A stretch of 64,000 nt of DNA, from positions 372,001 through 436,000 of the forward strand of contig NZ_SMCS01000004.1 of NCBI RefSeq assembly GCF_004342265.1, given 5' to 3'. Below the pieces are notes generated by a model. That model was not told where the DNA came from. It was given only the letters and a program-made list of their open reading frames with translations, and searched no databases. Within the stretch, counting starts at the first letter, position 1, and every line of letters begins with the position of its first letter. Position numbers and translations under genes: made by a program. This DNA is from Luteibacter rhizovicinus (GTDB lineage Bacteria; Pseudomonadota; Gammaproteobacteria; Xanthomonadales; Rhodanobacteraceae). Below, in pieces: positions 1-64,000 of this stretch.

Positions 1-2
1 AT

Positions 3-605
3 GCGGAAAGCGGCCTGATGAGCGACCTGCAGCGGTTGCTCGGCAAAACGGCGAAGGCCGCGTCCGACGGTGCGCAGTCCGTGGCCGGGGCCGTGACCCG
101 TTTTGCTCCGTCCAGTCCCGAGGAATTCGTCCAGGCACTGGCGCCGCATGCCATCGAAGCGGCGAAGAAGCTCGGTGTGTCCGTTCGCGCACTGCTCGCC
201 CAGGCCGCGCTCGAAACCGGCTGGGGCAAACACATGCCCGCGCAGGGCGGGTCGACCAGCTTCAACCTGTTCGGCATCAAGGCGGGTAGCAGCTGGGACG
301 GTAAGCGCGTCAATGTGCCGACGCTGGAATACGAAAATGGCGTGGCGGTCCGTAAGAAGGACAGCTTCCGTGCCTATGGGTCGCCCTCCGACTCCTTCAA
401 GGATTATGCCGACCTGGTCGCCAGCAGCCCCCGCTACGCCAAGGCGGTCGGACGCGGCGACGATGTCAAAGGTTTTGCAAAGGCGCTGAGCGAAGGCGGT
501 TATGCCACCGACCCCAGCTACGCGCAGAAAGTCGCCGATATCGCCAATGGCCCTGTGATGAAGCAGGCGCTGGCCGCGCTAAAGAATCTGGCAAATCTTC
601 CGTAA
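3..605 (+). CDS. flgJ: FlgJ, peptidoglycan hydrolase (5' end outside window)
   Basis: C-terminal muramidase part of the dual-domain flagellar rod protein, which opens the peptidoglycan so the rod can cross the periplasm. The frame is open to the left edge, so the N-terminal rod-cap domain lies upstream; the ATG at 18 is probably internal. GH73-type glucosaminidase features are visible: ALETGWGKH (candidate catalytic Glu about 66 residues after that ATG), NLFGIKAG, and a YGSPSDSFKDYADL block near the end. Its place just before flgK-flgL is standard for gammaproteobacterial flg operons. Identity is confident; the true start cannot be seen. Confidence 0.93.
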   Translation, partial: AESGLMSDLQRLLGKTAKAASDGAQSVAGAVTRFAPSSPEEFVQALAPHAIEAAKKLGVSVRALLAQAALETGWGKHMPAQGGSTSFNLFGIKAGSSWDGKRVNVPTLEYENGVAVRKKDSFRAYGSPSDSFKDYADLVASSPRYAKAVGRGDDVKGFAKALSEGGYATDPSYAQKVADIANGPVMKQALAALKNLANLP

Positions 606-629
606 CAGCAATAGATAAGGAAACCGATC

Positions 630-2501
630 ATGGCCGATCTGCTCTCAACTGGTGTGTCCGGACTGCTCGCCTCTCAGGTAGGCCTGAGCACGATCGGTCA
701 CAACATCAGTAACCAGAACACGGTCGGTTATACCCGGCAGACGACGACGTTCAACGCCCGGAACTCCTCATACGAGGGGAGGTACTACGTGGGCCAGGGC
801 GTGGATGCGGTCAGCGTCCAGCGTTCTTACAGCCAGTATCTGACGACCTCGGTATGGAATGCGACGGCCGGGCAGAGCCGGGCCACCACGTTCTCCCAGC
901 TCACCGGCAGTCTCAACAACCAGCTCAGTGGCTCCTCGAATCTGCAGACCGCCCTCGATGGCTTCTTCAGCTCGGTCAGCAGCGTGGCCAATGCGCCGAC
1001 GGATACCGCCAGCCGGCAGGCGCTGCTGGGCAAGGCGACATCCCTGGTGTCTTCGTATAAGTCGCTGGCAACGCAGTTCAATTCGCTCAATACCTCGGTC
1101 AACGACCAGATCAAAAGTTCGGTGGAAGCCGTCAATGGCCTGGCCCAGTCCATTGCCGATCTGAACCAGCAGATCCAGAAGGCATCCTACGGCGGTGCGG
1201 TACCCAACGATCTGCTCGACGCGCGCGACAACGCCATCGAGCAGCTATCCGGGTATGCGGGCGTCAGTGTCATCCAGCAGTCCGATCACACGGTCAACGT
1301 ATCGATCGGCAGCGGCCAGACACTGGTCAACGGTTCTTCCGCGTTCAAACTCTCCACGGCGCAAAACCAGTACGACTCGTCGCGCCTGGAAATTCTGGGT
1401 CCTGGTGGCGGCAACCTGACGAACCAGATAGGCGACGGTACGCTGGGCGCGCTGGTCGACTTCCGTACCAACGTGCTCGACCCGGCGCGTAACCAGCTCG
1501 GTCGCGCGGCTATCGCGCTGACCAGTGCATTCAATGCGCAGAGTGCGCAGGGCATCGATCTGAATGGCGCCGCGGGTGGCGACTTCTTTTCGGTGAGCGG
1601 TCCCACCGTCCTGCCGAGCTCGAAAAATACGGGCACCGGCACTGCGGGTGCGACGGTGAGCGACGTTTCCAAGCTCACCGCATCCGACTACACCATGCGT
1701 TACGACGGTACCAACTGGGCGTTGACGACCACGGATGGCCGTTCCGTTCCTATGACGGGTACGGGTACGGCAGCCGATCCCTTCAAGGCGGACGGTCTTT
1801 CGATCACGGTGGGCGGTGCGGCCGCTGCCGGAGACAGTTTCGAGGTCATGCCGACGCGCAATGCCGCCGCGAGCATGTCCGTATTGATCAGCGATACGAA
1901 CAAGATCGCTGCGTCGGGTCCGCTTACCTCCACGGCGACCTCGGGGAATACGGGGGCTGCGAAGCTCGGTGGCCTGACCATCAGCGATGTCGCCAATCCG
2001 GGGCTCAAGACGCCCGCGACCATCGTGTTCACTTCGGCCAACACCTATACGATCAACGGCGGTGCACCGCAGGCTTATGCCAGCGGTACGCCCATTACTT
2101 ATAACGGCTGGTCGCTGACGCTGAACGGCACGCCTGCGGCGAACGACAGCTTCTCGGTCAATCCGGCCGGTAGCGGCAGCGGCGACAACGGCAATGCGCT
2201 CGCGCTGGCGGACATAGCGAACAAGGGCGTCCTCGATGGCGGCATCACCACCGTGGGTAAGGCCTATAGCCAGTTGACCGCCGCGGCCGGCACGGCGGGT
2301 CAGCGCGCCAATACCGCGCTGGATACGCAGACCAGCATCTACAACCAGGCAGCTTCCGCGCAGCAGAGCGTTTCAGGCGTGAATCTGGACGAGGAGGCGG
2401 CGAACCTGATCCGCTTCCAGCAGGCCTATTCGGCGTCGGCGCAGGTCATCAATGCGGCCAATACGATTTTCAATGCCCTTCTTACCGCGGTGCGAGGCTG
2501 A
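630..2501 (+). CDS. flgK: FlgK, flagellar hook-filament junction protein 1
   Basis: Structural protein of 623 aa joining hook to filament, exported by the flagellar type III system. The N-terminus (LLSTGVSGLLASQVGLSTIG then HNISNQNTVGYTRQ) is the flagellar axial-protein motif. The C-terminus (VNLDEEAANLIRFQQAYSAS) is the FlgK/FlgE helical end that polymerises in the D0 core. The low-complexity Ala/Gly/Thr middle corresponds to the surface-exposed domains. It starts 24 bp after flgJ with an AAGGAAA ribosome site and lies 2 bp before flgL, so the genes are cotranscribed. Confidence 0.96.
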   Translation: MADLLSTGVSGLLASQVGLSTIGHNISNQNTVGYTRQTTTFNARNSSYEGRYYVGQGVDAVSVQRSYSQYLTTSVWNATAGQSRATTFSQLTGSLNNQLSGSSNLQTALDGFFSSVSSVANAPTDTASRQALLGKATSLVSSYKSLATQFNSLNTSVNDQIKSSVEAVNGLAQSIADLNQQIQKASYGGAVPNDLLDARDNAIEQLSGYAGVSVIQQSDHTVNVSIGSGQTLVNGSSAFKLSTAQNQYDSSRLEILGPGGGNLTNQIGDGTLGALVDFRTNVLDPARNQLGRAAIALTSAFNAQSAQGIDLNGAAGGDFFSVSGPTVLPSSKNTGTGTAGATVSDVSKLTASDYTMRYDGTNWALTTTDGRSVPMTGTGTAADPFKADGLSITVGGAAAAGDSFEVMPTRNAAASMSVLISDTNKIAASGPLTSTATSGNTGAAKLGGLTISDVANPGLKTPATIVFTSANTYTINGGAPQAYASGTPITYNGWSLTLNGTPAANDSFSVNPAGSGSGDNGNALALADIANKGVLDGGITTVGKAYSQLTAAAGTAGQRANTALDTQTSIYNQAASAQQSVSGVNLDEEAANLIRFQQAYSASAQVINAANTIFNALLTAVRG

Positions 2502-2503
2502 TC

Positions 2504-3709
2504 ATGCGTATTTCCACCTCCTGGGGCCAGCAGCAGTCCGTCAACTCGATGCTCGACCATCAATACCAGTTGTCGCAGACGCAGCTTTCCATCACCACCG
2601 GCAAGGCTATTCTCACGCCGGCGGACAATCCCGCGGGCGCCGCACGCGTACTCGACCTGTCGCACGCCAGTGCGCAGAACGATCAGTACAAGGTGAACAT
2701 GCAGTCGGCCACGTCTCGGCTCTCCGTTGAAGAGAGCACGTTGTCGTCTTCGGCGGATATTCTCGATCGCATCCGCACGCTTGCCCTGCAGGCCAATAAC
2801 GGGACGCAGACCGACGAGTCGCGTGCTTCGATCGCGAAGGAAATGCAGCAAAATCTCAACCAGCTGGTCGCTCTGGCCAATACGAAAGACGGGCAGGGCG
2901 AATACATCTTCGCGGGCAGTAAGACGTTGACCCAACCCTTCGTGACGAATGCTGGCAAGATCAGCTACGTCGGCGATCAGTCCCAGCGAATGATTGCCGC
3001 CGCTGCGGGACTTCAGATTGCCACCGGCGACTCCGGCGACGACGTCTTCATGGCGATTCGCGGCGGAAATGGCACGTTTACGACGACGGCCGCCACGACC
3101 AATACCGGTACCGGTGTGGTTGGCGCCACGTCGGTTACCGACATGTCGCAGTGGGACGGCGGAAGCTACAAGATCAATTTTACCCAGGCGAATGCGAGCG
3201 GCGTCGGCACAGACTACGAGGTAAGGGCAACGGACGGCACGCTCGTTTCGAGCGGTACCTACACCGGCGACAATGGCAGCATCGGGTTCAAGGGCGTGCA
3301 GATTCCGGTTACCGGTACGCCTGCGGTGGGCGACTCCTTCGCTGTCGCACCTTCGTCGTCGCAGGACATGTTCTCGACGATCGGCAATATGATCAGCGCC
3401 ATCGAAAAACCCGGCGGGGGCGCACCGATGAACAATATCGTCAATGCCCAACTGCAGAATCTGGACCAGGCCATGGGGAGCGTCGTCAATACGCGCACGA
3501 AGATCGGTGCGCGCATGAACACCATCGATCAACAGACCAGTGTTGGAGACGATGTGGCGCTGCAGTACGCCAGCAGTATTTCCGACTTGCAGGACGTCGA
3601 TATGGCGAGTGCGATCAGCAAGTATTCTCAGCAGCAAACCGCGCTGAATGCAGCTCAGCAGACTTTCGTGAAAATGCAGAGCCTGTCGCTGTTCAATTAC
3701 CTGAAGTAA
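2504..3709 (+). CDS. flgL: FlgL, flagellar hook-filament junction protein 3
   Basis: Second junction protein (401 aa), sitting between FlgK and the first flagellin subunits. The flagellin-like N-terminal coiled coil begins MRISTSWGQQQSVNSMLDHQ and continues to the GKAILTPADNPAGAARVLDL region. The C-terminal coiled coil (SSISDLQDVDMASAISKYSQ, then QQTALNAAQQTFVKMQSLSL) matches flagellin D0/D1 helices. It begins 2 bp after flgK and is followed by a strong palindromic terminator, so the flgJKL transcript probably ends here. Confidence 0.95.
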   Translation: MRISTSWGQQQSVNSMLDHQYQLSQTQLSITTGKAILTPADNPAGAARVLDLSHASAQNDQYKVNMQSATSRLSVEESTLSSSADILDRIRTLALQANNGTQTDESRASIAKEMQQNLNQLVALANTKDGQGEYIFAGSKTLTQPFVTNAGKISYVGDQSQRMIAAAAGLQIATGDSGDDVFMAIRGGNGTFTTTAATTNTGTGVVGATSVTDMSQWDGGSYKINFTQANASGVGTDYEVRATDGTLVSSGTYTGDNGSIGFKGVQIPVTGTPAVGDSFAVAPSSSQDMFSTIGNMISAIEKPGGGAPMNNIVNAQLQNLDQAMGSVVNTRTKIGARMNTIDQQTSVGDDVALQYASSISDLQDVDMASAISKYSQQQTALNAAQQTFVKMQSLSLFNYLK

Positions 3710-3733
3710 CCGTTTCGCAGTGCGTTGCCTTAG

Positions 3734-3764
3734 CGGCGGCCCGGATATCCGGGCCGCCGTTTTT
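3734..3764 (+). terminator. Intrinsic terminator after flgL
   Basis: A perfect 26-bp palindrome (arms 3734-3746 and 3747-3759, CGGCGGCCCGGAT and its complement) is followed by five T residues. It lies 25 bp after the flgL stop and should end the flgJKL transcript. Confidence 0.85.
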
Positions 3765-3788
3765 CGTTATGGGTCTCCGCGTCGTCGC

Positions 3789-3882
3789 TCCGTTGGCTTT
3801 CGCACGCAGACGCGCTCCCACAGAAAGCACCCGACCGGTACTGCTCTTTGTGGGAGCGCGCCTGCGCGCGAAAGCCAACGGA
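3789..3882. repeat. Inverted REP pair between flgL and fliC1
   Basis: Two REP-like sequences in opposite orientation, TCCGTTGGCTTTCGC...CTCCCACA at 3789-3822 and TGTGGGAGCGCGCCTGCGCG...CCAACGGA at 3849-3882, separated by 26 bp. They form one long imperfect stem. The same REP sequence recurs at 11757-11930, 20410-20459 and 36751-37552. The rest of the 360-bp gap between flgL and fliC1 holds the terminator and the fliC1 leader; no gene is seen. Confidence 0.85.
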
Positions 3883-4069
3883 GCATTGACGCGGTGTCCG
3901 GTCACGCCTACGCAGAAATCATCGACAGCTTTAGTCAATTCCAGCTTCCACCGACCGTGCTCCCTCGTTCCTCCGCCGAAACCCTTAGGCGGCAGACGAA
4001 TTCTCCTGGAGCCCGCCGGACGTCGCCGCAGCGACCGGTATCGGACTCGGAACGAAAAGGACTTGAAGC

Positions 4070-5425
4070 ATGGCACTGACCATCCACACCAACGTGAACT
4101 CGCTCAACGCGCAGCGTAATCTCAACTCGACACTGAGTAAGCTCAATATGGCGAGCGCGCGCCTCACCTCCGGTTTTCGCATCAATAGCGCAAAGGACGA
4201 TGCGGCCGGCCTCGCCATTTCCACGCGTTTTACGACGCAGATCATGGGTCTGTCGCAAGCGACGCGTAACGCGAATGACGGCATCTCGCTCGCGCAGACC
4301 GCCGAGTCCGCGCTCGATGAGGTGACCAATAACCTGCAGCGCATTCGTGAGCTGGCTGTGCAGGCAAGTAACGGAAACTATTCCGATACGGACAGGAGGA
4401 CGCTCAACGAAGAAGTAAAACAACGGCTCGCGGAAGTGACCCGGATCGCAACTCAGACCAACTTCAATGGCATGAAGGTCCTCGACGGAAGCGCACAGAA
4501 TCTTTCGTTTCAGATTGGTGCGAACGTAGGTGAAGTGATTACCGTAGGCATTAATCAGGGTATGCGCGCCAATCAGGTCGGCGCCCTTGCGACGGGCGCG
4601 GTGGATCTCTCCACCGTGTTCGGCGCACGGCCTGCCTTCAATGGCTCGCAGGCAGTGTCCACCGACTGGACTGCTGCGAATGGTGCGGGTCTTGGTACGC
4701 AGACATATGATGGCGTGGATGTCGACTGGACGACGTATACAGGAGCGACCGCCGACGATGCGAAGATTTTTCTCCAGGGAAAACTGGGTAATGGTTATCA
4801 GGTATCGGTCAATGCTGCTGACACCACTACCTTGGACATCCGGCGGCCCGCTGGCAACTCGGCGAAGATTGCTCTTGCCGCTGGCGACTTGTCCGTCGCG
4901 GTGGGTGGTGGCACGTCGTTCGACATCGTTGGTACGTTCAAGTCCACGCAGGATGTCGCCGATGCGATCAACAGCAAATCGCAGTCCGGTATCTCCGCGT
5001 ACGTCGGTACAAATGGGGAACTGCGAATTTCGTCGGGGCAGGATATAACCGTCGGAGGCGCGCAGGCGACGGCACTGGGCTTCAATGCAGCGTATGCGGT
5101 CAACGCGTCCGATACGCTCGCCGATGCTTCCGTGCTTACCCGCGATGGCGCGAATGAAACCATCAGCCGCGTAAATGCCGCACTGGAGGCGGTGAGCGCA
5201 TTGCGCTCCGATCTCGGTGCCATACAGGCGCGCTTCCAGTCAACCATCGGCAATCTCCAGACCATCTCGCAGAACCTGGCCGATTCGCGCGGCGCGATTC
5301 GCGATGCCGACTTCGGCGAGGAGTCGTTCAATAAGACGAATGCGATGGTTCTTCAGCAGGCCGGCATCGCCATTCTCTCGCAGGCGAATGCGAGTCAGCA
5401 GATGGTACTCAAGCTGCTCGAGTAA
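4070..5425 (+). CDS. fliC1: Flagellin, paralog 1
   Basis: Filament subunit of 451 aa. The N-terminal D0/D1 helices (MALTIHTNVNSLNAQRNLNS, then LNMASARLTSGFRINSAKDD) and the C-terminal helices (ending SQANASQQMVLKLLE) are canonical. The central part carries a flagellin-IN-like block (FDIVGTFKSTQDVADAINSK) shared with the next gene. It starts with AAAGGA about 8 bp before ATG. Compared with paralog 2, the C-terminal helix has substitutions (EESFNKTNAMVL in place of QETANMSSAQIL), codon choice is less biased toward C/G-ending codons, and no convincing sigma-28 promoter is visible upstream, so it is probably the minor flagellin. The gene symbol is descriptive only. Confidence 0.94.
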   Translation: MALTIHTNVNSLNAQRNLNSTLSKLNMASARLTSGFRINSAKDDAAGLAISTRFTTQIMGLSQATRNANDGISLAQTAESALDEVTNNLQRIRELAVQASNGNYSDTDRRTLNEEVKQRLAEVTRIATQTNFNGMKVLDGSAQNLSFQIGANVGEVITVGINQGMRANQVGALATGAVDLSTVFGARPAFNGSQAVSTDWTAANGAGLGTQTYDGVDVDWTTYTGATADDAKIFLQGKLGNGYQVSVNAADTTTLDIRRPAGNSAKIALAAGDLSVAVGGGTSFDIVGTFKSTQDVADAINSKSQSGISAYVGTNGELRISSGQDITVGGAQATALGFNAAYAVNASDTLADASVLTRDGANETISRVNAALEAVSALRSDLGAIQARFQSTIGNLQTISQNLADSRGAIRDADFGEESFNKTNAMVLQQAGIAILSQANASQQMVLKLLE

Positions 5426-5458
5426 TCGCGTTCCTCGCAACCACGTTTGCGAAATACT

Positions 5459-5489
5459 GGAAGCGCCGGACCCAACATCCGGCGCTTCC
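5459..5489 (+). terminator. Hairpin after fliC1
   Basis: A 12-bp perfect stem (GGAAGCGCCGGA at 5459-5470 with its complement at 5478-5489) and a 7-nt loop, 33 bp after the fliC1 stop. Only a weak T run (TTCGTT) follows, so termination is likely but may be leaky. Confidence 0.6.
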
Positions 5490-5524
5490 TTCGTTGTGCC
5501 GGGAGAAGAAACGTCATCCGAGGC

Positions 5525-5551
5525 TAAATTCCTGCCGATAGCGGCCGATAG
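5525..5551 (+). promoter_or_regulatory. Sigma-28 (FliA) promoter of fliC2
   Basis: TAAA at 5525-5528, exactly 15 bp, then GCCGATAG at 5544-5551: one mismatch from the FliA consensus TAAA-N15-GCCGATAA. A second GCCGATA copy at 5534-5540 lies at the wrong spacing. The fliC2 ATG is about 200 bp downstream, giving a long leader. The remainder of 5490-5747 shows no gene. Confidence 0.8.
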
Positions 5552-5747
5552 CTATTCCCTGACGACGGCTGATCCGCATGGCTTACAGCCTTAAGTCAAC
5601 GAAGTTGCTTGACATGTGGAATTTCCTCTCAAGTTTCCCCGGGGCGCGCCGAAAACCTCTTTGAGGCGGAAGGCTTCCATCTGGAACCCCGCCGGAATTC
5701 GCCGCACTAGGTCGGCATTCGGTTCCGCTTACAAAGGATTCAAGATC

Positions 5748-7178
5748 ATGGCAATGACCATCAACACCAATATCAACTCGCTGAACGCCCAGCGCAACCT
5801 GGGCAAGTCCCAGTCCAAGCTGAGTTCGGCCATCGAGCGTCTGTCCTCCGGTATGCGCATCAACAGCGCCAAGGACGACGCCGCCGGCATGGCGATCGCC
5901 ACTCGTATGACCACGCAGGTCAACGGCCTGAACCGCGCCGTGCAGAACGCCAACGACGGTATCTCGCTGTCGCAGACGACCGAGTCGGCCCTCGACGAAG
6001 TCACCAACAACCTTCAGCGCATCCGTGAGCTGGCCGTGCAGTCGACCAACGCGTCGAACTCCTCCAGCGACCGTGCCGCCCTCGACGCCGAAGTCCAGCA
6101 ACGCCTGGCGGAAGTCACGCGTATCGCTACGCAGACCAACTTCAACGGCATGAAGGTTCTCGACGGCAGCTCCAACAACCTGAGCTTCCAGGTCGGCGCG
6201 AACGTCGGCGAAGTGATCACGGTCGGCCTGAGCCAGGGCATGAAGGCCAACCAGGTCGGTGAGCTTGCCAACGGTTCGGCCACGCCGGCCTTCGCAGCTG
6301 CCGTACCGGGTACCCAGGGCAAGACGGTCGGTGCTACCGCCGTCGCCGCTTTCGATTTCTCCGCTGCGTCGAAGTCCTTCACGGTTGGCGGCAAGACGGT
6401 CAACCTCAACCAGAACTACACCGATGCCGCCGGCCTCGCCACGGCGATCAACGGCCAGCTGTCGGGTTCGGGCGTCACGGCGAGCCAGACGGGCGGCACC
6501 TTCACCTTCACGAACGACGCCGCTGGCGTGGGCAGCCCGACGGTTGGCGGCACGGACGGTGCCGCACTGTTCGGTGCACAGACCGCAACCGCCGGTACCG
6601 ATGCCGTTCCGTCGCAGCTGGTAGTGGCTGGTGGCGACCTGACGTTCAAGGTAGGTAGCGGCGCTTCATTCAGCATCACTGGCACCTTCAAGAGCACGCA
6701 GGACGTCGCCGACGCGATCAATGCAAAGTCGGGCGAGGGCATCAAGGCTTACGTCGGTCAGGACGGTTCGCTGAAGTACTCCTCGGCGCAGGACATCACC
6801 GTGGGTGGCACCAAGGCAGCTGCCGATGGCTTCACGGTCGGCACGAGTGCCGTCAACACCGCCAAGACCCTTGCGGACTCCAGCGTGAAGACGGTCGACG
6901 GCGCCAACGACACCATCAACCGTATCGATGCCGCCCTGCAGTCGGTCAGCAATGTCCGCTCGGACCTCGGCGCCGTGCAGAACCGTTTCGAGTCGACGAT
7001 CTCGAACCTGCAGAACATCTCGCAGAACCTGTCGTCGTCGCGCAGCGCCATCCAGGACGCCGACTTCGCCCAGGAAACGGCGAACATGTCCAGCGCGCAG
7101 ATCCTGCAGCAGGCCGGTGTCTCGGTGCTCGCCCAGGCGAACTCCAGCCAGCAGAGCGTCCTGAAGCTCCTCCAGTAA
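5748..7178 (+). CDS. fliC: Flagellin, paralog 2 (probable major flagellin)
   Basis: Filament subunit of 476 aa. The start is taken at MAMTINTNINSLNAQRN (ATG 5748, AAAGGATT upstream); the 44-codon upstream extension has no flagellin similarity. D0/D1 helices at both ends are textbook: RLSSGMRINSAKDDAAGMAI near the start and ILQQAGVSVLAQANSSQQSV near the end. The centre has a domain with repeated Ala/Gly/Thr and a second flagellin-IN-like block (SITGTFKSTQDVADAINAKS). Codon use is strongly biased to AAC, GGC, CTG and AAG, as in highly expressed genes. A good sigma-28 promoter lies upstream. Most likely this encodes the bulk of the filament. Confidence 0.96.
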   Translation: MAMTINTNINSLNAQRNLGKSQSKLSSAIERLSSGMRINSAKDDAAGMAIATRMTTQVNGLNRAVQNANDGISLSQTTESALDEVTNNLQRIRELAVQSTNASNSSSDRAALDAEVQQRLAEVTRIATQTNFNGMKVLDGSSNNLSFQVGANVGEVITVGLSQGMKANQVGELANGSATPAFAAAVPGTQGKTVGATAVAAFDFSAASKSFTVGGKTVNLNQNYTDAAGLATAINGQLSGSGVTASQTGGTFTFTNDAAGVGSPTVGGTDGAALFGAQTATAGTDAVPSQLVVAGGDLTFKVGSGASFSITGTFKSTQDVADAINAKSGEGIKAYVGQDGSLKYSSAQDITVGGTKAAADGFTVGTSAVNTAKTLADSSVKTVDGANDTINRIDAALQSVSNVRSDLGAVQNRFESTISNLQNISQNLSSSRSAIQDADFAQETANMSSAQILQQAGVSVLAQANSSQQSVLKLLQ

Positions 7179-7218
7179 CGGATGGGGTGACCTCGACAGC
7201 CCCGAGCGTCATCGGGGT

Positions 7219-7234
7219 TGGCAGGGTAATTGCT
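7219..7234 (+). promoter_or_regulatory. Sigma-54 promoter of fliD
   Basis: TTGGCAGGGTAATTGCT has GG at 7220-7221 and GC at 7232-7233 with exactly 10 bp between, matching TGGCAcG-N4-TTGCw. The predicted start, about 12 bp after GC, is near 7244, at the base of the stem-loop 7243-7273. It would drive fliD-fliS and the following two genes. Confidence 0.75.
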
Positions 7235-7242
7235 TGAATGTC

Positions 7243-7273
7243 ACAGCTGGCACCCGTCATGGGTGCCAGCTGT
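7243..7273 (+). other. Perfect stem-loop at the predicted 5' end of the fliD mRNA
   Basis: A 13-bp perfect stem (ACAGCTGGCACCC at 7243-7255, complement at 7261-7273) with a 5-nt loop. No T tract follows, so it is not a standard terminator. It begins where the sigma-54 transcript is predicted to start and lies 47 bp before the fliD ATG, so it may protect the mRNA 5' end or bind a regulator (inference). Confidence 0.55.
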
Positions 7274-7319
7274 CGACAAAATGGCGCTCGGTTCCAGAGG
7301 CGCCCTCAAGGAGAGCTTC

Positions 7320-8693
7320 ATGGCTACCACGATCGGTTCCAGTTCCATCGACGTCAATTCGATCGTCACCAATCTTGTCAACAATAAGCGCGCGGCGCAG
7401 GACAAGAAGATCGCTGCGGACACGCAGACGACCAACACCCAGGTTTCCGCCCTCGGTAACTTCACCTCGCAGCTCACTGCTTTGCAGAGCGCGATCAAGT
7501 CGCTTACCGACGGCACCGCATTCAAGACCCAGACGACCAGCCTCAGCACCGACGGCGACAAGTATCTGTCGGCCACCGCGAGCACCACTTCCGTTTCCGG
7601 CTCGTACAGCATCGCTGTCACGCAGCTCGCCACGGCGCAAAAAACCACCTCGGCCGCCTACGCCAGCGGCACGGCCGCCGTGGGAACCGGCTCGCTGACG
7701 ATCTCCGTCGGCAACAAGTCGATGAATCTGACGCTGGATTCGACGAACAATACGCTCCAGAACGTTCGCGACGCGATCAATAAATCATCTACCAATCCCG
7801 GTGTCACGGCGACCATCGTCACGGGTTCCGATGGCGCCCACCTGGTCCTGACCTCGGCGTTGACGGGCGACGCCAACAAATTCTCGGTTACCTCCAGCGG
7901 CGGCGACGGTGGCCTGGCGGCCCTGAACTTCGATCCGGCCACCGGCAACCCCACCACAAAGGCACAGGACGCGAAATTCGCGATCGACGGCCTGGCGGCG
8001 ACCAGCCCCACCAATACGGTTTCCTCCGCCATCGACGGCATTTCGTTGACGCTTTCGAAGGTGACCGATGCCGCTTCGCCGGTTACCGTCACCGTGTCGA
8101 CGGATCTGTCGGCCGCGAAGACCGCGATCAATAACCTCGTCACCTCGTACAACAGCTTCATCGGTATGTACAAAACGCTGACGAAGTACGACCAGGTAAA
8201 CAATCAGGCTGGCGCGCTGCTCGGCGACGCCACGATCACCACGGTCAAGTCGCAGCTGTCCGGGATACTGGGCACCACGCTCACCGGGGCGCAGGCCGTC
8301 GACGGTATCGGTTCGCTCAGCGATCTGGGTATTTCCCTGCAGGTGGACGGCACCCTCAAGCTTGACAGCAGCAAGCTGCAAACGGCTCTCGACAAGAATC
8401 CGCGCCAGGTACAGAACCTGTTTACCGGCGATAACGGTATTGCGACGAAGATCGACAAGTCCATTACCAGCTGGACCGGCTCATCGGGCATTTTCGCCAC
8501 GCGTACGCTGAACCTGAATGCCAAGCTCAAGGATCTGACCAAGCAGACCACGGATCTCGATTCGCAGATGAGCGCTTATGCGACGCGTCTGACGAAACAG
8601 TACAGCGCCCTCGACGCGATGATGACGAAGCTGGCTGGCACCACCGACTTCCTCACGCAGCAGTTCAACTCGCTGACGAAGTCGTCGAACTAA
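7320..8693 (+). CDS. fliD: FliD, flagellar filament cap protein
   Basis: Capping protein (457 aa) that folds and inserts flagellin at the filament tip. The start is MATTIGSSSIDVN at 7320, preceded by AAGGAGAG; the 30-codon upstream extension runs through the 5' stem-loop and is rejected. The N-terminal HAP2 helix (SIVTNLVNNKRAAQDKKIAA), the flagellin-IN-like middle and the C-terminal coiled coil (LDSQMSAYATRLTKQYSALD) agree with the FliD family. fliS, fliT-like and the PilZ-like gene follow closely, as in pseudomonad and xanthomonad clusters. Confidence 0.95.
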   Translation: MATTIGSSSIDVNSIVTNLVNNKRAAQDKKIAADTQTTNTQVSALGNFTSQLTALQSAIKSLTDGTAFKTQTTSLSTDGDKYLSATASTTSVSGSYSIAVTQLATAQKTTSAAYASGTAAVGTGSLTISVGNKSMNLTLDSTNNTLQNVRDAINKSSTNPGVTATIVTGSDGAHLVLTSALTGDANKFSVTSSGGDGGLAALNFDPATGNPTTKAQDAKFAIDGLAATSPTNTVSSAIDGISLTLSKVTDAASPVTVTVSTDLSAAKTAINNLVTSYNSFIGMYKTLTKYDQVNNQAGALLGDATITTVKSQLSGILGTTLTGAQAVDGIGSLSDLGISLQVDGTLKLDSSKLQTALDKNPRQVQNLFTGDNGIATKIDKSITSWTGSSGIFATRTLNLNAKLKDLTKQTTDLDSQMSAYATRLTKQYSALDAMMTKLAGTTDFLTQQFNSLTKSSN

Positions 8694-8720
8694 GCGCCGC
8701 ATCGGCACAGGAGCATAGAT

Positions 8721-9137
8721 ATGGCACTCGGATATGCAAACGGCGCTGGCGCTTACCAGCAGGTTCGGACGCACGGTGGCGTGGAAGCCGCGGACGCGCA
8801 CGGTCTTATTACGATGCTGATGGACGGAGGGCTGGAGCGCATTCGTTTCGCTACCGGTTGCATCGCCACCGGCAATATCGCCGGCAAAGGCGAGGCTATT
8901 TCCAGGGCGATCGAAATCGTCGGCACGCTGCAGGCAAGCCTGAATCACGACGTGAAAACGGCGCTGGTCGGTCAGCTGGATTCGCTATACGACTATATGA
9001 GTCGCCGTTTGCTGCTGGCGAACGTGAAAAATGACGTCGCCATCCTCGACGAGGTGGCCGGTTTGCTTCGGCAACTGCGCGAAAGCTGGGTCGCGATTCC
9101 CGCCGATGCGCGCCAGCTTGCCGAGGCTACCTCGTGA
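8721..9137 (+). CDS. fliS: FliS, flagellin export chaperone
   Basis: Cytoplasmic chaperone of 138 aa that binds the flagellin C-terminus and prevents early polymerisation. The conserved features are the ANGAGAYQQVRTHGGVEAAD start, where the Tyr matches the family Y-x-x-V pattern, followed by LITMLMDGGLERIRFATG and the C-terminal YMSRRLLLANVKNDVAILDE region. AGGAG lies about 9 bp before the ATG. Its stop overlaps the GTG of the next gene by 4 bp, indicating translational coupling. Confidence 0.93.
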   Translation: MALGYANGAGAYQQVRTHGGVEAADAHGLITMLMDGGLERIRFATGCIATGNIAGKGEAISRAIEIVGTLQASLNHDVKTALVGQLDSLYDYMSRRLLLANVKNDVAILDEVAGLLRQLRESWVAIPADARQLAEATS

Positions 9138-9430
9138 ACGACATGGTGTGCTGCGACCTGGATAAGGTCATGAGCCTTACCGAAGCGATGCACGCCGCGG
9201 CCACCGAGTCGCGCTGGGACGAGCTGGCCACGCTGGAAGCCGAGCGCGACCCGGTATTGCATGCCGGAACCATGCGCTCGACGAGCGAGACCCTGGAAAC
9301 CCTGAAGTCGATCATGCTGATCGACTCCCTGATTCGCGAACTTGTGTCTGCTGCCCGCGACGAAGTGGCTGTTCTCTGGGACGAGTCTCGCCGCATGCAG
9401 CGCGCCGTTGCCGCGTATAGTCAGGTCTGA
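9134..9430 (+). CDS. FliT-like flagellar chaperone/regulator
   Basis: 98-aa alpha-helical protein, GTG start overlapping the fliS stop (GTGA). Its position after fliD-fliS and its length match FliT, the FliD chaperone. Sequence support is limited to an amphipathic helical pattern (SRWDELATLEAERDPVLHA is typical of the FliT first helices). Function as FliD chaperone is inferred mainly from context; it could be a divergent flagellar protein of another kind. Confidence 0.65.
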   Translation: MNDMVCCDLDKVMSLTEAMHAAATESRWDELATLEAERDPVLHAGTMRSTSETLETLKSIMLIDSLIRELVSAARDEVAVLWDESRRMQRAVAAYSQV

Positions 9431-9458
9431 CGCGTTCCGCTGACTGGGGGCAGAGGCA

Positions 9459-10028
9459 ATGAACGAAGATATCTGGAGCTCGTTTTCCGAGCGCGTCACT
9501 TATGACGGTCGATTCCACGCCACGTGCGAATTCGCGCCCCTGCCGGATAGTGCGGCGCTCGCGCTTCTGAACGATCGTAATGTCAGCGTGCTCACGGCGG
9601 TGGCTGCACTGGTCGAGAAGCGCGCCGAGACACCCGAGGACGATACGACGGTCACGAACGAGCTATCGCGACTGGATGCGAAGCTCAACGTCCTGATGGA
9701 AATCGTCAACCGGTTGTTGCTGCCGCAGGCCGACCTGCCGCCGCGGATCGCTTTGCGTTTCAATGCCTCCGGCGCTGTCCTTCCCTGGGATGGCCTACCG
9801 GCTGTCGGGCAGCCCGTACTATTGCGCATCCATTTCGATGTTTGCCGCGCGTTGCCGCTGGAGCTTCCCGGACAGCGTCTTGCGGGTCCGTCCGATGGTC
9901 GTGGGTTCATTGGATTTCAAGGGCTTAGCGAGCATGTGCGTGACGCCATCGAGCGTCTGGTCTTCCGTCACCATCGCCGTCAGGTCGCCGAGGCGCGCCT
10001 TGCCGGGCGCCCGATGGAAGGCGGCTGA
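9459..10028 (+). CDS. PilZ-like (c-di-GMP-type) domain protein, flagellar cluster
   Basis: 189-aa cytoplasmic protein between fliT-like and fleQ, a slot often occupied by a PilZ-domain gene in xanthomonads. After an N-terminal helical part, the C-terminal half looks like a PilZ barrel (LRFNASGAVLPWDG, then a strand-rich LLRIHFDVCRALPLELPG). The usual c-di-GMP ligands are not intact: no clear RxxxR is seen, and the D/NxSxxG region reads RFNASGA. If PilZ, it may be a non-canonical protein that does not bind c-di-GMP. Domain identity is inferred from context and weak motifs. Confidence 0.6.
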   Translation: MNEDIWSSFSERVTYDGRFHATCEFAPLPDSAALALLNDRNVSVLTAVAALVEKRAETPEDDTTVTNELSRLDAKLNVLMEIVNRLLLPQADLPPRIALRFNASGAVLPWDGLPAVGQPVLLRIHFDVCRALPLELPGQRLAGPSDGRGFIGFQGLSEHVRDAIERLVFRHHRRQVAEARLAGRPMEGG

Positions 10029-10081
10029 GACACGAAGTGACCCATCGCGTCACCTGACGAATTGTCGTCTCTGGCAATGAG

Positions 10082-10115
10082 CGTCACATTTGCGACGCGT
10101 GTCGTCAGATTTGAC
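10082..10115. promoter_or_regulatory. Candidate upstream activator sites before fleQ
   Basis: Two palindrome-like elements in the 294-bp gap before fleQ: GTCACATTTGCGAC (10083-10096; GTCA-N6-CGAC) and GTCAGATTTGAC (10104-10115; GTCA-N4-TGAC). A further TGACGTAAAACT at 10186-10197 is repeated exactly at 18655-18666 upstream of fliL. GTCA/TGAC half-sites resemble the FleQ box known from Pseudomonas. No gene is visible in this gap. Confidence 0.45.
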
Positions 10116-10322
10116 ACCCGGCGTCCGCTGTCATCGGTGCTCATGCGTTGGAAAGGAAATACTCACGCGTCGGAACGCCGCCGTATGACGTAAAACTCCG
10201 CCGTGTGGCGCCGGTTTTCCGCCGCTGGCATGGAACTTGATTGATACCTTGCAATGAAGCCTGACAAGTCGCGCAGCGGCTGTCCGGATCCTTCGACCAA
10301 CGCATTGCAGTGGGGTATTAAG

Positions 10323-11738
10323 GTGAAGTCTTCCAACTTTCTCGTGATCGAATCGGACGCCTCACGGGCTCAGGCTATCGTTTCGGCGCTGTCGTTCCTC
10401 GGTTATCGCCCGGTACTGGCGGATCGTGTCGATGCCGACGAAACGGGTGAGCAATGGCGCGGCGCCTTCGTCGGCACCGTGGAAGACGAGGCCCAGCTCG
10501 AGCAGTTCCTCGCCAGCCTGGGTCGTAACGCGCGCAACCTGCCGATGCTGGTGGCCGCCGACTCACCGGTTGCCACTTCGCTCATCGCCGACGATGCGCG
10601 CAGCCAGTTGATCGAGCTGATCGACCTGCCGCTGCGCTACGAGCGTCTGGCCGAGGCGATGCGCAGCTTGCAGACGCGAGTCGAGCCGATTGCCGCCAGC
10701 CGCCGTTTTGTCGGCCAGTCCGGTCCCATGCAGCGTGTAAACGCGCTGATCCGGCAGGTCGCGCCGTTCGATTCCAGTGTCCTGGTGCTTGGCGAATCCG
10801 GTAGCGGCAAGGAACTGGTCGCGCGCACCATTCACGACTGTTCGCCGCGCCGCGACAAGCCGTTCGTGGCGATCAACTGCGGAGCCATCCCCGCCGAGCT
10901 TCTGGAAAGCGAGCTGTTCGGACACGAGAAGGGCGCGTTCACGGGCGCGATCAGCACTCGCAAGGGCCGTTTCGAAATGGCCGAGGGCGGCACGCTGTTC
11001 CTGGACGAAATCGGCGACATGAGCCTGCCGATGCAGGTCAAGCTGCTGCGTGTATTGCAGGAGCGCGTATTCGAGCGCGTCGGTGGTAACCGTGCGCAGC
11101 GCTGCGACGTGCGCATCATTGCCGCGACGCATCGCAATCTGGAAGAATTCATCGAGCGTGGCTCGTTCCGCGAAGACCTGTTCTATCGCCTGAGCGTGTT
11201 CCCGCTGGAAATGCCGTCGCTGCGCCAGCGTCTGGAAGATCTGCCGGCTCTGATCGGCGAGTTCAATCAGCGCCTGGTCCAGCGTGGTCTGTCCCGCGTG
11301 CGTTTCGCGCCCAGCGCGATGAACGCGCTGCGCCAGCACGGCTGGCCGGGCAATGTCCGCGAACTGTCGAACCTGGTCGAGCGCATGGCCATCCTGATGC
11401 CGCACGGCGAAGTACGCGGCATGGATCTGCCCGAGAAATACCGCGGCGCGCTGCCGATCGAGGAAGTCACCGGTGCCGCGCTTATCGCGATGATGGAAGA
11501 GCAGCCGATGATCGCGGACAGCTTCGCGTACGGCGAGGGCGATCCGTCGGTCCTGCCGCTGGAAGGCCTCGATCTGAAGGATCACCTGGCCGGTATCGAA
11601 ATCGGTCTGATTCGCCAGGCCCTGAATTCCGCCAATGGTGTCGTGGCCCACGCGGCCAAGCTGCTGCGCGTTCAGCGCACGACGCTGGTCGAAAAGCTAC
11701 GCAAGTACGGGCTGAGCGAGACGGTGCAGGCAGGCTGA
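10323..11738 (+). CDS. fleQ: FleQ-type sigma-54-dependent flagellar master regulator
   Basis: Enhancer-binding protein of 471 aa from the GTG at 10323 (GGGGT upstream); that start aligns MKSSNFLVIESD with the FleQ N-terminus. An ATG at 10254 would add 23 unrelated residues. Domains: FleQ-type receiver-like N-terminus without an obvious phospho-acceptor Asp, then an AAA+ domain with Walker A GESGSGKE (about 157-164), the sigma-54 contact loop GAFTGA (about 204-209) and Walker B LFLDEIGD (about 225-232), then a Fis-type HTH (HAAKLLRVQRTTLVEKLRKY). In Pseudomonas FleQ drives early flagellar genes and binds c-di-GMP and FlhG/FleN; flhG is present here. Confidence 0.92.
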   Translation: MKSSNFLVIESDASRAQAIVSALSFLGYRPVLADRVDADETGEQWRGAFVGTVEDEAQLEQFLASLGRNARNLPMLVAADSPVATSLIADDARSQLIELIDLPLRYERLAEAMRSLQTRVEPIAASRRFVGQSGPMQRVNALIRQVAPFDSSVLVLGESGSGKELVARTIHDCSPRRDKPFVAINCGAIPAELLESELFGHEKGAFTGAISTRKGRFEMAEGGTLFLDEIGDMSLPMQVKLLRVLQERVFERVGGNRAQRCDVRIIAATHRNLEEFIERGSFREDLFYRLSVFPLEMPSLRQRLEDLPALIGEFNQRLVQRGLSRVRFAPSAMNALRQHGWPGNVRELSNLVERMAILMPHGEVRGMDLPEKYRGALPIEEVTGAALIAMMEEQPMIADSFAYGEGDPSVLPLEGLDLKDHLAGIEIGLIRQALNSANGVVAHAAKLLRVQRTTLVEKLRKYGLSETVQAG

Positions 11739-11756
11739 TCGGGGGTTGCGCCGTAC

Positions 11757-11930
11757 CTGTAGGAGCGCGCCTGCGCGCTTGTGCAAAGCAAAAGATCAAT
11801 GACGGTGCGATAGCCGACGGAGCGTCGATGCGGTAGGTGGCATCCGCAGCCAGAAGATCGGGCTCGCGGATGTGAGTATCAGGCTTCCTCCCCTTGTTGG
11901 TTTTCGCGCGCAGGCGCGCTCCCACAGAGA
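11757..11930. repeat. Composite REP element (REP-spacer-inverted REP) before fliE
   Basis: CTGTAGGAGCGCGCCTGCGC begins at 11757 and the inverted partner GTTGGTTTTCGCGCGCAGGC...CCACAG ends near 11930. Beyond the REP ends, 11846-11930 (CATCCGCAGCCAG, CGGGCTCGCGGATGTGAG, CTTCCTCCCCTTGTTGG) matches the reverse complement of the spacer in the 275-bp tandem repeats at 36751-37552. This is therefore a related element in the opposite orientation. Confidence 0.8.
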
Positions 11931-11951
11931 TCATGCAGTCTTTCATTCAGT

Positions 11952-11967
11952 TGGCACGCGTCGTGCT
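11952..11967 (+). promoter_or_regulatory. Sigma-54 promoter of the fliE operon
   Basis: TTGGCACGCGTCGTGCTT has GG at 11953-11954 and GC at 11965-11966, 10 bp apart; the -24 element TGGCACG is a full consensus match. The predicted start is near 11977, giving a leader of about 30 nt before fliE. Confidence 0.8.
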
Positions 11968-12006
11968 TCAAGCGTCATCAGACCTGATACGCGTTGGAAT
12001 TCCGTC

Positions 12007-12336
12007 ATGACCACGATCGATGTAAGCAGCCTGCTTTCCCAGATGCGCCGCATCAGCTCCCAGGCCGATCTTCCGGCACCGGGTGGCATCGGCGAGATCA
12101 GTCCCGCCTCGAAGGATTCCTTCGGCAGTCTGCTCCGGCAGTCCATCGACGGGGTAGCGAAGACGCAGGAAAAGGCAGGCCAGCTTGCTACCGCTTTCGA
12201 GCGGGGCGATCCGGGAGTCGATCTTGCACAGGTAATGATCCAGGGTCAGAAAGCCGACCTTTCGTTTCGTGCGATGACCGAAGTGCGCAACAAGATGGTC
12301 GATGCGTACAAAGAAATCATGAACATGTCGCTCTGA
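12007..12336 (+). CDS. fliE: FliE, flagellar MS ring-rod junction protein
   Basis: 109-aa adaptor between the MS ring and the proximal rod. The start is MTTIDVSSLLSQM at 12007; the longer frame back to 11872 runs through the promoter and repeat and is rejected. The C-terminal half has the FliE signature (VDLAQVMIQGQKADLSFRAM, then EVRNKMVDAYKEIMNMSL). It is the first gene of fliEFGHIJK, directly after its sigma-54 promoter. Confidence 0.95.
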   Translation: MTTIDVSSLLSQMRRISSQADLPAPGGIGEISPASKDSFGSLLRQSIDGVAKTQEKAGQLATAFERGDPGVDLAQVMIQGQKADLSFRAMTEVRNKMVDAYKEIMNMSL

Positions 12337-12372
12337 CGCGACTGACTCCCGGAAGAGATCACGAGTTGAACC

Positions 12373-14073
12373 ATGGCAGATAACGGCGTCGCCACAACCC
12401 AATCGAACGACGCATCGCGCATGGGCTCGCTGAAGTCGCTGGCGCAGACGCCGGCGGCCCGGCAGATTTTCTTGCTCGCCGGCATCGCTGCCGCCGTGGC
12501 GATCGGCATTGCCGCCGTGCTCTGGTCGCGCGCCCCGAACTACGGGCTGCTATATGGCGGTCTCGAGCAGAAAGATGCCGCTGCCGTGACCCAGGCACTG
12601 CAAACGGGCAATACCCCGTATCAGCTCAGCAGCGACGGCAGCTCGATCTTCGTGCCGGCGGCCGATGTCGCGGGCATCCGCCTGAAACTCGCGGGACAGG
12701 GCCTGCCGCAGGGCAGTGCGGCGAACTCCATGCCGCAGGCCGATTCGCCCTTCGGCATGAGCGACATGGCCGAACGCACGCGCTACCAGCAACTGCTCGA
12801 AACCGATCTTTCCAACACGATCGCCGGGCTGCAGTCGGTGCGCGCCGCACGCGTGCATCTGGCCTTGCCCAAGCCCTCGGCCTTCATTCGCGACAACAAG
12901 CCGGCCAGCGCATCGGTCGTCATTACGCTGTATCCCGGCCGCCAGCTCGATCAGGGACAGGTAGCGGCGATCGTCCATCTTGTCGCCGCCAGCGTGCCCG
13001 ACCTCGATACGCGGCAGGTATCCGTCATCGATCAGCAGGGCAACCTGCTCACGGTCAGCGATCCGGAAAGCGCCGCCGCGATCGGCGACAACCGCCTGCG
13101 TCTGTCCAGCCGAATCGAAGCTACATACACACAGCGCGTCGAAGACCTGCTGACGCCACTGGTCGGCGCGGGCAAGGTGCGCGCCCAGGTATTCGCGGAT
13201 CTGGACTTCGCCAAAACGGAGAAGGCCAGCGAGGTTTTCAATCACGACAATCCCGCGCTGCGCAGCGAACAGACCAATAGCGACACGCGTCATGACAACG
13301 CCTCCGAAGGCGGCGTGCCGGGCGCGCTCAGCAATCAGCCGCCGAATACCGTTGCCCAGCCGACTGCGGCCAAGCCGAACGCCGGCGGCAAGGCGGGCCA
13401 GACGGCCAGCACGCAGACCGCGCCGCCGTCGCAGCAGTCCAGCAGCGCCACGCGCAACTACGAACTCGATCGCACCGTCAGCCACGTCACCGATCCGGCA
13501 GGCAAAGTCGCGCGCCTTAGCGTCGCGGTGATCGTCGACAACAAGCAGGTTCCCGACAAGGACGGCAAATTCAAGAGCGTGCCGTTTACTCCGGAAGAAC
13601 TCGAGCGTCTGACCACGCTTACCAAGAACGCGGTTGGCTTCAGTGCCGATCGTGGCGACAGCGTCAGCGTGATCAACGAACCGTTCCGTACACTGGCGAC
13701 GGACGATGCGCCGGTCAGCGTGCCGTTCTGGGAAAAGCCGGGCATGCTCGATCTGATCAAGCAGGCCCTCGGCGTCATGGTCGCGCTGATCGTCGGCTTC
13801 TTCGTCCTGCGTCCGATGATGCGTGGCTTGCTGAAGCCGCAGCATGCGCAGCATAGCGTCGCGCTGGAAGGTCCTCTCCCGACCGTTTCGGTCATGGTGG
13901 ACGACGATGACCTGGCTACCGACGACGTAAGAGCGTCGCATGCCGCTAAGCTGGGCTCGCCGACGATGCTCGCGTACGAACAGAAAATCGGTCTTGCCAA
14001 GCGCATGGCCAATGAAAATCCCAAACAGGTGGCGCAAGTCGTGAAGAGCTGGGTGTCCGACGATGGCGGTTGA
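12373..14073 (+). CDS. fliF: FliF, flagellar MS-ring protein
   Basis: 566-aa inner-membrane ring protein on which the basal body is built. Two membrane segments are visible, one after residue 30 (IFLLAGIAAAVAIGIAAVLW) and one at about 460-480 (IKQALGVMVALIVGFFVL). The YscJ/FliF periplasmic domain between them includes LYGGLEQKDAAAVTQALQ and ARVHLALPKPSAF. A low-complexity Ala/Pro/Gln stretch lies in the middle. The cytoplasmic C-terminus (VAQVVKSWVSDDGG) is the FliG-binding tail. The gene overlaps fliG by 11 bp. Confidence 0.97.
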   Translation: MADNGVATTQSNDASRMGSLKSLAQTPAARQIFLLAGIAAAVAIGIAAVLWSRAPNYGLLYGGLEQKDAAAVTQALQTGNTPYQLSSDGSSIFVPAADVAGIRLKLAGQGLPQGSAANSMPQADSPFGMSDMAERTRYQQLLETDLSNTIAGLQSVRAARVHLALPKPSAFIRDNKPASASVVITLYPGRQLDQGQVAAIVHLVAASVPDLDTRQVSVIDQQGNLLTVSDPESAAAIGDNRLRLSSRIEATYTQRVEDLLTPLVGAGKVRAQVFADLDFAKTEKASEVFNHDNPALRSEQTNSDTRHDNASEGGVPGALSNQPPNTVAQPTAAKPNAGGKAGQTASTQTAPPSQQSSSATRNYELDRTVSHVTDPAGKVARLSVAVIVDNKQVPDKDGKFKSVPFTPEELERLTTLTKNAVGFSADRGDSVSVINEPFRTLATDDAPVSVPFWEKPGMLDLIKQALGVMVALIVGFFVLRPMMRGLLKPQHAQHSVALEGPLPTVSVMVDDDDLATDDVRASHAAKLGSPTMLAYEQKIGLAKRMANENPKQVAQVVKSWVSDDGG

Positions 14074-15076
14074 ACAGAATGCGACCCTGACGGGCGCACA
14101 GCGGGCGGCGATCCTTCTTCTCACGCTGGGTGAGGAAGATGCGGCGACAGTCCTCAAGCACCTCGGCGCGCGGGACGTGCAGGCGGTGGGTACCGCCATG
14201 GCCGCGCTTAAAAACGTGTCCAGGGAGCAGGTCGATTTCGTTCTCAGTCGCCTGCAAGAAGACATCGGCCAGCACACCGCGATCGGTGTGGGTACCGAGG
14301 AATACATCCGCAAGATCCTGGTTAATGCGCTTGGCGAGAACAAGGCGGGCGGCCTTATCGACCGTATCCTTCTCGGCCGTAGCAGCAAGGGCCTGGAGTC
14401 GCTGAAGTGGATGGAAAGCCGGGCCATCGCCGAGATGATCGGGCAGGAGCATCCGCAGATCATCGCGCTGGTGATGGCTCACCTGGAATCCGATCAGGCG
14501 GCGGAAGTCATCGGCTACCTCGCGCCGCGCGTGCGCAGCGACGTGGTCATGCGTATCGCGACGCTCGATGGCGTGCAGCCGCATGCGCTGAATGAGCTGG
14601 ACGAAATCATGGAGCGTCAGTTCTCCGGCAATTCCAACAAGCTGAAATCGGCAAGCGTCGGTGGCCTGAAAGCCGCCGCCGATATCCTGAATGCGATGGA
14701 GACGGCGCGCGAAGCGGAGCTGATGGCTTCGATCCGCGGCATGGACAATACGCTCGGCGAGAAGATCGAAGAGCTTATGTTCGTCTTCGACGACCTGGCC
14801 GAACTGGACGATCGCAGCATGCAGACGTTGCTGCGCGAAGTGCCGTCGGCTCGCCTGATTACCGCGCTGAAGGGTGCGGAGCCGGCGATTCGCGAAAAGA
14901 TATTCGCCAACATGTCCAAGCGCGCGGCCGACATGTTGCGCGACGACCTCGAAATCAAGGGTCCGGTCCGGCTTTCCGAAGTCGACGCCGCTCAGAAAGA
15001 AGTACTGGCCACGGCACGTCGGCTCGCTGACGCAGGTCAGATCAATCTCGCCGGTGGCGGGGAAGAATTCGTCTGA
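14063..15076 (+). CDS. fliG: FliG, flagellar motor switch protein
   Basis: 337-aa C-ring protein that binds FliF and contacts the stator to generate torque. N-terminal TGAQRAAILLLTLGEEDAA binds FliF. The middle domain carries EHPQIIALVMAHL, a form of the EHPQ motif used for FliM contact. The C-terminal domain has the charged torque helix (EKIEELMFVFDDLAELDDRS). Overlaps on both sides (fliF upstream, fliH downstream by 1 bp) indicate coupled translation. Confidence 0.97.
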   Translation: MAVEQNATLTGAQRAAILLLTLGEEDAATVLKHLGARDVQAVGTAMAALKNVSREQVDFVLSRLQEDIGQHTAIGVGTEEYIRKILVNALGENKAGGLIDRILLGRSSKGLESLKWMESRAIAEMIGQEHPQIIALVMAHLESDQAAEVIGYLAPRVRSDVVMRIATLDGVQPHALNELDEIMERQFSGNSNKLKSASVGGLKAAADILNAMETAREAELMASIRGMDNTLGEKIEELMFVFDDLAELDDRSMQTLLREVPSARLITALKGAEPAIREKIFANMSKRAADMLRDDLEIKGPVRLSEVDAAQKEVLATARRLADAGQINLAGGGEEFV

Positions 15077-15723
15077 TGACCCTGACCTCCATCCTCGCAC
15101 GCGAAGGTATTCCCCAGTTTCAGCGCTGGGAGCTTCCCCTCGTGAACGGTCCCGGTGCCGTGCCGGCGAACGATCCGAAGGCCGAAGCCGACGAAGGCCC
15201 GCACCGTCCGACCGTCGCCGAGATCGAGGCGATCGAGCGTCAGGCTCGCGAGGAAGGCTTCAATGCGGGGCTTGCGGAAGGTCGCGCGACGGCTCAACGC
15301 GAACTCGTAGCGCAAACCGCGCGGCTCGATGCTTTGTTCGCCGCGGCTGCTCAGCCGCTGGCTAACCTGGATGCCGAAGTGGCCATGGACATCGCGCAGC
15401 TCGCGACGGTCATTGCCGAGCGCGTGCTTGGCTATGAGATCGCGATCGCGCCGGAGCGTATCGTCGATATCGTTCGCCAGGCTGTCGACACGCTGCCCGT
15501 AGGGTCGCGTCATCTGAAAATTTATCTTCATCCCGCGGACGCGGCGATCGTTCGCGATCACCGCATCGCGGCGGATCACGGATGGGTCGTGGCCGACGAC
15601 GATGTCCTCGAGCGCGGCGACTGCCGACTCGAAAGCGAATCCTCGCGGCTCGACGCAACCGTGCGTAAGCGGCTGGCAGCCGTTATCGATGCCGTGCTCG
15701 AAGGTCATGCGGATACCGAATGA
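15076..15723 (+). CDS. fliH: FliH, flagellar export ATPase regulator
   Basis: 215-aa cytoplasmic protein that dimerises, binds FliI and links the ATPase to the C ring. The N-terminus is variable. The centre has an Ala-rich helix with FliH-type spacing ([20 protein letters not shown], a GxxxG-like run). The C-terminal domain resembles V-type ATPase subunit E ([20 protein letters not shown]). It starts at the last base of the fliG stop (TGATG) and overlaps fliI by 4 bp. Confidence 0.9.
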
Positions 15724-17087
15724 ACGCCGAAACGCACATTGCCGAACGTAATGCCCACTGGCGCGATGCGCTGGCGGCGCAAAGCGCCAACGCGGCGAAG
15801 GTGCGGCCGTTGCAGGCGGAAGGAAAGCTGCGGCGTGTGGTCGGTCTCACGCTGGAAGCGGTCGGCTGCGAGGCGCCTGTTGGCGCACGCTGCATGGTCG
15901 CCGGTGCGGACGGTGCCCAGCTGGAAACCGAAGTCGTCGGTTTCTCCGATGGCCGCCTGCTATTGATGCCTACGGGCGAAATGCATGGTGTATTGCCCAA
16001 CGCGCGCGTGACACCCTGCGCGGGTGTATCCGGCGTACCGGTGGGCGATGCCTTGCTCGGACGGGTCATCGGTTCCGATGGCGCGCCGCTGGACGGGCAG
16101 GGGCCCTTGCTGGCGCGCGAGCGCGTTCCGCTGCGCCGCGATCCGATCAATCCCATGGCGCGGCAGCCTATCGATACGCCGCTGGATGTCGGTGTGCGCG
16201 CCATCAACTCGCTGTTGACGGTCGGACGTGGCCAGCGCATCGGCCTGTTCGCCGGCTCCGGTGTCGGTAAGTCGACACTGCTGGGCATGATGACCCGCTT
16301 CACCGATGCCGACGTCGTGGTCGTCGGTCTGATCGGCGAGCGCGGACGCGAGGTAAAGGAATTCGTCGATCACACCCTGGGCGTCGAAGGGCGCCGCCGG
16401 GCAGTGGTCGTTGCCGCACCGGCCGATGCGCCACCGCTCAGTCGCTTGCGTGGCGCGCAGCTGGCTACCGCGGTCGCCGAGCACTTTCGCGATCAGGGTA
16501 AGCGCGTACTGCTGCTTATGGATTCGCTGACCCGCTACGCGCAGGCTCAGCGCGAAATCGCGCTGGCGATCGGCGAGCCTCCCGCCACGAAGGGTTATCC
16601 ACCTTCCGTATTCGCCATGTTGCCCGCGCTGGTCGAGCGCGCCGGCAACGATAAGGATGGGCGCGGGTCGATCACCGCGTTCTATACCGTACTTACCGAA
16701 GGCGACGACTACCGTCACGATCCGATCGCCGATTCGGCGCGAGCGATTCTCGACGGCCATATCGTTCTTTCACGCGACCTGGCCGAGGCCGGGCATTACC
16801 CCGCGATAGATATCGAGGCGTCCATCAGTCGCGTGATGCCGGCCGTGGTGTCGAAGGATCACATGAAGGCCGCGCAGCGTTTTCGTCAGGTCTATTCGGC
16901 TTACAGGCAGCAGCGCGACCTCATCAGCGTCGGCGCCTATCAGAAGGGTAGCGATCCGCGCACCGACGAAGCCATCGCGCTCTATCCGCATCTGTCGGCC
17001 TTCCTTCAGCAGGAAACCGACGAGCCGGTGTCGCTGGAACAGGCAGCCGAAGGGCTTGTCGACGTCGCGCGTAGCGGTGCCGCATGA
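15720..17087 (+). CDS. fliI: FliI, flagellum-specific export ATPase
   Basis: 455-aa F1-beta-like ATPase of the flagellar type III secretion system. Walker A is AGSGVGKST (178-186), followed by the [18 protein letters not shown] signature and Walker [19 protein letters not shown]. The conserved [19 protein letters not shown] block is characteristic of FliI/type III ATPases. Hexamer assembly with FliH and FliJ is the known family architecture, and both partners flank it here. Confidence 0.97.
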
Positions 17088-17512
17088 GTTCCCGTGCCGA
17101 TCGTCTGCAGCCCGTGGTCGACCTGGCCGCCGACAAAGCGGACGAAGCCACGCGTTCGCTTGCCGAGCATCAGCGACAGGTCGCGGCGGCGGAAGCGCAA
17201 CTCGTGGAACTGCGTCGCTACCGCAATGAATACGCGACGATGCCCGATGGCCTGGGTGTCGCCGCATTGCTGAATCGTCAGCAGTTCCTGCTTCGTATCG
17301 ACAGCGCGATCGTGCAGCAGATGGGCGAAGTCCAGCGGCGCGAAATAGCGCTTACGCGTGCGCAGAACGACTGGGCCGACGCACGCGGCAGGGCTAAAGC
17401 GCTCGATGCTGTCACCACGAAATATCGGGAGCAGGAGCGCAAGCAGGAAGCCCGGCGCGAACAAGAGCAAGCCGACGAACGTTCCCAGCACCGTCGCACA
17501 CCCAGGGGATAG
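17084..17512 (+). CDS. fliJ: FliJ, flagellar export protein
   Basis: 142-aa, predicted almost entirely coiled coil (heptad-rich [20 protein letters not shown], then a charged [20 protein letters not shown] tail). FliJ acts as the central stalk of the FliI hexamer and escorts chaperones to FlhA. It starts inside the end of fliI (ATGA overlap). Length and position are standard for the family, although primary-sequence conservation is low. Confidence 0.88.
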
Positions 17513-17564
17513 GAATGTGTCTTTCGATGCATCGCACCCGCCACGTCATCAGAGAGCTCGCCGT

Positions 17565-18638
17565 ATGATTTCTCCAGCCATCGCCAATGTCGCTCCTCCG
17601 GCTCCCGCCACGTCGTCCACGCCGGCGACGGACGCTTCGTCGTCGGCGCATCGTTTCGATGCGGCGCTGGACGCGGCGAACAAGCAGTCGAAGGGCAAGG
17701 ATTCGAACGATTCCAGCTCGAATACGCAGACATCCACGAGCCCGGCTGCCTCGACTCCCTCGAAAGCCGCCGGCACGAAGAGCCAGGGCGCCGACGAGTC
17801 GAAAGCATCGGACAAGAAAGACGATCAGACCGACACGACCGATACGTCCGCCGTCGCGGCCGTCCTTGCGTTGATCGGCGTACCGCCGAAGGTCGCGACG
17901 GTGGCCGGCAAGGCGCTGGGCGCGGCGACCGACGCGCTCGCGGGTAAGGGCGACCCGGCAATTACGGCTACCGGACAGGCCGGCGATGCGGCCGCCGCCG
18001 CGCTGGCTCAGCAGGCACAGGCGCAGGTTGCCGCCGCGGCAGCGGCCGTTGCCGCGGCGACGCCAGCCGGACTGCCGAGCGTGGCCGCCGATAAGGCAGG
18101 ACTTCTGACCGCCATTGGCGCGACCGCGCCGAAGGAAGACACGGCGGCGCCGGATGCGACGACGTCTCTGGCATTGCCTGCGATGCACCTGCACGCGGCG
18201 ACGCAGGACCCGCAGAACGTACAGCTTCAGTCGACGCAGCCGGCGACCTCGCCGCAGTTTGCGCAGGAGCTGGGCGAGCAGATTGCCTGGATGGGCAACT
18301 CGAATATCAATCAAGCGCGTATCCGCCTGCATCCGGAAGAGCTCGGTTCCATGGATGTGAAAGTCAGCGTGGAGCATGGCAAGGTCAACGTCGCTTTCGC
18401 GACCGAGCATCCCGCAGCGGTCATCGCCGTGCAGCAGACGCTTTCCCAACTGGACACGATGCTTGCGCATCACGGCCTTTCGCTGGGCAATACCGAAGTC
18501 AGCCAGCAAAATGCCGGGCAAGGTGACGGTTCGTCCGCTCGGTCGTCAGGCGCGGCATCGGGCGATGCCGGTAGCGATGAGGCGACCGTTGTGTCCACGA
18601 CGCGCGTGAGTCGCGGTCTGGTCGACGAAGTGGCGTGA
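17565..18638 (+). CDS. fliK: FliK, hook-length control protein
   Basis: 357-aa secreted ruler that measures the hook and switches FlhB specificity. The start is MISPAIANVAPPAP at 17565; the longer frame overlapping fliJ has no family similarity. The N-terminal two thirds are low complexity (Ser/Ala/Asp, then an Ala/Gln helix), typical of FliK rulers. The C-terminal Flg_hook domain is clear (INQARIRLHPEELGSMDVKV, AVIAVQQTLSQLDTMLAHHG). There is no overlap with fliJ or fliL; a 243-bp regulatory gap follows. Confidence 0.93.
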   Translation: MISPAIANVAPPAPATSSTPATDASSSAHRFDAALDAANKQSKGKDSNDSSSNTQTSTSPAASTPSKAAGTKSQGADESKASDKKDDQTDTTDTSAVAAVLALIGVPPKVATVAGKALGAATDALAGKGDPAITATGQAGDAAAAALAQQAQAQVAAAAAAVAAATPAGLPSVAADKAGLLTAIGATAPKEDTAAPDATTSLALPAMHLHAATQDPQNVQLQSTQPATSPQFAQELGEQIAWMGNSNINQARIRLHPEELGSMDVKVSVEHGKVNVAFATEHPAAVIAVQQTLSQLDTMLAHHGLSLGNTEVSQQNAGQGDGSSARSSGAASGDAGSDEATVVSTTRVSRGLVDEVA

Positions 18639-18654
18639 TGGCGGGTATCCGGTG

Positions 18655-18678
18655 TGACGTAAAACTGACGAGAGTCAG
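18655..18678. promoter_or_regulatory. Candidate upstream activator site before fliL
   Basis: TGACGTAAAACT (18655-18666, identical to 10186-10197) runs into the perfect inverted repeat CTGAC-GAGA-GTCAG (18665-18678). It lies about 120-145 bp before the fliL sigma-54 promoter, the right distance for an enhancer-binding protein. Confidence 0.5.
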
Positions 18679-18798
18679 AAAAGCGCCGGTCATGAGATTG
18701 CGCCGATTTGCCGCCGGATGAGTCCCGAATGTTGTAACTGTGCGCCGCCTCACGCTTTTCCTTGAGCGCACATCGTCAATAATGAGGGCTCCCCGTCG

Positions 18799-18814
18799 TG
18801 GCACACGACTTGCT
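18799..18814 (+). promoter_or_regulatory. Sigma-54 promoter of fliLM
   Basis: GTGGCACACGACTTGCTTTT has GG at 18800-18801 and GC at 18812-18813 with 10 bp between; both elements are near-perfect consensus (TGGCACa-N4-TTGCT). The predicted start is near 18824, 58 nt before the fliL ATG. Confidence 0.85.
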
Positions 18815-18881
18815 TTTAGGGGTTTAGCGAACGCCACGACGCGTATCCCCACCGTTTTCGTTTAGTAGAAGAGGCTTCACC

Positions 18882-19361
18882 ATGGCAGCAGCACCGGATC
18901 CGACCACCCCGCCCAGGAAGGGCAAAGGCATGTTCATCGTCGTGGGTGCGCTTGTCGTGCTGGCTATCGGTGGCATTGGCGGCTGGATGATGATGAAGCA
19001 CAGCGCCGCGGGCGGTCAGGCCTCGGCGGCGAAGTCGAATGTTCCGGCGGTCTATCTCCAGCTCGATCCCGCGTTCGTCGTCAATTTCCAGGACGAGAAC
19101 GCGCTGCGTTTCCTTCAGGTCGGCGTCAATGTCATGTCGCACGATGCCGAAGCGATCAAGGCCACGAAAGAGGCCGATCCTGAAATCCGCAATGCGCTGT
19201 TGATGCTGTTCTCCGCACAGGACTTCAAGTCGTTGTCGGATGTGAAGGGCAAGCAGAAATTGCAGGCAGCCGCGTTGGCCGAAATCCAACGCGTACTGAA
19301 GGACAAGATCGGCCGGCCGGGTATCGACGCCGTGTTTTTCACCAGTTTCATCATGCAGTGA
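18882..19361 (+). CDS. fliL: FliL, flagellar basal body-associated stator protein
   Basis: 159-aa single-pass inner-membrane protein. A Pro/Lys cytoplasmic tail (TTPPRKGKGMF) is followed by one membrane segment (IVVGALVVLAIGGIGGWMMM) and a periplasmic stomatin-like FliL domain containing VYLQLDPAFVVNFQDENALR and IRNALLMLFSAQDFKSL. FliL surrounds stator units and supports torque. It is the first gene after its own sigma-54 promoter, with fliM 16 bp downstream. Confidence 0.94.
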   Translation: MAAAPDPTTPPRKGKGMFIVVGALVVLAIGGIGGWMMMKHSAAGGQASAAKSNVPAVYLQLDPAFVVNFQDENALRFLQVGVNVMSHDAEAIKATKEADPEIRNALLMLFSAQDFKSLSDVKGKQKLQAAALAEIQRVLKDKIGRPGIDAVFFTSFIMQ

Positions 19362-19377
19362 CAGAGCGAACCGGCCC

Positions 19378-20382
19378 ATGAGCGACATCCTTACCCAGGA
19401 AGAAATCGACGCACTGCTGGCCGGTGTGGAAGGTGGCGATGTCGAGACCGAGATCGAGCTCCCACCGCCCGGCGGCATCCAGGATTACGATTTCACGCAG
19501 CAGGACCGCATCGTTCGCGGTCGCCTGCCGACGCTGGAAATGGTCAACGACCGTTTCGCGCGTTATTTCCGGCAGAACCTGTTCAACGTGCTGCGCAAGT
19601 CGTGCGAAGTGTCCGTGCTCGGCGTCAAGATGACGAAGTTCAACGAGTACGTGCACTCGCTCGCGGTACCCAGCAATCTCAACCTGATCCGTATCAAACC
19701 GCTGCGCGGTACGGCGCTGATGGTGTTCGAGCCGCGCCTGGTATTCACGGTCATCGACAACTTCTTCGGTGGCGACGGGCGTTATCACGCGCGCATCGAA
19801 GGTCGCGATTTCACGCCGACCGAGAACCGCGTGATCCAGATCGTGCTGCAGGAGGCATTTACCTCCATGGCCGAAGCCTGGGCGCCGGTGCTGAAGATGA
19901 AGTTCGAGTTCCTGAATTCCGAGATCAATCCGCAGTTCGCGAACATCGTCAGTCCGACCGAAACCGTGGTCGTTTCGCGCTTCCATGTGGAGCTCGATGG
20001 CGGTGGCGGCGAAGTTCACCTGACGCTGCCTTACTCGATGGTCGAGCCGATTCGCGAGCTGCTGGACGCGGGCGTGCAAAGCGATCGGGCCGAGCGAGAC
20101 GATCGCTGGATACAGAGCCTGCACGAGGAAATCCTCGATGCGCAGGTGGAATTGACCTCGCTGCTCGCCGAAGCCCAGTTGAGCATCGGCGACTTCCTGC
20201 ACCTGCGCCGCGGCGACGTGATTCCTATCAATCTGCCGGAATTCGCGACGGTATTCGCCGAAGACGTGCCGGTATTCCGGGGGAAGATGGCGAACATGAG
20301 CGGCAACAAGGCCGTTCAGTTCGAGAGCCTGCTCCGCCGCAGGGAGCAGCGGCCACCAGAGCCGTTGACCGAGCTGGCCTAG
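19378..20382 (+). CDS. fliM: FliM, flagellar motor switch protein
   Basis: 334-aa C-ring protein that binds phosphorylated CheY. The extreme N-terminus (SDILTQEEIDALLAGVEGG) is the CheY-P docking peptide, similar to the CheZ tail and to three motifs in CheA of this cluster. The middle CheC-like domain includes FARYFRQNLFNVLR and the C-terminal SpoA domain ends IPVFRGKMANMSGN in related form. A perfect hairpin follows the stop, and fliN has a separate promoter. Confidence 0.96.
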   Translation: MSDILTQEEIDALLAGVEGGDVETEIELPPPGGIQDYDFTQQDRIVRGRLPTLEMVNDRFARYFRQNLFNVLRKSCEVSVLGVKMTKFNEYVHSLAVPSNLNLIRIKPLRGTALMVFEPRLVFTVIDNFFGGDGRYHARIEGRDFTPTENRVIQIVLQEAFTSMAEAWAPVLKMKFEFLNSEINPQFANIVSPTETVVVSRFHVELDGGGGEVHLTLPYSMVEPIRELLDAGVQSDRAERDDRWIQSLHEEILDAQVELTSLLAEAQLSIGDFLHLRRGDVIPINLPEFATVFAEDVPVFRGKMANMSGNKAVQFESLLRRREQRPPEPLTELA

Positions 20383-20409
20383 TCATCCTGGTGTCGTGTA
20401 CCCGTTCGG

Positions 20410-20459
20410 GGCCCACCTTCTGTGGGAGCGCGCAGGCGCGCTCCCACAGAAGGTGGGCC
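20410..20459. terminator. Perfect 23-bp REP-derived hairpin between fliM and fliN
   Basis: The arms GGCCCACCTTCTGTGGGAGC... (20410-20432) and its exact complement (20437-20459) enclose CAGG. The inner part is the REP sequence found elsewhere in the window. There is no T tract, but a stem of this strength 28 bp after the fliM stop would block or end transcription, consistent with fliN having its own promoter. Confidence 0.6.
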
Positions 20460-20477
20460 GTTCTCTTGTGGGGTACC

Positions 20478-20545
20478 GTCAACTGACCGTCGCGGTGACT
20501 TACTGCCGTCGAGCGTCAATTATTTGCTCTTGAAGCGTCACATTT
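20478..20545. promoter_or_regulatory. Candidate upstream activator sites before fliN
   Basis: GTCAACTGAC (20478-20487), GTCAATTATTTG (20515-20526) and GTCACATTT (20537-20545) share the GTCA plus A/T-rich pattern seen before fleQ and lie about 90-155 bp before the fliN sigma-54 promoter. The 305-bp gap between fliM and fliN holds only these, the hairpin and the promoter. Confidence 0.45.
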
Positions 20546-20633
20546 CGCTGGATAGTACGACGAGGGCTCCTTGGGCCTCTCTAAGTCATTGATCCGGGTA
20601 GTCGTCTTTCGCCGATACATCCCGTCCGACCCA

Positions 20634-20649
20634 TGGCATGCGGTTTGCA
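20634..20649 (+). promoter_or_regulatory. Sigma-54 promoter of the fliNOPQR-flhB operon
   Basis: ATGGCATGCGGTTTGCAT has GG at 20635-20636 and GC at 20647-20648, 10 bp apart (TGGCATG-N4-TTGCA). The predicted start is near 20659, 29 nt before the fliN ATG. Confidence 0.8.
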
Positions 20650-20687
20650 TCAACGAGGTTATCCCTCGTTACGCGCAGTGAATCGGC

Positions 20688-21041
20688 ATGAATAACAACG
20701 ACGCATTTTCGAACCCCGATGTTGTCGAAAACCCCGAAGCCGCCGTGTCGGCGATGGGCCCCACCACGGGGCTCGGCAGCGAGGTCAACCTCGACACCAT
20801 CCTCGATGTGCCGGTGACGATGGCCATGGAAGTGGGGCGAACCAAGATCAGCATTCGCAACCTGTTGCAGCTCAACCAGGGCTCGGTCGTCGAACTCGAC
20901 CGCGCCGCGGGCGAGCCGCTCGACGTCTTCGTGAACGGCACGCTGGTCGCCCATGGCGAAGTCGTCGTCATCAACGAAAAGTTCGGTATCCGGCTGACCG
21001 ACGTGATCAGCCCGGCCGAGCGGGTCCGCAAACTGCGATGA
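20688..21041 (+). CDS. fliN: FliN, flagellar motor switch protein
   Basis: 117-aa C-ring component that docks FliH and helps recruit export cargo. After a short acidic N-terminus, the SpoA domain is clear: LDTILDVPVTMAMEVGRTKI, LLQLNQGSVVELDRAAGEPL, and VVINEKFGIRLTDVISPAER near the end. It has its own sigma-54 promoter and overlaps fliO by 4 bp (ATGA). Confidence 0.96.
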   Translation: MNNNDAFSNPDVVENPEAAVSAMGPTTGLGSEVNLDTILDVPVTMAMEVGRTKISIRNLLQLNQGSVVELDRAAGEPLDVFVNGTLVAHGEVVVINEKFGIRLTDVISPAERVRKLR

Positions 21042-21463
21042 AAAATGCCGTGCGCATTGCCGCCGCTCTCACGGGTGGCTTCGTTTCCTGCGTCTTCGCG
21101 GCGGCCCCGGCACCGGTGCCGGCTGTCGATTCCGGCGCCGAGCTCGCTCGTGTCGTGCTGAGTCTTGCCGGCGTTATCGCCCTGATCCTGATCGTCGGAT
21201 GGCTGAGCCGTCGCGCACAGGGTCGCGTCCGTCCCGGCGGCCGGAAAATCCGTGTGATCGAAACGATGCCCGTAGGCATCAAGGAAAAAGTGATGTTGCT
21301 GGAAGTGGGCGGCACGCAGTTGCTCGTCGGTGCGTCGCCCAACGGCTTACGCACCCTGCATGTGCTTGCCACTCCGGTGGCGGAAGATACCCAGACACCG
21401 CAGGCCACGCCTTCGCTGCGCGGCTTCCGCGACGTGCTGGCCCAGTGGAAGCGTACGCCATGA
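21038..21463 (+). CDS. fliO: FliO, flagellar export apparatus assembly protein
   Basis: 141-aa membrane protein that assists assembly of the FliP ring. It has a signal-like N-terminus (IAAALTGGFVSCVFAAAPAP), a single membrane segment (LARVVLSLAGVIALILIVGW) and a cytoplasmic domain with the family pattern IRVIETMPVGIKEKVMLLEV, then GTQLLVGASPNGLRTLHVL. It overlaps fliN and fliP by ATGA junctions. Confidence 0.92.
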   Translation: MKNAVRIAAALTGGFVSCVFAAAPAPVPAVDSGAELARVVLSLAGVIALILIVGWLSRRAQGRVRPGGRKIRVIETMPVGIKEKVMLLEVGGTQLLVGASPNGLRTLHVLATPVAEDTQTPQATPSLRGFRDVLAQWKRTP

Positions 21464-22209
21464 AGCGCTGGAGCTGGATTGCCCTGATCGTCCTGATGTT
21501 CCTGCCGGCCGTGGCTTTCGCCATCGAGCCGCCGGGTATTCCGTTGGTGAACGTGCAGACCGCGCCGGGCGGTGGCCAGAACTGGTCGCTGTCGATCCAG
21601 ATGCTGGCGCTGATGACCGCGCTGACCGTGCTGCCGGCCATCCTGCTGATGATGACGTCGTTCACGCGTATCGTCATCGTGCTCGGCTTTCTTCGCCAGG
21701 CACTGGGCACCAATAGCACGCCGCCCAACCAGGTCATCCTCGGGCTGTCGCTGTTCCTGACGTTGTTCGTGATGTCGCCGGTGATCAACCGCGCGTACGA
21801 CGATGGCATCAAACCGTATATGGATGGCGCGATGACGGTGGATCAGGCGATTCCCGCCGCTGCCGCACCGTTCCGTCGTTTCATGCTCGACCAGACGCGC
21901 GAAGCCGATCTGCAGCTGTTCACCAAACTGGCAAACGAGCAGCCGTATGCAAGCAAGGACGCGGTTCCTTATCGCGTCGCGCTGCCGGCATTCGTGACCA
22001 GTGAGCTGAAAACCGCGTTCCAGATGGGCTTCCTGCTGTTCATTCCCTTCCTAATCATCGATCTGGTCGTGGCCAGCGTACTGATGTCGATGGGCATGAT
22101 GATGCTCTCGCCGATGATCATCTCGTTGCCCTTCAAGATCATGCTTTTCGTATTGGTCGACGGGTGGACGCTGCTGCTCGGTACGCTGGCCGGGAGCTTC
22201 TACACATGA
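21460..22209 (+). CDS. fliP: FliP, flagellar export gate protein
   Basis: 249-aa core subunit of the export gate. ATG 21460 overlaps the fliO stop; the longer frame from 21199 is out of register with the family. A cleavable signal peptide (WIALIVLMFLPAVAFAIEPP) is followed by hydrophobic helices, including ALTVLPAILLMMTSFTRIVI with the FliP/SpaP signature, and a C-terminal pair (GMMMLSPMIISLPFKIMLFV). The FliP:FliQ:FliR complex forms the channel. Confidence 0.96.
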   Translation: MKRWSWIALIVLMFLPAVAFAIEPPGIPLVNVQTAPGGGQNWSLSIQMLALMTALTVLPAILLMMTSFTRIVIVLGFLRQALGTNSTPPNQVILGLSLFLTLFVMSPVINRAYDDGIKPYMDGAMTVDQAIPAAAAPFRRFMLDQTREADLQLFTKLANEQPYASKDAVPYRVALPAFVTSELKTAFQMGFLLFIPFLIIDLVVASVLMSMGMMMLSPMIISLPFKIMLFVLVDGWTLLLGTLAGSFYT

Positions 22210-22475
22210 CGCCCGAGTCGGTCATCGCCTTCGGCCAGCAGGCATTGCATATCGCGATGCTGGTCGGCGCGCCGTTGCTGCTCACGGCGCTGGCGGTCGG
22301 TCTGCTGGTCGGCATGATTCAGGCGGCGACACAGATCAACGAAACCACCCTGAGCTTCATCCCGAAGCTGATCGCCATGGCGCTCGTCATGATCGTGACC
22401 GGTCCGTGGATGCTGCGTACCCTCGTGCAGTTCACCCGGCAGCTGATCGAAAGCCTGCCGATGGCGGTGCGCTGA
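22206..22475 (+). CDS. fliQ: FliQ, flagellar export gate protein
   Basis: 89-aa protein with two membrane helices (LLLTALAVGLLVGMIQAATQ and KLIAMALVMIVTGPWMLRTL), the typical FliQ hairpin. The start MTPESVIAFGQQAL at 22206 overlaps the fliP stop by ATGA. It overlaps fliR by 1 bp (TGATG). Confidence 0.96.
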   Translation: MTPESVIAFGQQALHIAMLVGAPLLLTALAVGLLVGMIQAATQINETTLSFIPKLIAMALVMIVTGPWMLRTLVQFTRQLIESLPMAVR

Positions 22476-23242
22476 TGGTCTTCGACCTTAGCCAGATCGA
22501 AGGCTGGGTCGGTGGGGCCGTCTGGGCGCTTGCCCGCGTGTCGGGACTGATGCTGGTAGCGCCCGTCCTTGGCGCGCCGGTGATCCCGATGCGTATCCGT
22601 CTGGGTATCTGCGTGATGCTGACCTATGTGCTGGCGCCCCTGGCGCCCGTCGACATCCGTCCGCTGAGCGCGGCCGGCGTCGCGACGATGGCGCAGCAGA
22701 TGCTGGTGGGCGCGGGGCTGGGTTTCGTGATGAAGCTGGTGTTCGAGGCGGTGTCCTTCGGCGGCCAGTTCGTGGCGCAGTCGATGAGCCTGGGCTTCGC
22801 CGAAGTGGTCAATCCCCAGTCCGGCGGTTCGGTGCCGGTGCTGAGTCAGTTCTATACAATCCTGGTGACGTTGCTGTTCCTGACGTTGAATGGCCATCTC
22901 CAGCTCATCAGCCTCCTCGCGGGCAGTTTCAACAGTTTGCCGATCGGTATCGACGGTCTTGGCACGAACGGTATCTGGGCCATTCTTTCTTTCGCCACCC
23001 ATCTGTTCGGCGGTGCGGTGCGCGTAGCGCTTCCCGCGCTGACGGCCGTGCTGGTGGTCAATCTCGGTTTCGGCGCGATCAGCCGCGCGGCACCGTCGAT
23101 GAATCTCTTCGCGGTCGGTTTCCCGATCACCATCTGCCTCGGCATGATCGCCGTATGGCTCGCATTGCGCGGTTTGCCCAGCGCATTCGATTCGCTGCAA
23201 ACCGACGCGTGGGACATCATGCGCCGGCTGATCGGAGGTTAA
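22475..23242 (+). CDS. fliR: FliR, flagellar export gate protein
   Basis: 255-aa multi-pass membrane protein completing the FliPQR gate. The start is MVFDLSQIEGWVGGA at 22475, sharing a base with the fliQ stop. Family blocks include RVSGLMLVAPVLGAPVIPMR near the start, GFVMKLVFEAVSFGGQFVA in the middle and a SMNLFAVGFPITICLGM helix toward the end. flhB follows 4 bp later. Confidence 0.95.
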   Translation: MVFDLSQIEGWVGGAVWALARVSGLMLVAPVLGAPVIPMRIRLGICVMLTYVLAPLAPVDIRPLSAAGVATMAQQMLVGAGLGFVMKLVFEAVSFGGQFVAQSMSLGFAEVVNPQSGGSVPVLSQFYTILVTLLFLTLNGHLQLISLLAGSFNSLPIGIDGLGTNGIWAILSFATHLFGGAVRVALPALTAVLVVNLGFGAISRAAPSMNLFAVGFPITICLGMIAVWLALRGLPSAFDSLQTDAWDIMRRLIGG

Positions 23243-23246
23243 GCCG

Positions 23247-24389
23247 ATGAGCGAACAGGACGACCAGGAACGCAACGAACCGGCCAGTGAGAAACGCCTT
23301 CGCGAAGCGCGCGAAAAGGGCGATCTGCCGCGTTCGCGCGATCTGAGTGCCGCAATTGTGGTGCTGGCCGCCGTATCGACGCTGATCGCATCGCGCGACC
23401 AGATTGCGCTGCATGCGAGCAACATCATGCATGTCGGGCTACGTTATTCCCGCGACGATCTTTTTTCCGCCGACGGCGCATCGCGCGCGCTGAGCACCGC
23501 CGGCCTCGAGGCGTTGAAGCTGCTGGGTCCCGTGTTCACGGCCACGCTGGTCGCGGCCGTCGCGGCGCCGGCATTGCTTGGCGGTCTCAATTTCAGTGGC
23601 GAAGCGCTGGTTCCCAAGTTCAATCGCCTGGACCCTATCAAGGGCTTCGGTCGCCTGTTCTCGATGAACGGGCTGGTCGAACTGGTGAAGTCGCTGCTCA
23701 AGGTCATTCTGATCGGTGGCGTGCTGGCGATGTACCTGCGCAGTACGACGCATGAGCTGTACGCCGTGGGCGCGGGCTCGGTGAACAACGGTATCGCGCA
23801 TGCGTTCAGCATGCTCGGTCACGCATCGCTTCTGTTCGGCTCCATGCTCGGCGTGATCGCGATGGTCGATGCGCCGTGGCAGAAGTTCTCCTTCGCCAAG
23901 AAAATGCGGATGACGAAGCAGGAACAGAAAGACGAACACAAGGAAAGCGACGGCAACCCCGAACTCAAGTCCCGCATTCGTGGGCTGCAGCTTCAGGTTT
24001 CCCGCCGCCGCATGATGCAGGACGTGCCCACGGCCGACGTGATCGTCGTGAACCCGACCCATTTCGCCGTGGCGTTGCGTTACGACGACGGCGCGATGCG
24101 TGCGCCTCGCGTGGTGGCCAAGGGCGTCGATGTGATCGCGCAGCAGATCCGCGACGTCGCCGGCGCGAACAAGGTACCTCTTGTCGAAGCCGCGCCGCTG
24201 GCGCGCGCGCTTTACAACACAACTCAGGTAGGCAAGGAAATCCCGGCGGCGCTGTATATCGCGGTGGCCCAGATCCTTGCTTACGTCTACCGCCTGCAGC
24301 AGGCGGTCGCCACCGGCGACCTTCCGCCCGATCCACCGACGCCTGAGATCGATCCGGATCTGCTCGGCCCTTACCGTATGGATACCTGA
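23247..24389 (+). CDS. flhB: FlhB, export specificity switch protein
   Basis: 380-aa export-gate protein with four membrane helices and a cytoplasmic domain that self-cleaves to switch secretion from hook to filament substrates. The autocleavage site NPTH is intact at 269-272 (VIVVNPTHFAVALRYD). The N-terminus (ASEKRLREAREKGDLPRSRD) and the linker (KKMRMTKQEQKDEHKESDGN) are textbook. The hook-length partner FliK is encoded upstream. Confidence 0.97.
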   Translation: MSEQDDQERNEPASEKRLREAREKGDLPRSRDLSAAIVVLAAVSTLIASRDQIALHASNIMHVGLRYSRDDLFSADGASRALSTAGLEALKLLGPVFTATLVAAVAAPALLGGLNFSGEALVPKFNRLDPIKGFGRLFSMNGLVELVKSLLKVILIGGVLAMYLRSTTHELYAVGAGSVNNGIAHAFSMLGHASLLFGSMLGVIAMVDAPWQKFSFAKKMRMTKQEQKDEHKESDGNPELKSRIRGLQLQVSRRRMMQDVPTADVIVVNPTHFAVALRYDDGAMRAPRVVAKGVDVIAQQIRDVAGANKVPLVEAAPLARALYNTTQVGKEIPAALYIAVAQILAYVYRLQQAVATGDLPPDPPTPEIDPDLLGPYRMDT

Positions 24390-24391
24390 CG

Positions 24392-26485
24392 ATGGCTGTT
24401 CCGATGACATTTCTGAGCACGCTCAAGCGGGTCGGCCGCCGCGGTATCGGTGCGCCTATCGCCATGCTGCTGATGCTCGGCATGATGATGCTGCCGCTGC
24501 CGCCTTTCATGCTGGACCTGTTGTTCACGTTCAATATCGCGCTGTCGCTGGTGATCCTGCTGGCCGTGATGTACGTGATGAGGCCGCTGGAATTCGCCTC
24601 CTTTCCGACGGTGGTGCTGTTCGCGACCCTGTTGCGTCTTGCGTTGAATATCGCCTCCACCCGCGTGGTGCTGCTGCACGGTCATATGGGGCCGGGCGCG
24701 GCGGGCAAGGTCATCGAGGCCTTCGGCGAGTTCGTCGTGGGCGGCAACTTCGCCGTCGGTTTCGTGGTGTTCGCGATCCTCACCATCATCAACTTCGTCG
24801 TCGTGACGAAGGGCGCCACGCGCGTATCCGAAGTGACGGCGCGATTCACCCTCGATGCCATGCCCGGCAAACAGATGGCGATCGATGCCGACCTCAATGC
24901 CGGTCTGCTGACCCAGGAGCAGGCGCGCGAACGTCGTCAGGAAGTGCGTGAAGAAGCCGATTTCTATGGCTCCATGGACGGCGCGAGCAAATTCGTCCGT
25001 GGCGATGCCACGGCCGGCATCCTGATTCTCGGCATCAATGTCATCGGCGGTTTCTTCATCGGCATGATGCAGCACGGCCTGTCCGCCTCGGAGGCCGCGC
25101 GCACCTATACGCTGCTGACCATCGGCGACGGTCTGGTCGCGCAGGTTCCGGCGCTGATGCTGTCGATCGCGGCCGCCGTGATCGTCACCCGCGTGTCCAA
25201 GTCCGAGAACATGGGCTCGCACGTGATGGGGCAGTTGTTCGGTCAGCCGAAAGCGCTGGGCGTCGCCGCGGTCGTCCTCGCCGTGATGGGATTGATTCCC
25301 GGCATGCCGAACATCGCGTTCCTGCTGCTCGCGGGGATCTGCGGCGGTGGCGCGTATATGTTGCACAAGCGTTCGGTCGACATTGCCGAAGGCAAGCTGC
25401 CCAAGGCCGTGACCAACACCGAAACGGCCACGCCGCCTGAGCGTCTGGAATTGAGCTGGGAAGACGTGGCGACCGTGGATACGGTGGGTCTGGAAGTCGG
25501 TTACCGCCTGATTCCGCTGGTGGATCGCAACCAGGGTGGCGAGCTGATGGCGCGGATCAAGTCCGTACGCCGGAAGCTATCGCAGGAACTGGGCTTCCTG
25601 GTTCCGTCGGTACACATCCGCGACAACCTCGACCTGGCGCCGCACGGATATCGCATCGCTCTTATGGGCGTTCCGATGGGCGAGGCCGAGATCCATACCG
25701 AACGCTTGCTGGCGATCGATCCGGGCCGCGTGCACGGTACGGTGAGCGGCATCGCGACGCGCGATCCCGCGTTCGGCCTCGATGCGGTGTGGATCGAGCC
25801 GGGGATGCGCGAACACGCGCAGACGCTTGGTTATACGGTGGTCGATCCGGCAACGGTTATCGCCACCCACCTGTCGCATATCCTGCAGAGTCATGCCCAC
25901 GAACTGCTGGGTCATCAGGACGTGCAGCAGTTGCTCGATCGCCTCACCACGCAGGCGCCGAAGCTGGTCGAAGACCTCATTCCGAAACGCCTGTCGCTGG
26001 GCGTGGTGGTCAAGGTGCTGCAGAACCTGCTCGCCGAGCGCGTGCCTATCCGGAACATCCGCAGCATCGTCGAATCTTTGGCGGAGCATGCCGGCCAGAG
26101 TCAGGATCCCGGCGTGCTCGCCGCTGCGGTCCGCGTCACCCTGGGCCGTCAGATCGTGCAGGAAATCGCCGGCCTTGGATCGGAAATCCCCGTCATTACG
26201 CTGGCACCCGAGTTGGAACAGATCTTGCTCCAGTCGCTACAGGGCGGGGGCGTTGCGGGTGCGGCCGTCGAACCGGGTCTGGCCGATCGTCTCCAGCAGA
26301 GCGTCGCGGATGCGGCGAGGCGTCAGGAAGCGGCCGGCGAGCCGGCTGTACTCCTTGTCGCACCGACTCTTCGGCCTTGGCTGGCACGCTTCACCAGACA
26401 TGTGGCCCAAAACCTGCATGTACTCGCCTACAACGAGGTTCCGGACAACCGCCGCGTCAAATTGGTGGCAGCGCTCGGAAGGTAA
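24392..26485 (+). CDS. flhA: FlhA, flagellar export gate protein
   Basis: 697-aa export gate subunit and chaperone docking platform. The N-terminal half has about eight membrane helices and the conserved cytoplasmic FHIPEP loop (TKGATRVSEVTARFTLDAMP then GKQMAIDADLNAGL). The C-terminal cytoplasmic half carries the docking domains (LGFLVPSVHIRDNLDLAPHG, PKLVEDLIPKRLSLGVVVKV). It starts 2 bp after flhB and is followed by flhF, flhG and fliA, the usual polar-flagellum order. Confidence 0.97.
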   Translation: MAVPMTFLSTLKRVGRRGIGAPIAMLLMLGMMMLPLPPFMLDLLFTFNIALSLVILLAVMYVMRPLEFASFPTVVLFATLLRLALNIASTRVVLLHGHMGPGAAGKVIEAFGEFVVGGNFAVGFVVFAILTIINFVVVTKGATRVSEVTARFTLDAMPGKQMAIDADLNAGLLTQEQARERRQEVREEADFYGSMDGASKFVRGDATAGILILGINVIGGFFIGMMQHGLSASEAARTYTLLTIGDGLVAQVPALMLSIAAAVIVTRVSKSENMGSHVMGQLFGQPKALGVAAVVLAVMGLIPGMPNIAFLLLAGICGGGAYMLHKRSVDIAEGKLPKAVTNTETATPPERLELSWEDVATVDTVGLEVGYRLIPLVDRNQGGELMARIKSVRRKLSQELGFLVPSVHIRDNLDLAPHGYRIALMGVPMGEAEIHTERLLAIDPGRVHGTVSGIATRDPAFGLDAVWIEPGMREHAQTLGYTVVDPATVIATHLSHILQSHAHELLGHQDVQQLLDRLTTQAPKLVEDLIPKRLSLGVVVKVLQNLLAERVPIRNIRSIVESLAEHAGQSQDPGVLAAAVRVTLGRQIVQEIAGLGSEIPVITLAPELEQILLQSLQGGGVAGAAVEPGLADRLQQSVADAARRQEAAGEPAVLLVAPTLRPWLARFTRHVAQNLHVLAYNEVPDNRRVKLVAALGR

Positions 26486-26510
26486 GACCAGACACGAACA
26501 GGACTTAAGG

Positions 26511-26618
26511 ATGGACAAGCGCAAGACAGGATTTCTTCGGATCGTCGCCATGGCACCGGTCGGCACCTGCGCATTTTCCCGCGATCAGATCAACGCAACG
26601 GAAGGGTTCCACGCATGA
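26511..26618 (+). CDS. Candidate 35-codon leader ORF coupled to flhF
   Basis: Short ORF (MDKRKTGFLRIVAMAPVGTC... ending NATEGFHA) between flhA and flhF. AGGA at 26500-26503 lies 7 bp before the ATG, and its TGA overlaps the flhF ATG (ATGA), as in the translationally coupled genes of this cluster. Its composition is not typical of a folded domain. It could be a leader peptide that tunes flhF translation, or a chance ORF; the 130-bp gap holds nothing else. Confidence 0.4.
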   Translation: MDKRKTGFLRIVAMAPVGTCAFSRDQINATEGFHA

Positions 26619-27925
26619 AAATCAAACGTTTCGTTGCCGCCGATATGCGTCAGGCCATGCGCCAGGTTCGCGATGAGCAGGGTCCGGACGCCGTCATTCT
26701 CTCGACGCGTCGCCTGGACGAGGGCATCGAGATCATCGCCGCGCTGGATTACGACGAAGCGCTGGTACGCGAAGCGGCCGGGAAGGGTCCCGATACGCTG
26801 CCGCAGCAGCAGACCGAGCGCGAGGCGATCTTCGCCGCCGAACTGGCCAATCCGCCGCGAGTCCGTCGCGATTCGAACGCTGCTGCCCGTACCGCCAATC
26901 CCAATGCGCCGAAGGCTCATTCCAGCGCCGCGCTTGCCGCTGATGTCGCCGACGCTTTCCGCGTTTCCGTTGCGGCGCCGGCAAGCGATGTAGCCATGAA
27001 CACCATGCGCGCCGAACTGAACAATATGCGCGAGATGCTGGAAGTGCAGCTGTCCGCGCTGCGCTGGAACCAGACCGAGCGCGAACAGCCGCTGCGCGCG
27101 CGCGTGCTGCGCGAAATGACCCGCCTGGGCATCGACGGCGACGTGGCGCGCACGCTGTGCGCCGAGCTGCCGGACGACATGACGCCCGAACAGGCGCGTT
27201 ATCTGCCGCTGGGCGTACTGAGCCGCAGCATCCGCACGACCGGACGCGAACTGAATACGGTCGGCGGCGGCATTACCGCGCTGGTCGGTACGACCGGCGT
27301 CGGCAAGACGACCACGATCGCGAAGCTCGCCGCACGCGCCGTCCTGCGCCACGGTGCGGCCAACGTCGCTCTGATCAGCGCGGACCAGTACCGCATCGGT
27401 GCCGGCGCGCAGCTCGAACATTACGGGCGCCTCCTCGGCGTTCGCGTGTTCAATGCCCACGACGCTACCAGCCTGCGCAACGTGCTCATCCAGTTGCGCG
27501 GACGTCACACCGTTCTGGTCGACACCGCTGGAATGGCGGGGACGGACCCGAAACTGCAGCAACAGTTCGAAACGCTGCGCGCGTCGTCCGACGTGCGCGT
27601 GTGTCTGGTGCTGGCGGCGAACGCCCAGTCCCAGTCGCTGGACAGCGCCATTCGCGCCTATGCACCCATTGCTCCACAGACTGCCATCCTGACCAAGCTC
27701 GACGAAGCCCCGCTATTAGGTGGTGCATTGTCGGCGCTGATCCGGCATGGTCTGTCGCTTGACTACACCACGGATGGTCAGCGCGTACCCGAGGACATCG
27801 CCGTAGCCGACTCGCGCAAGCTGGTCTGCCACGCGGCGCAACTCCTCAAGAATCGTAACGACGAACCCGACGCCGCCGTGCTAGCCGATCGTTTTGGCTT
27901 TCCGGTTCCGGCGGCGACGGTCTGA
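26615..27925 (+). CDS. flhF: FlhF, SRP-type GTPase for polar flagellar placement
   Basis: 436-aa GTPase that recruits early flagellar components to the pole. The N-terminal B domain (KRFVAADMRQAMRQVRDEQG) is followed by an Ala/Pro linker, the N domain and the SRP-like G domain with P loop GTTGVGKTT (225-233). DTAGMAGTDPKL and a TKLDEAPLLGGALS region are further G motifs. Its regulator FlhG is encoded directly downstream. A small upstream ORF overlaps its start. Confidence 0.96.
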   Translation: MKIKRFVAADMRQAMRQVRDEQGPDAVILSTRRLDEGIEIIAALDYDEALVREAAGKGPDTLPQQQTEREAIFAAELANPPRVRRDSNAAARTANPNAPKAHSSAALAADVADAFRVSVAAPASDVAMNTMRAELNNMREMLEVQLSALRWNQTEREQPLRARVLREMTRLGIDGDVARTLCAELPDDMTPEQARYLPLGVLSRSIRTTGRELNTVGGGITALVGTTGVGKTTTIAKLAARAVLRHGAANVALISADQYRIGAGAQLEHYGRLLGVRVFNAHDATSLRNVLIQLRGRHTVLVDTAGMAGTDPKLQQQFETLRASSDVRVCLVLAANAQSQSLDSAIRAYAPIAPQTAILTKLDEAPLLGGALSALIRHGLSLDYTTDGQRVPEDIAVADSRKLVCHAAQLLKNRNDEPDAAVLADRFGFPVPAATV

Positions 27926-27942
27926 CCCCGGAGTCCATCGAA

Positions 27943-28869
27943 GTGAACCAGGCATCTGGACTCGAATCCCTAATGGCGGTAGCGAGCCCTTTCATGACCA
28001 CACCCGTGAACACTAGCCAGGCAGCCGGTATCAACTGGCTCGCCGAGCGCAAACCGTGCCGCAGCATTGCCGTCGCGGGTGGCAAGGGTGGCGTGGGCAA
28101 GACAACCGTCGCCGTCAATCTGGCGATGGCCCTGTCCATGGGCGGTCGCGATGTCGTATTGCTCGATGCCGACCTCGGCATGGCCAATATCGACGTATTG
28201 CTTGGCCTGCAGCCGACCCGCCACCTCGGGCATATGCTCGATGGCGCGTGCACGATCGAGGAACTGGTACTCCAGGCGCCGCACGGTCTGAAGGTCATTC
28301 CCGCCACGTCCGGCGCGCGACGCATGGCGCAGCTGCCGAACATCGAACACGCGGCGGTCATCCGCGCGTTCGACGAATATGCCGTTCCCCCCGAGTTCCT
28401 GATCGTCGATACCGCCGCGGGCATCTCCGACAGCGTGTCGATGTTCGCCGCGGCCTCCGATGAGGTGGTGGTGGTCGTCTGCGACGAGCCGGCGTCGCTT
28501 ACCGATGCTTACGCCTTGATCAAGGTCCTGAGCCGCGAGTTCGGCGTGGGCCGCTTCCGGGTCGTGGCCAACATGGTCCGCCACGCCCAGGAAGGAAGGC
28601 AGCTATTCGAGAAGTTGTCGCGCGTTACCGGCCGTTTCCTCGACGTTTCGTTGGATTTCATGGGTATGGTCCCGCACGACGAGTATCTGCGCCAGGCGAT
28701 TCGTCGCCAGGCCGCGGTCGTCGAAGCGTGGCCGAGCAGTCGATCGGCGGTCGGATTCAAGAATCTGGCACGTGCGGTCGATACATGGGGTGAACCCGAA
28801 CCCCGGGCACAGGGTCGGATCGGCTTTTTCGCCGATCGGGCCTCCATGGGGGGAGGGCTGCCGTTGTGA
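27943..28869 (+). CDS. flhG: FlhG/FleN, MinD-like ATPase controlling flagellar number
   Basis: 308-aa ParA/MinD-family ATPase. GTG start with GGAG upstream. The N-terminal NQASGLESLM resembles the DQAxGLR activator helix that stimulates FlhF GTPase. Deviant Walker A is GKGGVGKT (47-54), with VVLLDADLGMANIDVLLGLQ as Walker A' and a FLIVDTAAGISDSV Walker B. In Pseudomonas it also restrains FleQ; fleQ is present at 10.3 kb. Overlaps fliA by GTGA. Confidence 0.95.
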   Translation: MNQASGLESLMAVASPFMTTPVNTSQAAGINWLAERKPCRSIAVAGGKGGVGKTTVAVNLAMALSMGGRDVVLLDADLGMANIDVLLGLQPTRHLGHMLDGACTIEELVLQAPHGLKVIPATSGARRMAQLPNIEHAAVIRAFDEYAVPPEFLIVDTAAGISDSVSMFAAASDEVVVVVCDEPASLTDAYALIKVLSREFGVGRFRVVANMVRHAQEGRQLFEKLSRVTGRFLDVSLDFMGMVPHDEYLRQAIRRQAAVVEAWPSSRSAVGFKNLARAVDTWGEPEPRAQGRIGFFADRASMGGGLPL

Positions 28870-29597
28870 GCGTTGCGACCGAATACCTGGAAGTCACGCG
28901 AATCCCGGCGGATCAACTGGTGCGTATCCACGCGCCGCTGGTCCGGCGTATCGCCTATCACCTGATGGGTCGTCTGCCGGCAAGCGTCGACGTGGGCGAC
29001 CTCATTCAGGCCGGCATGATCGGACTGCTTGAGGCCGCGCGAAATTATTCGCCGACTCGCGCGGCCAGCTTCGAGACCTATGCGGGTATCCGCATCCGGG
29101 GCGCGATGCTGGACGAACTGCGCAAGACGGACTGGACGCCGCGCTCCGTGCATCGAAAGTTGCGCGAAGTAGCGGAGGTAACACGACAGATCGAAAATGA
29201 AACGGGTGGCGATGCCGAAGACGCAGAGGTAATGAAGCGCCTCGGAATCGACGCCCTCGAGTACAACCAGATTCTGGCCGACGCGGCAAGCGCGCGACTG
29301 CTGAGTCTTTCCGCCCCCGAGGGCGACGAAGGCGCGGCGATCGACGTGGCCGACCCGGACGCTCAGGGTCCGGAAGGATTGTTCGAGGAAGCGGGCATGC
29401 GCGAAGCGCTGGTCGCGGCGATCGACGGTCTGCCCGAACGCGAGAAGCTGGTGATGTCGCTGTACTACGAGGAAGAACTGAATCTCAAGGAAGTAGGCGC
29501 GGTCCTGGGAGTCAGTGAATCGCGGGTATGCCAGATCCATGGGCAAGCCCTGATCCGGCTTCGTGCGCGTATGACGGGATGGAACGCAAGAACGTGA
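28866..29597 (+). CDS. fliA: FliA, sigma-28 factor for flagellar genes
   Basis: 243-aa alternative sigma factor that transcribes filament and chemotaxis genes. Region 2 ([20 protein letters not shown], then [20 protein letters not shown]) and region 4 ([20 protein letters not shown]) are intact. Its GTG start overlaps the flhG stop. A matching sigma-28 promoter is present before fliC2. FlgM, its anti-sigma factor, is not in this window. Confidence 0.96.
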
Positions 29598-29661
29598 TGG
29601 CGCCGCTTCGTCGGCGACGTCGGAATCAACAGTAAACGCGCGGTCAAGGCGGAGTAGCGTT

Positions 29662-30060
29662 TTGGACAAGAATATGAAGATCCTCGTGGTGGACGATTTC
29701 TCCACCATGCGACGTATCGTCAGGAACCTCCTGGTCGAGCTCGGTTTCACCAACGGTCTCATCCAGGAAGCCGAAGACGGCACCGCGGCGCTCGTGTCGC
29801 TGCGTGCGCAGGCGTTCGACCTGGTCGTCACCGACTGGAACATGCCGAACATGACCGGCATCGATCTGCTTCGCGCCATCCGCGCGGACGCCAAGCTGAA
29901 GTCGATCCCCGTTCTAATGGTTACTGCGGAGAACAACCGCGACCAGATCATCGCGGCGGCTCAGAGCGGCGTGAACGGATACGTGGTGAAGCCTTTCACG
30001 GCCGTCACGCTCAAAGAAAAACTCGACAAGATTTTCGAACGCCTCGCGGCGGCCGGCTAA
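29662..30060 (+). CDS. cheY: CheY, chemotaxis response regulator
   Basis: 132-aa single receiver domain that binds FliM when phosphorylated. Acidic pair D11-D12, phospho-acceptor D58 ([10 protein letters not shown]), switch T88 and K110 are all present. The TTG at 29662 is used as start because GGAG lies about 8 bp upstream; an ATG four codons in (MKILVVDD) is an alternative. It is closer to Pseudomonas CheY than to multidomain regulators. CheZ follows 8 bp later. Confidence 0.95.
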
Positions 30061-30068
30061 GGGACATC

Positions 30069-30713
30069 ATGAACATCTCGCTTAATGCCGACCACGAAGT
30101 CGTCCCCGAACTGCGTGAGCTTCTCGACGCCGACGACCGTGCCGCCTTCGAGAAGGCACTCGATCGTCTGCTGCGCAGCCGCGAACAGCACCTGTTCCAC
30201 GCGCTTGGTTGCCTTGCGCGCGATCTGCACGATTCCGTGCGCCGTCTTGCCGCCGATGTCTCCAGCGATGGCGTGCCGGGCAGCATGGGCGACGCACGCA
30301 AGCATCTTCGCGATGTGCTGGAAATGAGCGCGCAGGCCGCCCACAGCACGCTCGATTTCAGCGAGAAGCTGCGTCCGCAGGCACAGGCGCTCGCCACGCA
30401 GGCCGACGAGCTGCTCGTGCTGGAAACCTCCGATCCCGCGTTCGGCGTCAATGCCACGGCGCTTGCCGTGCGTGTCGGCGACTTCGCTCAGAACTGCGAT
30501 ATCGGTCTTGGCGAACTGGTCGAAGCCCAGTCGTGGCAGGACATCTCGGGTCAGCGCGTTGCCCAGGTGGAGCAGTTCATGGGCAAGGTCGAATCGTCGC
30601 TGCTGGAACTGGTTCGCCTGACCGGCTCGCTGGCTGGCGGCAACGCGCCGCCGGTGGCCGATAAGGTCAGCCAGGACGAAGTGGATCGTCTCCTCAGCGA
30701 ATTCGGATTCTGA
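30069..30713 (+). CDS. cheZ: CheZ, CheY-P phosphatase
   Basis: 214-aa phosphatase ending the CheY signal. The long helical hairpin is evident, and the catalytic region SWQDISGQRVAQVEQF supplies D158 and the active-site Gln Q162. The C-terminal tail SQDEVDRLLSEFGF (201-214) is the CheY-docking peptide, similar to the FliM N-terminus and to the CheA linker motifs. cheA starts 7 bp downstream. Confidence 0.95.
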   Translation: MNISLNADHEVVPELRELLDADDRAAFEKALDRLLRSREQHLFHALGCLARDLHDSVRRLAADVSSDGVPGSMGDARKHLRDVLEMSAQAAHSTLDFSEKLRPQAQALATQADELLVLETSDPAFGVNATALAVRVGDFAQNCDIGLGELVEAQSWQDISGQRVAQVEQFMGKVESSLLELVRLTGSLAGGNAPPVADKVSQDEVDRLLSEFGF

Positions 30714-30720
30714 GACCGGC

Positions 30721-32715
30721 ATGAGTGTCGAGCTCGACAATGAGTTGCTCAACGTCTTCCTGATCGAGGCCAGGGAACTGCTCGAGACGCTGGGCGAGCA
30801 ACTGGTCGACCTGGAGGCCTCGCCGGGCGACAGCGAGCTGCTGAATGCCGTTTTTCGTGCATTCCACACCGTCAAGGGCGGTGCGGGCTTCCTTGGCCTG
30901 AACGCGATGGTTGGCCTGTGCCATCGCGCGGAAGATCTTCTGAACGAAGCCCGCAACGGTGCGGTGATGCTCAACGCAGCGTATATGGACGCGTTGCTCG
31001 AATCGCTCGATCTTCTCAACGATATGATGCGCGCGGCCGATGCCGGCGCGGATTCGCAACCGGCGCCCGACGCGTTGTTGGCGCGCCTTCTGATTCCCGG
31101 GCGCACCACCTCGGCCGAGCCCGTCGCGCTGACCCTGTCGACGCCGTCCGCCAGGCCATCGGCTAGTCGGGATGCGATCGAAGACGAGTTCGAGGCCATG
31201 CTCGACGCCGCGCGTGGCGAGCACGCACCGGCATCGGCGCCGTCCGGCCCAATCGACGACGACGAGTTCGAGGCACTGCTTGATTCGCTTTACGGCAGCG
31301 GCAATGCTCCCGGCGCGTCGGTCGATGTGGACGTCGTTCCCGCTGCCACACCCGTCGTTTCTTCCAGTGGCGATGTTATCGGCGACGACGAGTTCGAAGC
31401 GTTGCTGGATGCGTTGCATGGACAGGGCAAAGCGCCCGGTCTTGTCGAAACACCCGCGCCCGTTGTCGCCGAAGCGATAGCACCCGTGCCTGCGCCCGCG
31501 CCCGTCGCGAAGCCAGCCGCCGAGAAACGCACGGCATCGAACGCCGACACCACGGTCCGCGTCGATACATTCCGTCTCGATAGTCTCGTCAATGCGGCGG
31601 GCGAACTCGTGCTCGTGCGCAATCGCCTGACCAGCCTCGCATCGCAAGGTGTCGAGGGACCGATGGAACGTGCCGTCGGCGAACTGCAGCGTGTCGCCGA
31701 AGATTTGCAGAACGCCGTATTGCGCATGCGCATGCAACCCATCGGCAAGCTGTTCCAGCGTTTTCCGCGCATCATCCGCGACCTCGCCCGGCAGTTGGGC
31801 AAGGAAGTCGAACTGGTGCAGGAAGGCGAGGAAACCGACCTCGACCGCACCGTTGTCGAAGCATTAGCCGATCCACTCGTCCATCTGCTGCGCAATGCGG
31901 TCGACCACGGTATCGAAATGCCCGATGTCCGCGAACAGGCCGGCAAGTCTCGGGTGGGTACCGTCCACCTGACGGCGGGTCAGTACGGCGACCATATCGT
32001 CATTACCGTGCGCGACGACGGCAAAGGCATGGATCCCGAAATACTTCGCCGCAAGGCGGTGGAAAAGGGCCTGCTCGACGAGGAACAGGCCGCGCGGCTG
32101 GACGATCGCGAATGCTTCGACATCGTGTTCCGTCCCGGATTCAGCACGGCCAGCCAGGTGTCGGATATCTCCGGCCGTGGCGTCGGCATGGATGTCGTCA
32201 AAACCAAGATTGTCGAACTCGGCGGCACGCTGTCGATCGATTCGCGCGTGGGAGGTGGCAGCGAGGTCCGTCTGTCGGTACCGCTCACGCTGGCGATTCT
32301 CAGGGTCCTCATGGTGCGCGTGGGCAATCGACTGCTGGCGCTTCCGCTCAGCAATGTGGCCGAAGTATTCGAACTGGTCGAAGGCCAGATCCAGACGCTG
32401 GACGGCCGTGTCGTAGCCTCGCATCGCCAGCGAGCGCTTCCGCTGTGCGATCTGGCTGGCTGGGCGGGCGTGCCTTCCGGTGGCAGGCATGTCGTGGTGG
32501 TGCAGATCGGTCATCAGACGCTGGGTTGCCTCGTCGACGAAGTGATCGGCCGCGAGGACGTCATGGCCAAGCCGCTGGGACCGCTGCTGAAAGACGTACC
32601 CGGTGTCGCGGGCGCCACTATCACGGGCGACGGGCGTATCTCGCTCGTCCTCGACCTGGCGGGTCTGGCGGACGACGCCGGCCAGCTCCTCCCTTCGATG
32701 AGGGTAGCGATCTGA
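30721..32715 (+). CDS. cheA: CheA, chemotaxis histidine kinase with repeat-bearing linker
   Basis: 664-aa kinase. P1 phosphotransfer domain (1-110) with the phospho-acceptor H49 (FRAFHTVKGGAGF). A linker of about 165 residues contains three acidic repeats, EDEFEAMLD (154-162), DDEFEALLD (180-188) and DDEFEALLD (222-230), in Ala/Pro-rich sequence, and no visible P2 fold. P3 dimerisation begins at about 280 (RVDTFRLDSLVNAAGELVLV). P4 has the N box HLLRNAVDHGIE and G boxes VRDDGKGMD and SGRGVGMDVVK. P5 CheW-like domain ends the protein. motC follows 1 bp later, without the cheB found here in Pseudomonas. Confidence 0.96.
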   Translation: MSVELDNELLNVFLIEARELLETLGEQLVDLEASPGDSELLNAVFRAFHTVKGGAGFLGLNAMVGLCHRAEDLLNEARNGAVMLNAAYMDALLESLDLLNDMMRAADAGADSQPAPDALLARLLIPGRTTSAEPVALTLSTPSARPSASRDAIEDEFEAMLDAARGEHAPASAPSGPIDDDEFEALLDSLYGSGNAPGASVDVDVVPAATPVVSSSGDVIGDDEFEALLDALHGQGKAPGLVETPAPVVAEAIAPVPAPAPVAKPAAEKRTASNADTTVRVDTFRLDSLVNAAGELVLVRNRLTSLASQGVEGPMERAVGELQRVAEDLQNAVLRMRMQPIGKLFQRFPRIIRDLARQLGKEVELVQEGEETDLDRTVVEALADPLVHLLRNAVDHGIEMPDVREQAGKSRVGTVHLTAGQYGDHIVITVRDDGKGMDPEILRRKAVEKGLLDEEQAARLDDRECFDIVFRPGFSTASQVSDISGRGVGMDVVKTKIVELGGTLSIDSRVGGGSEVRLSVPLTLAILRVLMVRVGNRLLALPLSNVAEVFELVEGQIQTLDGRVVASHRQRALPLCDLAGWAGVPSGGRHVVVVQIGHQTLGCLVDEVIGREDVMAKPLGPLLKDVPGVAGATITGDGRISLVLDLAGLADDAGQLLPSMRVAI

Positions 32716-32716
32716 T

Positions 32717-33457
32717 ATGGATATCGTAAGCATCGTCGGCACGATCCTGGCCTTCCTGGTCATCATCGTCGGTACCGTCCTCAAAGGCAGCAGTCTCGAT
32801 GCCCTGTGGAATCCGGCCGCCTTCGTCATCGTCTTTGTCGGTACGTTCGCGGCCCTGCTGGTGCAGACGCCGGGCGTCGTACTCAAGCGCGCATGGAGCA
32901 TGCTGCCCTGGGTCTACCGTCCGCCGCTGATCGAAACGGCCGACCTGGTCAGCCGCATCGTCGGCTGGAGCGAAATCTCGCGTCGCCAGGGCCTGCTAGG
33001 TTTGGAAGCGGGCATCGAACGCGAAACCGATCCCTTCATCCGCAAAGGGCTACAGCTTCTCGTCGATGGAACCGAACCGGACGCGATGCGTAGCGTCCTG
33101 GAAGTCGAGGTCCTCGCCCGTGAGCACATCGACATCGAAGCGGCGAAAGTCTTCGAGAATGCCGGCGCGTATTCGCCGACCATGGGTATCATCGGCGCGG
33201 TGATGGGCCTCATGTCCGTCATGCAGAACCTGGCGGAGCCGAGCAAGCTCGGTCACGGCATCGCCGCCGCGTTCGTCGCCACTATCTACGGTATCGGCCT
33301 CGCCAACCTTCTTGCACTGCCGATGGCCTCGCGCCTGAAAGGACTCGCCCGCGCGCGTTCGCAGATGCGCGAGATCCTGGTCGAGGGCCTCGTTTCCATC
33401 GCGCAGGGCGACAACCCGCGCCACATCGAAAGCAAACTGCAGGGATTCGTGTCGTGA
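32717..33457 (+). CDS. motC: MotC (MotA-family) stator protein
   Basis: 246-aa proton-channel stator subunit with four membrane helices: MDIVSIVGTILAFLVIIVGT and AAFVIVFVGTFAALLVQTPG at the start, and AYSPTMGIIGAVMGLMSVMQ and AAAFVATIYGIGLANLLALP in the second half. The cytoplasmic loop between carries the residues that meet FliG. The position after cheA and before motD matches the Pseudomonas motCD pair rather than a separate motAB locus. Confidence 0.93.
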   Translation: MDIVSIVGTILAFLVIIVGTVLKGSSLDALWNPAAFVIVFVGTFAALLVQTPGVVLKRAWSMLPWVYRPPLIETADLVSRIVGWSEISRRQGLLGLEAGIERETDPFIRKGLQLLVDGTEPDAMRSVLEVEVLAREHIDIEAAKVFENAGAYSPTMGIIGAVMGLMSVMQNLAEPSKLGHGIAAAFVATIYGIGLANLLALPMASRLKGLARARSQMREILVEGLVSIAQGDNPRHIESKLQGFVS

Positions 33458-34467
33458 AACGGCGTCACGTCGAAGAGCACATCAATCACGAACGCTGGGC
33501 TATTCCCTACGGCGATCTGATTACGTTGCTGCTTGCGTTGTTCGTTGTGATGTACGCCGTATCCGCCGTCAACGAAACGAAGTTTCGCGTGATGGCCCAG
33601 TCCATCAACGAAGCGTTCAACGGTACGGGGCGCGTGATCGAGCCCACGCGTGAGGCCGAGCCCGCCAAGCAGGTGCCGATGCCCAATCAGTCGCGTGCGC
33701 CCAATGCCACGCCGATATCCCGTATCGACGTACCGCTGCCGCCGCGCGATCTGCCGTTGCCCGGGCACGAAGGTGCGTCGGTCCAGCGTCAGGAATCCTC
33801 GGCGGTACAGACCGCCCCGGCGTCGAACCCCACGGTAGGCAAGACGGACGAAGCCAACCTGAGCCAGATTTCCGAGGAAGTTCAGCGCGCCATGAAGCCG
33901 CTGATCGACAAGAACCTCGTCAGCGTGCGGCGGACCACCGACTGGCTGGAAATCGAAGTGCGCACCGACATTCTCTTTCCGATCGGCGTCGCCCGGCTGC
34001 AAGGCCCCGCGGAAACCACGTTGATGAAGATCGCGGGGATTCTCGCGCCGTTCCCCAACGCGATGCGGATCGAAGGCTATACCGACACCACGCCGATCAG
34101 CACGCCCGCATTTCCGTCGAACTGGGAACTGTCCGCCGCACGTGCCGCCAGTGTCGCGCGCCTGCTCACGGGCGCCGGCGTAGACGCGCATCGCGTGGGC
34201 ATCATCGGTTGGGGCGAGTTCCGTCCGGTCGCCGACAATGCGACGAACGAAGGGCGCAACCGCAATCGGCGCGTGCTCATCGTCGTGATGAGCGACAAGG
34301 CCGCACCCGCACGATTTTATAGCGACGCGGATCGCATCGATCTGACCCGGTCCGAGCCGGCATCGGTGCCTGTGCCAGCACCAGATGCGGCACCCGCAGC
34401 GGTCGTGCCGCCGGTTGCCGCACCCGTTGCAGGCTCCGCGGCATTCGCCCGGCAGGAGGCGCTCTGA
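33454..34467 (+). CDS. motD: MotD (MotB-family) stator protein
   Basis: 337-aa stator subunit anchoring the motor to peptidoglycan. Its single helix YGDLITLLLALFVVMYAVSA holds the proton-carrying Asp (D21). A Pro-rich plug/linker follows, then an OmpA-like peptidoglycan-binding domain (MRIEGYTDTTPIS, and the C-terminal NRNRRVLIVVMSD). The last 30 residues are an Ala/Pro tail. It overlaps motC by 4 bp and parC by 1 bp. Confidence 0.94.
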   Translation: MKRRHVEEHINHERWAIPYGDLITLLLALFVVMYAVSAVNETKFRVMAQSINEAFNGTGRVIEPTREAEPAKQVPMPNQSRAPNATPISRIDVPLPPRDLPLPGHEGASVQRQESSAVQTAPASNPTVGKTDEANLSQISEEVQRAMKPLIDKNLVSVRRTTDWLEIEVRTDILFPIGVARLQGPAETTLMKIAGILAPFPNAMRIEGYTDTTPISTPAFPSNWELSAARAASVARLLTGAGVDAHRVGIIGWGEFRPVADNATNEGRNRNRRVLIVVMSDKAAPARFYSDADRIDLTRSEPASVPVPAPDAAPAAVVPPVAAPVAGSAAFARQEAL

Positions 34468-35255
34468 TGGTTGTCTGGGCCGTCGCTAACCAGAAGGGCG
34501 GCGTCGGCAAGACGACCACCACCGTCGCACTGGGTAGCATGCTGGCCTCACGCGGCGAACGCGCGCTCATGGTCGACATGGACCCGCATGCGTCGCTCAG
34601 CGGCTACGTCGGTGTCGAGAACGGCGCGCACGGCAGCATCTACGATCTGTTCGGCAGCAGTGGTAGCGCACCACCGGCTTCGTCGCTGGTCCATGCGACG
34701 GCTTACGAGCGGCTCTCGGTGCTTCCCGCGTCCTCGGCCATGATTACGCTCGACCGGCAGGTGGGGACGCGCGCGGGCATGGGCCTGGTGCTCAGTCAGG
34801 CGCTGGCCGGGCTCGCCGAGGACTTCGATCATGTTCTGATCGACTGTCCGCCGACACTCGGTGTCCTGATGGTCAACGCGCTGGCCGCGAGCGACCGCCT
34901 GCTAGTTCCCACGCAGACCGAGGCGCTGGCCCTTGCAGGTCTGGAGCGCATGCTGCGAAGCCTCGGCATGATCGAGCGCTCGCGCGGGCGCCCGCTACCC
35001 CGCACGATCGTGCCGACGATGTACGACGCGCGGACCCATGCCTCGCGCGCCTGTCTCGAGCAGTTGCGCGAAAAATATGGAGACGCGGTCAGCGCGACCG
35101 TCATCCCCACCGATACCCAGATTCGTGAAGCCAGCGCGGCGGGTGTCCCGCTCGCGTCGTGGTCCGCGGCGCGCCGGGGTGGTCTGGCCTATCGCCAGTT
35201 GCTCGACGAATTGCTCGCCATGCGCGGTCAACTCATGGCGGACGCAGCCGCATGA
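34467..35255 (+). CDS. parC: ParC-type ParA ATPase for chemotaxis array positioning
   Basis: 262-aa ParA-family ATPase. Walker A is KGGVGKTT at 10-17 (VVWAVANQKGGVGKTT), Walker A' MVDMDPHASLSGYVG, Walker B DHVLIDCPPTLGVLMVNALA. It lies in a che operon with no ParB gene or parS (TGTTNCACGTGAAACA-like) site, so chromosome segregation is unlikely. By synteny with Vibrio/Pseudomonas it should place chemoreceptor arrays at the pole with ParP, encoded next. Confidence 0.87.
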   Translation: MVVWAVANQKGGVGKTTTTVALGSMLASRGERALMVDMDPHASLSGYVGVENGAHGSIYDLFGSSGSAPPASSLVHATAYERLSVLPASSAMITLDRQVGTRAGMGLVLSQALAGLAEDFDHVLIDCPPTLGVLMVNALAASDRLLVPTQTEALALAGLERMLRSLGMIERSRGRPLPRTIVPTMYDARTHASRACLEQLREKYGDAVSATVIPTDTQIREASAAGVPLASWSAARRGGLAYRQLLDELLAMRGQLMADAAA

Positions 35256-35818
35256 CGACCTCGATGCAGGCCGCCGACCAGCTCGTCGCGGATTATCTCG
35301 CCGAACTCCTCACGCCTGCGGCCATCGTCCCCGCGGCCGTCGTCCAGGTCATGGCATTCGAGCCGGGGCGTAAGTCCTCCGGAACAGAGTTGGTGGTCGA
35401 AGGCGACACTCGTTACCTGTTGTGTATCGCGGCGGGTGTCCGGCTAGCCATTCCCATGCGCGACGTCATCCACCTGCTGCCTATGCCGCCGCTGGCGCCC
35501 ACCGTAGCGACCCGGCCTATCTGTCTGGGGCGCTGGCGGCATCCTAGCGGGGAGGCCCGGGTCGCGGATCTGGCGGCGGTCATGTCGCCGGATATGGCGG
35601 GCTCGCCGGCAACGACGCTGGTACTGCTGAGCGACCGCCAATGGGCGCTGGCCTGTACCGTAGAGGACGAACCCGTGGTGTTCGGCCCGGATGCGATCCA
35701 GTGGCGCACGAATGCCACGACGCGCCCATGGCTGGCTGGCATGGCGAAAGAACCGAAGTGCGGTGTCGTCGACACCGCGGCATTGATCGAATGGCTTGAA
35801 CGGGAGGAGTGTCCATGA
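35252..35818 (+). CDS. parP: ParP-like CheW-domain protein
   Basis: 188-aa protein, start MTTSMQAADQLVADY at 35252 (ATGA overlap with parC). The N-terminal helix (DQLVADYLAELLTPA) matches the start of ParP proteins; the rest is a CheW-like domain (YLLCIAAGVRLAIPMRDVIH). ParP normally links ParC to CheA through a long Pro-rich spacer; here the spacer is only about 20 residues. Identity as ParP is from context plus the N-terminal helix; a second CheW is the alternative. Confidence 0.72.
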   Translation: MTTSMQAADQLVADYLAELLTPAAIVPAAVVQVMAFEPGRKSSGTELVVEGDTRYLLCIAAGVRLAIPMRDVIHLLPMPPLAPTVATRPICLGRWRHPSGEARVADLAAVMSPDMAGSPATTLVLLSDRQWALACTVEDEPVVFGPDAIQWRTNATTRPWLAGMAKEPKCGVVDTAALIEWLEREECP

Positions 35819-36273
35819 ACGATGTGCGCCAAGCGGTACATGGCGGGCAGGGCGCGTGGCTCGGCTTCGTTCTCAAGGAACAGCATTACGCGGTCACGCT
35901 GGCCAGCGTGCGCGAGGTTATCCGTTGCGGCGACGTCACGCCGGTGCCGGGTGCACCTGACGACGTCCTCGGTATCGTCAATTTGCGTGGGCAGATCGTG
36001 CCCGTGCTCGACGGGCGACGCCGTTTCGGCCTGGCCGGCTGCGTCGCACCGGACCGGGAGGACGCCCAGCGCGTCGTCGTCTTCGACGACGAGGGGTCGA
36101 TCGTGGGTATGCGCATCGATGCCATCGGCGATATGCTTGATTTCAATGCCAGCGATATCGCGGTGCCGCCCCCGGGCCGCGCCAGTCGCAGGGACGACCC
36201 GGTCAGCGGCGTGGTCACGCGGCACGACGGTTTCATCGCGCTCGTCGACGTGCAGCGCCTCTGCCGTGTGTGA
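35815..36273 (+). CDS. cheW: CheW, chemotaxis coupling protein
   Basis: 152-aa SH3-like adaptor between chemoreceptors and CheA. ATG 35815 overlaps the parP stop (ATGA). The sequence is full of CheW hallmarks: WLGFVLKEQHYAVTLASVRE, GAPDDVLGIVNLRGQIVPVL and VGMRIDAIGDML. It is followed by a GTGA overlap with the DUF2802 gene. Confidence 0.94.
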   Translation: MNDVRQAVHGGQGAWLGFVLKEQHYAVTLASVREVIRCGDVTPVPGAPDDVLGIVNLRGQIVPVLDGRRRFGLAGCVAPDREDAQRVVVFDDEGSIVGMRIDAIGDMLDFNASDIAVPPPGRASRRDDPVSGVVTRHDGFIALVDVQRLCRV

Positions 36274-36320
36274 CGGCTAGCGAATCGCGTTCATTCGCGC
36301 GGCTCATGCAGGAAACGCCC

Positions 36321-36725
36321 GTGAACAACATGCTTGCTTACATCCTGATTGTCTTCGCCGTACTGCAGATGCTCGGCTTGCTGCTGCTGTGGCGCAGGCT
36401 CGACGCCAGAACGCCTCTCACGCAACCGGCCGCCTCCGCCCCCGTGCCCGATGCCGAGCCCGAACGGCGCATCGTCGGTGTGGACGAAGCCGCGCTCATC
36501 GGTGTGCTGAAGCGTCTGGAGATTCGCCTCGGCGATATCGAAGACCACGTCCGCCACGCGCCGACCATGCCGAACGAAGTAGGGCAGACCGCCGACCGCG
36601 CCTACACCCTGGCACAGCGCCTTGCCCGCCAGGGAGCTACCGCGCAGCAGATCGCCGAGACCTGCGGCCTTTCGCTGTCGGAAGCGGAACTGCTACACCG
36701 CCTGCACGCAGGCAACCCGTCTTGA
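36321..36725 (+). CDS. DUF2802 protein, chemotaxis operon end
   Basis: 134 aa from the GTG at 36321 (AGGA 8 bp upstream; MNNMLAYILIVFAVLQMLGL). A GTG at 36270 coupled to cheW would add 17 residues. One N-terminal membrane helix is followed by a charged cytoplasmic part with a short helix (VDEAALIGVLKRLEIRLGDI) and a C-terminal HTH-like region (GATAQQIAETCGLSLSEAEL). This family ends the motCD-parCP-cheW operon in Pseudomonas. Function unknown. Confidence 0.8.
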   Translation: MNNMLAYILIVFAVLQMLGLLLLWRRLDARTPLTQPAASAPVPDAEPERRIVGVDEAALIGVLKRLEIRLGDIEDHVRHAPTMPNEVGQTADRAYTLAQRLARQGATAQQIAETCGLSLSEAELLHRLHAGNPS

Positions 36726-36955
36726 GCACACGCTAGCTCAACAGCGCCGCTGTAGGAGCGCGCTTGCGCGCGAAAGCCAACAAGGCGAGGAAGACGGACT
36801 CCCACCTCCGCAAGCCCGGTGTCCTGGCTGCGGATGGCGAACTCATCATCTCCGCTTCGTTGGCTTTCGCGCGCAGGCGCGCTCCTACAGAGAGCTTGCT
36901 GGTCGCGGAATGACCAGCGCAACGCAAGTCGTTGCCACACAAGTGCGAATCGCAG

Positions 36956-37001
36956 TTATCCACATGCTTATGCAGCGACTATCCACATGCCCTGTGGATA
37001 T
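36956..37001. promoter_or_regulatory. DnaA-box-like cluster, unit 1
   Basis: TTATCCACA at 36956-36964 is a perfect DnaA box. CTATCCACA (36979-36987) and, on the opposite strand, ATATCCACA (36993-37001) each differ by one base. Three boxes lie within 46 bp. Confidence 0.6.
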
Positions 37002-37230
37002 CGCGCATTGCCGGAGTTTGCTTTCTGTGGGAGCGCGCCTGCGCGCGAAAGCCAACAGGGCGAGGAAGACGGATGCTCACCTCCGCAAGCCCGGTGTCCT
37101 GGCTGCGAATGGCGAACTCATCATCTCCGCTTCGTTGGCTTTCGCGCGCAGGCGCGCTCCTACAGAGAGCGTGCTGGTCGCGGAATGACCAGCGCAACGC
37201 AAGTCGTTGCCACACAAGTGCGAATCGCAG

Positions 37231-37276
37231 TTATCCACATGCTTATGCAGCGACTATCCACATGGCCTGTGGATAT
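37231..37276. promoter_or_regulatory. DnaA-box-like cluster, unit 2
   Basis: The same three boxes as in unit 1, 275 bp downstream: TTATCCACA at 37231-37239, CTATCCACA at 37254-37262 and TGTGGATAT at 37268-37276. Confidence 0.6.
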
Positions 37277-37505
37277 CGCGCATTGCCGGAGTTTGCTTTC
37301 TGTGGGAGCGCGCCTGCGCGCGAAAGCCAACAGGGCGAGGAAGACGGACCCTCACCTCCGCAAGCCCGGTGTCCTGGCTGCGAATGGCGAACTCATCATC
37401 TCCGCTCCGTTGGTTTTCGCGCGCAGGTGCGCTCCTACAGAGAGCGTGCTGGTCGCGGAATGACCAGTGCAACGCAAGTCGTTGCCGCACAAGCGTGCAT
37501 CGGAC

Positions 37506-37551
37506 TTATCCACACGCTTATGCAGCAACTATCCACACACCCTGTGGATAG
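37506..37551. promoter_or_regulatory. DnaA-box-like cluster, unit 3
   Basis: TTATCCACA at 37506-37514, CTATCCACA at 37529-37537 and TGTGGATAG at 37543-37551. The boxes are kept although the bases between them have diverged from units 1 and 2; the last box ends 11 bp before the tamB stop. Confidence 0.6.
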
Positions 37552-37562
37552 TTGGCGGTGGA

Positions 37563-40500
37563 CTATCTCTCGTACCGGTAGTTGAGGCTTGCGCGATTGA
37601 AGTCGGTGGCGCTCTGGGCTTCGAAGTTCCAGCGGTGGCTCAGCAGGTAGCGCAGGGTAATGACCTGGCCGGGATCGAACAGGCCAACGCCATAGCTGAG
37701 GTAGAGGCGTGGCGACAGGTACTTGCCAACGGTGAAGGCCGAACCGCCGCCAAGGGCGTCGTTGTTCGATACGCCGATATCGTCCACACCGATTTTCGAT
37801 CCGACGCTCTTCGCCAGCAGATCGCCGGCCGCCGAGCCCAGCGCCTGTGCGGCCGCGCCGACCATGTTGCCTTCGCCGCCTTTCACCTGCGAAAGAGGTT
37901 TACCCGTGACGAGATAGGAGAGCGCATCGGACTGTTCCATGACCGGGTTGGAGAACACCGTCAGGATAGGACGCCGTGCCGTGCCCGAAACGTACAGACC
38001 GACCTTCTGGCCGTCGTTGATCGTGGCGTTGGGATTGAGTGTGCGCGTCGCGCGGATATTGATGCCGGGATTGTCGATTGGCGTGCTTGCGAACAATAGC
38101 TGGCCCTGCTCGATGCGCAGGTCCTGCCCATAGGCTTTGTAAGTACCGTCGACGCCGATCTGCCCCTGGCCCGTAGTGACGCGGCCAGGACGTTCGCGTA
38201 CATCGAGTGTTCCGGTGATGCGACCGTCGATACCAAAGCCGACGAGATGGACATGCTGCCCAAGGTCGACGCGCAGGTCGACCGTGATGGGAAGCGATTC
38301 GACTATCTGTTCCTGCTGTTTCTCATCCACGACCACGACATCGGACGATGCCTTGGTCGCACCGGCACCGGGAAGGCGCTCGACGTTGACGTCTGCCATG
38401 TCGACACTGAGCTTGCCGGTGACATTCGTCCCTTCGCCGCTCTGGATGATCTTGATGTCGGGGGAGATCACCGCTTTCGCGGCGGGGATGTCGACCGCGG
38501 TGAACTTGCTGCCGCTGATGCCGATCTGCGTGCTCGCACCCTTGCCGAGACCTGCCGTGCCGGCGATCGTCAGGTTGCCGTCGCCCGATTTAACGGTGCC
38601 ATCGATGCGATACGTCGTTGCGTCGGAGGTCGTCAGCGTGACGCGACCGTCCTTCAGCTTCAGTCCCGCACTGGGCACTTCGGCGGCGAAGTTGCCGAGA
38701 ACGGCCTGGCCGGTAATTGCGGGTTGGGCAACCGTTCCCCCCATCTGGAAGCTGCCGTCGAGCGCGCCCTTCACCTCGGCGATTTCGCTGGTGAACAACT
38801 CGACGAATGCGAGGTTCTTCAGGTGTACCGAAACGCTGCCGCTCAGAGCCTGTTGCGCACCGGCGATGCCGACATTGCCGTCGAGCGTGCCGCCGTCGTT
38901 AAGGCTGGCGCGCACGGTGACGCGTTGATTGCCTGGTGTCAGCTGGGCATTGGCTGCGAGATTGTCGTAGACGAGTAACGGCTGGTCGGGATGATCCGAA
39001 TAGGCGATCGACCCATGCGTGGATGTGATGTTCGCCTGACCGCTGAGAGCACCGGCGGCAGTGCGGCGTACATTGCCATCGCCTTCGATACTGCCTTCTG
39101 CCCGCATCGGCAGATCGGACGAGCCCGCCGCGGTGAGCAGCATGGCCACGGGAATATGGCGCACACGGTAGTTGCCGTCGAGATTGCCGGCCTTGTCCTG
39201 TTTTGCGGCGACGCAAACGAGGGGATCGCCCGCGGTAAGACAGAGATCGCTCATGCTCGCGGCGCCGTTGTTCCAGCTGAGCTGGCTGGCATTCTGCAGA
39301 TGCCAGCGGGGCAGACCCTGCAAATCGAGGTTCAGTGTCGACAGCGTACCGGTCCACGACGTGTCGCGGAGCGAACCGCTGAGCGCGATATCCGCCGAAA
39401 GCGGCTTGCCCTTCGCATCGACGGTGAGCTGGTGCTTTTGCTGGTTTCCGTTGGCGTGTACAGCGATGCGATCGAAGTGCATGCCGGAGGTCGATACGCC
39501 ATTCGCATCGATGGCGACATTGCCGCCCGGCTGGCTGATGTCGGGCACGTCCGCATCGACATGCAAGGCATCGAGTTTATGGTCGGCATAGACCACCGAG
39601 TTTCCTCGGATGTTCGCCTTCACCGCCAGTTTGGGCCATTTGCCGCGTACGCCGATGTCGCCCTCGATTCGTCCGCCCGCGTCGGGCAGCCAGTCGCCGA
39701 GGGACGCGATGGCGAGTTTCAGGTCGGCGTCGTTGGCGGTATCGCCGCGCGCGTCGAGTCGGATGCTGCTGCCGCCGGAGGCGAGGTCCAGGCGACCGTT
39801 GACGACCTCGCCCGGCTTCAACGTCAGCGTGCCATTGCCGCGCAATGCGCGTTTGCGCAATGTACCGTCCAGCTTGCGCAGGTCCAGCGTACCCAGGGGA
39901 CCGTTTGGCGACATGTTGCCATCGGTCGACAGATCGAGGTTGAGCGCGCCATCCCATCCGGCCAGCAACTGGCCAGGATCGAAGTTGTTGCCGTTGACCT
40001 GGAGTTTCCATGCCAGCTGCGGATCGAGGATCAGCGTTCCCTTCGTGTCGAGGCTGCCCTTCGGTTGTTTCAGCGTCAGCGCACGGAGTTCGATGACCTT
40101 CGGCGTGCCATCGAGATCGAGCGCGAGATGCTGCGCATGGCCAGGCGGTCCGATGTCGACGGCGCCGTCGGCGTGGAATGTTTCGGCGCTGCCGCGGACG
40201 GCGAGTCCGCCGGCGCTTGCCAGGTCCTGACCGGCTATCTCTGCCGGTATGAGCACGTCTTTCCAGTCCAGACGCAGATCGGCCGATATGGGCTTGGCGT
40301 CCAGCTGGACGGTGCCCCTGGCCGTGAGCGCGCCCTTGAACTGAGGCGAGCCCACGCTCAGCTCATCGAGCGTCAGGCGCTTGTACTCGTGGTCGAAATT
40401 CGCGCGCAGCGGAGCGAGATGGACGGTATAGGCATTGAGGCCGATATCGCCGGATACGTCCGCGCCATAGCGATCGCCATGACCTTGCAGCGACAGACCC

Positions 40501-41309
40501 AGCGACGCGATGGCGCTTTCGCCCATCAGGGGTTTCGGATCGAAACGCGGTGCGTCGATGCGGCCGGTCCATGCGAAGTCGCCGCTTTGCACCAGATCGG
40601 CGTTGATCTCGGCAACCATCGGCAACGTCAGCCCGATGACCGTGTGCGCTTTTTTCCCGTCGCTATGCGCTTCGATCTGGCCGGCGTAGTCGACATCGCC
40701 CACTTTCCATGCGAACGACGCCTTGCCGTCGCCGCTGTAACCGCGACCGACCGCAAGCGTGCCGTCAAGATCCGCATGGCCGGCAGGTGCCTTGAGGGCA
40801 AGCTGGCGCAGCTCGACGCCCTTGCCGGTCCATGAGCCGATCAGGTCGAGCGAGTCCGATTCGAAAACGGGTTGATTCGCCTGCGTCACCTTGACGTGAC
40901 CCACGTGTACGCGGTCGAGCACGATGTCGAGCGGCGGTGTCAGCGAGAAGGGTTGCGATGGCGTCGTGTCGGGTTCGCTGGGGCCAAGCGCGACGTCGAT
41001 GCCATCCGCGCTCAGGTCGAGCACGTGCGCGCGCTTGCGCAGCAAGGGCAGGATACGCAGATCGAGGTGCGCCTTCGCGACCTTGACGTCTATGCCCTTG
41101 CCGTCCACATAGCGAACGCCGGCAAGATCGAGCGGGCCGGCCAGACGCCCCTCGGCGTGCTGGACGGTCAACGCGCCACCGGTGAACGCGGTCGCGCGCG
41201 CCAGCGCGAATCGAAGTCCCGCGCCAGTGCCCAGCACCCACCATGCGGACGCGACGACCAGCAGCAGGATGACGGCAAGCGCCATGAGTACGCGGAGGAA
41301 CCATTTCAT
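37563..41309 (-). CDS. tamB: TamB, envelope lipid-transport/translocation bridge protein
   Basis: 1248-aa AsmA-like protein anchored in the inner membrane and spanning the periplasm. ATG 41309 (MKWFLRVLMALAVILLLVVA) is chosen because GAGGAG lies 7 bp upstream; a GTG at 41324 is also in frame. One N-terminal membrane helix is followed by beta-rich repeats with the alternating pattern of the TamB groove. The C-terminal DUF490 region (VTTGQGQIGVDGTYKAYGQD, GLFDPGQVITLRYLLSHRWN) ends in an aromatic beta strand. It pairs with tamA, whose stop lies within its ribosome-site region. Confidence 0.93.
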   Translation of the reverse strand: MKWFLRVLMALAVILLLVVASAWWVLGTGAGLRFALARATAFTGGALTVQHAEGRLAGPLDLAGVRYVDGKGIDVKVAKAHLDLRILPLLRKRAHVLDLSADGIDVALGPSEPDTTPSQPFSLTPPLDIVLDRVHVGHVKVTQANQPVFESDSLDLIGSWTGKGVELRQLALKAPAGHADLDGTLAVGRGYSGDGKASFAWKVGDVDYAGQIEAHSDGKKAHTVIGLTLPMVAEINADLVQSGDFAWTGRIDAPRFDPKPLMGESAIASLGLSLQGHGDRYGADVSGDIGLNAYTVHLAPLRANFDHEYKRLTLDELSVGSPQFKGALTARGTVQLDAKPISADLRLDWKDVLIPAEIAGQDLASAGGLAVRGSAETFHADGAVDIGPPGHAQHLALDLDGTPKVIELRALTLKQPKGSLDTKGTLILDPQLAWKLQVNGNNFDPGQLLAGWDGALNLDLSTDGNMSPNGPLGTLDLRKLDGTLRKRALRGNGTLTLKPGEVVNGRLDLASGGSSIRLDARGDTANDADLKLAIASLGDWLPDAGGRIEGDIGVRGKWPKLAVKANIRGNSVVYADHKLDALHVDADVPDISQPGGNVAIDANGVSTSGMHFDRIAVHANGNQQKHQLTVDAKGKPLSADIALSGSLRDTSWTGTLSTLNLDLQGLPRWHLQNASQLSWNNGAASMSDLCLTAGDPLVCVAAKQDKAGNLDGNYRVRHIPVAMLLTAAGSSDLPMRAEGSIEGDGNVRRTAAGALSGQANITSTHGSIAYSDHPDQPLLVYDNLAANAQLTPGNQRVTVRASLNDGGTLDGNVGIAGAQQALSGSVSVHLKNLAFVELFTSEIAEVKGALDGSFQMGGTVAQPAITGQAVLGNFAAEVPSAGLKLKDGRVTLTTSDATTYRIDGTVKSGDGNLTIAGTAGLGKGASTQIGISGSKFTAVDIPAAKAVISPDIKIIQSGEGTNVTGKLSVDMADVNVERLPGAGATKASSDVVVVDEKQQEQIVESLPITVDLRVDLGQHVHLVGFGIDGRITGTLDVRERPGRVTTGQGQIGVDGTYKAYGQDLRIEQGQLLFASTPIDNPGINIRATRTLNPNATINDGQKVGLYVSGTARRPILTVFSNPVMEQSDALSYLVTGKPLSQVKGGEGNMVGAAAQALGSAAGDLLAKSVGSKIGVDDIGVSNNDALGGGSAFTVGKYLSPRLYLSYGVGLFDPGQVITLRYLLSHRWNFEAQSATDFNRASLNYRYER

Positions 41310-41320
41310 GCCGGCGCTCC

Positions 41321-43087
41321 TCACAGGTCGGGCCCGATGACGACATGCAACTGCACGCCGTGTTCGTTCTTGTCGTGGACGGGTACGCCCAGATCGACAC
41401 GGACCATGCCGACCGGCGAAAGCCAGCGCACGCCCAGACCCGCACCGATGCGCGGGCTGTAGTCGGTACCGGTGAAGGCATTGCCCGCATCGACGAACGC
41501 GGCCATGCCCCAGTTGCGTGTGAAGTAGTGCTCCACTTCGGTACTGGCAACCAGCAGGCTTTCGCCGCCGATGACCCGGTCGTACTGATTGCGTGGGCCG
41601 ATGCTCTCGAAGCTGTAGCCGCGTACGGAACGGTCGCCGCCCGCGAAGAAGCGTAGCTGCGGGGGCAGGGCGCTGAAGTCGTTGGTCCAGGTATGGCCGG
41701 CGGTGCCGCGAAGGATCAGGCGGTTACGGCCCCAGAACGACTGGATCCATTTGGCATCGGCGATGACCTCGCTGAAGCTGGCATCCGAAAGCAGGTTGCC
41801 GACGGTGCTGCGGCCCACGAGGTTGAGCGACCAGCCATGCCGCACGAAGATCGGGTTGTCGCCCGATTTGCGCGACAACGATATCTCCGGATAAAGCAGC
41901 GTGCTGCGGCCGTGTTCGATGCCGAACGTGTTGTCGGGTTCGCCGCCGCGCTTGCCGACGGTGAATGTGCCGGACAAGGCGTTGATGCCGATGGTCCGTG
42001 TCCAGCCGTGCCACAGCCGGGTTTCGTTGGCCACCAGCTGCAACGTGCGCGACTGCGATGTCGTCGTGTCCGCGTCCCGGTAGTTGGCGCCGAAGTTGAA
42101 ACTGCGCTGGTTCGGGCCAGGCATCGGGATCTGGTACAGCGTGGAAATCGTCTTGAGCTTCTGCGCCACGACCAGTTCGTTCTTCCACTTGTGGCCGCGA
42201 TCGTTCACCCAGCGCTTCTCGATACCACCACGCAGACCGGCCCCCGTATCCGTGCCGAAAAACGGACCGCCGGTATAAATCGTGCGTTTCGCGGGCGCCA
42301 ATTCGACGGTGACATCGACGACACCGTTCTTCGCCTCGTCGATGTCGGGCATGACATTGACCACGGAGAAATAATCGGCGCCGTTCAGCGACTGCTGAAG
42401 CAGCAGCAGATTGTCCTGTGCGAAATAGTCGCCGCTCTTGAACGGCACGTAGCGGTCGAGGAAGCTCTCGCGGAACTGCGAATCCTTGAAGTGCACCTTG
42501 CCGAAGCGATAGCGCTGGCCGGCGGTCCAGGCGAGCGACACGCTGGCTTTTTTTTCGGCGCGATTCACTTCCACGCGATGGACGGTCAGCTTCGCGTCGA
42601 GGAAACCCGTAGCGGTCAGCGCCGCGCCTATCGCGTCGCGCGACGCGTCGTACTGACCGTCGTTGAGGGGCTGGTCCTTCAGCTTCTCGGCGGCGCGGAT
42701 CGCCCGGCGCACGCCCGGCACTTTCGCGGCTTCTTCGTCGATATCGACTTTGACGGAAGAGATGACGACCGGTGCGCCGGTCTTGACGTGCAGGGTGACG
42801 ATCCAGTCGTTACCTGCCTGCTTGATATCGCCGTCCGACGTGGCCTCGTAATAGCCATACGGTCGAAGGGCGGTCTGGACCTGATCGGGTGCTTTTTCGT
42901 ACAGGCGCCGCGCCTGGGCGGCCGAGATGTCGCGCGTGGCGTACTGACTGAGTTCCACGCCGGCGACGACGGCGCCCTTGAGCGGTTCCTCGACGCCATC
43001 GACGACGAGCTTTACTCCCGCGTGTGCGAGAGCGGGGAGAAAGAACCACGGCAACAGCAGCAGTCCATGGCGTCTGGTTCGGCGCAT
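41321..43087 (-). CDS. tamA: TamA, Omp85-family outer-membrane protein
   Basis: 588-aa outer-membrane protein. Signal peptide MRRTRRHGLLLLPWFFLPAL ending at AHA, three POTRA domains to about residue 250, then a BamA-like barrel. Barrel landmarks include LRFFAGGDRSVRGYSFESIG, the lid-loop signature RGY/F, and the last strand GMVRVDLGVPVHDKNEHGVQ. It works with TamB in autotransporter and lipid transport. It is the upstream gene of a two-gene operon on the minus strand. Confidence 0.94.
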   Translation of the reverse strand: MRRTRRHGLLLLPWFFLPALAHAGVKLVVDGVEEPLKGAVVAGVELSQYATRDISAAQARRLYEKAPDQVQTALRPYGYYEATSDGDIKQAGNDWIVTLHVKTGAPVVISSVKVDIDEEAAKVPGVRRAIRAAEKLKDQPLNDGQYDASRDAIGAALTATGFLDAKLTVHRVEVNRAEKKASVSLAWTAGQRYRFGKVHFKDSQFRESFLDRYVPFKSGDYFAQDNLLLLQQSLNGADYFSVVNVMPDIDEAKNGVVDVTVELAPAKRTIYTGGPFFGTDTGAGLRGGIEKRWVNDRGHKWKNELVVAQKLKTISTLYQIPMPGPNQRSFNFGANYRDADTTTSQSRTLQLVANETRLWHGWTRTIGINALSGTFTVGKRGGEPDNTFGIEHGRSTLLYPEISLSRKSGDNPIFVRHGWSLNLVGRSTVGNLLSDASFSEVIADAKWIQSFWGRNRLILRGTAGHTWTNDFSALPPQLRFFAGGDRSVRGYSFESIGPRNQYDRVIGGESLLVASTEVEHYFTRNWGMAAFVDAGNAFTGTDYSPRIGAGLGVRWLSPVGMVRVDLGVPVHDKNEHGVQLHVVIGPDL

Positions 43088-43251
43088 CGCGTCCCGTTCC
43101 GGTCGTGATCCATGCCCCGATGCGGCCGGGGCAACAAGCGGGTTCGCGTCCGACGAACCCTGACAACGCGTATCCGACGAAGTCTGTCCTTAACTTACCT
43201 TGCAGGCCCGCTCAGGTCACTAGACGGGTTCTCACAAATATGAACGTCCGG

Positions 43252-45849
43252 TCAGCCTGCCTCGTCGCCTGCGCGATGGGCGATCCATGCGCCGATCAAT
43301 GCCGACACGTAGGGGATCGACTGCGCCGTAAGAATCGACATCCACAGAATGCTTTCCAGATAGCGGGTGCCATAGGCATAGCCCATGCCCGCGACGGCGA
43401 GCGCGAGGGCAAAGGCCATGAAACCTTCTTCGCGCACGGGAGCAAACGCCGCGAAACTGCTGCCGCCCATGCGACGACTCTTCGCGGTGACGACGAACGC
43501 CGTTTTCTCGCGCGTGAGGCCGTGCAGGATGCCGCGCGCGATGGCGTGCGAAAGGCCCATGCTGGCCAGCGACGCCATCAGCGTGTCGCGCCAGCTACAC
43601 GGGACGCGAGCCCGGTACAGCACCACACCGAAGATGGCCTTGGCGAAGAAGAAGCCGATGACCGGGATCAGGAACAACTGCATGGGCAGGTTGAAATACT
43701 GGGGCAGGGCGATCATGCCAGCCGTCCAGTAGATGCCCATCAGCGTAAAGATCAGATGCAACGCATCGGCGAACCAGCTGAACCAGCCCGTGAGGAAGTG
43801 GAAACGCTGGCCAGCGCTCAGGGGGCCGCGGCGAGTCATCCAGTGCCAGCGACCCTTCAGGATCTGCATCGCGCCGAAGGCCCAGCGATAGCGCTGGCTC
43901 TTATACGCCTTGAAGTCGGCGGGCGTCAGGCCCTTGCCCATCAGTTCGTCGACATAGACCAGCTCGTAACCCGCATGCATCAGGCGCAGGCCCAGCTCGG
44001 CGTCCTCGCAGATCGTCCACTCCGACCAGCCGCCCGTACCTTCCAGCGCCGAACGACGCACCATCGTCATGGTGCCGTGCTGGATGATGGCGTTGCGCTC
44101 GTTGCGATGATGCATGCCGATGCGGAAGAAGCCGTCGTATTCCCAGGCGGTCATGCGCCGGAACTTGTTGCGTTCGAAATCGCGATGCGCCTGCGGGCAC
44201 TGCACCACGGCGACCTTGCTGTCGTGGAAGTAACCCGTCAGCGTCGCCAGCCAGTCTTCGCGCACGACATAGTCGGCGTCGATGACCGCGACGACGTCGG
44301 CGCGCGGATCGGTGGCGGTGAGGCCGAAATTGAGCGCGCCCGCCTTATAGCCCGGCCATGGCTCGAGGTGGAAGAAGCGGAAGCGTTCGCCCAGTTGTTC
44401 GCAATAAGCCTCGACCGGCTTCCAGACGTCCGGGTCTTTCGTGTTGTTGTCGAGCACGAGGACTTCGAAGTTGGCGTAGTCCAGCCGCGCGAGCGAATCG
44501 AGCGTGAGCATCACCATCTCGGGCGGCTCGTTGTGGCACGCCAGGTGGATGGATACGAACGGCTGCTTTTCCGGCGGATCCGGCGTCAGCATCTCCGCAT
44601 GCCTGATCCAGCTGCGACGCCACAGCACCTCGGTGAACTCGAAGGCGTTGATGAGCAGGATCGCGAGGATGGCGATCTGCGCGGGGAACAGCAGGATCAG
44701 CATCGCCCAGTCGAACGGGCTCAGGTAGAAATTGAACGGCAGCGTGGCCGACCACACGATCAGTCCGCACGACAGCTGGATCATCGCCAGCATGAACAGG
44801 CGCCCCATCAGCTTGAAGCGGCTGAAGCGCACCGCGAACCAGAGCATCGGTATGAAGGCGAGCGCGGCGGCGGCCAGAGCCTTCCACGGCCAGCCGGTGT
44901 CTTCGGTCACCGGGCCGGTGAAGGGGAACTTCAGCTGCCGGTCGGCGTTGAACATGCCCCAGTAGGCGCCCGTGCGGCCTTCGCCGAGGTTTTCCTTCCA
45001 GGGCTGGTCGATGGCTTCGAGCACGTAGTAGTCGATGCCGTCCTTGCGGGCGGCATTGAACCAGTCGCGCAGGAAGATGGCCTGGTTGGATACCGACGGA
45101 TAGGCGTACTGGAAGCGGTCGCCGTTCGACGGCCAGCCGATTTCGCCGACGACGATGTGCTTGCTCGGAAACCGCTGGCGCAGGCTCTGATAGCTACCGA
45201 TGGAGTCGCCGACGGCGTCCTTGCGATCGATGCCGTTCCAGTAGGGGAACAGATGGACCGTGATGAAGTCGACGTGCTCGACGAGTTCGGGGTTCTGCAA
45301 CCAGATGTGCATCGGCTCGGCGATGGATACCGGCTGGCGCACGGCGGCGCGCACGCGGTCGAGGTAGGTCATGATGCGTTCGGGGGGAAGATCCGAACGG
45401 AACAGCACCTCGTTTTCCACGATGACGCGGGTGATCGTGTCCGGATAACGGTTCGCCTGCGCGATCAGCGCATCGATTTCGCGTTCGTTGTTGTCGATGC
45501 GGCGGTCGATCAGCGCGCCCGCCATGACTTCCAGGTGCTCCTGCCGCGCCAGCCGGATGACCTGTGGATTTTCCAGCATCGAGTACGTGCGGATACGACC
45601 CGAATAATGCTTGATGAGCTTCAGGTCGCTGTCGATTTCGGGATCGGTCGAGACGTCGCCCTTCATCGGGTTCTGGTAACGCTGGTAGGCCGTAAAGGCG
45701 AAACCGCCGATCGGTCCTTTCCAGTCGTTCGGTCCATGCGGCATGTTGCCGAGGAACCACAGCCCGAAATTCAGCCCCGCGACGACCAGCGCAAGGAGCA
45801 GCGCGGCGAGGAAAGGGTGGCGGGTGTCGGTCGTGGTGGCAGCGCTCAA
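43252..45849 (-). CDS. ndvB: NdvB-like GH17+GT2 beta-glucan synthase
   Basis: 865-aa inner-membrane protein. An N-terminal membrane helix is followed by a GH17-like domain (about 45-320) with the conserved GEIGWPS (about 233-240) expected to act as a glucan transferase. After a transmembrane block comes a GT2 domain with DAD (about 520, VIDADYVVRED), ED (TICEDAELGLRL) and QRYRW (about 650), then C-terminal helices. Pseudomonas and Bradyrhizobium NdvB with this architecture make cyclic or branched beta-1,3-glucans of the periplasm. The product here is inferred by architecture only. The upstream gap to dps shows no other gene. Confidence 0.85.
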   Translation of the reverse strand: MSAATTTDTRHPFLAALLLALVVAGLNFGLWFLGNMPHGPNDWKGPIGGFAFTAYQRYQNPMKGDVSTDPEIDSDLKLIKHYSGRIRTYSMLENPQVIRLARQEHLEVMAGALIDRRIDNNEREIDALIAQANRYPDTITRVIVENEVLFRSDLPPERIMTYLDRVRAAVRQPVSIAEPMHIWLQNPELVEHVDFITVHLFPYWNGIDRKDAVGDSIGSYQSLRQRFPSKHIVVGEIGWPSNGDRFQYAYPSVSNQAIFLRDWFNAARKDGIDYYVLEAIDQPWKENLGEGRTGAYWGMFNADRQLKFPFTGPVTEDTGWPWKALAAAALAFIPMLWFAVRFSRFKLMGRLFMLAMIQLSCGLIVWSATLPFNFYLSPFDWAMLILLFPAQIAILAILLINAFEFTEVLWRRSWIRHAEMLTPDPPEKQPFVSIHLACHNEPPEMVMLTLDSLARLDYANFEVLVLDNNTKDPDVWKPVEAYCEQLGERFRFFHLEPWPGYKAGALNFGLTATDPRADVVAVIDADYVVREDWLATLTGYFHDSKVAVVQCPQAHRDFERNKFRRMTAWEYDGFFRIGMHHRNERNAIIQHGTMTMVRRSALEGTGGWSEWTICEDAELGLRLMHAGYELVYVDELMGKGLTPADFKAYKSQRYRWAFGAMQILKGRWHWMTRRGPLSAGQRFHFLTGWFSWFADALHLIFTLMGIYWTAGMIALPQYFNLPMQLFLIPVIGFFFAKAIFGVVLYRARVPCSWRDTLMASLASMGLSHAIARGILHGLTREKTAFVVTAKSRRMGGSSFAAFAPVREEGFMAFALALAVAGMGYAYGTRYLESILWMSILTAQSIPYVSALIGAWIAHRAGDEAG

Positions 45850-46087
45850 AACAATCCCCGGACCTTCTGGCCCCCAAAGAAATAGTGGTGTAACCCGCCG
45901 AGCTTAACGAACGGGGGCAGCAGGCTCAACGCATTGCAGCATGGATAGTCAGGCTGAACTCAGAGAGGTACCGTTCCGCAGCCACTCGGGGAGCGAGTAT
46001 GAAGGGATTGGCGGGTAACCGGTTGGGAAGGGTTGCCCCTTGACGGAGGCGGCGAGGGATTCCCTCCAGCTCCCATGGTTCGGAAAC

Positions 46088-46115
46088 AAAGCCGCCGCCC
46101 GGAGGCGGCGGCTTT
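46088..46115 (-). terminator. Intrinsic terminator of dps
   Basis: A 12-bp perfect stem (AAAGCCGCCGCC at 46088-46099, complement at 46104-46115) with the loop CGGA. On the minus strand it lies about 20 bp after the dps stop and ends in CTTTGTTT. Confidence 0.75.
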
Positions 46116-46136
46116 ACACGGATTGAACGAACCCGC

Positions 46137-46604
46137 TTACTTCAGCAGCGAACGCAGCATCCAGGCGGTTTTTTCGTGTTCCTTCAGGCGTCCCGTTACC
46201 ATATCGGCGGTGCCTTCGTCGCCGGCCGTGTCGGCGGCCTTGATCGTGTCGCGCGCCGTGGCGGCGGCGATTTCGTGGCCTTCGACCAACTGGGCGACCA
46301 TGTCCTTCCACTCGGGAACGCCGGCTTCTTCCTTGATGGAGGTGAGCTTGCCGAACTGGCTGTACGAGCCCGGAGCGAACACGTCGAGAATGCGGATGCG
46401 CTCGGCGACCTCGTCGGCGGCGGTCCAGAGCTCGTTGTACTGGACCTCGAACATGGTATGCAGGCTGTTGAACTGCGGGCCGGTCACGTTCCAGTGGAAG
46501 CTGTGGGTCTTCAGATACAGCGAATAGGTGTCGGCGAGCAGCTTCGAAAGATGCTTGGCGACCGTTTCGCGGTCTTTCTTGGCAATGCCGATATCGATAG
46601 CCAT
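46137..46604 (-). CDS. dps: Dps, DNA-protecting ferritin-like protein
   Basis: 155-aa dodecameric mini-ferritin. The ferroxidase-site residues are in place: [20 protein letters not shown] and [19 protein letters not shown] supply the His, Asp and Glu ligands of the dimer interface. AAGGAG lies 9 bp before the ATG. It oxidises Fe2+ with peroxide and binds DNA in stationary phase. It is divergent from hrpA with 118 bp between. Confidence 0.95.
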
Positions 46605-46722
46605 GGTGCTTCTCTCCTTAAGTGAATCCTGGCGTCAGACAGCAGATTAGACGGGTCGGAAGGTCCTTGGAAATGAAACGTTCCGATCCAATTGATAGGC
46701 TCAGGCTATTATTTGCGGTTCC

Positions 46723-49700
46723 ATGAGTCAGTCCACAACCCCAGCACGTCATTCCTCCCCCGATCCGCGGCTGCGTGCCCTGCGGAACGAACTCGCGCGC
46801 GTCAGCAGCCGGGACTACGGCCGCTTGCTCGGCCGGCTCGGGGCGCTTTCGCGCAAAGATGCCGATCCGGGCCGCATGGACGCGCTCGAAAAGGACATCC
46901 AGGCATCCGCCGCGCGCCGGGCCGGGCGGGCCGCCAATAAGCCGCCCATCGTGCTCGACGAGGCGCTGCCCATCACGGCGCGGGCCGACGACATCGTCAA
47001 GCTGATCCGCGAGCACCAGGTGGTCGTCATCGCCGGCGAGACCGGCTCGGGCAAGACCACCCAGCTACCCAAGCTCTGCCTGGCCGCCGGCCGGGGCGAG
47101 GCGGGCCTGATCGGTTGCACGCAGCCGCGCCGGCTCGCGGCGCGCTCGGTGGCCACCCGTGTCGCCGAGGAACTGGGTACGCCGGTGGGCGACAAAGTCG
47201 GCTTCCAGGTACGTTTCACCGAGAAGGTGTCGGACCAGGCGCTGGTCAAGTTCATGACCGACGGCATCCTGCTCGCCGAAACCCAGTCCGATCCCTGGCT
47301 GTCGGCATACGACACGATCATCATCGACGAGGCGCACGAGCGCAGCCTCAATATCGACTTTTTGCTCGGCTATCTGAAGCGGCTGGCCGTACGGCGTCCC
47401 GATCTGAAGATCATCGTCACCTCGGCGACGATCGATACGGAGCGTTTCGCGGAACATTTCGAAGGTGCGCCCGTCGTCGCGGTCGAAGGCCGGGCGTATC
47501 CGGTCGAGGTCCGCTGGCGACCGCCCGGCGAACGTGGCGAGGGCAACCTCGCGCTTCAGATCGCCGACACGCTCGACGCCATTACGCGCGAAGACCCTCG
47601 CGGCGACGTGTTGATCTTCCTGCCGGGCGAACGCGAAATCCGCGACGCCCATCTGCTGCTGTCGCGGCGGCAATACCGGGAAACCGAAATCCTGCCGCTG
47701 TATGCGCGCCTGTCGGCGAACGATCAGGACCGTGTGTTCAAGCCGGGTCCGAAGCGTCGCGTCGTACTCGCAACGAATGTCGCCGAAACCTCGCTGACCG
47801 TACCGCGCATTCGCTACGTCGTCGATTCGGGTACGGCACGCGTCAAGCGCTACAGCCAGCGCGGGCAGCTGGAACGACTGCACGTCGAACCGATCTCGCA
47901 GGCGGCGGCCAACCAGCGCAAGGGTCGCTGTGGACGCGTGGGCCCGGGTATCTGCTATCGCCTGTACGACGAAGCGGATTTCCTCCAGCGTCCCGAATAC
48001 ACCGATCCGGAATTGCTGCGTTCGTCGCTCGCCAACGTCATTCTGCGCATGCTGGCGCTGGACCTTGGCGAGGTCGAAGACTTTCCCTTCCTCGAAGCAC
48101 CCGATCCGCGCGTAGTGGCGGACGGCCATCGCCGACTGGCCGAAATCGGCGCCATCGACGAAAACCGCCGGTTGACCGATATCGGCCGTACCGTCGCGCG
48201 CCTGCCGATCGACGTACAGCTGGCGCGCATGCTGGTGGAGTCGCGTCGTCTGGGCTGTCTGCGCGAAGCCGTCACCATCGTGGCCTTCCTCAGCATTCAG
48301 GACCCGCGCGAGCGGCCGCCGGAAGCGCGTGGGCAGGCGGATGCCGCGCATGCGCAGTTTGCCGATCCGAAGTCCGATTTCGCGGGCGTGCTGAATTTGT
48401 GGCGCGGCTATCACGATGCGTCCGAAGAACTGACGCAGACGAAATTGCGCGACTGGTGTTCGCGGCATTTCCTGAGTTTCATGCGGATGCGCGAGTGGCG
48501 TGAATTGCATCGACAACTGGTGCTGGTGACGCGCGAGTTGGGGTGGGATGTCGATGTGCCGTCGTTGGCGGCGCCGTCGGAGGGTGTCGCTTCGGCGACG
48601 GGATCGCGTCGGTCGCGGTCGTTGGGTTCGCGCTCCGCGGGGATCGCACCCGAGGGCGCTCCTGCAGGCGTTCCTGCTCGCAAGGAAGGTTCCGAGGCCG
48701 ATGCGTTGTACGAAGCCGTGCATCGAAGCTTGCTCGCGGGTATGCCGACGCAGGTCGGGCATAAGGACGAGAAGGGTGTGTATCGCGGTACGCGCGAGCG
48801 GCGGTTCCAGGTCTTTCCCGGTTCGGCGCTTTCGAAGGCACCGCCAGCGTGGGTTTTTTCCGCGCAGATCATCGATATCGGCGGTCGCGTGTGGGCGATG
48901 ATGTGCGCCCGCGTCGATCCGGCGTGGATCGAGACACAGGGTGCCCATCTCGTCCGTGCGACCGCGCGCGACGCCCATTGGTCGCGCAAGCGCGGTACGG
49001 TGGTTGCTTACGAACAGGTGTCGTTGTTCGGACTGATCCTGGTCGAACGCCGTCCGGTGACCTTCCATCGTCAGGACCCCGCCGCCGCGCACGATATCTT
49101 CCTGCGCGAAGCGCTGATCCGCTGCGATCTGGAAACCCGCGCCGACTTCGTGCGCGCGAATGCCCGCGTACTGGAGCAAGCCGGCGAGATCGAGGCCAAG
49201 CAGCGTCGCGCCGGATTGCTCCGCAGCGACGACGACCTCGTCGCGTTCTTCACCGGCAAGCTGCCCGCCGATATGTCCGACGTGCGTGCGCTGGACGCCT
49301 GGTATCGCAAGGCCTCGCCGGGCGAGCAGGCCGCGCTGCGCTGGTCGCTCGCCGATGTGATGGATAACGGCGCGGGACTCGATCCGCATGCCTTCCCGGC
49401 ATCGCTCGAACTCGGACAACATCGCTACCGACTGGAATATCGCTTCGTGCCCGGCGATCCGGCCGACGGCGTGACCATGAACGTACCGCTCGCCTTCCTC
49501 AACGCCGTGCCCGCTGCCCGCTGCGAATGGCTGGTCGCCGGGCTGCTCGGCGAAAAAGTGGCGGAACTCATTCGCGGCCTGCCCAAGACGCTGCGCCGCA
49601 ACTTCGTGCCGGCGCCCGATTTCGCGCGCGCCTTCGTCGAGGCGGAAGCCCCGCGCGACGAACCGCTGCCCAAAGCGCTTGCCGCCTTCCTCAAGCGGAC

Positions 49701-50736
49701 CACCGGTGTCGCCATCGACGCATCGGCATTCGCCGAGGTCGACGTGCCCGCGCATTTCCTGATGCGTTTCCGCATTCACGACGAAAGCGGCCGCACCGTA
49801 GCCGATGGCCGCGACCTGGCCAGTATTCGCGCCGAATGGGAAGGCAAGGCGCGCGAGGCTTTCTCGCGCAAGACGGATCTGGAACTGACCCGCGAAGACA
49901 TCGTCAGCTGGGACTTCGAATCGATTCCGCGGGACGTGCGGTCGGAAGGCGGACTGATTGCCTATCCCGCTCTCGTTGACCTTGGCGAAGCCGTGGCCCT
50001 GCGCGTGTTCGAACGCGCGGACGAAGCCAGAGAAGCACACGTGGGCGGCGTTGAACGATTGCTTCGTCAGGCGCTTGCGTCCGATTTCAAGCGCGCTCGC
50101 CGCCAGTTGCCCATTGCCAATCCGCTATCCCTGAAGTACGCGCCGATGGGCAGCGTCGATGGTCTGCGCGAGGATCTGGTCGAAGGCGGTTTCGAGGATC
50201 TGGTCGCCGACCGGCGTCTCGATGCGCGCACGCAGGGCGAGTTCGAAGCCTTGCGGGTGGACCTGTCGCGCGAACTGTTCGGTGCGGCCGTAGCGCGGCT
50301 GAAACTCGCCGAGCCCATCATCGAAGCCCAGGCCGAACTGAAACCCTGGATGGAACCGCCGCTGATGGGCTTCGCCAAGGCCAGCTACGACGACCTGCGC
50401 GAGCAACTGCATGCGCTGATCCAGCCGGGCGTCCTGAGGGAGCTTCCCCCCGCGAGGCTCGCCCATCTGCCGCGCTACCTGAAAGCCATGCGCCTGCGTG
50501 CCGAACGCCTGCGCCAGGACCCGGCACGGGACCAGTCGCGTATGCTGCAGGTGCTGCCCTACTGGCGCGCGTTGCTCAATGCCGGCGGTACGGCGCTGGA
50601 CGCCACGGGCTGGCACGAATTGCGCTGGTTGCTGGAGGAATGGCGGGTGTCCCTGTATGCGCAGGAACTGAAAACCGCCGAGCCGGTTTCGGCAAAGCGA
50701 CTCGCGAAGGCGCTGGAAGTAGCACAAGCGGGCTGA
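46723..50736 (+). CDS. hrpA: HrpA, ATP-dependent DEAH-box RNA helicase
   Basis: 1337-aa RNA helicase acting on stalled ribosomes and mRNA. Walker A is GETGSGKTT (105-113), DEAH sits at about 202-205 (IIIDEAHERSLN), SAT at VTSATIDTERF and motif VI in RGQLERLHVEPISQA then QRKGRCGRV. The C-terminal DUF3418 region extends beyond residue 700. An in-frame stretch at about 610-655 (SLAAPSEGVASATGSRR..., Ser/Arg/Pro rich) is extra compared with family members and contains a REP-like sequence. The start is ATG 46723. Confidence 0.95.
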   Translation: MSQSTTPARHSSPDPRLRALRNELARVSSRDYGRLLGRLGALSRKDADPGRMDALEKDIQASAARRAGRAANKPPIVLDEALPITARADDIVKLIREHQVVVIAGETGSGKTTQLPKLCLAAGRGEAGLIGCTQPRRLAARSVATRVAEELGTPVGDKVGFQVRFTEKVSDQALVKFMTDGILLAETQSDPWLSAYDTIIIDEAHERSLNIDFLLGYLKRLAVRRPDLKIIVTSATIDTERFAEHFEGAPVVAVEGRAYPVEVRWRPPGERGEGNLALQIADTLDAITREDPRGDVLIFLPGEREIRDAHLLLSRRQYRETEILPLYARLSANDQDRVFKPGPKRRVVLATNVAETSLTVPRIRYVVDSGTARVKRYSQRGQLERLHVEPISQAAANQRKGRCGRVGPGICYRLYDEADFLQRPEYTDPELLRSSLANVILRMLALDLGEVEDFPFLEAPDPRVVADGHRRLAEIGAIDENRRLTDIGRTVARLPIDVQLARMLVESRRLGCLREAVTIVAFLSIQDPRERPPEARGQADAAHAQFADPKSDFAGVLNLWRGYHDASEELTQTKLRDWCSRHFLSFMRMREWRELHRQLVLVTRELGWDVDVPSLAAPSEGVASATGSRRSRSLGSRSAGIAPEGAPAGVPARKEGSEADALYEAVHRSLLAGMPTQVGHKDEKGVYRGTRERRFQVFPGSALSKAPPAWVFSAQIIDIGGRVWAMMCARVDPAWIETQGAHLVRATARDAHWSRKRGTVVAYEQVSLFGLILVERRPVTFHRQDPAAAHDIFLREALIRCDLETRADFVRANARVLEQAGEIEAKQRRAGLLRSDDDLVAFFTGKLPADMSDVRALDAWYRKASPGEQAALRWSLADVMDNGAGLDPHAFPASLELGQHRYRLEYRFVPGDPADGVTMNVPLAFLNAVPAARCEWLVAGLLGEKVAELIRGLPKTLRRNFVPAPDFARAFVEAEAPRDEPLPKALAAFLKRTTGVAIDASAFAEVDVPAHFLMRFRIHDESGRTVADGRDLASIRAEWEGKAREAFSRKTDLELTREDIVSWDFESIPRDVRSEGGLIAYPALVDLGEAVALRVFERADEAREAHVGGVERLLRQALASDFKRARRQLPIANPLSLKYAPMGSVDGLREDLVEGGFEDLVADRRLDARTQGEFEALRVDLSRELFGAAVARLKLAEPIIEAQAELKPWMEPPLMGFAKASYDDLREQLHALIQPGVLRELPPARLAHLPRYLKAMRLRAERLRQDPARDQSRMLQVLPYWRALLNAGGTALDATGWHELRWLLEEWRVSLYAQELKTAEPVSAKRLAKALEVAQAG
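48621..48667. repeat. Degenerate REP sequence inside hrpA
   Basis: GTTGGGTTCGCGCTCCGC, then GGATCGCACCCGAGGGCGCT and CCTGCAG follow the order of the REP arm GTTGGCTTTCGCGCGCAGGCGCGCTCCTACAG with a few extra bases. It lies in the part of hrpA that encodes a non-conserved Ser/Arg/Pro stretch, so a REP seems to have inserted in frame. Confidence 0.5.
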
Positions 50737-50773
50737 TACGGATGGACAGGACGGCACAGATGGCAGCGGTGGC

Positions 50774-52888
50774 ATGAATACGCCGATCACGGGCGAAACG
50801 GCGGGGCGGGCAAGCGGCGGGTCGATGCCGCTGACCACCCATGCGCGCGAAGCCATCGCCGCGCTTCCGGTCGCCGTGCGCGCCGAAACCGAAACCGTCA
50901 TCGAACTGCTGCAGCTACTCGGTTGCGACGACGAAACCTGCGCCTCGGCGCTATGGTTCGCGCTGGTATCCGGTTCGGCGGAAGCGTGGGCGCTGCATTC
51001 GCCGGCATGGACGCCGTCGCTGCGTCGCCTGATCGACGGTCAGCGCGAAGCGGAGAAGGTCTGGGCGTTGCATGCGCAACGCGGTCCCGCCGATGCCGAA
51101 GGGCTACGCCGTCTGTTGCTGGCGATCATCCGCGATCTTCGCGTCGTTTTCGTTTTGCTTGCCCGGCAGTTGGCGGCCATGCGTTCGGGCATGTCGCTGG
51201 CCGATGCCGACCGGCGCGAACTGGCACAGCTCACCTCCGACATCCATGCACCGCTCGCTAACCGGCTGGGTATCTGGCAGCTGAAGTGGGAACTGGAAGA
51301 CCTTGCCTTCCGGTATCTGCAGCCGGACACCTACCGCCGTATCGCGCGCCTGCTGGACGAGCGCCGCGCCGACCGCGAGATCTTCATCGCCGCGTGCCTC
51401 GAAGACCTGCGCGTCGCACTTTCGGGCGCGGGCATCGAGGCTCAGCTTGCCGGACGTCCGAAGCACATCTATTCCATCTGGAAGAAGATGAAGCGCAAGG
51501 AGCTGGAATTCTCCGACCTGTATGACATCCGCGCGGTGCGTATCCTGGTCGGCAGCGTCGCGGACTGCTACGCCGCGCTCGGCATGGTGCACAGCCTCTG
51601 GCCGCACCTTCCCGGCGAATTCGACGATTACGTGGCGCGCCCCAAGGGCAACGGCTACCAGTCGCTGCATACGGCCGTCATCGGGCCGCAGGGCAAGACG
51701 CTCGAAGTACAGATACGTACGCACGAAATGCATCGCGCCAACGAACTCGGTGTCGCGGCGCACTGGCGCTACAAGGAAGGCGGCGGTGCCGATGCGGAGT
51801 TCGAAGCCAAGATCGCGTGGATGCGCAAACTGCTGGAGCCGCGTGGCGACGACGAAGCCGAACTGGCTGCGGAGTTCCATACCGAGCTGCTGGAAGACCG
51901 CGTTTACGCGCTGACGCCCAAGGGCGAAGTCGTCGACATGCCGCGCGGCGCGACCGTGCTGGATTTCGCGTATCACATCCATACGGAAGTCGGTCACCGC
52001 TGCCGTGGCGCCAAGATCAACGGACGCATCGCTACGCTGACGGCACAGCCACGTAGCGGCGACCGTATCGAGATCCTCACGACCAAGGTCTCCGAACCCA
52101 GTCGCGACTGGCTGTCCGCGCACCATGGTTATCTGAATACGTCGCGCGCGAGGGAAAAGGTTCGCGCGTGGTTCCGGCGCGAGGCCCACGATGCCAACGT
52201 CATCGCCGGGCGCACGGCCCTGGAACGCGAGTTACGCCGCCTTGCGCTGGACGATGTAGAGCCGGCGAAACTGGTTTCGCAGTTCCGTCTGAAAACGCAG
52301 GACGAACTGTTTATCGCCATCGCCCTCGGCGAAGTCACGCTGGGGCAGATCGCGCGTTCGTTACAGGAACCAGTCGAGTCCGAGATCACGCAATCGGGCA
52401 GTCCGGTTGCGTCGCGCGCTGCGCAGCACGATCGCGGCGCGCTCAGTATCGAAGGCGTGGGCAACCTGCTCACGACGCTCGCCCGCTGCTGCCAGCCGTT
52501 GCCCGGCGATCCGGTTCGCGGTTTCATCACCCGTGGACGCGGCGTGTCCGTGCATCGTGCCGACTGCGCGAGCCTTGAACGTCTTGCCCGCCGCAGTCCG
52601 GAACGCGTGATCGACGTGAGCTGGGGCAGGGTGGAAGTGCAGGCTTACGAGATCGACATCGAACTGCGCGGCTACGACCGCAAGGGCTTGCAGAAAGACG
52701 TCACGAATACGATCAGCAACGCGGGTCCGCATATCGTGGCGTCGTCGAGCCGCGTGCACGTGCGCACCGCCGAAGTGGAGATGCGCTTCACGTTGCGGGT
52801 CAAGGATTACGAGCAACTTTCCACCTTGCTTGGGCGTCTGAATGCGTTGCCCAATGTGATCGATGCGCGCCGGCTTGGCGGACGCTGA
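50774..52888 (+). CDS. relA: RelA, GTP pyrophosphokinase ((p)ppGpp synthetase I)
   Basis: 704-aa stringent-response enzyme. The N-terminal HD-like domain (about 30-190) lacks the intact HD hydrolase signature, as in RelA. Synthetase blocks are GRPKHIYSIWKKMKRKEL (about 227), FSDLYDIRAVRILV, and EFDDYVARPKGNGYQSLHT, where EFDD is the RelA-type form of the metal site. TGS (RVYALTPKGEVVDMPRGATV) and a C-terminal ACT domain follow. It starts 37 bp after hrpA. Identity as RelA rather than SpoT rests on EFDD and the degenerate HD domain. Confidence 0.92.
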   Translation: MNTPITGETAGRASGGSMPLTTHAREAIAALPVAVRAETETVIELLQLLGCDDETCASALWFALVSGSAEAWALHSPAWTPSLRRLIDGQREAEKVWALHAQRGPADAEGLRRLLLAIIRDLRVVFVLLARQLAAMRSGMSLADADRRELAQLTSDIHAPLANRLGIWQLKWELEDLAFRYLQPDTYRRIARLLDERRADREIFIAACLEDLRVALSGAGIEAQLAGRPKHIYSIWKKMKRKELEFSDLYDIRAVRILVGSVADCYAALGMVHSLWPHLPGEFDDYVARPKGNGYQSLHTAVIGPQGKTLEVQIRTHEMHRANELGVAAHWRYKEGGGADAEFEAKIAWMRKLLEPRGDDEAELAAEFHTELLEDRVYALTPKGEVVDMPRGATVLDFAYHIHTEVGHRCRGAKINGRIATLTAQPRSGDRIEILTTKVSEPSRDWLSAHHGYLNTSRAREKVRAWFRREAHDANVIAGRTALERELRRLALDDVEPAKLVSQFRLKTQDELFIAIALGEVTLGQIARSLQEPVESEITQSGSPVASRAAQHDRGALSIEGVGNLLTTLARCCQPLPGDPVRGFITRGRGVSVHRADCASLERLARRSPERVIDVSWGRVEVQAYEIDIELRGYDRKGLQKDVTNTISNAGPHIVASSSRVHVRTAEVEMRFTLRVKDYEQLSTLLGRLNALPNVIDARRLGGR

Positions 52889-52935
52889 TAGCGGTCGGTC
52901 GCGACACGGGATAGGTTTTTCGACTCTCGTCGCGA

Positions 52936-53188
52936 TCAGAAATGCCAGGTGAAGCTGAAGCTCGGTCCGCTCAACTGGACTTTCTTCAGGAATTTATTGT
53001 CCGCGCTTTCCTTTGTTGGGCAACTGAAAGCGGGTTTCGCCCGTCACGCCGGGCAGCCATCCATAAGGCGTGATGCTGCCATGCCAGTCGCCGTCCCAGG
53101 GATCGACGGTGTCGGCATGCGCGGGCATGCCGGCGACGGCGAGCACGACAGCCGCTCGAACACTTAGAGAAACCAGACGGCGGTTCAT
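52936..53188 (-). pseudogene. Remnant of an outer-membrane beta-barrel protein
   Basis: ATG 53188 encodes a signal peptide (MNRRLVSLSVRAAVVLAVAG, cleavage near HADT) and a barrel-like start (WDGDWHGSITPYGWLPGVTG then ETRFQLPNKG), but this frame stops at 52994. In another frame, sequence down to the stop at 52936 reads ...KFLKKVQLSGPSFSFTWHF, with the C-terminal aromatic OMP signature. The two ends join across one frameshift and the middle of the barrel is absent. It looks like an internal deletion plus frameshift of a porin-like gene. The family is not recognised. Confidence 0.65.
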
Positions 53189-53347
53189 ATGGACAGCCTG
53201 CGTATAGGGCGGAAACCCAAGCGAATGTTTGGGAGTTCCCGCGCCGGTCTCCAGCGCATTCCTACTGAGGCTATGTCTGGTAAATCTACGGACGTACGTT
53301 TTCATCCATCGTTGCGGCAGTCGGTATGCGAGTACCCATGTCGTCTT

Positions 53348-54712
53348 CTATTCGAGCAACCGGTTAACGTCTTCCAGGTCGTGCAGATCGATGGTTCCCG
53401 CTGCCTGCTTCAGCAACATATGGTTCAGCACGAAGTTATGGCGCACGAGGGTGTATTCGGTCTTGGTTTCCGCCAGCAACTGAATGGCCACCACGACGTT
53501 CGTGAGGCTCTGGGTGCCAATATCGTTGCCTGCACGCATGGATTCCAAAGCTTTTCCGGCGGCGGCGACCGCGGCACGCGCACTCGCTACCTGGTCGACG
53601 CCGTCGACGATCAGGTTGAAGTAATTCAGTGCATCGCGCGCCGCCTGTCGGCGCTGGGTTTCCACCAGGCCTTCGTCCGCGTCGCGCTGACTGATGGCCT
53701 GTCCTATCTGTGCGTGCACGAGACCGCCGCTGAATATCGGCACGGACAGTTGCAGGCCGACCGACGTGGTACCCGGACCGTATCCCGCGCCGCCGGCACG
53801 GGCATTGGACCAGCTGCCGTACTTGCTGTATCCGACCGCCAGGCCCAGCGTCGGCGCGTGGCCCGCGCGCGCCGCGTTGATCTTGTGTTCGTCCGCATCG
53901 ACGACATAGCGGGACGCAAGGACCGACGGATTGGTGTGCATCGCCGCGTCGACCCAGGCTTCGGGTTTGTTCGGTTCCGGCATTTGCATGGGCAGTTCCT
54001 CGCGCAGCCGTTTCAGTACCGGTGTGGGCTGTCCCGTAATTTGTTCGAGCGCGCGCTTGGTGTCCTTCAGGGCACCTTCGGCTGTAATGCGCCGCGATTT
54101 GATGTAGTGGTAATACGCTTCGGACTGGGCGACGTCCGATGCCGCGGCCAGGCCGTCCGCGAACCGTTCGGTGGACTGGGCGAATTCCTGCTGGTAGGCA
54201 TCCTCGTACGACTTCGATACCTCCAGTTCGTCCTCGGCAATCAGGACGTTGAAATAGGCGGTGGCGACGCGGACGTACAGGGCTTGCATCGCGGCCCGTT
54301 CCGTTTCGTCCTGCGAACTTCTCGTCGCCTGCGCCGCATGCAGGGTGGCGAGGCTTGCGAGGTTCACGATCGGCTGCGCCAGATTGGCGCTCGCCGCGCG
54401 TTCGCGGACGTGACCGCCCGCACCGGTGTCGATGATGTTGCCGTTTCCGCTCGTGGTGGACGACCCGTTACCACCGCTGTACTGGGTCAGGCTGAGATTC
54501 GCCGTCAGCTGGGGCAACAGAGCCGATCGTGCGATGGGAACGCCTGCCGCCGCCACGCGCTGCGTTGCCTGCGCGGTGGCAAGCACCGGGTCGTTGGCCA
54601 CGGCCTGACGGAAGGCATCCAGCAGATCCTCGCCATGCGCAGACGAGCAAAGCAGGCCGAGGCCGATGAGGAAGGGAAGTAGCGACAGACGTTGTGCGAC
54701 GAGCATGGGCAT
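53348..54712 (-). CDS. tolC: TolC-family outer-membrane efflux protein
   Basis: 454-aa outer-membrane channel for type I secretion and efflux. The signal peptide (MPMLVAQRLSLLPFLIGLGL, cleaved near SAHG) is followed by two TolC-like repeats, with DAFRQAVANDPVLATAQATQ at the start of the first and the paired helical motifs VDEHKINAARAGHAPTLGLA and NVVVAIQLLAETKTEYTLVR in the second. It is a single gene on the minus strand with no adjacent ABC or RND partner, as for TolC of gammaproteobacteria. Confidence 0.9.
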   Translation of the reverse strand: MPMLVAQRLSLLPFLIGLGLLCSSAHGEDLLDAFRQAVANDPVLATAQATQRVAAAGVPIARSALLPQLTANLSLTQYSGGNGSSTTSGNGNIIDTGAGGHVRERAASANLAQPIVNLASLATLHAAQATRSSQDETERAAMQALYVRVATAYFNVLIAEDELEVSKSYEDAYQQEFAQSTERFADGLAAASDVAQSEAYYHYIKSRRITAEGALKDTKRALEQITGQPTPVLKRLREELPMQMPEPNKPEAWVDAAMHTNPSVLASRYVVDADEHKINAARAGHAPTLGLAVGYSKYGSWSNARAGGAGYGPGTTSVGLQLSVPIFSGGLVHAQIGQAISQRDADEGLVETQRRQAARDALNYFNLIVDGVDQVASARAAVAAAGKALESMRAGNDIGTQSLTNVVVAIQLLAETKTEYTLVRHNFVLNHMLLKQAAGTIDLHDLEDVNRLLE

Positions 54713-54930
54713 CCTTTTGCCGCACGGCGTATGCGTGCGGATCGGTGGCTAGCGCGATGCATCTGCAATGCGCATGCCAACGCGATCCGGGCTGCCCGGG
54801 CCACGGTAATGGCGACCTCCCGCCGATTGCGCAGCCCGGCCCTCTGTCCGCGGACATGTACGCGGACGAGGCCGGACAGGAGCTTTCCGGTCGGCGTCGT
54901 CGTCGGCTCCCCGAATCCGGGGGCAGCCGG

Positions 54931-56046
54931 TCAGGGACTGAACGTCAGGACGAGGAACACCACGAACATCGACAGGTGCACCGCGCCCTCCAGCATCGTG
55001 GTGCGCCAGCCGGAGAACGTGAGGGTGCTGAGTACCAGGGTCGCGGTGAGCAGGACGATGCTTGCCGAAGGCAGTCCGAGCACGACGCTCTGGCCGGTAA
55101 AGAGTCCGATGGCCAGCACGGCGGGCACGGTAAGACCCACGGTGGATGCGGCGGCGCCCAGGCACAGGTTGATGGCGCGGGTGAGCTGATCGCCGCGAAT
55201 CGAGATCAGCGCGGAAATGCCCTCGGGAGTGAAGACGAGCATCGCGATAATGATGCCGCCGAGTGCGGGCGGTGCACCGGTCGCGTCGATGCCGTAATCG
55301 AGGACCTTGGCGAGACTTTTGGAGAGGATGACGATTGGCAGCAGATAGACCAGCAGCATGCCGATCCGGCGCGCGAGTTCCCGTGGCGGCATCTTCGGCT
55401 GCGGTTCCGGCGGCGGCTCCGCTTCGTTGGGAGCGGTCGATTTCGGCGCAACGAAATAACCTTTGTGCCGCCCCGTCTGTAGCCAGAGGAACAGACCGTA
55501 CAGCGCCATCGTCAACAGGGAGAAGGCGACGGCCTGCACCGGACTCAGGGTGCCGTCGCTCGTGGACGTCGTGAAGTTCGGCAGCACGAGGGCGATGGTC
55601 GCCAGCGGAATGATGACGGACAGATAGGACGAAGCGCCTTGAAGGTTAAAGGTCTGCTCGTGGTGGCGTATGCCGCCGATGAGCAACCCCAGTCCGACGA
55701 CGCCGTTCAGTACGATCATCAACACGGCGAACATGGTGTCGCGGGCAAGCGTTGCCGTGCCGGTCCCGCCGAGCATCACCGCCGAGATAAGCGCGACCTC
55801 GATGATGACGATCGACAGCGTGAGAATCAGCGTGCCGAAGGGCTCGCCCAGCCGTGTCGCAAGTTCTTCCGCCTCGTGGACCACGCCGAAGGCGGTCCAG
55901 ACGATCATGACGAACAGCCACGCGAACAGCGAAATAGCCACCGTATCCCGGCTGAGTTCGGACATCCATCCGGAGCCGTAGACGAGGAAGAGGGCGACGG
56001 TCAGCCACGCGAGCAGCGGTCGTCCGTACTTCGTGAACGATGCCAT
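54931..56046 (-). CDS. chaA: ChaA-type calcium/sodium:proton antiporter
   Basis: 371-aa CaCA-superfamily exchanger with about 11 membrane helices. The two inverted alpha repeats are visible: HEAEELATRLGEPFGTLILT then LSIVIIEVALISAVML, and FTPEGISALISIRGDQLTRA then INLCLGAAASTVGLTVPAVL. The acidic residues in these repeats are the expected ion ligands. A Pro/Glu-rich cytoplasmic loop (EAEPPPEPQPKMPP) separates the halves. The transported ion cannot be told from sequence alone. Confidence 0.86.
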   Translation of the reverse strand: MASFTKYGRPLLAWLTVALFLVYGSGWMSELSRDTVAISLFAWLFVMIVWTAFGVVHEAEELATRLGEPFGTLILTLSIVIIEVALISAVMLGGTGTATLARDTMFAVLMIVLNGVVGLGLLIGGIRHHEQTFNLQGASSYLSVIIPLATIALVLPNFTTSTSDGTLSPVQAVAFSLLTMALYGLFLWLQTGRHKGYFVAPKSTAPNEAEPPPEPQPKMPPRELARRIGMLLVYLLPIVILSKSLAKVLDYGIDATGAPPALGGIIIAMLVFTPEGISALISIRGDQLTRAINLCLGAAASTVGLTVPAVLAIGLFTGQSVVLGLPSASIVLLTATLVLSTLTFSGWRTTMLEGAVHLSMFVVFLVLTFSP

Positions 56047-56102
56047 GCGGGTTCCTCGCTGCGGTGGTTCCGTCCGAGGTTAGCGGAGATTGCGTGGTGG
56101 GA

Positions 56103-56519
56103 CTAGAAATCCTGCGTGAAGTCCACGGTCTCTGTCGCACTGCCGCGCGGCGTCACGGTCAGCACGAAATGCAACGCGCCGGGCGAGGGGATACGGAACG
56201 TCCCCAGCCACGACACCGTGCCCGCATCCTCGACACGACGGAACGCGATCGGCACCGGTGCGCCGATCAACGTCATCGCCCTGCCTTCCACCGTTGCCGG
56301 TACATCGCCATCGTCGCTGCCACGGGCTACCGCAACGATCACGATGCCCTGGTCTTCCGCGCGTGTGAGTCCGTAACGCTGCGCCGACGCGGCGGGCAAA
56401 TTCGACGTGGCGAGCGCGTTGTAGCGGATGACGTTCGCACCGCCGACTTGCTCGCCCGCGTGCGCACGAATGGCGACGCAGGCAAACAGTACGGCGAGAA
56501 ACGCGCGGGAGATCGTCAT
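56103..56519 (-). CDS. DUF4426 periplasmic protein
   Basis: 138-aa protein of unknown function. The start is MTISRAFLAVLFACVAIRAH at 56519, a signal peptide ending AHAG; the longer frame up to 57182 overlaps yggT out of phase and is rejected. The mature part is beta-rich (ANVIRYNALATSNLPAASAQ, ending TETVDFTQDF). DUF4426 genes commonly sit downstream of yggT and proC in gammaproteobacteria, as here. Confidence 0.78.
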   Translation of the reverse strand: MTISRAFLAVLFACVAIRAHAGEQVGGANVIRYNALATSNLPAASAQRYGLTRAEDQGIVIVAVARGSDDGDVPATVEGRAMTLIGAPVPIAFRRVEDAGTVSWLGTFRIPSPGALHFVLTVTPRGSATETVDFTQDF

Positions 56520-56521
56520 GC

Positions 56522-57097
56522 TTACAGTCCCAGCATCAATCGCTGGCCGATGTCCGACAGCGGTTGCGCGACAAGCAAACGTACCAATGTCAGCAGCAAC
56601 AGGACCACGGCCGGCGAGAAATCCAGACCGCCAAGCACCATGCGGCCGCGCAACGGGCGCAGCAGCGGCTCGGTAATGCTGGTGACCAGACGCGCTACCG
56701 GGTGGTAACGATCGGTCGACAGCATGCTCATCAGCGACCAGACGACGATAAGCACGATGTAAAGCAGCAGGACGAAATCGAGCAACTCGGCGACGCCCAT
56801 CACCAGCACGCCGACCGGATTGGGTATGAAGCCCATGATCGCGATCAGCAGCACGACCTTCAGGCATTCGATCAGCCACGCCACGACCAGCGCCGACGTG
56901 CTCAGGCGACGCCAGTTGGGCAGTACCTTGCGCAGCGGACGCAGCACCGGATTGGTGTAGCGGTAGATGAACTGGCAGATTGGATTCTGGAAATCCGCGC
57001 GCCATGCTTCGGCCAGCAGACGCAGGACGAACAGCGCGACGGCTGCGCCGAAGATGAAGTTGATGATGAGTCCGCCGGCGTTGGTCAGGTAATTCAC
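56522..57097 (-). CDS. yggT: YggT-family integral membrane protein
   Basis: 191-aa membrane protein with a GTG start overlapping the proC stop (GTGA). The two YggT repeats each have a helix followed by a loop of the form NPVLRPLRKVLPN or EPLLRPLRGRMVLGGLDFSP, a clear family signature. Conserved with proC across bacteria; a role in division or osmotic adaptation has been suggested for relatives, but the function is not established. Confidence 0.9.
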   Translation of the reverse strand: MNYLTNAGGLIINFIFGAAVALFVLRLLAEAWRADFQNPICQFIYRYTNPVLRPLRKVLPNWRRLSTSALVVAWLIECLKVVLLIAIMGFIPNPVGVLVMGVAELLDFVLLLYIVLIVVWSLMSMLSTDRYHPVARLVTSITEPLLRPLRGRMVLGGLDFSPAVVLLLLTLVRLLVAQPLSDIGQRLMLGL

Positions 57098-57918
57098 TTA
57101 TTCGATTCCATGGCTTGAGACAGTTCGCCGCCGCGACGCCGGGCGGCGTCGACGGCGCGTGCGACGATGGCGTTGAAGCCATCGGCGCCGAAACTTTCGA
57201 GGGCGGCCTGCGTGGTGCCGCCCGGAGATGTGACGCGCTGGCGCAGGGTCGCGGCGGATTCGCCGCTTTCGGTCAGCATGCGGCCGGCGCCAAGCGCCGT
57301 CTGGGCCGCGAGAGCCCTTGCCGTTTCACGGGACAGCCCCTGGGCGAATGCCGCGTTTTCCAGCGCCTCGACCAGCAGGAAGAAGTACGCGGGACCGGAA
57401 CCGGACAAGGCCGTCACGGTGTCCAGCTGGTCCTCGTCCGGCACCCATACGGTGAGTCCCGCGGCATCCAGCAGGTGCTGCGCTTCCGCGCGCTGCACCG
57501 GGCTGACGCGGCCATTGGCGTACAGCGCCGTGGCACCCGCGCCGATCATCGCCGGGGTGTTGGGCATGCAGCGTACGACGGGCAGGGTGCCGCCCAGCCA
57601 ACGCTCCATCTGTTCGATGCGGATGCCTGCGGCGATCGAAACGATCAGGGGACGCTGGCGTTGGATCTGGGGCTGCAACTGGCGGCATACGTCGGCCATG
57701 ACCTGGGGTTTGACGGCCAGGACCACGGTGGAGGCGCCTTCGACGGCGTCCAGGTTATCGACATAGGTCGCCACGCCGTAACGCCGCGACAGCTCCTGGC
57801 AGGCCTCGGCCCGGGGCTCGGCGACAGCGATGCTGCTGGGCTGGCTGCCCTTGTGCAGCAGGCCGCCGATGAGGCTGGCCGCCATGTTTCCTCCGCCGAT
57901 GAAGGCAATCCGGCTCAT
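57094..57918 (-). CDS. proC: ProC, pyrroline-5-carboxylate reductase
   Basis: 274-aa enzyme of the last step of proline synthesis, reducing P5C with NAD(P)H. The start is MSRIAFIGGGNMAASLIGGL at 57918, giving the Rossmann GxGxxG-type motif at the very N-terminus; the 15-codon extension is not family-like. The P5CR signatures TALSGSGPAYFFLLVEALE and QRVTSPGGTTQAALESFG are intact. First gene of proC-yggT-DUF4426; the yggS gene often found upstream is absent. Divergent from pilT. Confidence 0.95.
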   Translation of the reverse strand: MSRIAFIGGGNMAASLIGGLLHKGSQPSSIAVAEPRAEACQELSRRYGVATYVDNLDAVEGASTVVLAVKPQVMADVCRQLQPQIQRQRPLIVSIAAGIRIEQMERWLGGTLPVVRCMPNTPAMIGAGATALYANGRVSPVQRAEAQHLLDAAGLTVWVPDEDQLDTVTALSGSGPAYFFLLVEALENAAFAQGLSRETARALAAQTALGAGRMLTESGESAATLRQRVTSPGGTTQAALESFGADGFNAIVARAVDAARRRGGELSQAMESNK

Positions 57919-58158
57919 TGAGTTCGTCTCTTCGGTGCGCCACGTCACAGTCGAGCATGGCATCGACCTAAGAATATACGCGACGCGCCTTGCCGCCGAG
58001 GGTGGGGGCGTGTTTACCTATGCGAAACGCGTACTCCGGGCCGGTCCCGGGGCGTCATAAGAATCACAGGGGCTTCGATTCGCGAAAGCGCACGGCATGA
58101 TCGGCTTCCGATCGCCGGTCGAAAGTCCCTGCCGCAAGCCACTTATCAGGGGACACCG

Positions 58159-59196
58159 ATGGATATCGCCGAACTCCTTGCCTTCTCGGTGAAGAACAAG
58201 GCTTCCGACTTGCATCTTTCCGCAGGTCTGCCGCCCATGATCCGGGTCGACGGCGATGTGCGCCGGATCAACATCCCGGCGCTGGAGCACAAGCAGGTCC
58301 ATTCGCTGATCTACGACATCATGTCGGATAAGCAGCGCCGCGATTTCGAGGAATTCCTCGAAACCGACTTTTCGTTCGAGATTCCCGGTCTGGCCCGTTT
58401 CCGCGTGAATGCGTTCAACCACAATCGTGGCGCGGGCGGCGTATTCCGTACCATTCCGTCCGAAGTGCTGACGCTGGAAGACCTGGGTGCGCCGAAGATT
58501 TTCCGCGAGCTGATCGAGCAGCCGCAGGGGCTGATCCTGGTGACCGGTCCGACCGGCTCGGGCAAGTCGACGACGCTGGCGGCGATGGTCGACCACATCA
58601 ACAAGAACGAATACGGCCATCTCCTCACGGTCGAAGACCCGATCGAATTCGTGCATACGTCGCAGAAGTGCCTGGTCAATCAGCGCGAAGTGCATCGCGA
58701 TACGCATGGCTTCAACGAGGCGCTGCGTTCCGCGCTGCGTGAAGATCCGGACTACATCCTCGTCGGCGAGCTTCGCGATCTGGAAACCATCCGGCTGGCA
58801 CTGACCGCCGCGGAAACCGGCCATCTGGTATTCGGCACGCTGCATACCTCGTCGGCGGCCAAGACCATCGACCGTATCATCGACGTCTTCCCGGCCGGCG
58901 AAAAGCCGATGGTCCGCTCGATGCTTTCCGAATCGCTGCGCGCGGTCATCTCGCAGTCGCTGCTGAAGAAGGTCGGCGGCGGTCGTATCGCGGCCCACGA
59001 AATCATGGTCGGCATCCCGGCTATCCGTAACCTGATCCGCGAGGACAAGGTCGCGCAGATGTACTCGGCCATCCAGACGGGTCAGCAGCACGGCATGCAG
59101 ACGCTGGACCAAACGCTGCAGGACCTGGTCAAGCGCGGCTTGGTAACGCGGCAGGAAGCGGGTAAATATGCCAAGAACAAGGAAGGCTTCCGCTAA
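58159..59196 (+). CDS. pilT: PilT, type IV pilus retraction ATPase
   Basis: 345-aa hexameric ATPase that depolymerises pili for twitching. Walker A is GPTGSGKST (about 130-138), followed by an Asp box and the conserved Walker B region LREDPDYILVGELRDLETIR and a His box ETGHLVFGTLHTSSAAKTID. The AIRNLIRE element near the C-terminus (PAIRNLIREDKVAQMYSAIQ) is specific for PilT function. AGGGGA lies 7 bp before the ATG. 110 bp separate it from pilU. Confidence 0.96.
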   Translation: MDIAELLAFSVKNKASDLHLSAGLPPMIRVDGDVRRINIPALEHKQVHSLIYDIMSDKQRRDFEEFLETDFSFEIPGLARFRVNAFNHNRGAGGVFRTIPSEVLTLEDLGAPKIFRELIEQPQGLILVTGPTGSGKSTTLAAMVDHINKNEYGHLLTVEDPIEFVHTSQKCLVNQREVHRDTHGFNEALRSALREDPDYILVGELRDLETIRLALTAAETGHLVFGTLHTSSAAKTIDRIIDVFPAGEKPMVRSMLSESLRAVISQSLLKKVGGGRIAAHEIMVGIPAIRNLIREDKVAQMYSAIQTGQQHGMQTLDQTLQDLVKRGLVTRQEAGKYAKNKEGFR

Positions 59197-59306
59197 AGCC
59201 CCGACCCGGGCGCAGGAACGTGGCGTCAGACACAGCCGCCCGCCCCCGGGCGGTATATGATCGCCCGTAGGGGCGCCGGCCCGGTCCGGCCACAAGAGGG
59301 CTCGCC

Positions 59307-60470
59307 ATGAGCGACTTCGATTTCACTTCATTCCTCAAGCTGATGGTGCATAAACAGGCGTCCGACCTGTTCATCACCGCCGGTGTGGCGCCGTCCATGA
59401 AGGTGCAGGGGCGCATCGTCCCGATCACGCAGAGTCCGCTGTCCGCGCAACAGGCGCGCGACATGGTGCTCAACGTGATGACGCCTTCGCAGCGCGAAGA
59501 GTTCGAGAAGACCCACGAATGCCAGTTCGCCATCAGCGCGTCGGGTGTCGGCCGTTTCCGTGTGTCGTGCTTCTACCAGCGCAACTGCGTCGGCATGGTG
59601 CTACGCCGGATCGAATCGAAAATTCCCACGCCCGAAGAACTGAACCTGCCGCCGATCGTCAAGCAACTGGCGATGACCAAGCGCGGCATCATCATTTTCG
59701 TGGGCGGTACGGGTACGGGTAAGTCGACGTCGCTCGCGTCGATGATCGGTTACCGCAATCAGAATTCGACGGGTCACATCATCACGATCGAAGACCCGAT
59801 CGAATACGTGCACAAGCACGAAGGCTGCATCGTCACCCAGCGCGAACTCGGTATCGATACCGATAGCTGGGAGAACGCGCTGAAGAACACGCTGCGCCAG
59901 GCACCCGACGTCATCATGATCGGCGAAGTGCGTACGCGAGAAACGATGGAGCATGCGATCAACTTCTCGGAAACGGGCCACCTGTGCCTGTGTACGCTGC
60001 ATGCGAACAACGCCAACCAGGCGCTGGACCGTATCCTGCACTTCTTCCCGGAAGACCGTCGCCAGTCGCTCCTGATGGATCTTTCGCTGAATCTGAAGGG
60101 CATCGTCGCGCAGCAGCTGATTCCCACGCCCGACGGGAAATCGCGTCGCGTAGCGGTCGAAGTGATGCTGGGTACGCCGCTTGCGCAGGATTACATCCGT
60201 CAGGGCGAAGTGCACAAGCTGAAGGAACTGATGCGCGATTCCAATCAGCTCGGCATGCGCACTTTCGACCAGAGTCTGGTGGAGCTTTACCACGCGGGCG
60301 AGATCTCCTACGAAGACGCGCTGCGTCACGCCGACAGCTCGAACGAAGTGCGGTTGCGCATCAAGCTCGCGCAGGGCGGCGATGCGCATACGCTTTCGCA
60401 GGGACTGGAAGGCGTCGAAATCGAAGAGTCAACGAACCGGAATACGTTCGGCGGCATGCTGCATCGCTAA
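59307..60470 (+). CDS. pilU: PilU, PilT-like twitching ATPase
   Basis: 387-aa PilT paralog that assists retraction. Walker A is GGTGTGKST (about 133-141), Walker B APDVIMIGEVRTRETMEHAI and a His box ETGHLCLCTLHANNANQALD. The C-terminal extension past the PilT length (SSNEVRLRIKLAQGGDAHTL) is typical of PilU. It is followed by a REP-like hairpin and a terminator. Confidence 0.95.
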   Translation: MSDFDFTSFLKLMVHKQASDLFITAGVAPSMKVQGRIVPITQSPLSAQQARDMVLNVMTPSQREEFEKTHECQFAISASGVGRFRVSCFYQRNCVGMVLRRIESKIPTPEELNLPPIVKQLAMTKRGIIIFVGGTGTGKSTSLASMIGYRNQNSTGHIITIEDPIEYVHKHEGCIVTQRELGIDTDSWENALKNTLRQAPDVIMIGEVRTRETMEHAINFSETGHLCLCTLHANNANQALDRILHFFPEDRRQSLLMDLSLNLKGIVAQQLIPTPDGKSRRVAVEVMLGTPLAQDYIRQGEVHKLKELMRDSNQLGMRTFDQSLVELYHAGEISYEDALRHADSSNEVRLRIKLAQGGDAHTLSQGLEGVEIEESTNRNTFGGMLHR

Positions 60471-60477
60471 TGCCCTG

Positions 60478-60509
60478 TGTGTAGGAGCACTCAAGAGCGC
60501 TCCTACACA
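60478..60509. repeat. REP-like palindrome after pilU
   Basis: TGTGTAGGAGC (60478-60488) pairs with GCTCCTACACA (60499-60509). The sequence is the outer arm of the REP family (TGTAGGAGCGC...), with a short centre. It sits 8 bp after the pilU stop and may add to termination. Confidence 0.6.
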
Positions 60510-60519
60510 AAAGCAGAAC

Positions 60520-60551
60520 AAAAAAAGGGAGCCTTTCGGCTCCCTTTTTTT
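60520..60551. terminator. Bidirectional terminator between pilU and the BON gene
   Basis: GGGAGCC (60527-60533), loop TTTC, GGCTCCC (60538-60544), flanked by seven A residues on the left and seven T residues on the right. It serves pilU (+) and the BON-domain gene (-), which converge here. Confidence 0.92.
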
Positions 60552-60568
60552 ACCGCTCGCGAAACGTC

Positions 60569-60934
60569 TTACTTAGCGTCGGCAGCCGGCGCAACTGTCA
60601 GCCCGCTTGCATCGACGCTCTTCACGCCCTTGACCGCCTTCGCGATCTTCTCGGCGTTGGTCTTTTCCTTGGCCGTGGTGACGCTACCCGTCAGCGCGAC
60701 GACACCTTCGGTCGTCGTCACGGAGATGTCCGAGCCGTGGACAGCTTTCTTCGTAGCGAATTCCGATTTCACCTTGGTGGTAATCCAGGCATCGTCGGCC
60801 TTGCCGGGGACGGTCTGGTTGTCGCTGGTCTTGGCAGCGGAATCCTGGGCGCTCACCTGGGCGAACGGTACTGCGCCGAGGCCTGTAACAAGGGCGGCAG
60901 CAAAGAGGGCCTTACGAATGGTTGCATGGTTCAT
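60569..60934 (-). CDS. BON-domain periplasmic protein
   Basis: 121-aa exported protein. The start is MNHATIRKALFAAALVTG at 60934, with GGAGTTC upstream; the longer frame to 61093 has no signal peptide. Signal peptide cleavage near AQVSAQ is followed by one BON domain (DAWITTKVKSEFATKKAVHG, VVALTGSVTTAKEKTNAEKI). BON proteins such as OsmY are envelope stress proteins, but this one has a single domain, so a specific role cannot be assigned. Confidence 0.85.
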   Translation of the reverse strand: MNHATIRKALFAAALVTGLGAVPFAQVSAQDSAAKTSDNQTVPGKADDAWITTKVKSEFATKKAVHGSDISVTTTEGVVALTGSVTTAKEKTNAEKIAKAVKGVKSVDASGLTVAPAADAK

Positions 60935-61164
60935 GGTGAACTCCTTCATGGATGGGACGACGGTAAGTGCTGCGTTCGGCAGCGGTCGTACCGCGGCGCC
61001 AATAGAAACAGCGCATCCGTGAACGATTCGTGCCCTGCGCGACGGTTCGTTCAGATATCCGTTTAGGGTGTATTCGGTTTGGCAAGCCGGCAAGAAGGTT
61101 CTTCATGCCTTGTCGGGAAGGGCTCGGCTTTGCCATCGCTTTCGCGCTCGGACGTTTCGGGGGG

Positions 61165-61401
61165 AGCCGTCGGCCACCACCCTCGACGCTCCGGCTTCAC
61201 CGTCGCTCGGGGAAGGAGAGCCGCTGCGCGGCTTGTGTCTGATGGCTGCGCCCCGTCGCGCCCGCGCTGCGGGCGGGGGTTTTTGATTCGGCATCCTTGC
61301 CTCAGCAAAAACGGCGGACCGTCCAGGTCCGCCCCCTGCGGGCCTTTTCCGCCCGCAGCGCTCGGTTGCGCAAGTCGCGTCGAGGGTGGTGGCCGACGGC
61401 T
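61165..61401. repeat. Long inverted repeat with internal hairpins
   Basis: Arms of 25 bp, AGCCGTCGGCCACCACCCTC... at 61165-61189 and its exact complement at 61377-61401, enclose 187 bp with three further stems: GCCCGC-GCTGCGGGC followed by GGGGGTTTTT near 61265, GGCGGACC-GTCCA-GGTCCGCC near 61312, and CTGCGGGC-N7-GCCCGCAG near 61336. No ORF here has a credible start or family motif. The 885 bp between the BON gene and the lipoprotein gene hold only this element, the next one and promoter/terminator sequence. Confidence 0.75.
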
Positions 61402-61537
61402 CTGCCGAACGCTGCGGTCACGTGGGGGAAAGCATGGCGTCGACGCATGGGTATAGCTGACCCCATGCCTGTGCACGCCTGCCCATGTGCTCGGCTCGTG
61501 CTCTCCCCACAGCCAACCGCAACCGACGGTGCCGTGG

Positions 61538-61653
61538 CCGGGTTGGCCCTTGGGGCCGCCTTAGCCGAGAGCCGCCATACCCAGTTGGAGCGAAAGCGGG
61601 ACTACGGCCCGCTCCCGCAGGGACGGCGCCGAAGGCCCCAAGGGCCAACCCGG
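61538..61653. repeat. Second long inverted repeat
   Basis: Arms CCGGGTTGGCCCTTGGGGCC (61538-61557) and the exact complement (61634-61653) are 20 bp each with a 76-bp centre that can form an inner stem (AGCGGGACTACGGCCCGCT). Together with the previous repeat it forms a structured, gene-free island of about 500 bp. Confidence 0.75.
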
Positions 61654-61770
61654 TCGCGGCTTCCCCGACGCACGAGCGTGAGCCGACGAAGCCGCGGATA
61701 ACACGAGCCAACCAGCGACTGTCCTTACCCAAAGAGCGGCCAGACGCGAGAGATCGTCCCCTAATGCGTG

Positions 61771-61801
61771 AAAAAAAAGGGCGCCCGAAGGCGCCCTTTT
61801 T
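61771..61801. terminator. Terminator of the lipoprotein gene
   Basis: GGGCGCC (61779-61785), loop CGAA, GGCGCCC (61790-61796), preceded by eight A residues and followed by five T residues. On the minus strand it lies just after the stop of the lipoprotein gene (61820). Confidence 0.88.
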
Positions 61802-61819
61802 CACTGCGTAGCGAATGCC

Positions 61820-63607
61820 TTACTTAAGTTCGCTCTGGCCGGTGATGACCATGCCCTTGTCGTCGACATGCGCTTCGGCGGATACCGAAACGATGCGATC
61901 AGCCTGTGCACGCATCGTCTGGAACTGCAGCTTCGAACGCTGTGCGGCGGCGGCGCCCTCTTTCTCCGGGTCCGCATCGGTGCCGTCGGCAGCCGCTGCA
62001 CTGGCCGCGGTGGCTTCGGCATAGGCTTCGGCCTTCTCCGACATCAGGTCGATCCACGTGCGATACATATCGCCGGTCAGGTGCATGCGTGCCGAGCGGC
62101 CCGCATCGCCCGTGCTGGCTTTCAGTGCGTCGCCAAGACGTGCGTCTTCGCCCTGACCGAAACCGATCGCGAGCGCGATATCGCTCATGGCGGCCCACGC
62201 AGGCTGACCGACCATGGCGGTAAGGTTCTGCGGAAGCGCGGCAGGCTTGCCGTCATTGGCGAGCTTCAGGTTCACGCCGCCGAGCACGGTCTGGCCGAGC
62301 GCGACCAGGCCCGCCGGATTGCGCGTGCCGATCACGATGCGACCGCTGAACGTGGGCACCTGCGTGGCGGCAGCGGGATCGGCTGCCTTGAACGAATCGA
62401 GCACGATGCGCAGACCGCGGATGTCGCCGAACGGCGGAATGGCCGCCTGCTGCATGGTCGAACCGACCTTGGCGAAACCGTCGTTGAGATCGGTCAGGCT
62501 GGGGCAGGTGAACGGCTTGGCGGCAACGGCGTCGGCCTGGGCGGTCCAGAACGTACGCAGCTGTTCCATGGGCAGAGCGATGCTGACGTCGAACGGAGCG
62601 TCGGCGTTCTGACCAAGACCCGGCAGTTCGACCTTCAGGCCCGAGAATGCCTTCGTGACGTCGTCGGCAAGGGCGATGTCGAAGCGCTGGTCCTGATGCT
62701 TCGCATCCAGACGGGTATAGCCGAAGCTCATGGACGGAACGCGCGAGGCGATACGTGCCGCATCGGTCTGGCAGCTAGCCGGAACTTCCGGCGCGGCGGC
62801 CGGCGCAGGCTCGCCGTTTGCCGTGGCTTCGGCGACGGCTTTGTGCTTGAGCAGGGACGTGAACAGCGGGTCCTTGCCTCCGGCGATCAGCGGCAGCAGG
62901 CGAACCATATCGACCTGGCCGACGGCGTAAGGCTTATAGCCCTTTTCCTTGGCCAGATCGTCGAGGCGGCCATCGTCCTGGATGTTCTTCGCGGGGCGGT
63001 CGAGGCCCAGCGCCTGACGGACCAGCGGTTCGCCGGCATCGGCGGGCAGCAGCGTACCCACGGCCTGCTTGCCGACGACCGCGAGGATCAGCTGTACGCC
63101 CGAATCCTTCGGCGTGACGTGGCGATAGGACTGTCCGCCGACGGTGGCCGTTTCAAGCTTCTGGCCGTAAGCCGTTTCGATACGGCCGACCAGACCTTCG
63201 AAAGCCGTCGGGTCGGCCAGCTCGACGCGGGCGACCGGGCTGAGGCCCAGGCCGAAGAAGGCAGTCCTGCCCTTCAGGTCGAAACCGTCGTTTTTCGCGA
63301 CCTGCTCGATGGTTTTGCCATCGAGTTCCGCCGCGAGGGCATTGATCAGGCGGGCGCCTTCGGCATTGCCCTTGGCAGTGAGCTGGTCGGCGGCCGCCTT
63401 CATCTGCAACACCTGGGCGGGCAGCTGCGTATTGAGCTGCGCGATCATGGCGTTACGGGTGTCGTCGTCCAGTACGTCGAGGTTCGCCAGCACGTACGGG
63501 GTGTCGGCCGGCACGAAGGCCAGCGGAGCATCCTTGTCTTTGTGGCCGCAGGCCGCCAGCAGGACGCTGGTAAGGCCGAGCGCGATCAATCGCTTCGTCG
63601 GTCGCAT
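61820..63607 (-). CDS. Large lipoprotein of unknown function
   Basis: 595 aa from ATG 63607 (MRPTKRLIALGLTSVLLAAC; GGGGAA 6 bp upstream; frames further up to 63628 lack a better site). The signal peptide ends in LAAC, a lipobox, with Gly-His after the Cys, so the mature protein is likely a lipid-anchored envelope protein. It contains GRTAFFGLGLSPVARVELAD, a Cys pair region (EVPASCQTDA, KPFTCPSLTD) and a C-terminal Ala/Glu/Asp helix (YAEATAASAAAADGTD). No enzyme motif is recognised. It lies between a repeat island and pyrB. Confidence 0.8.
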   Translation of the reverse strand: MRPTKRLIALGLTSVLLAACGHKDKDAPLAFVPADTPYVLANLDVLDDDTRNAMIAQLNTQLPAQVLQMKAAADQLTAKGNAEGARLINALAAELDGKTIEQVAKNDGFDLKGRTAFFGLGLSPVARVELADPTAFEGLVGRIETAYGQKLETATVGGQSYRHVTPKDSGVQLILAVVGKQAVGTLLPADAGEPLVRQALGLDRPAKNIQDDGRLDDLAKEKGYKPYAVGQVDMVRLLPLIAGGKDPLFTSLLKHKAVAEATANGEPAPAAAPEVPASCQTDAARIASRVPSMSFGYTRLDAKHQDQRFDIALADDVTKAFSGLKVELPGLGQNADAPFDVSIALPMEQLRTFWTAQADAVAAKPFTCPSLTDLNDGFAKVGSTMQQAAIPPFGDIRGLRIVLDSFKAADPAAATQVPTFSGRIVIGTRNPAGLVALGQTVLGGVNLKLANDGKPAALPQNLTAMVGQPAWAAMSDIALAIGFGQGEDARLGDALKASTGDAGRSARMHLTGDMYRTWIDLMSEKAEAYAEATAASAAAADGTDADPEKEGAAAAQRSKLQFQTMRAQADRIVSVSAEAHVDDKGMVITGQSELK

Positions 63608-63694
63608 GTATTTCCCCATGGTTATCATCTATGTCGCAGGTCGGCATTATGCCGAATCGCCCCGCATCCTGTACGGATCCACTGCCGGAGGGCG

Positions 63695-64000
63695 CTAGCG
63701 CCCCATGACCTCCGCCAGTACCGCCATGCGTACGAATACGCCGTTGGCGACCTGTTCCAGAATGCGCGACTGGGCACCGTCCGCGACGTCGGTCGCGATC
63801 TCGATGCCCCGGTTGATGGGGCCGGGGTGCATGACCAGGCATCCGGGTGCCGCGCGCTTCAGTCGCGCGCCGTCCAGGCCGTAACGGGTGAAGTAGGCCT
63901 GTTCGTCCGGCAGGTCGGTCGCCGCCATGCGCTCTTTCTGAAGGCGCAGCATGATGACCGCATGGGCCCCTTCGATGGCTCTGTCGAAGTTGTCGTAAAT
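63695..64000 (-). CDS. pyrB: PyrB, aspartate carbamoyltransferase (5' end outside window)
   Basis: C-terminal 101 aa of the catalytic chain that condenses carbamoyl phosphate with aspartate in pyrimidine synthesis. The frame is open at the window edge. The HPGPINRGIEI motif (Asp/aspartate loop region) and the run GAHAVIMLRLQKERM are characteristic of ATCase. C-terminal helix ILEQVANGVFVRMAVLAEVM. Transcribed toward the lipoprotein gene. Confidence 0.93.
   Translation of the reverse strand: MYDNFDRAIEGAHAVIMLRLQKERMAATDLPDEQAYFTRYGLDGARLKRAAPGCLVMHPGPINRGIEIATDVADGAQSRILEQVANGVFVRMAVLAEVMGR

Follow-up and report, generated by a model that had tools for sequence, protein, structure and literature searches.

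DnaA-box elements resembling DnaA-reactivation sites form a tandem array in Luteibacter rhizovicinus and recur across Xanthomonadales

A compact DnaA-box element, which resembles the DnaA-reactivation sites (DARS) of Escherichia coli in the geometry of its boxes, occurs in three tandem copies in Luteibacter rhizovicinus. The window analysed is a stretch of 64,000 nucleotides (contig NZ_SMCS01000004.1, positions 372,001 to 436,000) from a genome of 4,468,206 bases in 22 contigs, here G000. DnaA-reactivation sites have been characterised in E. coli, where there are at least two. Judged from its sequence, the role of the element is likely DnaA regulation, and our preferred reading, to which we give a probability of about 0.52, is that it would be a compact, amplified DnaA-reactivation site of the DARS type. 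An earlier note on the same DNA had proposed either DnaA titration, as at datA, or reactivation, as at DARS. The geometry of DARS was largely found, that of datA was not.

The array covers positions 36750..37551 of the window on the forward strand. Tandem Repeats Finder gave a period of 275 bp, 2.9 copies and 95% matches, in agreement with the 275-bp repeat described earlier, and unit 3 stops at its own last DnaA box. The array lies between the convergent ends of a DUF2802 gene (36270..36725, +), which ends 24 bp before it, and tamB (37563..41324, −), which ends about 12 bp beyond it. Every unit consists of a 144-bp REP/inverted-REP pair (BIME; 36751..36894, 37026..37169 and 37301..37444, all +) and an adjoining DnaA-box element of about 105 bp. 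The three elements (36898..37002, equal to G000:C4:408898-409002; 37173..37277; 37448..37551; all +) matched our profile R1 with 87.3, 87.7 and 85.3 bits, respectively. This profile uses sequence only. Of 47 non-redundant copies (51 were found), 42 went into it, the other five having been omitted without a rule. An Rfam search of the array gave no RNA above threshold, and its six matches to MIR1437, an animal miRNA, reached 44.7-55.1 bits against a cut-off of 168. These sub-threshold matches fall on the REP hairpins (window 36742-37458, both strands). They were taken as chance likeness, and a regulatory RNA was dropped as a candidate.

The array contains nine sites that match TTATCCACA with at most one mismatch, at 36956, 36979, 36993(−), 37231, 37254, 37268(−), 37506, 37529 and 37543(−). 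Over the whole window, 11 such sites were counted where 4.14 (sd 1.69) would be expected, and none of 100 shuffles reached 11. A three-box template scored 25/27 at all three units, compared with a maximum of 18 in 40 Markov-random windows. The count of nine boxes in the earlier note was right for the near-perfect sites, which exceed chance, but missed a fourth, weaker box-like site, TTATGCAGC, in every unit. It begins 12 bp downstream of where the first box begins and brings the number of box sites in the array to 12.

In copy 1, three boxes lie on the forward strand: box a (TTATCCACA, an extra box; 36956..36964), box b (TTATGCAGC, the counterpart of DARS box III; 36968..36976) and box c (CTATCCACA, the counterpart of DARS box II; 36979..36987). 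Box d, the counterpart of DARS box I (36993..37001, −), is convergent with c across a gap of 5 bp. Boxes a-d start at 37231, 37243, 37254 (+) and 37268 (−) in copy 2 (37231..37276), and at 37506, 37518, 37529 (+) and 37543 (−) in copy 3 (37506..37551). The layout of the element is fixed: a, 3 bp, b, 2 bp, c, 5 bp, and d in opposite orientation, with a Fis-consensus site at −55. Aligned copies form a unit of about 105 bp, in which the dyad TGGTCA-N5-TGACCA is followed by a conserved AACGCAAGT stretch and then by the boxes (TTRTCCACA-N3-TTATGCAG(N)-N2-GTATCCACA-N5-TGTGGATA). The Fis-consensus site GNNYANNNNNTRNNC is found with one mismatch at 36901..36915 (+) in copy 1, and its 15 letters are identical across copies (37176-37190 and 37451-37465, +). 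With at most one mismatch, the consensus occurs at the single offset of −55 in 55 of 57 elements, 39 of them exact (chance 0.012 and 0.001, respectively). Furthermore, a Fis-like gene was present in all ten genomes tested, with 39-50% identity (G000:C2:467132-467365 in the source genome). A conserved ACGCAAGTCGTTG stretch (36922..36934, 37197-37209 and 37472-37484, all +) is IHF-like with two mismatches in copy 1.

In 12 genomes of 10 genera, picked for their known R1 matches, we scanned for convergent TATCCACA/TGTGGATA pairs within 30 bp, and all 24 reported pairs had a gap of either 5 bp (18) or 28 bp (6, boxes a-d; possibly under-counted, since the scan seems to give a single match for each start).

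These features can be set against the E. coli sites. In strain MG1655, the core of DARS1 reads TTATCCACT-N5-TGTGGATAA-N3-TGTGTATTA, and that of DARS2 TTATTCACC-N5-TGTGGATAG-N3-TGTGAAGAA. The two are described as equal in spacing, with box I opposite to boxes II and III (PMC5742627), and the head-to-head pair I-II as characteristic and essential (PMC10380432). Boxes d, c and b of the element would be the boxes I-III of one such core, of which b (TTATGCAGC) is weak. From the comparison of I-5-II-3-III in DARS with d-5-c-2-b-3-a in the element it follows that the convergent pair with its 5-bp gap is common to both; a third box stands in tandem behind II in each. They differ in the gap between II and III, which is 2 bp in the element and 3 bp in DARS1 and DARS2, and in the additional strong box a, absent from the E. 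coli core. The element resembles DARS2 in carrying a predicted Fis site, and differs from DARS in that this site is placed 55 bp from the first box, within the 105-bp unit. The comparison with DARS2 is weaker for IHF, as the consensus fits the conserved stretch with two mismatches in 21 of the 57 elements and with fewer in none. According to one report, conservation of Fis and of the DARS2 core is specific to those gamma-proteobacteria that are relatives of E. coli (PMC4245941), and a review mentions DARS-like sequences in many proteobacteria (PMC10380432). An open-literature search, partly judged by title, returned no paper linking DnaA-reactivation sites to Xanthomonas or Luteibacter.

Profile R1 gave no homology to the E. 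coli sites (DARS1 core E 0.26; DARS2 core E 2.2, with a best value of 0.37 in the DARS2 stretch), and the DARS cores scored no better than datA (E 0.33) and oriC (E 0.22). Because R1 does not detect the E. coli DARS, we class the element as DARS-like by its geometry.

The same convergent-pair scan revealed a second site, beside priA, in 11 of the 12 genomes and once per genome (G000:C2:591341-591361 in the source genome, at 1542 of locus L185; the others in L186-L195). PriA was identified by model in three of these loci and by tblastn in all eleven. The E. coli core spacing III-N3-II-N5-I is present in 11 of 11 loci, with a third box of 1-3 mismatches. In ten closed genomes the site lies at 0.17-0.37 of the arm from dnaA, closer to oriC than the window element. 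It is a candidate for the classical DARS of the order. The convergent 5-bp pair is common to both kinds of site, as is a third box; the priA site, however, is single-copy with a II-III gap of 3 bp, whereas the window element, with 2 bp, would be a multi-copy second type.

A search of related genomes for the unit, which had been suggested as a check, found the element in all 23 Luteibacter genomes. They have 3-10 R1 matches each, often in tandem, in contrast to the two single sites of E. coli, and the 17 clusters of the closed Luteibacter genomes hold 1-6 copies per locus. Within the order, 213 of 348 genomes and 56 of 94 genera had a match at E≤0.01 under stricter filters, and 135 genomes had none under these filters; the E-values are rough, and a few genomes are expected to match by chance at this threshold. 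Among 36 closed genomes, two (G371 and G389) were without a match, and up to 13 matches were found per genome.

On a scale from dnaA (0) to the opposite point of the chromosome (1), clusters of the element lie at 0.65 on average (75 clusters listed, in 33 closed genomes), with means of 0.47 in Luteibacter (n=17) and 0.70 in the others (n=58). These values run from mid-chromosome to the terminus side, as do those of the E. coli DARS (0.66 and 0.41 of the arm). The clusters come from the matches listed, from which some weak copies and the single match of G379 are absent. Arm positions are those of closed genomes, the source genome being a draft, and the lengths of G348, G050 and G407 are rounded. 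A KS test of the positions gave p 5.9e-5, which is only indicative, because the clusters of related species are not independent. We would propose, tentatively and as an idea that may well fail, a second class of DARS throughout Xanthomonadales. This would be a tandemly amplified 105-bp cassette of a Fis site and four boxes, mostly in the origin-distal half, which stands beside a single-copy classical priA DARS and whose copy number sets the rate of DnaA recharge.

The arrays could instead act as a DnaA sink or as a site of DnaA-ATP hydrolysis, in the manner of titration or of datA, and hold or inactivate DnaA after their replication. The many strong boxes per locus, with 12 sites in this array, and the variable copy number would fit such a role, and DnaA-box-dense DNA near the E. 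coli origin is argued to titrate DnaA (PMC12371093). However, according to that same work titration is favoured by boxes near oriC, and only five of the 75 listed clusters belong to the origin-proximal 30% of the arm (within 0.3). Moreover, titration should not require a fixed convergent geometry. Like the element, datA is a cluster of DnaA boxes outside oriC and includes a double box, TTGTAAACA-N3-TTATCCACA. Its close convergent pair, though, has N3 instead of N5, it is ori-proximal (0.20 of the arm), and it is reported to depend on IHF (PMC4585315), for which the match in the element is weak. Overall, we regard a sink or datA-like site as rather unlikely. The E. coli datA region is about 6.5 kb from miaA, and one Luteibacter array is beside miaA; homology to datA by way of this synteny was considered and dropped, because neither box spacing nor profile matches.

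Less probable again is a regulatory or chromosome-organising site that is bound by DnaA and Fis independently of the nucleotide state of DnaA, with a part in local transcription or as a landmark of the nucleoid. Double DnaA boxes 2-3 bp apart are presented as the general form of site to which DnaA binds in E. coli, promoters included (PMC11317965). At an E. coli double box in that study, gaps of 3 and 2 bp bound DnaA alike and a gap of 4 bp did not, and removal of a single base pair from the 3-bp gap caused no loss of binding. The E. coli sites it names (polA, purH, nrdA and others) have tandem boxes 2-3 bp apart, as in the element, yet they are mostly promoter-linked.

The neighbouring genes bear on this reading in both directions. 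Three loci, defined by their flanking genes, are common to several species among the 17 Luteibacter clusters. The miaA/peptidase S46 locus was found in five closed genomes with 1-4 copies, and with one copy in G069, which belongs to another genus; miaA was confirmed beside all six of these arrays. The array lies upstream of the miaA start, as a regulatory site might. A locus with a YkuD or DAO gene and a gene of succinyl-CoA-ligase type was found in six genomes with 2-6 copies, and a phosphoglycerate-kinase locus in four with 1-4 copies. The remaining two clusters, in G101 at 809 kb and in G133 at 1.2 Mb, match no other. At the DUF2802-tamB array the flanking gene ends converge, which argues against promoter control there, and at the YkuD/DAO locus they converge as well, according to a GC-frame gene call. 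Since unrelated genes adjoin the different copies, the element would have no single target gene.

Another question is whether the element is a passenger of the REP pairs. When one unit was compared with its own genome, it matched the three units and at least 39 further places (40 of 211 candidates scored). Of these 39, 38 match only the first ~145 bases, which is the REP pair, and C3:527827-528087 is the sole place that matches both halves (72% identity). Used alone, the second half matched the three units plus two diverged copies within its own genome, and it had copies in each of the 11 other Luteibacter genomes sampled. No box element was present within 1.5 kb in 26 of 27 other REP-pair loci that were fetched, and a REP origin of the boxes was therefore rejected. 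Conversely, a REP core lies within 200 bp of 21 of the 58 copies in closed Luteibacter genomes, in six of the 17 clusters, the other 11 clusters being without one. The nearest relative (G153) has the element at the orthologous site, where the 3.4 kb inspected contained no REP core. Only the 144-bp half fits the definition of a REP/BIME, with REP palindromes in inverted pairs that are scattered through the genome. Because most REP places are without the element and the element is found without REPs, the two are separate repeats that were amplified jointly in the source genome. The boxes had been described as lying inside REP elements; they lie in the other half of the unit.

REPs within 200 bp of elements were seen in L225, L228, L232, L233 and L238 (YkuD/DAO locus), in L223, and also in L089 (Luteibacter anthropi). 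Five of the six REP-associated Luteibacter clusters represent one locus. REPs may be drawn to arrays of the DnaA element.

The boxes change far less than the sequence around them. Units 1 and 3 differ in 1 of 35 box letters and in 12 of the 73 other letters of the element, so the claim that the boxes were kept while intervening bases changed held up. The orthologous DUF2802-tamB site of G153, with its single element, differs from unit 3 in 1/35 box letters and 33/73 others, and from units 1 and 2 in 2/35 box letters each, with 36/73 and 35/73 others. Free variation of the boxes in relatives would have spoken against the earlier note; at this one orthologous site we saw the opposite, with the boxes kept and the rest replaced. 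Likewise, for 20 copies of the element at the miaA locus of six genomes, mean diversity is 0.114 within the boxes and 0.417 in the stretches between boxes. The left half of the element, which is free of boxes, gave 140 distinct matches when searched by itself. In 127 of these, no fewer than 26 of the 32 box letters fall in the right places, compared with a mean of 8.3 and a maximum of 17 for shuffled right halves. This test is partly circular, because the profile copies were chosen by their boxes and many loci were fetched by box or element searches. Among the 13 matches below the cut, at least five have the same boxes one base off, and one (L189) is the priA site. Taken together, these comparisons indicate purifying selection on the DnaA boxes, as the earlier note had suggested.

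The same data make it very improbable that the element is a repeat, selfish or passive, which spread along with REP elements, its box likeness being merely inherited sequence. Copies are indeed both tandem and dispersed, some have REPs nearby, including those of L. anthropi, and the DUF2802-tamB site carries the element in only two of the 23 Luteibacter species; in the other 21, R1 gives no E-value below 0.69 within about 1.5 kb of the DUF2802 gene. Against this stand the near-constant boxes at the one orthologous site, the three loci common to several species, and the absence of the element from nearly all fetched REP-pair loci. An accessory or ancestral replication origin, of which DnaA boxes and Fis-like sites are reminiscent, was rejected as next to impossible. 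Here dnaA is on another contig (G000:C6:234344, the array being on C4), the lowest 50-bp G+C is 0.46 in the array against 0.28 in the stretch after dnaA, so that neither an adjoining dnaA nor an AT-rich unwinding stretch is found, there are up to 13 matches per genome, and the literature contrasts the head-to-head pair with oriC (PMC10380432); the view that this is no obvious oriC is thereby supported.

If the element is a DARS-type reactivation site, molecules of DnaA-ADP on boxes c and d, which are convergent, would meet head to head, as proposed for DARS boxes II and I. Box b, together with a, would recruit further DnaA in a double-box arrangement, and Fis, perhaps with IHF, would shape the complex. 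In the source strain, a REP pair probably came to lie beside a single ancestral element at the DUF2802-tamB site, and both were then triplicated together. The copy number of the element may tune its output, and a multi-copy, tandemly amplified form that differs in copy number between related species would allow one to ask directly whether the number of sites tunes initiation timing. For assays, the element offers a defined 105-bp DNA. A 253-aa frame at G000:C4:324115-324525 matches the DnaA model weakly; we take it to be probably Hda, which would provide the DnaA-inactivation arm.

An exact pattern scan of a collection of 84,980 species returned 42 stretches, from Luteibacter, Rhodanobacter, Dyella, Lysobacteraceae/Lysobacter and a MAG named only Proteobacteria, and, outside the order, from four delta-proteobacterial records and one Cloacimonadota record. 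The exact Fis-consensus dyad was found at the same offset in the delta-proteobacterial records L102, L105 and L119, with one mismatch in L098 and with four in L084. In addition, R1 matched L119 over its full length (E 9e-8). In these Geobacter-type genomes, the four-box layout with the Fis-consensus dyad lies at 5850 in L102, at 5835 in L105 and at about 1986-2031 in L119. The element is adjoined by mazG in all three, and MurJ was confirmed in L102 and L119. Because layout and dyad recur between murJ and mazG in such genomes, the cassette may predate the order Xanthomonadales by far.

A Lysobacteraceae MAG (L079) carries two opposed copies, at 3992-4091 (E 2e-5) and 4110-4210 (E 4e-11), which are positioned past ftsH and folP, on the upstream side of miaA. 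This placement suggests a long-standing residence of the element in the folP-miaA region.
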